Virus record (IMG/VR): IMGVR_UViG_3300025880_000923
Location: 1 to 22,205 of that record
Source of the DNA: a virus
Strand: one strand, 5' to 3'
Length of the DNA: 22,205 nucleotides
In this document: one piece after another, positions 1 through 22,205 of the stretch
Layout: each line of letters opens with the position of its first letter
Position numbering within the stretch: the stretch's first letter is position 1
Notes under the pieces: model-generated
The model's database searches: none
What the model was told of the DNA's origin: nothing
Seen by the model: only the letters and a program-made list of their open reading frames with translations
Made by a program: the position numbers and the translations under genes

Positions 1-261
1 CAGGTATTCATTATGTAATGCAGTACCTGTAAGATGTTCGCCTATTATTTCTTTCTCTCCAGTAAGAATATACTCTCTTTCAATAACACCATCGTTAAAT
101 TCAACATCTAGTACTCGTAGTTCATCACCTGATCTATCTGGACGTGTTTCATACCACAGTGATGTAAAAGGATGGGCATGTACAGATTTAACACCTTTTG
201 CCCATTCTTCAGCCTCTAGTATTATCCTCTGCCTTTCTACTACGTTATCATACTGTCCCAT
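1..261 (-). CDS. Hypothetical protein, 3' part cut by window edge
   Basis: An ATG at 261 opens a reading frame of 87 codons that runs off the left edge without a stop. A strong Shine-Dalgarno AGGAG lies nine bases upstream, and the stop of the preceding gene is one base away, so this is the next gene of the same operon. The visible protein is hydrophilic and rich in Glu, Asp and Arg, with no signal peptide, membrane segment or motif that I recognise. Being too short and cut, it cannot be assigned a function. The start and frame are well supported by the ribosome binding site and the spacing. Confidence 0.75.
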   Translation of the reverse strand, partial: MGQYDNVVERQRIILEAEEWAKGVKSVHAHPFTSLWYETRPDRSGDELRVLDVEFNDGVIEREYILTGEKEIIGEHLTGTALHNEYL

Positions 262-262
262 A

Positions 263-826
263 TTATGCTCCTAATAAATTCATGTGTACCACAACTAACT
301 GTGCGTATGCTATGGCATGTGATTTTTTGAATGTATATCCTTCGTCTACATTTTCCCACACACTAGTACTTATTTCTTTAAATGTCTTTCCTATTAAATG
401 TTTCTTGCCTGGTCTCATAACTGCTAAGAACATAGCAAGTCTAGGGATAGAATTAATATCTTCAGGCATCTGTTGTAATGTATCGAATTGTTTTCCCAAG
501 TGAATTAACTGTTCGACAAATGCTTTGTCTTTTAATTTACTCCAATCAGGATCTCCCATTAATTGTACTAAATGCATTTCATTATGTACTCTACTATAGA
601 TGTTCACATTAAGCAAATCAAGTTTAAAGTACCCTCTTGCATCTGCTTCTTTGTAATCTAGTGAACACATGTCATTGATAGGGTCATAGGGTGCCTCTGT
701 GATATAAACGCCCGTAGGGTGCTTTCTAATAGGTTCTACGTTACGCATTGCGGCTGGGATATGATTGATTAAAGCCAGAATTTTATCTCTGTCTCCAAAA
801 TCTATATCAATATCCGAATCTATCAA
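263..826 (-). CDS. Miniature DNA polymerase III alpha (DnaE/PolC)-like palm protein
   Basis: This 187-aa protein is collinear with the catalytic palm of bacterial replicase DnaE, which is more than 1,100 aa long. Seen: DIDIDF at residues 5-10, matching the DFDVDF motif of DnaE that holds two catalytic aspartates (D5, D7 here); KHPTGVYIT at 35-43, like the DnaE KHAGGVVIA segment; YFKLDLL at 66-72, like VKFDFLGL, which carries the third catalytic Asp (D70); LAVMRPG near 134-140; and FKKSHAIAYA at 166-175, like FNKSHSAAYA. The PHP, thumb, beta-binding and OB regions are absent and inserts are trimmed. The start is TTG at 826, overlapping the exonuclease stop by four bases (TTGA), with AGGG eight bases upstream; the next Met would remove the DxD motif. 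Homology is inferred by eye. Whether it polymerises DNA is unknown. Confidence 0.72.
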   Translation of the reverse strand: MIDSDIDIDFGDRDKILALINHIPAAMRNVEPIRKHPTGVYITEAPYDPINDMCSLDYKEADARGYFKLDLLNVNIYSRVHNEMHLVQLMGDPDWSKLKDKAFVEQLIHLGKQFDTLQQMPEDINSIPRLAMFLAVMRPGKKHLIGKTFKEISTSVWENVDEGYTFKKSHAIAYAQLVVVHMNLLGA

Positions 827-1368
827 ACTTGAATCCCTGCTTCTATTAATTTTTTATATCCTCTTTGCACAACGATTGCTTGATGCTCTGCATCTTCTAC
901 AGCCTTGTGTGATGTTACTGCGGCTCCGTCTTTAAGTGAGACATTAGTTAGATCATAGATTGTTCTACAATCTCTTACTGACCAGAAACGCCATGGATTA
1001 GACATGCCTAACTGAGTGAAAGCATTTTCAGCGATAACAACATCAAAAATAGAACCATTAGCCCAAATTGCTCTGCGGTTCCAACAAAATTTGTAGAGTT
1101 GATCCATAGCATCTTTAAATGATACTCTACCCTGGTCGCCCATTGCTTCATTTATTGCATCCTCTGATTGTTTGCCCCACCACTCTAAAGTTTCAGGGTC
1201 AATGTGTCTATCAAACTCTTCTGTTTGTTCATCTATTGTGGGTCTGATTTCTAATCGTTCTACAACACCACTGCCTTTAGGGTCGAATCGTACTGCTCCA
1301 ATTGTTAATATGACACAGTTAGGTTGAGTACTCAACGTCTCCATATCTATCATCACATCATTTGCCAT
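823..1368 (-). CDS. dexA: DEDDh 3'-5' exonuclease, DnaQ/DexA-like
   Basis: A 181-aa RNase H-fold exonuclease expected to remove nucleotides from DNA (or RNA) 3' ends with two metal ions. Exo I is visible as the IDMETL segment (D8, E10) followed by ILTIGAVRFD; Exo II is around GSIFDVV with D109; Exo III is HKAVEDAEHQA at 154-164, giving H154 and D159 of the DEDDh class. T4 DexA is 227 aa, so this is a compact version, close to the RNase T/Rv2179c-like group. ATG at 1368 has GGAG upstream and overlaps the stop of the radical SAM gene by 11 bases. Its stop overlaps the start of the Pol III alpha-like gene, so the pair mimics an epsilon-alpha arrangement. The family is clear; the symbol is by analogy with T4. 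Confidence 0.85.
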   Translation of the reverse strand: MANDVMIDMETLSTQPNCVILTIGAVRFDPKGSGVVERLEIRPTIDEQTEEFDRHIDPETLEWWGKQSEDAINEAMGDQGRVSFKDAMDQLYKFCWNRRAIWANGSIFDVVIAENAFTQLGMSNPWRFWSVRDCRTIYDLTNVSLKDGAAVTSHKAVEDAEHQAIVVQRGYKKLIEAGIQV

Positions 1369-3271
1369 TACTACTCCACACGTTATCTTTTAATTTTACT
1401 TCTTGTATTATATCACTTCTGAGGTAATTAATCAACAGTATTGATCGCTTTTTGGGTAAATGCAAGGGCATTGTTGAATGTAATAAACGAGTATTGTAAA
1501 ACAAAATCGATCCTTTAGGCATGTCATATTGTTCTGCATGTAACTTGAAGTATTCATCATGTACACCCTCATAACAGGCTTGTATGTCCCAATCTGATTG
1601 ATGACTATAAGGTATAACTCCAGTTGCTCCTGTGTCTTTATCTAAGTCATCCAGAGGAATAATAACTTGTACACCATAGACATCATTGTCACTTCTCATA
1701 TTGTACTTTGGAAATCTATGTGGGGTATCTATATGAGGACCGCACCATCGACTGGGTCCATTGATAGTCACAATGTCACTTGCATAAAATTCACAGTCTG
1801 GTAAGTGTACTTTTATCTCAGGGTAGATGATGTCATGTATTGCTTTGACTTCTTTCCAATCATCAGTAAGTTGTGACCACCATACAGCGATACCCTTAGA
1901 CTTTAGTTTTTCACAATCTTTGCCTTCTGCATATTGCTTTTTATGTGTTGACACTCTGACAGGATAGAGTTCATCTTTTCTGTCGTTGATATTGTCTATA
2001 ATTTCAGTAGGAATGATATCACGTACCATGTCAAACCCTTTACCTTCATGTTGTATTTCACTGTTTACACTTCTAAACATATTGTTTTTTAGTTCCTCCG
2101 CTAGTTCCGGAATATAATTATTTAAGTCTCTGTTTCTGTACTCATCTGATCCTGTTATTAATTGATGTAGATTTCTAATTGTCCACACACTAACAGATTG
2201 TGGCTCGACAAGCCATGCATGTAAGATATCAAGTTGATCTACATTAAATGTAGCAATCTTAGATTTTAATTGTTCTACTGCTTCGATGGCTTGTTGTCTA
2301 TATTCAAGTGAAACAACATTAGTCTTACACCAAACAGGTTCTGTTACTCTGTTTAAAAATATTCCAGGACGTACATCACGTGGACAACCATATTCCTCAC
2401 ATAAATCGCTCCACCATTCAATTAGTTTGGGTGACTGTATAATATTGAATATACTAACAGTATGACTTAAGTTTAAACTGTATCTTTCAGGTTCCTTTTT
2501 CTGTAAGTCAAATAACTTTCGTGTATTCTTTTCTATCTTATCCCATTTGAATGGATAACGTATGTAATCGTTTACCTTGCCATAGCCATCGATTGATAAA
2601 CTGATATGCACTCCTTTAAAGTGCGACCAAACGTCAATGAGGTCTTGTGTGATAGAAGTTAGATTAGTCACATATGATAATATTATGTTCTTTGCTCTAT
2701 CTCCTTCAATCAATTGCTTACAGAACAGTTCATGTTCTTCCATGATAGTAGGTTCGCCACCAACAAATGCAATACGTTTTAAATTTGGAAATAAAGTATA
2801 GATATCAAGTGTCTGATCTTTTGTTATGTTTATTTTTAAATGGTTATCTTCTTCAGATTCGATCTTCCATATGGTATTATATTCCTTTCCCCATTGGTCA
2901 GAGGAATAAGGATTACATGTAATACATTTTGAGTTACATTTGTTACTAAAGGTTAAATCTAAGAAGTGAACATCATTAGGATCAACCTCAATGTTCATAG
3001 GAATATCATAGTCTTGTAAAGCAACATTCCATATAGTACGCATAGACGTGCCTGATACTTTTTCAGAGTCTAAACAGTTTTTACAATCACTAGGCCAGTC
3101 GCCTTTTTTAAGTTGTTTTCTTATCTCAATAAGATTGTTATGATTTAAATTATCTGCATATGGTTTTTTTTCTACACCACCTGTATTTACAAGATTACAA
3201 CAAGACTTATACCCGCCACCATCTATTGAGGCTGAGCCAAATGCCAAAGCACAATAGATAGGATCTTTCAT
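1358..3271 (-). CDS. Radical SAM enzyme fused to a 2OG-Fe(II)/phytanoyl-CoA-type dioxygenase
   Basis: A 637-aa two-domain enzyme. The N-terminal part has a twitch-like Cys set (C7, C24-C25, C63, C66), then the radical SAM cluster CNSKCITC (C112, C116, C119) that binds a 4Fe-4S centre, and GGEP at 171-174 for SAM binding. The C-terminal 210 residues look like a 2-oxoglutarate/iron dioxygenase: HID (H513, D515), a GVQVIIPLDD strand, distal H598 in LLHSTMP and R609 in KKRSILLIN. I choose ATG at 3271 because it has GAGGTGG just upstream and forms an ATGA overlap with the preceding gene; an ATG 21 bases further upstream lacks such a site. The substrate is unknown. Both halves keep their metal ligands, so both could be active. 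Peptide or small-molecule modification are possibilities, not conclusions. Confidence 0.85.
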   Translation of the reverse strand: MKDPIYCALAFGSASIDGGGYKSCCNLVNTGGVEKKPYADNLNHNNLIEIRKQLKKGDWPSDCKNCLDSEKVSGTSMRTIWNVALQDYDIPMNIEVDPNDVHFLDLTFSNKCNSKCITCNPYSSDQWGKEYNTIWKIESEEDNHLKINITKDQTLDIYTLFPNLKRIAFVGGEPTIMEEHELFCKQLIEGDRAKNIILSYVTNLTSITQDLIDVWSHFKGVHISLSIDGYGKVNDYIRYPFKWDKIEKNTRKLFDLQKKEPERYSLNLSHTVSIFNIIQSPKLIEWWSDLCEEYGCPRDVRPGIFLNRVTEPVWCKTNVVSLEYRQQAIEAVEQLKSKIATFNVDQLDILHAWLVEPQSVSVWTIRNLHQLITGSDEYRNRDLNNYIPELAEELKNNMFRSVNSEIQHEGKGFDMVRDIIPTEIIDNINDRKDELYPVRVSTHKKQYAEGKDCEKLKSKGIAVWWSQLTDDWKEVKAIHDIIYPEIKVHLPDCEFYASDIVTINGPSRWCGPHIDTPHRFPKYNMRSDNDVYGVQVIIPLDDLDKDTGATGVIPYSHQSDWDIQACYEGVHDEYFKLHAEQYDMPKGSILFYNTRLLHSTMPLHLPKKRSILLINYLRSDIIQEVKLKDNVWSSNGK

Positions 3272-3654
3272 CGCCACCTCGTTTCTAACCACATACGTTC
3301 TTTATCTGTGGCTATATAGATTCTTTTTTGTCTGTGGTCTTCTTCATTAGACCAACACCAATGTTCGTTGAGTTGATTGTGTGTACTGTCATTATATTGT
3401 GCTAGGCTTACGTGGTGAGAGAGTTCATGTATTCTGTCATAATCTTTTAAATCACAACTAGGTCCCCATGTATCCCAACACCAGTCACGTAATTGATTAA
3501 ACTTAATAATCTTTGCTAAATCTGATTGTGCCATTGGCCTGGGAGTGAAACGTTCATACTGTGGTTTGATAATAGTAGTACACATCCATGTGAACATCTC
3601 ATTCCCTTTAAATCGTCCATCTAACTTGTGAAACTGTAAATCTAACTCTTTCAT
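3268..3654 (-). CDS. Conserved-type hypothetical protein, Trp/Cys-rich
   Basis: A 128-aa basic protein that I do not recognise. It is unusually rich in Trp and Cys, with a DWCWDTWGPSCDL segment near residues 57-69 and HWCW near 98-101, and has several His residues in between; a metal-binding or structural role is possible but not shown. There is no signal peptide or membrane segment. ATG at 3654 overlaps the stop of the zinc-finger gene by one base (TAATG), and its own stop overlaps the start of the radical SAM fusion by four bases (ATGA). That coupling on both sides makes it a genuine gene and suggests expression in fixed ratio with its neighbours. Confidence 0.8.
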   Translation of the reverse strand: MKELDLQFHKLDGRFKGNEMFTWMCTTIIKPQYERFTPRPMAQSDLAKIIKFNQLRDWCWDTWGPSCDLKDYDRIHELSHHVSLAQYNDSTHNQLNEHWCWSNEEDHRQKRIYIATDKERMWLETRWR

Positions 3655-4352
3655 TAGAATCCAGCCTGAGACAACAACTCTTTGACTTCTGCAATTCTAT
3701 GTGCATCTCTTTTAAACTTGATAGCCCAACGTTCAGGATCGATGTAATCTAAAACCATTTGCTGTTGTGTTTCATCCATTGATGCTAGAAACCCTAGACC
3801 AGATTCTGATTGATACAGTATCCATGGAGAAACCTTTCCTTTAGATATCTCATAACAAATTCTGTTCACTGGACCATATCGTAAGGCATCTTTGTTTTCT
3901 ATTTTTTCATCACTAGAAATCTTAATCATAGTTTCAATACTACGAGCAATTGCATCTAAAGGATCTTCTTCTCTAAGATACTCAATGATAAACTTAGTGT
4001 AGTTAGTATCACTTATCCATTTGTCAATTTTAATTTGATTTGATAACAACCAATCAGCATATCGACCAATGTTAATTGCATTGACATTTACACAGTAATG
4101 ACCAAACTTAACAAAGGCCAGATAATAACTGCTTTTAATAAAGTCTAAATATGTTTTTTGTTTCTTTGTTGGAGTATGTTTTGCATAGAAATTTATCCAA
4201 GCATGAAATGCAATGCGATTACCTTTTAAATCTTTGTCTTGCCATCTGCGTTTGTTTTCACAGATATGCTTGGCCATTGTAGTTTCTCTTATAAAACTCC
4301 TGCCACAAAAATCGCAACCAAATTCTGATTTAGTTGCCGAGTTCTTTTTCAT
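3654..4352 (-). CDS. Zinc-finger phage protein next to the clamp loader
   Basis: A 232-aa protein with a single zinc finger near the N-terminus: CDFCGRSF, then TMAKHICENK, giving a C-x2-C ... H-x-C ligand set around residues 13-33. The remaining 200 residues are helical-looking and basic, with no motif I can name. I believe similar finger proteins occur in other marine T4-like phages, but I cannot name a function; nucleic-acid or protein binding is the natural guess. I use ATG at 4352 (23-base overlap with the gp62-like gene); a GTG at 4385 would add 11 residues. Position straight after gp62 suggests a link to replication or late transcription. Confidence 0.8.
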   Translation of the reverse strand: MKKNSATKSEFGCDFCGRSFIRETTMAKHICENKRRWQDKDLKGNRIAFHAWINFYAKHTPTKKQKTYLDFIKSSYYLAFVKFGHYCVNVNAINIGRYADWLLSNQIKIDKWISDTNYTKFIIEYLREEDPLDAIARSIETMIKISSDEKIENKDALRYGPVNRICYEISKGKVSPWILYQSESGLGFLASMDETQQQMVLDYIDPERWAIKFKRDAHRIAEVKELLSQAGF

Positions 4353-4917
4353 ATTCTTCGATTTCTGAATCTGTAATAATGTCACTTAGTAATTCCACCT
4401 CATCAAATTTTAAATTAGGATATTTTTCTGCAAGATACATTTTGCGATCATGTTGTTCACAAAATAATTTTGCTATCTCAGTCAGTTCACCTGCTGATAA
4501 TTGTGGATATATCTTTTTATAATAATCCTTTATGTCTTTTGGCTTTGCTTTATCTTTTAGTTTAGCCACGCCCTGCTTGATCTGCGGTATCCAAGCATGA
4601 AACTGTTTGCCTATCCCTGGGCTTGCCGCACATAGCATCAACCATTGTAGTTTAGGATGCTTAGAAACATTCTCATTGAATAGATATTTATTTGCATGAT
4701 GATCAACACTTTGTAAATAATACTGTGCCAATTCTTTTTTGCCTTTAACTACACTAATCCAATTGATCATCATAAAAGGAACAAACTTTCGTTGTTGTTC
4801 AGGAGTTAGTCGATCATAGTAGCCATAGTCTTTTTTGTCGATTGCAGTAATTGCCTCGAACAAGTTGAAGTCTTGCTTTTCAAACTTCTCATCTGTTGGT
4901 GTTTTTGCTCTAGCCAA
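4330..4917 (-). CDS. 62: Clamp-loader small subunit, gp62-like
   Basis: A 195-aa protein resembling gp62 of marine T4-like phages. In T4, one gp62 with four gp44 ATPases loads the gp45 sliding clamp; gp62 itself has no ATPase motif, and none is seen here. The recognisable parts are LFEAITAIDKKDYGYYDRL at the N-terminus, FVPFMMINW, the HANKYLF segment and KHPKLQWLMLCAASPGIGKQ in the middle. I place the start at TTG 4917, five bases after AGAGG; a TTG at 4932 is possible but lacks a site. The start overlaps the stop of the small membrane gene by eight bases. No gp44 of the usual WVEKYRP type is in the window. The gp62 call rests on remembered family patterns. Confidence 0.72.
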   Translation of the reverse strand: MARAKTPTDEKFEKQDFNLFEAITAIDKKDYGYYDRLTPEQQRKFVPFMMINWISVVKGKKELAQYYLQSVDHHANKYLFNENVSKHPKLQWLMLCAASPGIGKQFHAWIPQIKQGVAKLKDKAKPKDIKDYYKKIYPQLSAGELTEIAKLFCEQHDRKMYLAEKYPNLKFDEVELLSDIITDSEIEEYEKELGN

Positions 4918-5065
4918 AGTAACCTCTCGCAAACCATCCTATTGCCGCAAAGATAGGACCTATTATAAACAAATCAACTATCCAGTGCAATGCAATAGAT
5001 AGTGTGACTATTTCTTTCCAATGTAATCTACATACATTCTTCCAATGATCAAAACGCTTGTGCAT
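4910..5065 (-). CDS. Small membrane protein, 51 aa
   Basis: A 51-codon frame fills what would otherwise be a 130-base gap. It starts at ATG 5065, inside the end of the 166-aa gene (17-base overlap), and ends with TAG at 4910-4912, overlapping the gp62 start by eight bases. The protein has a basic, aromatic N-terminus (MHKRFDHWKN) and a hydrophobic stretch from about residue 19 to 45, including LHWIVDLFIIGPIF, then a short RGYFG tail. One, perhaps two, membrane passes are expected. No strong ribosome binding site is seen, so translational coupling to the upstream gene is likely. Function unknown. Confidence 0.6.
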   Translation of the reverse strand: MHKRFDHWKNVCRLHWKEIVTLSIALHWIVDLFIIGPIFAAIGWFARGYFG

Positions 5066-5549
5066 AGTCTACGATTTCACAATTACGACTGATCTCTTTA
5101 ACAAAGTAAACACATCTAGGCTTTGGACCATCTTCGATAGGGACACATAAGAATTGTCCGTTACGTAGTCTAGGCGCATACCATGTTACGTCTGAATAGA
5201 TATCAACAATTTCAATATCTAAAAAACTAGGCGAGAATGATGTTAGTGGATTGAATGCAAACACTGTAAAACCTCTGTCGTTCAAACTAGACAATGGAAT
5301 AGTCTCTAAGTCACCATGTTCTTCATGCCCAATTAATACTTGCCAATCAACAGGCATCTTAATTGTTTTGTTTCCTATTTCTAATACAACCGCGGGTGCA
5401 TTGAATGACTCTAAAAAGATGAGTGGAATGTAATGATAGTCTACATTCAGAGGGTTAGAGTTATCTAAGATAGCAAATCGTAAATCATCTACCTCATCTG
5501 GTAGTGTTTCTAAATCGTATGCCTGGTTGTCTAGTGTTAATATTTTCAT
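5049..5549 (-). CDS. Conserved hypothetical phage protein
   Basis: A 166-aa acidic soluble protein of mainly beta character. Segments such as MPVDWQVLIGHEEHGDLE, LNDRGFTVFAFNPLTS and IEDGPKPRCVYFVKE resemble a protein I have seen next to replication genes of cyanophages and other marine T4-like phages, but I know of no assigned function. ATG at 5549 is preceded by a sigma70-type promoter whose -10 ends six bases before the start codon, and by GAGGAG 13 bases upstream, so it probably begins its own transcription unit as well as receiving readthrough from uvsW. It leads the group 51-aa protein, gp62, zinc finger. Confidence 0.8.
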   Translation of the reverse strand: MKILTLDNQAYDLETLPDEVDDLRFAILDNSNPLNVDYHYIPLIFLESFNAPAVVLEIGNKTIKMPVDWQVLIGHEEHGDLETIPLSSLNDRGFTVFAFNPLTSFSPSFLDIEIVDIYSDVTWYAPRLRNGQFLCVPIEDGPKPRCVYFVKEISRNCEIVDYAQAF

Positions 5550-5555
5550 GTCTTT

Positions 5556-5584
5556 ATTATAACTCCTCTGTATGTTATTTTCAA
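5556..5584 (-). promoter_or_regulatory. Sigma70-type promoter before the 166-aa gene
   Basis: On the minus strand TTGAAA (5579-5584), a 17-base spacer and a perfect TATAAT (5556-5561). Exactly six bases separate TATAAT from the ATG at 5549, so the expected +1 is the A of the start codon, predicting a leaderless mRNA. GAGGAG inside the spacer could serve readthrough transcripts. Confidence 0.65.
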
Positions 5585-5598
5585 TTTAAATGGTAACT

Positions 5599-7056
5599 TC
5601 AATATTTTAATTTTTCTATTGCAAACGGATAGTTTGCTTCTTTGTAAAATGCCTTACGAGAAGTTAAATGTCGTTTAGCAAATCTGCATGAACTTGTTAA
5701 GTCCCAGATTTGAACAAAGTCTTTATCGTCTGCTTTACGAATGCCACGACCGATAGACTGTATGACACGAACAAAACTTTTACCTGGTTCAATGAGTACA
5801 AGATTAAAAATCCTAGGAATGTTAATACCAGTACTAGCCACGCCATAAGTAGCAATGATAACTTTATTAGTAGCAGTGGATACCTCATCATATTCTTCTT
5901 TTCTGTCATTGACTTTCATGCCTCCTGATACAAATACTGCATCATCTAGTCGTTCTACAAGTGCATGTCCTGCATTGATACGATCAACCAAGACAAGTGT
6001 ATTACCTGTTTCTTTTATTTTATCTACTAACTCTGCCAACTTATCTAATCGTTTAGAATCTGAGAGTAAGTGTTTTAGTTCTGCTTGATAATTACTAAAC
6101 TCTTGGTCGTCTTGTAATTGTACAATGTTCACATGACATTTACTTAAGACACCTTGATCTTGTAATTCTTTTGCAGATAGTTTATTAGTGACTGGACCTA
6201 AACTTACTTCCAATGCCATTCTTTCATATTCTGCTTTGGGAACAGTACCAGTCAGTCCCCATCGTATGGGAACATGTGACATGACGCCTGTTAACAGTGC
6301 CTTCAATGCATCTGCTTTAGCCATGTGTACTTCATCTACCATTACGCAAACAACACCTTCAATGAATTCATCGATAGTGCAGTCGGCCTCTCCTCTCTTG
6401 GTATTTTTTAAAAGGATGTTCAAGGATTGCCATGTGCAAATTGTATGTTGCTTAAAGTATTCTTTACGATCACCGTAATAAACACCAACATCTAATCCTA
6501 GATTTATGTAATCTTCTTCGGTTTGTGTGACGAGACTTTTGTTAGGAACGATAACGATACTACGACCATAGAACTCTATGCTCTTACTCAGAGCGGCTGT
6601 CATAATCGTTTTACCTGCCCCTGTAGCGACCTCTTGTATCGACTGAGGGTTTGCTAAGAACTGATTGATAACTTCTACTTGATAGTCTCTCAGTTCGATG
6701 GATTGTCCTTCGCAGACATGTCCTGTGGGCCACTTAACATCTTCAAATGTGTTAGTGGTAATTTCATCAAAATCAAATGTGTTATTGTATTCCCTCATAT
6801 CTTCTAACTCAATCGTGTAATTGAGTTCTTCCAAGATAGGAATAATTTGAGGTAATAAATTAATAAATGTGGAACCAGCAAGGCTACAATAACTAACCTT
6901 GCCGTTCCATCTACCTAGTTTAACACTGGGCATGTAACGTGCACCAGGAACCTCATACTCAAACTTTTTCATCAGTGCCCTACGAGCATCTAATTCAAGT
7001 CCGGCAATCTTTAGATTGACTTCATCTTTAATTTGTAGTGTTGCAGTTCCTGGCAT
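5599..7056 (-). CDS. uvsW: UvsW DNA/RNA helicase
   Basis: A 485-aa superfamily 2 helicase that in T4 unwinds R-loops, branch-migrates Holliday junctions and shifts origin replication to recombination-dependent replication. Seen: an N-terminal accessory domain (about 1-110), the Q-tip LRDYQ at 122-126, Walker A ATGAGKT at 144-150, DEVH at 241-244, GLTGT at 267-271, the second RecA lobe with VLVDR near 355-359, and motif VI QSIGRGIRK at 433-441. Length fits T4 UvsW (503 aa). ATG at 7056 lies four bases after the receptor gene's stop; only a weak AGG is seen upstream, so translation may depend on coupling. All catalytic motifs are intact. Confidence 0.95.
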   Translation of the reverse strand: MPGTATLQIKDEVNLKIAGLELDARRALMKKFEYEVPGARYMPSVKLGRWNGKVSYCSLAGSTFINLLPQIIPILEELNYTIELEDMREYNNTFDFDEITTNTFEDVKWPTGHVCEGQSIELRDYQVEVINQFLANPQSIQEVATGAGKTIMTAALSKSIEFYGRSIVIVPNKSLVTQTEEDYINLGLDVGVYYGDRKEYFKQHTICTWQSLNILLKNTKRGEADCTIDEFIEGVVCVMVDEVHMAKADALKALLTGVMSHVPIRWGLTGTVPKAEYERMALEVSLGPVTNKLSAKELQDQGVLSKCHVNIVQLQDDQEFSNYQAELKHLLSDSKRLDKLAELVDKIKETGNTLVLVDRINAGHALVERLDDAVFVSGGMKVNDRKEEYDEVSTATNKVIIATYGVASTGINIPRIFNLVLIEPGKSFVRVIQSIGRGIRKADDKDFVQIWDLTSSCRFAKRHLTSRKAFYKEANYPFAIEKLKY

Positions 7057-7060
7057 TCGA

Positions 7061-8614
7061 TTACGGCCTGTATTGTAGTGTTATAAAGAATTCAATACCA
7101 CCTGAGTTATATCCAGGGTTGAATTCAAATCTTCTATCTAGTATATCTCTTACTGTAGCAGATAGCAAGTAGTTAGGTGCAATTTCTGATTCGATCTTGT
7201 AATCGATTGAACTTACATCATCAAGCATTTCTGTTCCATCATACGGTCCAGGCTTTCTATCGAATAGTCCAGTGTATGTGAATGACAATACATAGTTGTC
7301 TACATAAGATACAGATGATATGATTGCTTTATACTTTGCAACTCTAGGTTGATCTGAGTTAGTATAGCCAAACTCATAACCAAAGTCTGTGTCCATCCAA
7401 TCAACACCTTTTGTTCCAGTCAGTCTCACACCTTCAGTATCATATTTGCCAGTGTTAACAAACTGTGATGATGCAAAACTATAGTCGATGCCTTCTGAAA
7501 ATTTGTATTTAAATACAGTTATATTTTTATAACCAAATTCAACACCTGTTGCTTCCTCAGGGTCTAGTCCAGGATTAGGTGCAGTCCATGCATCACCATT
7601 TAACTCATATAGAGTTGGGTTACGATATGATGTACCGAAACTTGAAAAGAAATCTCCCTTTGATGATCCAATACGATAAACAAATGCATCTTCACTTAAA
7701 CGTAGACCTATGTTAATAGGCTCGTAGTTCAGCAATGCATACACAGAGATAGAGTCTTGCGACATACCTTCATACTTTTCATATTCAACTGTTGCACCAT
7801 AGAGATTGTTACCAACTGTGTGCCTTGTATCTACAAATGCTCTTTCAGCATCTGAAGAATAAGTTTCTACGCCTTCAGTTTTATATTTTGCATCGTTAAA
7901 AGAATAACCAAACGTGTAGTTATCATTTCTTACTGATAAACTTCCTTTTGAACCTAACTGAGAACAATCATTTGATTGTGAGAAACTTGCGGTATAACAG
8001 TTGTCATAGTCATAGTCATATGATGTTGCTGAAATGTTCGTAGTGAACTCGCCTGTATCAAATTGACCTCTAGCAGTCATGTTTGTGTAGCCGTCAGTCT
8101 CATCATTGTCTGATCTAACACTATCATTGTTAACATCAAAGTATGTAAAGTTTAAACCTTTACCTGTGTGTGTAACGAATGTATGTTGAGGTCCTAGTCT
8201 TAAAGTAGATTGATCTTTTGAAAGATCGTCTTTAATAAAGACTGTTCCACCTAAACTACCTGAACCATATAGTACACTGTTGACTCCGTTAACAACTTTA
8301 ATTGTTTCGTTTCCTGTTGCAAAATCATGTCCAAAGTCATACCATCCAGAGCCTGCATCATTTGCTGGAACTCCATTTCTGTATACACTTGTATGTACTG
8401 TTTGTGTTCCTCTTTCTGTGTAACCAGAAAAAGAACCATAACCACCTGCTTGAGTTGCTTCGGGTATAATTGTTTCTAATATATTAACGTCAGTCGAAGG
8501 GTCCGACTCTGCTTCATATGTTGTAGTTCCTACTACAACGATTTCTTCTATTTCTTGTGCATATACTGCTGTTGTTAAACACAACGATAATGCCAATGCT
8601 ATTTTATTTTTCAT
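7061..8614 (-). CDS. TonB-dependent outer-membrane receptor (BtuB/FepA-type)
   Basis: A 517-aa secreted outer-membrane transporter. Residues 1-19 form a signal peptide ending VYA, cleavage before QEIEE. EEIVVVG at 23-29 is a TonB box, followed by a plug of about 110 residues with the typical VYRNGVPAND, VVNGVNSVLYGSGSLGGTVFI pattern. From about 131 on, alternating aromatic/polar strands with short acidic loops look like a barrel; the last strand GIEFFITLQYRP resembles a BAM signal. The barrel (near 390 residues) is shorter than that of BtuB (about 460), so loops are trimmed. No STN domain is present. ATG overlaps the preceding stop by four bases (ATGA), and uvsW follows four bases later, so it is embedded in a core replication operon. 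Ligand unknown; cobalamin or siderophore uptake, or blocking of rival phages, are guesses. Confidence 0.9.
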   Translation of the reverse strand: MKNKIALALSLCLTTAVYAQEIEEIVVVGTTTYEAESDPSTDVNILETIIPEATQAGGYGSFSGYTERGTQTVHTSVYRNGVPANDAGSGWYDFGHDFATGNETIKVVNGVNSVLYGSGSLGGTVFIKDDLSKDQSTLRLGPQHTFVTHTGKGLNFTYFDVNNDSVRSDNDETDGYTNMTARGQFDTGEFTTNISATSYDYDYDNCYTASFSQSNDCSQLGSKGSLSVRNDNYTFGYSFNDAKYKTEGVETYSSDAERAFVDTRHTVGNNLYGATVEYEKYEGMSQDSISVYALLNYEPINIGLRLSEDAFVYRIGSSKGDFFSSFGTSYRNPTLYELNGDAWTAPNPGLDPEEATGVEFGYKNITVFKYKFSEGIDYSFASSQFVNTGKYDTEGVRLTGTKGVDWMDTDFGYEFGYTNSDQPRVAKYKAIISSVSYVDNYVLSFTYTGLFDRKPGPYDGTEMLDDVSSIDYKIESEIAPNYLLSATVRDILDRRFEFNPGYNSGGIEFFITLQYRP

Positions 8615-9741
8615 ACTATATCTATAGGTCTCCTGTTTATAATTTGTATATTTTTTATAGCGCCACCAACAATCTGTGGCTGTTCTTTTGTCGAACTGTA
8701 TCTCAACAGTACCATCTCTTTAGTGATGTCCTTAGCATCGTTTAGTAGGTTAGATTTCCCTCCGTTAATAATTTCAATATCGTTTTCATCAAATACTCTA
8801 CGTATTTCTTTTGCTATTGTGGTTATGTCAATTTGTCTATGTCTGACTCTATCCGTTGAATTCTTTAAAGACATTGACTTTATATTATCCAGATTCAAGC
8901 CTCTGGTTACTACAACTGTTTTACAGTCTATTTCTTTTAGCCATGACACAAATTCTTCTAAGTGATCAATGTCTACTTCAGGCGCATATTGTGCAAAGAA
9001 TTCTAAACGAGGAACCTCGTTTGTTATATTGCTGTCAATTGCAACACCATGATATGCTAAATTAGCAAGAGTCTTTGGCTCTGTATTTAGGTTGACATCT
9101 TTAAATATACTGTCAAGTGAGTCATTGCTTCCAGCAATAGAATACACTCCATCGTTTTCTACAAGTGTAGGATCCCATGTCTGTTTTTCCATTGCTTCTA
9201 GTTGTTCTATTACTTCTTTGACTTCGCCCTGATAGATAGTTTCAAAATACTTAGGCAAGACTTTATATGCTATTTTCAATGCGTGGGTAGATGCTGGTGC
9301 TTCATAACGTTTCTTTTCTTTGTTCCACTTCCATATTGTATCGTCAGGATAATGATAGTTTTCTAACACCCCAAGCATGATACGTCTAAAGCCATTGATA
9401 AAATCCTTTTTAAAAGGAACCTTAAATACCAAAAGGTTTTCTTCTTTATTGTAACTAAGTCTGGCTCGTGTAAACTCAGGAAGACTTGGAATAATTTTTG
9501 ACTTCCATTCTAAACTATGTAAGTATGGTTGTTGGAAGCCAGACTGTGATAATTGATGTTGGTATTTTGTTATTAGTCTAGTTAATAGATTGGATTGATT
9601 TTCAGTTATGTTTTTTTTCTCATGTACAAGTTGCATCATGCTAGACAAAAAAGAATGGTCATAATGACTCAATCGAACATTGCCATGTTGTAACATCCAA
9701 TAGATAATATGTTCTTTGTTTTGTAATTCAATCTGATACAT
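8611..9741 (-). CDS. Phage protein with possible HARP-like domain
   Basis: A 376-aa soluble protein without ATPase motifs. Around residues 95-165 a segment with FKVPF, INGFRRI, then IWKWNKEKKRYEAPASTHALK is reminiscent of the HARP domain of annealing helicases such as SMARCAL1, which also reads FK.IP ... W.F.L. The C-terminal half (about 225-340) resembles a Rossmann-like or nuclease-type fold with CKTVVVTRG and EIINGGKS, but no family is clear. It heads the operon with the receptor and UvsW, so an accessory part for UvsW-type strand annealing is a fair inference. The start is ATG 9741, exactly at the predicted transcription start of the upstream promoter; GTG 9756 would add five residues. 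Confidence 0.65.
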   Translation of the reverse strand: MYQIELQNKEHIIYWMLQHGNVRLSHYDHSFLSSMMQLVHEKKNITENQSNLLTRLITKYQHQLSQSGFQQPYLHSLEWKSKIIPSLPEFTRARLSYNKEENLLVFKVPFKKDFINGFRRIMLGVLENYHYPDDTIWKWNKEKKRYEAPASTHALKIAYKVLPKYFETIYQGEVKEVIEQLEAMEKQTWDPTLVENDGVYSIAGSNDSLDSIFKDVNLNTEPKTLANLAYHGVAIDSNITNEVPRLEFFAQYAPEVDIDHLEEFVSWLKEIDCKTVVVTRGLNLDNIKSMSLKNSTDRVRHRQIDITTIAKEIRRVFDENDIEIINGGKSNLLNDAKDITKEMVLLRYSSTKEQPQIVGGAIKNIQIINRRPIDIV

Positions 9742-9747
9742 GTTTTT

Positions 9748-9776
9748 ATTATACACTTCCTATAACTTATTATCAA
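9748..9776 (-). promoter_or_regulatory. Sigma70-type promoter of the HARP-like/receptor/uvsW operon
   Basis: On the minus strand TTGATA (9771-9776), a 17-base spacer and perfect TATAAT (9748-9753), just after the terminator of the AAA ATPase unit. Six bases separate TATAAT from the ATG at 9741, so +1 is expected at the start codon itself. Confidence 0.68.
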
Positions 9777-9789
9777 TTTATTTGGTAAT

Positions 9790-9816
9790 AAAAAAGGGAC
9801 GACCTAAGCCGCCCCT
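9790..9816 (-). terminator. Rho-independent terminator after the AAA ATPase gene
   Basis: Minus-strand RNA folds as AGGGGCGGC, loop UUAG, GUCGUCCCU: nine pairs, two of them G-U, followed by six U. It lies 18 bases past the ATPase stop and isolates that gene from the next operon. Confidence 0.88.
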
Positions 9817-9833
9817 AACTCCTGACACAGAGT

Positions 9834-10868
9834 TTAAACTCTACGCATACACGTTGATTCTGCTAACATCTTCCAGTTGTCATTCTTTTGGATCTTAAAC
9901 AAGTCAGCAATCTTAAGAGCCATTCTCATTGAGACTTCTCTTAACTTGTGTGCGTTCTCTTCCATGAAAGCAAATATCAAGTCGCCTTCACCATTCTCAA
10001 AATTGTAGTCACCGAACAATCCATCTGTACAGTCTCTATCAACTTGCTTGATTCGTAACATCTTGTCACGGTCATTGTCGATAGTAAGATCCAAGAAGTG
10101 ACACCTAGACTGTAAAGCCTCTAAGTGATCTTGTAACTTCTTAGACTTGATGTTTTCAAACTTCAAGTTAGTAATAAAGATTGCACTACCTTTGAACTCA
10201 AATGAGTTTGGAATGCCTTCTCTGTTTAACAGACTTGAGTCTGAGTTCCAACAAATCTTCCTAGACTTGCCTGAGTCAAGTGCCGCCTTGAGAATGTTAA
10301 GGGCAAGATCGTCAGCAAATACAGAGTCACAATCGTCAAACACTAAAACGTTTTTAGCATCTGAGTACTTGTAAAGAACTGCGTATAAGCCTAGAGCAGT
10401 CATTGCACCTTTGACAACCTCGTAACGAGTCCTGCTGTTAGTCAGTTGATCGAACAATGAAGCCTTCTCCATTTGTTGCTCAACACCGTAAGACTTGCCT
10501 ACGCCTGGAGGGCCACTTACAATCATTGCTCTAATATCGCCACCGATTGTAGCCTTAGCCATATCGTCTAAGATATCAAATCTAGTTTTGATTCTGTCCA
10601 TTGCATCAGCATCAGACTCTACTACAGCAGGTTGAAAAGCAATTGTTGAATCGCCCATGATAGGATTCTCCGTTCCCCATTGAACATCATTGATGTTGTT
10701 TAATTGAATTTTTACATTCGCAATGTTAAACTGAGGAAATTGTCCCTCGTTTTTAACAGTGATATATCCACCACGTTTGCCTTCTGTGAAGCCTTTAACG
10801 AGAGTGAATTGTTGATCAACTACAGGTTGGTTCCTGTAAGTTCCGTATTTTACATTAATTGTAGACAT
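9834..10868 (-). CDS. AAA-family ATPase of phage type
   Basis: A 344-aa P-loop ATPase: N-terminal domain of about 100 residues without known motif, Walker A GPPGVGKS at 119-126, Walker B VLVFDDCD at 174-181, sensor-1 FITN at 231-234, an arginine-finger-like LQSRC at 252-256, and a possible sensor-2 LREVSMR at 309-315. The LQSRC string recalls clamp-loader gp44, but the gp44 N-terminus is missing and the context differs, so I do not call it gp44. I believe the family occurs in other phages as an ATPase of unassigned role. GAGG lies eight bases before ATG 10868. The gene has two consensus promoters, its own terminator and, to the eye, more C-ending codons (AAC, TTC, CTC) than its neighbours, suggesting strong early expression. 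Confidence 0.85.
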   Translation of the reverse strand: MSTINVKYGTYRNQPVVDQQFTLVKGFTEGKRGGYITVKNEGQFPQFNIANVKIQLNNINDVQWGTENPIMGDSTIAFQPAVVESDADAMDRIKTRFDILDDMAKATIGGDIRAMIVSGPPGVGKSYGVEQQMEKASLFDQLTNSRTRYEVVKGAMTALGLYAVLYKYSDAKNVLVFDDCDSVFADDLALNILKAALDSGKSRKICWNSDSSLLNREGIPNSFEFKGSAIFITNLKFENIKSKKLQDHLEALQSRCHFLDLTIDNDRDKMLRIKQVDRDCTDGLFGDYNFENGEGDLIFAFMEENAHKLREVSMRMALKIADLFKIQKNDNWKMLAESTCMRRV

Positions 10869-10901
10869 ATATTTTACCTCAGTGTCAGTGTGTAAGATTC
10901 T

Positions 10902-10930
10902 ATTATACTACCGTTGAGTAGCAATGTCAA
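10902..10930 (-). promoter_or_regulatory. Consensus sigma70 promoter P1 of the AAA ATPase gene
   Basis: Perfect TTGACA (10925-10930), 17-base spacer, perfect TATAAT (10902-10907) on the minus strand. Expected start near 10895, giving a leader of about 27 bases that carries the GAGG ribosome binding site. Confidence 0.9.
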
Positions 10931-10988
10931 GCCTTTGGGCAAAAATAATTGAAATAATTTTAGTTGCTTTTTGATTTAACATACATGT

Positions 10989-11017
10989 ATTATACGGGGT
11001 TTTGGTACCAAAGTCAA
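10989..11017 (-). promoter_or_regulatory. Consensus sigma70 promoter P2 of the AAA ATPase gene
   Basis: TTGACT (11012-11017, one mismatch), 17-base spacer, perfect TATAAT (10989-10994) on the minus strand. Expected start near 10982, 87 bases upstream of P1's start, giving a leader of about 114 bases. A GGTACC palindrome sits in the spacer. Confidence 0.85.
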
Positions 11018-11031
11018 GCATTATTTTATTT

Positions 11032-11058
11032 ATTTTACAATTATTTGCCTTGTAAAAT
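11032..11058. repeat. AT-rich 9-bp inverted repeat after uvsY
   Basis: ATTTTACAA and TTGTAAAAT flank a nine-base loop, starting 13 bases beyond the uvsY stop. No U tract follows on either strand, so it is not a standard terminator; it might be an RNA 3'-end stabiliser or a protein site. A NATAAATA-like string overlaps its edge on the minus strand (11027-11034), probably by AT-richness. Confidence 0.5.
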
Positions 11059-11071
11059 CAATGACTTACGA

Positions 11072-11530
11072 TTAATCTACTGTAATATCTTCCATTCCAG
11101 CAGTTCTGAGACGGACAATATGACCCATTTGCCATTGTTTTGCATCTAATCCTTTCATTATACCCAAATACTTGTTTCTAAGCAGGGCTACTTCATTGAT
11201 TAGATATTCAAAGTCTATGACTTCATCTTCACCATCTACATACTTCTCAGCATCACGTGAGGTTAATGCTCGTTGATACTTCTCTAAGTACTTCTGAAAG
11301 TATCCTCTACGTATTTTACGTAGTTTGATGTTAAGCAAATTGAGCACCGCTTCAATCTCTTGTAATTGATTGAAACGATGTTCTGTTATGCCTGGGAGTG
11401 CTGTAATCTGTCTTTCAACTAATCCAGTCACTCTAACATCTACCTTAGACCCTATCAACTCATTTTCATAGTGAGCAATAAAGTCAGGTATGACTGCCAA
11501 GTCATGGCTTATGCGGGTGTACCAATTCAT
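11072..11530 (-). CDS. uvsY: UvsY recombination mediator
   Basis: A 152-aa helical protein matching UvsY of marine T4-like phages. In T4 UvsY (137 aa) forms a ring that loads UvsX onto gp32-coated single-stranded DNA. Seen: the central helical, basic region LNLLNIKLRKIRRGYFQKYL, the RDAEKYVDGE turn, and the C-terminal WQMGHIVRLRTAGMED, which corresponds to the conserved tail with a Trp and Arg-Ala/Thr-Gly. ATG at 11530 forms an ATGA overlap with the gene before it. The position in the same operon as UvsX and downstream of gp32 is the classical functional grouping. Confidence 0.85.
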   Translation of the reverse strand: MNWYTRISHDLAVIPDFIAHYENELIGSKVDVRVTGLVERQITALPGITEHRFNQLQEIEAVLNLLNIKLRKIRRGYFQKYLEKYQRALTSRDAEKYVDGEDEVIDFEYLINEVALLRNKYLGIMKGLDAKQWQMGHIVRLRTAGMEDITVD

Positions 11531-11724
11531 AGATCGACTCTACTCCAAGGATTGTTTGTTCTATGATCTAACAAATCCTGAATAGAATAGATACCTGCTT
11601 CCTTGTAAACATGGAGTGCCACTTTATAAGGTGACTTTCCACGTGATACATAATACGCCTGCATTTCTTTAACATACTTCTTTAAGTCAGTAAAGTCACT
11701 TGCCATTGGCTTCATTACAGTCAT
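11527..11724 (-). CDS. Small hypothetical protein between uvsX and uvsY
   Basis: A 65-aa basic protein starting at ATG 11724, with GGGA about eight bases upstream; an ATG at 11715 is the alternative. A longer in-frame version from 11781 would overlap the upstream gene heavily and is unlikely. It contains FTDLKKYVKEMQAYYVSRG and ends NPWSRVDL; no motif is recognised. Tight packing between uvsX and uvsY, with a four-base overlap into uvsY, suggests co-translation with the recombination genes. Confidence 0.75.
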   Translation of the reverse strand: MTVMKPMASDFTDLKKYVKEMQAYYVSRGKSPYKVALHVYKEAGIYSIQDLLDHRTNNPWSRVDL

Positions 11725-11728
11725 TAGT

Positions 11729-11977
11729 TTAATCCCAGTCGTCCTCGGTATCAATAGTATCTTCATCTTCTTCGATGGCATCTACATCTTCATCAGAAAA
11801 GTACGATAAGGCTTCAATGATTTCTTCATCGTTACCAAATGCTTTTTTGATTTCTGTTGCAGACATGCCATCATCAGTAAGATGATTTACTAGAAGGTCT
11901 GCGGCCTCTTTTGGGTCGCCGTCTTCTATACTTGGTCTGATCAGATGCCAGACCGTTGCTAAGTCATTTAAATTCAT
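11729..11977 (-). CDS. Small acidic protein following uvsX
   Basis: An 82-aa protein with a helical N-terminal half (MNLNDLATVWHLIRPSIEDG) and a very acidic tail ending EDDWD. Similar small proteins, with a T/VWH motif near the start and an acidic tail, sit in the same place in other marine T4-like phages as far as I recall; no function is known to me. The acidic tail could mimic DNA or bind UvsX or UvsY, which is only a guess. ATG overlaps the uvsX stop by one base (TAATG). Confidence 0.8.
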   Translation of the reverse strand: MNLNDLATVWHLIRPSIEDGDPKEAADLLVNHLTDDGMSATEIKKAFGNDEEIIEALSYFSDEDVDAIEEDEDTIDTEDDWD

Positions 11978-13056
11978 TATACCTCTTCCTCTTCAAGTTT
12001 AAGTGCTTCCTCGTTATTTAACTTATCGAGTGCCTCTTTAACATCAGAGTATTCAGTCATTACTAAATCCAAACAACCTTCAGCATTTGCTTCCCAAGGC
12101 TTTCTAAATTGCTTAATCTCAGTACCATCTTGTGCGATATACTTCAAACGATTACCTTCTTTAACTAGAATTCCTGCTTTCTCAAACAAGTCTACTAGTC
12201 CACTGTAAGGATTCATACCAGTCTCGTAAGGAATCTTCACTTGCACACCCTCGAAAGGTTTTGCATAACGAGTCTTCATTACTTTACAGCCTGCACGAAT
12301 ACCTCTTACATCAGAAATTTTGTTGCCGTCTGCATCCTCTTTAAGTTTCATTTTCTTCATAGCAACTACGATACTTGATGCATAGATAAAGCCTTGACCA
12401 CCTGATATTTTATCATCTGGGTCAAACATATCTTGTGATGCATATGTATGATTAGTTGCGACAAGTCCAACGTTATAACTTCCGAACATGTTAACAGAGT
12501 TTCTGACTAATGATGTCAGTGCTTTGGGCTTACGACCCATGTCACCTTTCATGTCACCTTTGTCGAATTGATCGACATCGGTTGGTGTCAACATCATACC
12601 TAATGAGTCAATTACAAATAACACTTTAGGACGTTCACCGTCTTCCATTGCTTTATAATCTTTCATAAAGGTTGATATTGTTTTTGCTACATCATCAATC
12701 ATACTCATGCTTAACTTAAGAAGTTTTTCTTCTGAAGTGTCCACACCAAGTGCATGTAACCATGCTTCATCAAGTGCATTCTCTGTGTCAATTAAGACTA
12801 CAAAGATACCCTGATCTTGTGCTGATTTAACAATGTTGCCTGCGGCAAAATAAGATTTGCCTGCTCCTGATTCTCCTGCAAAAACGGTTACCTTACCTAG
12901 AGGGACTCCTTTATTAAAGTCTCCGCTGATAAGATAGTTCAATGCATAAGAACCTGTTGAGATCCAGTCAGTTGGATCATTAAAACCTATCGACAAGCCG
13001 TCGATGGATTTTGTTATGTCTTTTCTAAATTTAGACACATCAAATGGTTTAGCCAA
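11977..13056 (-). CDS. uvsX: UvsX RecA-like recombinase
   Basis: A 359-aa RecA/UvsX-type recombinase that forms filaments on single-stranded DNA and performs strand exchange. Seen: Walker A GESGAGKS at 61-68, the catalytic-type Glu in LIDTENALDE (E92), Walker B VLFVIDSLG at 145-153, the L1/L2 region near 155-220 with TNHTY at 201-205 and SGGQGF at 218-223, and an acidic C-terminus EALKLEEEEV as in T4 UvsX (391 aa). Translation starts at TTG 13056, six bases after AGGAG; no ATG is near. It follows the BPSL0761-like gene after nine bases. Confidence 0.96.
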   Translation of the reverse strand: MAKPFDVSKFRKDITKSIDGLSIGFNDPTDWISTGSYALNYLISGDFNKGVPLGKVTVFAGESGAGKSYFAAGNIVKSAQDQGIFVVLIDTENALDEAWLHALGVDTSEEKLLKLSMSMIDDVAKTISTFMKDYKAMEDGERPKVLFVIDSLGMMLTPTDVDQFDKGDMKGDMGRKPKALTSLVRNSVNMFGSYNVGLVATNHTYASQDMFDPDDKISGGQGFIYASSIVVAMKKMKLKEDADGNKISDVRGIRAGCKVMKTRYAKPFEGVQVKIPYETGMNPYSGLVDLFEKAGILVKEGNRLKYIAQDGTEIKQFRKPWEANAEGCLDLVMTEYSDVKEALDKLNNEEALKLEEEEV

Positions 13057-13065
13057 AATATACTC

Positions 13066-13302
13066 CTATCGTATTGATTGTTTGTTAATGATTCTATCAG
13101 AATTAGAAGGTTTGTCAACTATATCTGGGCAACTTTCTGCGATTTCGTCAATTTCTAAATCGTGTGGAAAATGCCTTAATATGCTTCTTGCCCTGTCTCT
13201 AATGAGACTGGGAACCCTAGGCGTTTTGCCAGGGTCACATAGTTCTTCTAATAATTTAGTACCTTGTTTGAGGGCTCTATACCTTTCTGTTGGTATGGTC
13301 AT
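13066..13302 (-). CDS. BPSL0761-like small protein
   Basis: A 78-aa protein with the family-like opening MTIPTERYRALKQGTKLLEELCD and a following RVPSLIRDRARSILRHFPHDLEID, matching the pattern of BPSL0761-family proteins, whose members I recall from bacteria and cyanophages (R..A......L..L......P...R..A...LRHYP). Function is unknown. ATG at 13302 has GGAG nine bases upstream, close after the gp32 terminator. It begins the uvsX-uvsY gene run, so it may be transcribed by readthrough from gp32. Confidence 0.75.
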   Translation of the reverse strand: MTIPTERYRALKQGTKLLEELCDPGKTPRVPSLIRDRARSILRHFPHDLEIDEIAESCPDIVDKPSNSDRIINKQSIR

Positions 13303-13317
13303 TATAATTCTCCTATC

Positions 13318-13345
13318 AAAATAGGGAGAGGTATTTCACTCTCCC
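13318..13345 (-). terminator. Terminator after gp32
   Basis: Minus-strand RNA forms GGGAGAG, loop UGAAAUAC, CUCUCCC (seven pairs, all Watson-Crick) followed by UAUUUUG. It starts 13 bases past the gp32 stop. The short, interrupted U run suggests partial termination, letting some transcripts reach uvsX. Confidence 0.8.
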
Positions 13346-13357
13346 GTTATCAACCTA

Positions 13358-14347
13358 CTAGCTATTGTTCTGTCTTGCACGAATCATTGCTAGAATGTCC
13401 TGTGCTTTATCGCTAGATGTATCTGTAGATGCCGCTTCTGCTACGGGAGCAGGAGTTGCCTCAGGTGCCGCTTCTGCTACGGGAGCAGGTGCCGCTGGTG
13501 CTGGTGTCGCTACAGACTCTGCTGGTTTAGCAGTTTCTTGTGACGCACTCGCTGGTGCTTGAATACCGTATGGACGATAGTATGCACCCCATTTGTCAAC
13601 ATCGTATGGACGACCATCTACAGATGCTTCGAACATTTCTTTGATGACCCTGAGTTCTGCTTCACTTGGCTTCTTAGGTAAGAAGTCTGCTAGATTGAAT
13701 AGACCATGTGCTTCAATAGCCGCTTGTTCTACTTCAGTCAATGCAGATTCTTTACGTGACCAATTTGATGTTGAGTAATCAGCATACTGACCTTTAGTCG
13801 TTTTCTTAATGTTGAAATCAAGTCCACGAACGTAATCAGTTGGTAACTCTTCCATTTCTGGATCCATCAATGATGCTTTGATAAGAGTAAAGATTTGTGG
13901 AGAGATAACAAATCTACGAATTGGGTTCGCAGGTGTTTCATCTTCACCGATAGGGTTTTGACGTACAAAGCCTTGAAAGAGATAACTTCTCTTCTTCCAG
14001 TATTTGTTAGCCATTTCTTTTAGAGTTTCGTCTTTGTACCAAGGACGAACTTCCGCTAGTACAGGACAATTTTCCCCAAACATCTCTACGCAAGGAACTT
14101 GAACAGTTACTTGTTTTGAGTTTATATCACCTTTAACACCATTGAATGGTAGTTTGATGACTTGTCTTTCAATCCAAAAGAAAGAGTTCCCTGTATCAGC
14201 ATCGGGCAAGAAACGCATAGATGCTAATGCACCTTCGTCCATTTTCCAATGCGGATAGATCGCTCCATCAGATTGTGGGTAATTATTACCTGTCGATTTA
14301 TTTTCTTGTGCCGCGAGACGGGCACGGATGTCAGCTAGACTTGCCAT
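13358..14347 (-). CDS. 32: gp32 single-stranded DNA-binding protein
   Basis: A 329-aa single-strand binding protein of the T4 gp32 type, which coats DNA in replication, recombination and repair. Seen: basic N-terminal self-association arm SLADIRARLAAQ, an OB-like core with KMDEGALASMRFLPD, FFWIERQVIKLPFNG and KRSYLFQGFV, then an Ala/Pro-rich linker from about residue 264. T4 binds zinc with one His and three Cys; here only C86 and C94 remain, so the zinc site is probably lost or altered. The tail is not the usual acidic one but ends KAQDILAMIRARQNNS, echoing the N-terminal arm. ATG 14347 has AGGAG seven bases upstream. A hairpin-bearing leader suggests autogenous translational control as in T4. 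Confidence 0.93.
   Translation of the reverse strand: MASLADIRARLAAQENKSTGNNYPQSDGAIYPHWKMDEGALASMRFLPDADTGNSFFWIERQVIKLPFNGVKGDINSKQVTVQVPCVEMFGENCPVLAEVRPWYKDETLKEMANKYWKKRSYLFQGFVRQNPIGEDETPANPIRRFVISPQIFTLIKASLMDPEMEELPTDYVRGLDFNIKKTTKGQYADYSTSNWSRKESALTEVEQAAIEAHGLFNLADFLPKKPSEAELRVIKEMFEASVDGRPYDVDKWGAYYRPYGIQAPASASQETAKPAESVATPAPAAPAPVAEAAPEATPAPVAEAASTDTSSDKAQDILAMIRARQNNS
13431..13489 (-). repeat. 36-bp-period tandem repeat in the gp32 linker
   Basis: Two copies of a 23-base identical unit (13431-13453 and 13467-13489), 36 bases apart, encode the repeated APVAEAA of the gp32 linker. The perfect identity suggests recent slippage or strong constraint. Confidence 0.85.
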
Positions 14348-14395
14348 ATTGTTTCTCCTATAATGTGCTTTAATTTTAGCTTTCGTTTAGTTGTC

Positions 14396-14413
14396 GCAAG
14401 ACCGAAGTCTCAC
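14396..14413 (-). promoter_or_regulatory. gp32 leader hairpin with C(UUCG)G tetraloop
   Basis: Minus-strand RNA folds as GUGAGAC-UUCG-GUCUUGC, seven pairs closed by the extra-stable C(UUCG)G loop. It is followed by 48 A-rich, weakly structured bases reaching the gp32 start codon. T4 gene 32 mRNA has a structured element at a similar place that nucleates gp32 binding for autogenous repression; the same role is inferred here. Confidence 0.6.
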
Positions 14414-14455
14414 TAGTGTAGTTTTTGTTAAAAACAATTTTTGACACATGAATCT

Positions 14456-14483
14456 ATTATACACTAATATCTTCCTATGTCAA
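14456..14483 (-). promoter_or_regulatory. Consensus sigma70 promoter of gp32
   Basis: Perfect TTGACA (14478-14483), 16-base spacer, perfect TATAAT (14456-14461) on the minus strand. Expected start near 14449, giving a 102-base leader. Confidence 0.88.
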
Positions 14484-14487
14484 TAAG

Positions 14488-14495
14488 TATTTATC
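14488..14495 (-). promoter_or_regulatory. T4-type late promoter motif upstream of gp32
   Basis: GATAAATA on the minus strand fits the NATAAATA late motif known from T4-like phages (TATAAATA in T4). It lies just upstream of the sigma70 -35, so gp32 could be served early and late, as in T4. Confidence 0.5.
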
Positions 14496-14561
14496 ACTAA
14501 TGTACCCAAAAGAATAAAAACTTAGTGCAGATGAAAAATCGGGTACTTTTTTACCCCAAGC

Positions 14562-14569
14562 AATAAATA
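14562..14569 (+). promoter_or_regulatory. Late promoter motif for the plus-strand membrane gene
   Basis: AATAAATA on the plus strand fits NATAAATA. It lies 108 bases before the ATG at 14678 and is the only plausible plus-strand promoter motif I see here; no sigma70 pair is evident. Confidence 0.5.
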
Positions 14570-14626
14570 CTAGTGCGAACCATTATTACTAACTTAAGGA
14601 GCCACCCGAAATCTCATTTGCTATAT

Positions 14627-14634
14627 TATTTATA
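14627..14634 (-). promoter_or_regulatory. Second late promoter motif toward gp32
   Basis: Exact T4 consensus TATAAATA on the minus strand, within the palindrome GCTATA-N5-TATAGC (14620-14636). It would give a gp32 leader of about 275 bases. The AT-rich palindrome makes chance occurrence possible. Confidence 0.42.
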
Positions 14635-14642
14635 GCCGGCCG

Positions 14643-14672
14643 ATGCTCTGAAAATATTTTGCACAGGAGCAT
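14643..14672 (+). promoter_or_regulatory. Hairpin covering the ribosome binding site of the plus-strand gene
   Basis: ATGCTC (14643-14648) pairs with GAGCAT (14667-14672), with an extra UG/CA step possible across a bulge. The 3' arm contains most of the Shine-Dalgarno AGGAG (14665-14669), so the fold would hide the translation start. Confidence 0.45.
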
Positions 14673-14677
14673 ATGCA

Positions 14678-15082
14678 ATGACTGAAGAAAACATCACAAT
14701 CGAAGGCGGCGATGGAGTCGTTCATAACTTAGATTTAGACAAGTACACTGATCTACTTTTAAAATTAGATGAGGCTAATGACAAAATCAAAGAGATGGAA
14801 GCATTGACCAAAGACTTAAGAAAAGTTTCCCATGAAGTGAAACCAAAAGAAAAGTTTACTATTAGTGGCCTATTTATGGACGACAACAAAATCAATGAAA
14901 AATCAATCATTGGCTTTGCATCGTTCTTTATGATGGTGGCGTTTGGTGTAGTAGACTTAGTGACAGGATTAGACGGCACAGATTTAGTCATATCAGACTT
15001 TATCTATACATCGTTTGTTGTTGTAACACTAGGATCATTTGGTATTGCTGAAGCAGGAAAAGCATTTAGCAGTAAACAATAG
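14678..15082 (+). CDS. Two-helix membrane protein, holin candidate
   Basis: A 134-aa inner-membrane protein and the only plus-strand gene. Residues 1-60 are hydrophilic with a heptad-like helix (LLLKLDEANDKIKEMEALTKDL), then two hydrophobic helices at about 76-96 (IIGFASFFMMVAFGVVDLV) and 105-124 (ISDFIYTSFVVVTLGSFGI), then a short KAFSSKQ tail. Two helices with both ends in the cytoplasm and a charged tail fit class II/III-like holins, but no family assignment is certain. AGGAG lies eight bases before ATG 14678. Late promoter and RBS-masking hairpin fit a lysis-timing gene. It converges on the bL33-like gene with a single base between stops. Confidence 0.75.
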   Translation: MTEENITIEGGDGVVHNLDLDKYTDLLLKLDEANDKIKEMEALTKDLRKVSHEVKPKEKFTISGLFMDDNKINEKSIIGFASFFMMVAFGVVDLVTGLDGTDLVISDFIYTSFVVVTLGSFGIAEAGKAFSSKQ

Positions 15083-15083
15083 G

Positions 15084-15287
15084 CTATTTGGTATGTGGGG
15101 GTAGTTTTGCTTCCACAAACCATTCATGTATTCTTTTAACTGGGTTGTACTTTTTGAATCTTAACTTCTGATTACTAATAGTTAAGTTTTTTGTTTTAAT
15201 TGCTGTGTAGTGATATGTGTGAGAGTTTCTAGTCTCACTTTCAGGTATCATATATACTTTCGATTGTTTCTTTTTCTTGTCTGCCAT
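15084..15287 (-). CDS. rpmG: Ribosomal protein bL33 homologue
   Basis: A 67-aa basic protein. From residue 11 it aligns with bacterial large-subunit protein bL33 (E. coli 55 aa): HYTAIKTKN matches FYTTTKNKR, and KLRFKKYNPVKRIHEWFVEAKL matches [22 protein letters not shown]. The zinc-binding Cys pairs of the C+ form are absent, so it is a C-minus type. Compared with cellular bL33 it has a longer lysine-rich start, an insertion of about five residues (ETRNS region) and a PPHTK tail. ATG at 15287 has AGGA close upstream, five bases after the sulfotransferase stop. It may exchange into host 50S subunits and bias translation late in infection; phages carrying other ribosomal proteins are known. 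Confidence 0.82.
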   Translation of the reverse strand: MADKKKKQSKVYMIPESETRNSHTYHYTAIKTKNLTISNQKLRFKKYNPVKRIHEWFVEAKLPPHTK

Positions 15288-15292
15288 TTTTC

Positions 15293-15958
15293 CTATTGGT
15301 TATATAATTTAATATCTTCGGCATAATATGCCTTAATTTGTTCCATGTATCTTGGATTCGTTTGTATCTCAAAATGTATTCTGTGTTTAGTAAAATACTG
15401 AGCATTTTGTCCTGCGTCATTCTCCATTAATTTAAAAGGGATTATATTACTTTTACTTAAATCTAATTCTAACTCAGTCTCTAAAAAGTCTATGACTTTA
15501 TTTTGAAAATTTGAGAGTCTATTTGTATTGGTAAGGTAACTATCCATTTTAAAAAATACACAATCATCAGTATTTATTCCCTCTAAGAATTTAACCTGAG
15601 GAACTGTGTGCCAATCAAAATGTACTTGACTGAACAATAAATCTAATACGTTTCTATCTTTTAAGTCCCTGAGTACTTCTTCGCCATGTAGATATTGAGT
15701 AATCCCTGAACACCAACGATCAATTGGATCTCGTAATATAACTATATACTTTTTTGAATTCAGGGAAGAAACATTTGTAAAGTTTATTTGACTTGAAGAT
15801 GATTCTAACACATCTTCCATCCATTTAGATGCGTTTTTTGCAATCATAATATATGCATAGTCTGTGCCAACAATATTTAACACAAGGCCTGGCTGACGTT
15901 GGATTCTATTTTTCAACTGATTAATTGCTAACTTTGAACCACTGTCCAGGATCGTCAA
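15293..15958 (-). CDS. Sulfotransferase-family protein
   Basis: Up to 221 aa. Family signs are IAKNASKWMED at 39-49, like the 5'-phosphosulfate loop of the Sulfotransfer_2/carbohydrate sulfotransferase group, and VILRDPIDRWCSG at 73-85, the 3'-phosphate-binding RDPxxR..S motif. Such enzymes move sulfate from PAPS to a sugar, lipid or protein; the acceptor here is unknown. The start is uncertain: TTG 15958 overlaps the peptidase gene by 38 bases, while TTG 15916, just after that gene's stop, would give 207 aa and keep both motifs. Neither has a clear ribosome binding site. Modification of host surface glycans or a virion protein would fit its place among secreted and envelope proteins. Confidence 0.75.
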   Translation of the reverse strand: MTILDSGSKLAINQLKNRIQRQPGLVLNIVGTDYAYIMIAKNASKWMEDVLESSSSQINFTNVSSLNSKKYIVILRDPIDRWCSGITQYLHGEEVLRDLKDRNVLDLLFSQVHFDWHTVPQVKFLEGINTDDCVFFKMDSYLTNTNRLSNFQNKVIDFLETELELDLSKSNIIPFKLMENDAGQNAQYFTKHRIHFEIQTNPRYMEQIKAYYAEDIKLYNQ

Positions 15959-16319
15959 ACTTCATAAAGTATTTGAAATCGTACTTTGGTTTGTCTTTCC
16001 AATCATAAGGATTGCTATATCTGTTTTCTAATATGTACGTTTTGCCGTCTACAGCAACACCGCATACTAAATGATCTTCGCCTTCTTCTGTGACACAGTA
16101 TATCACAGATACATCTTTCTTGTCAATGCCTTCTTTGATTAATAACTCTGCACATGTATTAGCAAAGCCATCACAATCATCTTTGAATTGTTCACCTGCT
16201 AAAACTGCGTCTGCATGACTAGTCCAGTGTTCGGCTTGCATGTATTGTTTGTCATCATGTAGGTATGTGAATTTACTTTCGACTAATGCATGAACTTTCT
16301 TTGCGATATCCTTACTCAT
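15921..16319 (-). CDS. Transglutaminase-like cysteine peptidase (BTLCP type)
   Basis: A 132-aa papain/transglutaminase-fold protein. Seen: DDCDGFANTCAELL with catalytic Cys49, EDHLVCGVAVDGKTYILENR with His83 and, in the place of the usual DNR, E98-N99-R100. The family (bacterial transglutaminase-like cysteine proteinases) uses Cys-His-Asp; here the acid may be Glu98. No signal peptide is seen, so it acts in the cytoplasm or needs a holin to reach the periplasm. ATG 16319 has GAGGAAG six bases upstream and overlaps the lipoprotein stop by eight bases. Peptide cleavage or cross-link chemistry in the envelope or virion are options; the substrate is unknown. Confidence 0.75.
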   Translation of the reverse strand: MSKDIAKKVHALVESKFTYLHDDKQYMQAEHWTSHADAVLAGEQFKDDCDGFANTCAELLIKEGIDKKDVSVIYCVTEEGEDHLVCGVAVDGKTYILENRYSNPYDWKDKPKYDFKYFMKFDDPGQWFKVSN

Positions 16320-16503
16320 CTACTTCTTCCTCTTTGCAAAGAATAGATTCAGGTTCTCTTTCACACATTTCTTTTTGTCCCTTAAGGACGATGTTGACTG
16401 GTTCGCCCTGCATTTCTGTAGGACCTGTGTCTTCGACTGTAGCACAACTTACTAAAAAGCAAATTGCAAATAGACTGATTAGCCTTTGTATTCTTCTTTC
16501 CAT
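16312..16503 (-). CDS. Small lipoprotein, o-spanin candidate
   Basis: A 63-aa protein with a classical lipoprotein signal: positive start MERRIQR, hydrophobic LISLFAICF and lipobox LVSC with the lipidated Cys near residue 20. The mature part of about 44 residues is acidic, contains a further Cys pair (MCEREPESILC) and ends in EEEVDE. Small phage lipoproteins of this size next to a small membrane protein can be outer-membrane spanins, which would fit lysis, but the Pro-rich form typical of Rz1 is not seen. I use ATG 16503; GTG 16512 would add three residues. It overlaps the membrane gene by 25 bases. Confidence 0.72.
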   Translation of the reverse strand: MERRIQRLISLFAICFLVSCATVEDTGPTEMQGEPVNIVLKGQKEMCEREPESILCKEEEVDE

Positions 16504-16679
16504 AATGTCCACGCACCGTATGCTATAGCGGCATAAGCAACTAGTGTTGCAATACCCTTAAACATTAAGAAACATACGCCTGCTGTAATTAAAGCGGCTC
16601 CGTCCCAAGATGTTCTTTCTTTTAATCTTGCACTTACCCAACCTTTAATGAAACTGAAAATTCCTAAAATCTTATCCAT
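16479..16679 (-). CDS. Small inner-membrane protein
   Basis: A 66-aa protein with an amphipathic N-terminus (MDKILGIFSFIKGWVSARLKERTSWDG) and one long or two short hydrophobic helices from about 28 to 57, including LITAGVCFLMF and LVAYAAIAYGAWTLW, ending in EEYKG. Size and topology are compatible with a small holin or a membrane partner of the following lipoprotein. I cannot name a family. ATG 16679 has GAGA about eight bases upstream and follows the glycosidase gene after ten bases. Confidence 0.72.
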   Translation of the reverse strand: MDKILGIFSFIKGWVSARLKERTSWDGAALITAGVCFLMFKGIATLVAYAAIAYGAWTLWKEEYKG

Positions 16680-16689
16680 AATATTATTC

Positions 16690-17574
16690 TCAATTAATAG
16701 TGTCTTCTGCGTCTACTTCAACATCGTATACTTTGAAGTAATCTGCTTCTGTTGCTTTACAAACGTTACCCCATGGACAACTCCAATCATATAAGTTTTG
16801 CTTTGAACCAGGAGACCAAGGATCGTTCGCATCTTGCCAACGACTTAAGTTTAACCAATAGCCTTGGGCTCTACCTTCTGCCCAACGTTTGATTTGATCA
16901 TCTGTGAAGATATCTGTTCCTGGAAAGCCTTGACCCATCGTGTATACAACAGTTGATATTGATCCTTGCTTAACAGTTATAGTCATGCCTGAATCATCTA
17001 AGTCAACTACAAAGTCTACAGGTTGTTTAATGTCAATGCCGTTCCATGATACTAGACCTTCAGAAGGAGTCAAGTTTTGAAAACATTGATTGTCTGTTGT
17101 TGAATAACTTAACTGAAAGTTTTGTGGGGCAGATGAACTACCGTCACCAATATGCATTGTGTGTTGAAAGACTACGTTGTTGTTTACTTCAAAGAAGTCA
17201 ACTTCTTGGCAGTTCCAAGTTGGATTGTTTCCGCCAGCATCACAATAGTTGTCATGGAGAGGCTTTAATCCGGGATTGTTTGGATTGTTTACCATATAAA
17301 AAGTACTAGTAACAAAGTTACCAGATACATTGCTCAAGTCTGCTGTAAAACGAATCTGTGAAATGTTAATGTAGCCTTCATTAGAGACAACTCTGCCACC
17401 ACATGATTCATCTGACTTACCAAATTGTACTGACCCTTCTGAGGATGGAAAACTTATTTCTCCGCAATCTGTGTAATCAATAGCAAACGTAGGTTTGAAT
17501 GTTTGTGATTCAGAGGCTGTGTAAGTTAGATAAATCGCAAAAGATGCGACAAATAATAATATATATCTTTTCAT
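16690..17574 (-). CDS. Secreted clan-B glycoside hydrolase-like protein (GH7/GH16 type)
   Basis: A 294-aa exported protein: signal peptide MKRYILLFVASFAIYLTYTA, then a beta-rich domain. The centre reads NCQEVDFFEVNNNVVFQHTMH: E124, D126 and E129 form an ExDxxE triad typical of jelly-roll glycosidases of clan B (GH7 cellulases, GH16 glucanases), and the downstream QHTMH recalls their conserved His strand. Seven Cys residues (37, 58, 111, 122, 164, 266, 272) suggest disulphides in the periplasm or outside. GAGGA lies six bases before ATG 17574. If active it would cut a beta-linked polysaccharide at the host surface or released slime. The family call is from motif and fold pattern only. Confidence 0.62.
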   Translation of the reverse strand: MKRYILLFVASFAIYLTYTASESQTFKPTFAIDYTDCGEISFPSSEGSVQFGKSDESCGGRVVSNEGYINISQIRFTADLSNVSGNFVTSTFYMVNNPNNPGLKPLHDNYCDAGGNNPTWNCQEVDFFEVNNNVVFQHTMHIGDGSSSAPQNFQLSYSTTDNQCFQNLTPSEGLVSWNGIDIKQPVDFVVDLDDSGMTITVKQGSISTVVYTMGQGFPGTDIFTDDQIKRWAEGRAQGYWLNLSRWQDANDPWSPGSKQNLYDWSCPWGNVCKATEADYFKVYDVEVDAEDTIN

Positions 17575-17584
17575 TTATTTTCCT

Positions 17585-20314
17585 CTAAAGTTTAATACTT
17601 CTAATAATGTCAAGTAAATCTTCATCTTCTTGTATGCTTTTACGATCAGCAACTGTCTCTGCATCTTGGTTGTATTTGTCGTTGGCTCCGTCGTCATCTG
17701 CACCAACGTTACCATCTGGTGAGTTTTCTGCTTCATCGACTTTAGGGTCTTTGCGTTTAGGAGTAATGATTTCTCCTGTACCTTGACATTTTGCACAATC
17801 TGTGCTTGGACCAGATGAAGTTATACAACTACATACTTGAGGATTGCCCCCTTCTGGTTTAGTGTGACCGTGTGCTGGATCGTATTGCTTTAAGTCTCTT
17901 TCACTACTGTGTTTACTATTAGTAGTTGGCTTGCCTGCTTCTTCAAGTCCAGACAGTCTACGCATCTCTGACATTTGATCTGCATCTGCATTGTCAATCA
18001 TCTGCTCAACCATACCGTGAATGATAGTATCTCTGTCATCGTCAGGATGTAATCCATGCTCCATTCCATATTCGTTAAGTTCTTGGTCAAACTCTTCAAG
18101 GCTCATACCTAATGCGTTTGCTAAACCTTCTTCGCCATGGGAATCATATGCCGCCATAGCCGCTTCAAATTGTTCTTCAGAGTCTGTTGGTTCGCTCATA
18201 GGATCAAAACTTTCTGATGCGCCAACTAAGTCGCCTACTTTAGCAGGTCTTCCTTTAGTCTTGCCTGTGTTCTTCCATTGTCCTGCTGAACCTGTTTTAT
18301 AATTTCCAGCAAACTCCATTCCGCCTGACTTTGTTTCGTCTAGTGGATAATCTTTTTTAATTTCATTGTAGTCGTAATCATCTCCGTACTTTTCTTCGAA
18401 CTCTTCTTTGTCCATTTCTTGTGCATCATGTACGATTTCTTTCATTCTGCCTTCATTGAGATTGTCATCAAACTCGTGTCCAACAATTTTTAGTCCTACT
18501 ACTGAAGGGAAATAACTAAAGCCATCATCTGTGTGAATTCTTCCAGTTGATGCTTGATGTTTTGGAGCATTAAAGCCTACGACAATGACCTCATCACCTC
18601 TGAAGTCTTTTGTTGTAAATGGTAATTTAACTTCTTGTCCAGTTTTTTTATCAACTAGTTTAGGATTAAACTTTTCTGGTTCATCTTCCCAACGTTCATC
18701 AGCATAATCTCTTTCTTGGAATTCTGCTAATCCCATGACTCCAGCAATTGCTCTACCTATTGCACTTTTGTCTCTATCGGAAGTTCTTGAGGACTTGTTT
18801 CTTTCTTTTTCAAGTTCCATCTTTGCTTGTAGGCCTGCCGCACTCAATGCATCTCCTTGAAATTTGGATCCGCTATAATTACCGTTAAACTCATCTTCCA
18901 AGTAGTCTTGTAATCTACCAGCCATGCCTAAGGCATATTGCTTTTCGACACTTTCTATATTTTTAAAGTCTTTAATCTTTTTAATATACTGTGATAACAA
19001 AGCCTCAATAGCGGCCTGTAGTGCTTCATCTGACTGATGCTTTTGCTTAAGATCACTAATCAATTGGTCAAATTCATCTTGTAAATGATTAAAGTCTGAC
19101 GCAACTTCATCTAATTTTTCTTTTCCACAATCACATTTAGGACAACTAGCATCACATGTACATTTAGATTTTGGTCCACATCCACATGCACAACCAGAAT
19201 CTTCTTCTAATTCACCTGGTTTGGATCCAAAGTATGCATCCATTTCGCTATCGATAGTATCTGGCTTATTGTCAGAGATGTTTTCTTCTACCACTTCTTC
19301 TGTGATCTCTGTAATGCCTTTAGCCCATTGATCTAACTCATTGACTTCTTCAATCTCGTTGATGATGCCACTGTTTAGTCTGTTGAGAATAGGTAAAACA
19401 CTTTCGATTCTTGGATCGATTGTTTCTTGTGCAAACATCTCTGCAATGCTTGATGAATCACCATCGTCTTCCATTAAAGGTGGTGTCCAAGATTCAAAGT
19501 AAGCATTGTAGCCTCTATGACTTTGCATCTTTTGTAGTGATTCTTTTAATTTTTTATGATGATTAACACCTTCTGCAATAAGAAGTGCAACTGATTCGTT
19601 AAACTGTCCTTTGCGAGTGGCACGAACAAAGCCTGCCATTTGAGTGTATTCTTCTACTAATGAAGTAATATGCTTACCACGATCATCGTAAGGAGTGCCG
19701 CCTTCTGCTACGTGTCTACCATAAACTCGTGCGATGCCTGGCATTCTTGTAGGAACAGCGAATCTTTCGCCTTCTGTGTTCTCTACAAAGATTTTGTGAA
19801 CGTTTCTCCAACGTTGTTCACCCTCTTGTACTGCTCTATCATGCTGTATAACAACTTTTACGTTAGGTATATTGTCATTGTATGATGTCTTTTGATTAAC
19901 TGCGTGATAGCCTTCTGACATCTTTTCTTTCTTTTTATTGGTTTCACGTTGTCTCATGTCATCTCCTGGTCTATCACCGTCTTGTAGTTCAAACGATAAT
20001 TGTTTAGATTGAGCCCATTGTTTCAAATGCCTTAAGAAACCAGACCATGAATCATCGAATGGTGCTCCTTTTGTCTTGCCTTTTGGACTATTTGATTGCT
20101 CATCATTGTAGTATACTTTTAAATTGCTGGCCTGATCGATAGTTATCCATGCTAATCCGTATGTATCATCGCCTTTTTTAAAGGTGAACTCAAATACTTC
20201 TGCATCTTGTGGAGTAGTACGTTCGTTGTTTACATCTCTAGGTACGGGCTTATAGCCTCGTGTCTTTAAAAGCGAATAAAGTCGTGTATTAAATGTTTCC
20301 TGATCGATTGCCAT
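17585..20314 (-). CDS. Large acidic phage protein with two cysteine clusters
   Basis: A 909-aa hydrophilic protein that I cannot assign. Residues 1-110 look like a compact domain (GLAWITID, GFLRHLKQW); 150-235 has KVVIQHDRAVQEGEQRWRNV and PGIARVYGRHV; a cluster of eight Cys sits at 375-397 (CACGC, CTC, CPKCDC), and a DnaJ-like CSC ... CAKCQGTG at 828-847. Between them lie long helical acidic parts and MSEMRRLSGLEEAG at about 781-794. The size and place next to gp17 suggest a virion, packaging or internal protein. It has no good ribosome binding site; a late motif ends five bases before ATG 20314. The mixture suggests domain accretion. Confidence 0.8.
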   Translation of the reverse strand: MAIDQETFNTRLYSLLKTRGYKPVPRDVNNERTTPQDAEVFEFTFKKGDDTYGLAWITIDQASNLKVYYNDEQSNSPKGKTKGAPFDDSWSGFLRHLKQWAQSKQLSFELQDGDRPGDDMRQRETNKKKEKMSEGYHAVNQKTSYNDNIPNVKVVIQHDRAVQEGEQRWRNVHKIFVENTEGERFAVPTRMPGIARVYGRHVAEGGTPYDDRGKHITSLVEEYTQMAGFVRATRKGQFNESVALLIAEGVNHHKKLKESLQKMQSHRGYNAYFESWTPPLMEDDGDSSSIAEMFAQETIDPRIESVLPILNRLNSGIINEIEEVNELDQWAKGITEITEEVVEENISDNKPDTIDSEMDAYFGSKPGELEEDSGCACGCGPKSKCTCDASCPKCDCGKEKLDEVASDFNHLQDEFDQLISDLKQKHQSDEALQAAIEALLSQYIKKIKDFKNIESVEKQYALGMAGRLQDYLEDEFNGNYSGSKFQGDALSAAGLQAKMELEKERNKSSRTSDRDKSAIGRAIAGVMGLAEFQERDYADERWEDEPEKFNPKLVDKKTGQEVKLPFTTKDFRGDEVIVVGFNAPKHQASTGRIHTDDGFSYFPSVVGLKIVGHEFDDNLNEGRMKEIVHDAQEMDKEEFEEKYGDDYDYNEIKKDYPLDETKSGGMEFAGNYKTGSAGQWKNTGKTKGRPAKVGDLVGASESFDPMSEPTDSEEQFEAAMAAYDSHGEEGLANALGMSLEEFDQELNEYGMEHGLHPDDDRDTIIHGMVEQMIDNADADQMSEMRRLSGLEEAGKPTTNSKHSSERDLKQYDPAHGHTKPEGGNPQVCSCITSSGPSTDCAKCQGTGEIITPKRKDPKVDEAENSPDGNVGADDDGANDKYNQDAETVADRKSIQEDEDLLDIIRSIKL

Positions 20315-20319
20315 AGTAT

Positions 20320-20327
20320 TATTTATC
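20320..20327 (-). promoter_or_regulatory. Late promoter motif just before the 909-aa gene
   Basis: GATAAATA on the minus strand, five bases before ATG 20314, in the 17-base gap after gp17. The expected transcription start falls on or next to the start codon. Confidence 0.6.
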
Positions 20328-20331
20328 TCTT

Positions 20332-21894
20332 TTAGTTAATCACTGCAAAGAAGGGTAGCGGTGGCACCTTCTCATCATGGTCTCTCATTTGCTCAGTCAA
20401 ATCGCCGTGGAAGTCTTTAATGTCTTGTAAGATTCTAACGACAAGCAATGATGCCATAATTAAATCATCGTTGTCCCCTATCTTGGCGGCATAACTACCA
20501 CCGGAAGCTACAAATGTCTTTAATTCACTGATAAGTCCCCTGCTATGTATTGTCATTTTCTTACTTTCAAGTAATGTTTTAAATTTAGCACATGCTGAAA
20601 GTTTAACTTTCTGTGTAGTTGTGTATCCTCTACGTCTTTTGCCCTTCTCACTTAAGAAGATGCCTTGAATATTTGATTCTCCGAACTCATTCAATGATAT
20701 GAGTGCGGCTTCTCCAATTGAATTGTTTTCAACTGAATAATAGATATTATTAGGCTGGCCAGTAATGTCTGTTATATAACTTATAATTTGAGAAAGCGTT
20801 TTAATTTGCTTGGGAATGTCAGTCTTATTATCTTTCCACTCGCCTATCTGTGTTGTTGTGTTTGCTTCGAAGATTTGTATTGCACAAGGGTCACCACCTG
20901 TTCCTAACGATGGATCTAAACCCAAAACATAAATCATATCTTTCTTGGGCTTCTGAAACCAGCGTACTTGTCCCATGCGGTCAATAGGCTCAACTCCTTC
21001 CATCATAATTAGAGTGTTTGGATTGATAAGTGTTTCATCAGCGATTAAGAATTCACAACCAATCTCACGTGCAAATCTGTCATCACCCAATTGGGATTTA
21101 ATCTCTTCTGCCCACTTTTCATCACGTCCCGGTTGTTCGTTCCAATATGATCTAAAGGGTTTAAATCCATTTACACCTAGTTCTGTTTCTTCTCCTTGTG
21201 CATCAATATTTTTGTTTGCGCCTTTCCAAATCAATGCAAACTGATCTTCGTCAGAGTTCGGAGTAGATGTGATGATTGCTTTACCACCTGTTGCTAGTGT
21301 TGGTGTAATAGAAGTCCAAAACTGCTCTGCAATTGTAGGTCTTACGAATGCAAACTCATCTAAGTATAAAAGTGTGATAGACATACCACGACCCGTATTC
21401 TCTGTAGTCGTTGCTGACACAATACGAGAGCCATTCTCAAAGTCTAGTGAACCTTTGTTGTATGTAGTCACACCTGCTTTAATATGCATAGGACATGCTT
21501 CATAGGCATATCTGATACGTTGCATAATTTCTTGTGAACCTGTGTACTTATGTGCGGCAATTAGAATCGTAGCATCAGGTACAAACATAGCATACCATAA
21601 TAGATAACCTGCGGCTGATGTAGACTTACCTGATTGTCTAGGCATCAATGCAATAGAGTATCTATAGTTATGATATGTATTGATTAAACGTTCTTGGTAT
21701 TCATAAGGATGATATTGAATTGAACCTTGTGTTGGATGCTGAATGTAAAAGAAGTTATCCATAAAGTATAGATAACCAGTTTCAGGATGACAACACTTTA
21801 CAAAATCATCAATTTCTTTTTGATTTTTAAATGCTGTTTTTTTATATGCCGGTTTGACTAATTCGCCCGTACCACTTGCGTTAAAGTTGCTCAT
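20332..21894 (-). CDS. 17: gp17 terminase large subunit
   Basis: A 520-aa DNA-packaging motor and nuclease. ATPase domain: MPRQSGKST (about 84-92) as the Walker A, LLYLDEFAF as Walker B with catalytic Glu, and the coupling motif ITSTPNS. Nuclease domain: GLDPSLGTGGDP with the first Asp, VENNSIG, and GDNDDLIMASLL with the last acidic pair, as in RNase H-fold terminases. T4 gp17 is 610 aa, so this one has shorter ends. It cuts concatemers and pumps DNA into proheads through the portal. The start at ATG 21894 has no nearby Shine-Dalgarno but a late-like motif five bases upstream. Confidence 0.96.
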   Translation of the reverse strand: MSNFNASGTGELVKPAYKKTAFKNQKEIDDFVKCCHPETGYLYFMDNFFYIQHPTQGSIQYHPYEYQERLINTYHNYRYSIALMPRQSGKSTSAAGYLLWYAMFVPDATILIAAHKYTGSQEIMQRIRYAYEACPMHIKAGVTTYNKGSLDFENGSRIVSATTTENTGRGMSITLLYLDEFAFVRPTIAEQFWTSITPTLATGGKAIITSTPNSDEDQFALIWKGANKNIDAQGEETELGVNGFKPFRSYWNEQPGRDEKWAEEIKSQLGDDRFAREIGCEFLIADETLINPNTLIMMEGVEPIDRMGQVRWFQKPKKDMIYVLGLDPSLGTGGDPCAIQIFEANTTTQIGEWKDNKTDIPKQIKTLSQIISYITDITGQPNNIYYSVENNSIGEAALISLNEFGESNIQGIFLSEKGKRRRGYTTTQKVKLSACAKFKTLLESKKMTIHSRGLISELKTFVASGGSYAAKIGDNDDLIMASLLVVRILQDIKDFHGDLTEQMRDHDEKVPPLPFFAVIN

Positions 21895-21899
21895 ACTAG

Positions 21900-21907
21900 T
21901 ATTTAGT
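21900..21907 (-). promoter_or_regulatory. Late-like promoter motif before gp17
   Basis: ACTAAATA on the minus strand (one mismatch to NATAAATA), five bases before the gp17 ATG and overlapping the stop of the preceding gene. The spacing is identical to that before the 909-aa gene. Confidence 0.48.
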
Positions 21908-22205
21908 AGAGTTTTAGTTCCTTAAACATATCTTCTGAAAAATCTATATGAAATTGTCTACCTGGATGACCATCATTGCATGTTATTAGTTGATCTTTGT
22001 TCAACTCTATTTGAGATACAGATGCACTTAAATCCTGAGGTTGTTCTTTGAAAAAAGGTTTTACTTCTTTTAGTACAGGAAAAAATCTAGGTAGTAATTC
22101 ATGGTTACGCAAATTAGGATCATCGGACACAGAATAAACTGCTTTAGTAATATCTTTTAAATGATTATGGGCACTTTCAATTAATAATCCTGCATGCCAT
22201 AAACT
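21903..22205 (-). CDS. C-terminal part of a gene in the gp16 (small terminase) position
   Basis: The frame is open to the right edge, so only the last 100 residues are visible; a GTG at 22130 is an internal codon rather than a likely start. The fragment begins with a helical stretch (LWHAGLLIESAHNHLKDITKAVYSV) and continues with ELLPRFFPVLKEV and a polar tail ending FKELKLY. In T4-like phages the small terminase gp16 immediately precedes gp17, and this gene lies eight bases before it; the sequence itself does not prove the assignment. It could be an unrelated small gene. Confidence 0.5.
   Translation of the reverse strand, partial: SLWHAGLLIESAHNHLKDITKAVYSVSDDPNLRNHELLPRFFPVLKEVKPFFKEQPQDLSASVSQIELNKDQLITCNDGHPGRQFHIDFSEDMFKELKLY

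Follow-up and report, generated by a model that had tools for sequence, protein, structure and literature searches.

The 187-aa protein encoded near one end of the IMG/VR virus record IMGVR_UViG_3300025880_000923 is the C-terminal half of a C-family DNA polymerase palm that is split between two genes, and not a whole miniature palm. The stretch analysed here (positions 1 to 22,205 of that record; 22,205 bases) is called "the window" below, and the two parts of the split protein are called the N-half and the C-half. This split polymerase family is already in print, and the window contains a further member of it with a clade-specific exonuclease: the passage of Iyer et al. 2021 on jumbo phages (PMC7824862) describes a two-piece minimal Pol III α subunit beside a family B polymerase. 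By that description the window family is their group 2.2 jumbo-phage split α, whose two pieces correspond to PHROGs 11127 (N-half) and 11778 (C-half) here. The family as described there has a C-terminal Mg-binding protein, a separate N-terminal protein that binds NTP and a family B replicase; the window ORF is such a C-terminal protein, with the Mg-binding aspartates of the C-family palm, and the other two features are found in its relatives, where the N-terminal protein is encoded far from the C-half (below). Literature searches noticed no experimental test of the split enzyme, and Iyer et al. is the description of the split pair that they returned.

Most genes of the window lie on its minus strand, among them a T4-superfamily set consisting of the terminase large subunit, SSB, UvsX, UvsY and a UvsW-type helicase (the name UvsW for the last is our own reading). 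The helicase is followed, in order, by the genes of PHROGs 11279, 11758 and 11058, a 128-aa ORF, a radical-SAM/PhyH protein, the exonuclease and the polymerase half (Table 1). The radical-SAM/PhyH protein in this replication gene block (1358–3292, minus strand) has 644 amino acids and combines a radical SAM with a PhyH-type dioxygenase domain. Two other minus-strand genes of the window deserve mention. A 517-aa protein with a signal-peptide-like start (7061–8614), whose sole PHROG match is 5687 (unknown function), reads to us as a TonB-dependent outer-membrane receptor, an unusual cargo for a phage; and a 221-aa protein (15293–15958), for which there was no PHROG match, looks sulfotransferase-like to us from its RDPIDRWCSG string. 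No PHROG match to a family B polymerase was found among the window ORFs scanned.

Table 1. Polymerase half, exonuclease and conserved gene block of the window
Feature	Position	Strand	Profile match
C-terminal (Mg2+-binding) half of split C-family DNA polymerase, 187 aa	263..826	-	PHROG 11778 E 1.9e-51
DEDDh 3'-5' exonuclease, DexA/Rv2179c-like family, 181 aa	823..1368	-	PF16473 E 5.3e-37; PHROG 255 exonuclease E 6.6e-46
243-aa protein, N-terminal C2H2/C2HC-type zinc finger	3654..4385	-	PHROG 11058 E 3.7e-57
200-aa protein, member of conserved block	4330..4932	-	PHROG 11758 E 1.2e-14
166-aa protein, member of conserved block	5049..5549	-	PHROG 11279 E 1.8e-46
DNA helicase, UvsW-like, heads block	5599..7056	-	PHROG 16 DNA helicase E 4.6e-82

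The C-half frame begins with a TTG (826–824) that overlaps the TGA (825–823) of the exonuclease ORF, as a sequence-only reading of the window had noted, and an AGGGA stretch lies upstream of this TTG. Its motifs DIDID, KHPTG, FKLDLL, RPG and FKKSHAIAYA follow one another in the order known from DnaE, and the key residues are D5/D7/D9, H36, K68/D70, R138 and F166–H170; the same reading had both the motif order and the numbering of D5, D7 and D70 right. PHROG 11778, which matches the ORF, is labelled 'DNA polymerase'. A Pfam search with the C-half gave nothing, and NCBIfam and the PDB sequences (the latter by phmmer and profile searches) gave chance matches only. Relatives are encoded in 63 of 50,697 phage records by tblastn (31–44% identity in the 60 of 63 listed), and these phages include RaK2-, GAP32-, 121Q/PBECO4-, PA5oct-, Atu_ph07- and SCTP-2-like phages as well as two 141-kb Alishewanella phages. 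At least 599 stretches in IMG/VR encode C-half relatives, and a Salicola-phage query found none there. There are also 14 matches among genome_contigs, every one in a record titled MAG and with the same neighbour genes, which we read as binned phage contigs rather than as genes of cellular origin. One C-half relative (L075:4126-4700) is split into two overlapping frames, by a sequencing error or as a decaying copy.

The likeness of the C-half motifs to those of C-family polymerases exceeds chance. The family profile scores 8.3 bits against E. coli DnaE, spread over three weak pieces that are collinear (402–420, 616–641 and 742–767), two of which are negligible individually, and none of 1000 shuffled DnaE sequences reached 8.3 bits. 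An AF2 model of the C-half made from 63 sequences has a pLDDT of 94.4, and its first 11 Foldseek matches are all Pol III α chains, with weak E-values of 2.7e-3 (best) to 1.1. On VIA re-alignment the model gives Z scores of 9.3 with PolC (3f2c), 9.2 with Taq α (3e0d) and 8.4 with E. coli α (2hnh, 178 residues). The 13 best VIA entries are all DNA polymerases (Z 5.9–9.3, with essentially the whole model covered), the next entry has Z 3.4, and the C-family palm match predicted from the sequence is thus borne out in structure. Eleven of the 13 are identified as Pol III α or PolC by title or by the N-half PDB profile search; the other two, 9qrn and 9qrl, have no more than 'DNA polymerase' as their title, and their aligned range is the same as that of PolC. 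The aligned ends of the model lie at 399–777 in E. coli α, 459–834 in Taq and 969–1292 in PolC. Aligned by sequence register, D5, D7 and D70 match the catalytic residues D401, D403 and D555 of E. coli α, and K68 matches K553. Descent of the C-half from a C-family palm is thus supported.

What the C-half shares with DnaE and PolC is the palm fold, the DxD pair and third Asp, the KxD strand, and the RPG and F-KSH-A-Y motifs in order; it differs from them in having no PHP, thumb, β-binding, OB or τ-binding parts, and its palm is divided between two genes. Its 187 residues align only within 399–777 of E. coli α, in agreement with the earlier observation that PHP, thumb, β-binding and OB regions are gone. 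The DxDxD motif and the histidine are 27 residues apart (D9 to H36), compared with 106 in E. coli; the C-half therefore has no thumb, and it also lacks much of the fingers of the 399–777 region. The cellular enzymes carry PHP, palm, thumb, fingers and β-binding regions in one chain, and the C-half is no such protein.

The C-half starts with the DxD strand of the palm; the GS strand that comes before it is missing. The sequence-only reading had seen in it a self-contained miniature palm and possible minimal polymerase; this is not supported, as the nucleotide-binding GS half is encoded by another gene. That gene was traced via gp316 of phage Atu_ph07, which a passage of PMC6102473 names as a Pol III α subunit, to PHROG 11127. 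PF07733 matches Atu_ph07 gp316 at 4.6e-9, and the N-half profile matches residues 321–392 of E. coli DnaE, at the GS motif, with 27.6 bits, a score reached by none of 1000 shuffles. Against the PDB the same profile finds nine Pol III α sequences (E 0.0018–0.009) and one chance match. In a model of a related N-half (pLDDT 89.5) the C-terminal residues, about 95 of them, align with E. coli 279–393 (Z 10.2 with 2hnh and 11.2 with 4jom), and no structural match was found for the first 65 or so. Since the N-half aligns to 279–393 and the C-half to 399–777, the two pieces abut between 393 and 399, just before the DxD. An in-frame stop precedes the DxD of the C-half by a median of 11 codons (maximum 49; at most 30 in 227 of 236 cases), and the GS motif of E. 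coli lies 38 residues ahead of the DxD, so that a GS strand fused to the C-half ORFs is generally excluded. The window clade differs from the split α of Iyer et al. in having a DexA-type exonuclease upstream of the C-half, and from their jumbo-phage setting in that the pair of halves is also found in the complete circular 141-kb phage Slicko01 and is hence not confined to jumbo phages.

Residues D5, D7, D9, H36, G39, K68 and D70 are identical in all 242 C-half homologues fetched, many of which are near-identical. R138, P139 and K141 are kept in 239 of them (3 gaps) and H170 and Y174 in 238 (4 gaps), and S169 is variable (183 S, 38 A, 17 P and 4 gaps). The same residues are invariant in the 63 rows that are left when the set is thinned at about 80% identity. 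The dN/dS ratio of the window C-half is 0.113–0.126 against three relatives with 82–88% identity, 0.19 at 98% and 0.14 at 73% (values for five relatives, a sixth not being computable). By these comparisons the C-half looks like an enzyme under purifying selection and not a decaying remnant.

The two halves largely occur together in annotated phages: of the 60 C-half phage records listed, 58 reappear in the list of 60 N-half records (the best 60 of 63 and of 123, respectively, the 123 including other polymerases). The Slicko01 N-half was found by a profile whose query included the Slicko01 sequence. ORF and profile searches found no N-half in the 22-kb window or in a 44-kb contig with a 99% identical C-half, both of which are fragments, and one is present on the 89- and 92-kb contigs of relatives with 73% and 71% identical C-halves. 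Nineteen C-half records are 80 kb or longer (18 IMG/VR contigs and Slicko01), and the N-half is found in 14 of them, three of which look like a single phage; overall it is found in 6 of 45 and 9 of 15 C-half contigs in two sets, most of the others being short. In the reverse direction the C-half is present in 12 of 25 N-half contigs, and one of the 13 without it is 359 kb long. Deeper profiles run on contigs lacking a partner recovered the N-half in 0 of 11 (including the five of at least 80 kb) and the C-half in 0 of 13, records that are probably fragments. A family B polymerase is encoded in 25 of the 34 records that have both halves; every one of the 20 records of 200 kb or more has it, and the nine without it are all below 181 kb. 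The T4-like setting proposed earlier is supported, the family B polymerase being found in the relatives. A marine jumbo phage survey (PMC9123017) gives the frequency of PF07733 within one genome cluster as 51.9%, and this count may partly represent the split N-half. One contig (G054) encodes, near 54.9 kb (L269:1893-3563), a 557-aa PHP-less single-chain DnaE (PF07733 E 1.3e-42, PF17657 E 1.4e-16) in addition to a family B polymerase (50.8–52.2 kb) and both split halves, so that there are possibly three polymerases in one phage.

Replication genes lie near both halves. In five cases (Atu_ph07, SCTP-2, Paride, PBECO4 and the 92-kb contig) the clamp loader gene follows the N-half gene at a distance of a few genes; no clamp loader is near it in the Phosso or Vibrio stretches shown, and in Slicko01 an annotated RFC-like gene is near the C-half and not the N-half. 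Primase and/or gp41-type helicase genes follow closely after the C-half in six phages. Of the 151 loci with 3 kb of upstream sequence, 134 have the PHROG 11058 zinc-finger gene upstream of the C-half (by group 47/53, 42/50, 2/3, 28/28, 5/6 and 10/11), although the two touch in only 7 of the 151. Among the cultured relatives examined this gene is a commoner C-half neighbour than the exonuclease; near the Slicko01 C-half it was not detected. PHROG 11758 is upstream in 133 and PHROG 11279 in 101 of these 151 loci. The zinc ligands C24, C27, H40 and C42 of the PHROG 11058 protein are invariant in 12 of 12 aligned sequences, and among the best 60 of 173 PDB matches to its profile are zinc fingers and weak chance matches; a PDB search with the PHROG 11758 profile gave no usable match. 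PHROGs 11058 and 11758 for the most part have their gene order in common with the split polymerase, and the distribution of 11058 among phage records is nearly the same as that of the polymerase half (61 records as compared with 63). From gene order and distribution, the PHROG 11058 and PHROG 11758 proteins may be polymerase subunits.

The exonuclease matches residues 1–174 of the 177 of PF16473, which places it in the DexA/Rv2179c-like family, and has the DEDDh motif strings IDMET, FDVVI and HKAVED. It matches PDB entry 8KEL, which is T4 DexA according to the data statement of PMC12153337, at E 7e-05; it is a related DEDDh exonuclease, although the window product has 181 amino acids as against 227 and is encoded directly before the polymerase half. 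With the Pol III ε subunit (DnaQ) it shares the DEDDh superfamily, but NCBIfam PRK06310 matches it only at E 0.027 (13.8 bits, where the cut-off is 236), far from the level of an ε equivalog, and the PHP docking partner is absent. Identification as ε was rejected on account of this weak match and the closer one to DexA. Of the pairing claimed earlier, a DEDDh exonuclease next to the polymerase half, the nuclease class and the adjacency in the window clade stand, and the DnaQ-like assignment does not. Of the 122 window-clade loci with at least 1 kb upstream, 117 (among them the window) have a same-strand exonuclease gene ahead of the C-half, which it adjoins directly in 82; none was seen upstream in the other five. 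Many of these loci are near-duplicates, and the remaining 30 of the 152 loci had too short an upstream sequence. Outside the clade no exonuclease is beside the C-half in seven hits from six cultured phages, 50 PBECO4-like loci or three Slicko-like loci, and it is missing in 10 of 12 loci with 1.5-kb flanks. Distant C-half loci such as L258-L267 (1.5-kb flanks) have none upstream. The adjacency thus looks like a clade trait, and the gene is best read as a DexA-type exonuclease gene which, in one clade, has the zinc-finger gene on one side and the C-half on the other; a proofreading role is at most a possibility.

We consider it probable that the window ORF is the C-terminal subunit of an accessory polymerase, a stripped C-family (Pol III α) enzyme made of two chains. 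This reading rests on homology, fold, the complementarity of the pieces, their co-occurrence in annotated phages, the conservation of catalytic residues and the proximity of replication genes. The C-half would supply the three aspartates that bind metal, the KxD strand and what is left of the fingers (the RPG and KSH regions), and the PHROG 11127 protein, made from another locus, would supply the preceding part of the palm with its GxGRGSS nucleotide-binding motif. The two would have to associate to give one complete Pol β-fold palm. Alongside the family B replicase, the assembled palm would most likely be an accessory DNA polymerase used in gap filling, repair or recombination-coupled synthesis. 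We infer that the chains assemble physically and are catalytic, that DNA is their substrate, that they have a role at the fork, and that the window's own phage has an N-half.

Loss of the thumb and of most template-holding parts (187 residues stand for E. coli 399–777), together with invariance of the residues needed for the chemistry, could also mean that the reassembled Pol β-fold enzyme is not a polymerase but a nucleotidyltransferase whose acceptor is an RNA end, a protein or a small molecule and not a primed DNA template. We regard this as rather unlikely, as the RPG and KSH finger regions are retained, though S169 varies, and replication genes are near both halves. A polymerase that works from the C-half without any N-half could be argued from the five C-half contigs of at least 80 kb that show none, but such an enzyme would have no GS strand of the Pol β fold, and the N-half is found in nearly all listed C-half phage records and in Slicko01; we think it very improbable. 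Even less credence can be given to the earlier suggestion of a catalytically dead decoy that binds host Pol III partners. The small size and the loss of most domains would suit it, but the partner-binding regions of α (β-clamp, τ and PHP) are among the missing parts, and D5, D7, D9, H36, K68 and D70 are the same in all 242 homologues; such constancy of the metal- and nucleotide-site residues makes a decoy unlikely.

The two-chain accessory polymerase is partly compatible with the other earlier proposal, a stripped ε–α core in which the DEDDh exonuclease is a dedicated, co-translated proofreader. The stop/start overlap in the window and the frequent clade adjacency are in its favour, as is the pair of α (gp316) and ε (gp671) that PMC6102473 suggests for Atu_ph07, although those two genes are far apart. 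However, the exonuclease is DexA-type, is not beside the C-half in the cultured-phage (0/7) or PBECO4-like (0/50) loci, and was not seen upstream in five clade loci. In Pol III, ε docks on the PHP domain of α, and this binding site is absent here. As a whole we find the proposal distinctly unlikely. A wider scheme can be offered as a tentative conjecture, with perhaps a slender chance of being correct: a replisome of two polymerases, one of family B and one a two-chain C-family enzyme whose palm forms only once its separately encoded halves come together, in which the PHROG 11058 protein might replace the lost DNA-binding domains and the DexA-type exonuclease of the clade might act as a detachable proofreader.

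Bacteria replicate their DNA with C-family polymerases, which are otherwise large chains. A palm in two pieces that keeps its catalytic residues across many phages would show what a replicase minimally needs, and the split system can be tested in ordinary E. coli phages of the 121Q/PBECO4 type. To this the window's relatives add the occurrence of the pair beyond jumbo phages and a map of the α parts that remain, and the conserved zinc-finger neighbour (PHROG 11058) is a candidate third component.
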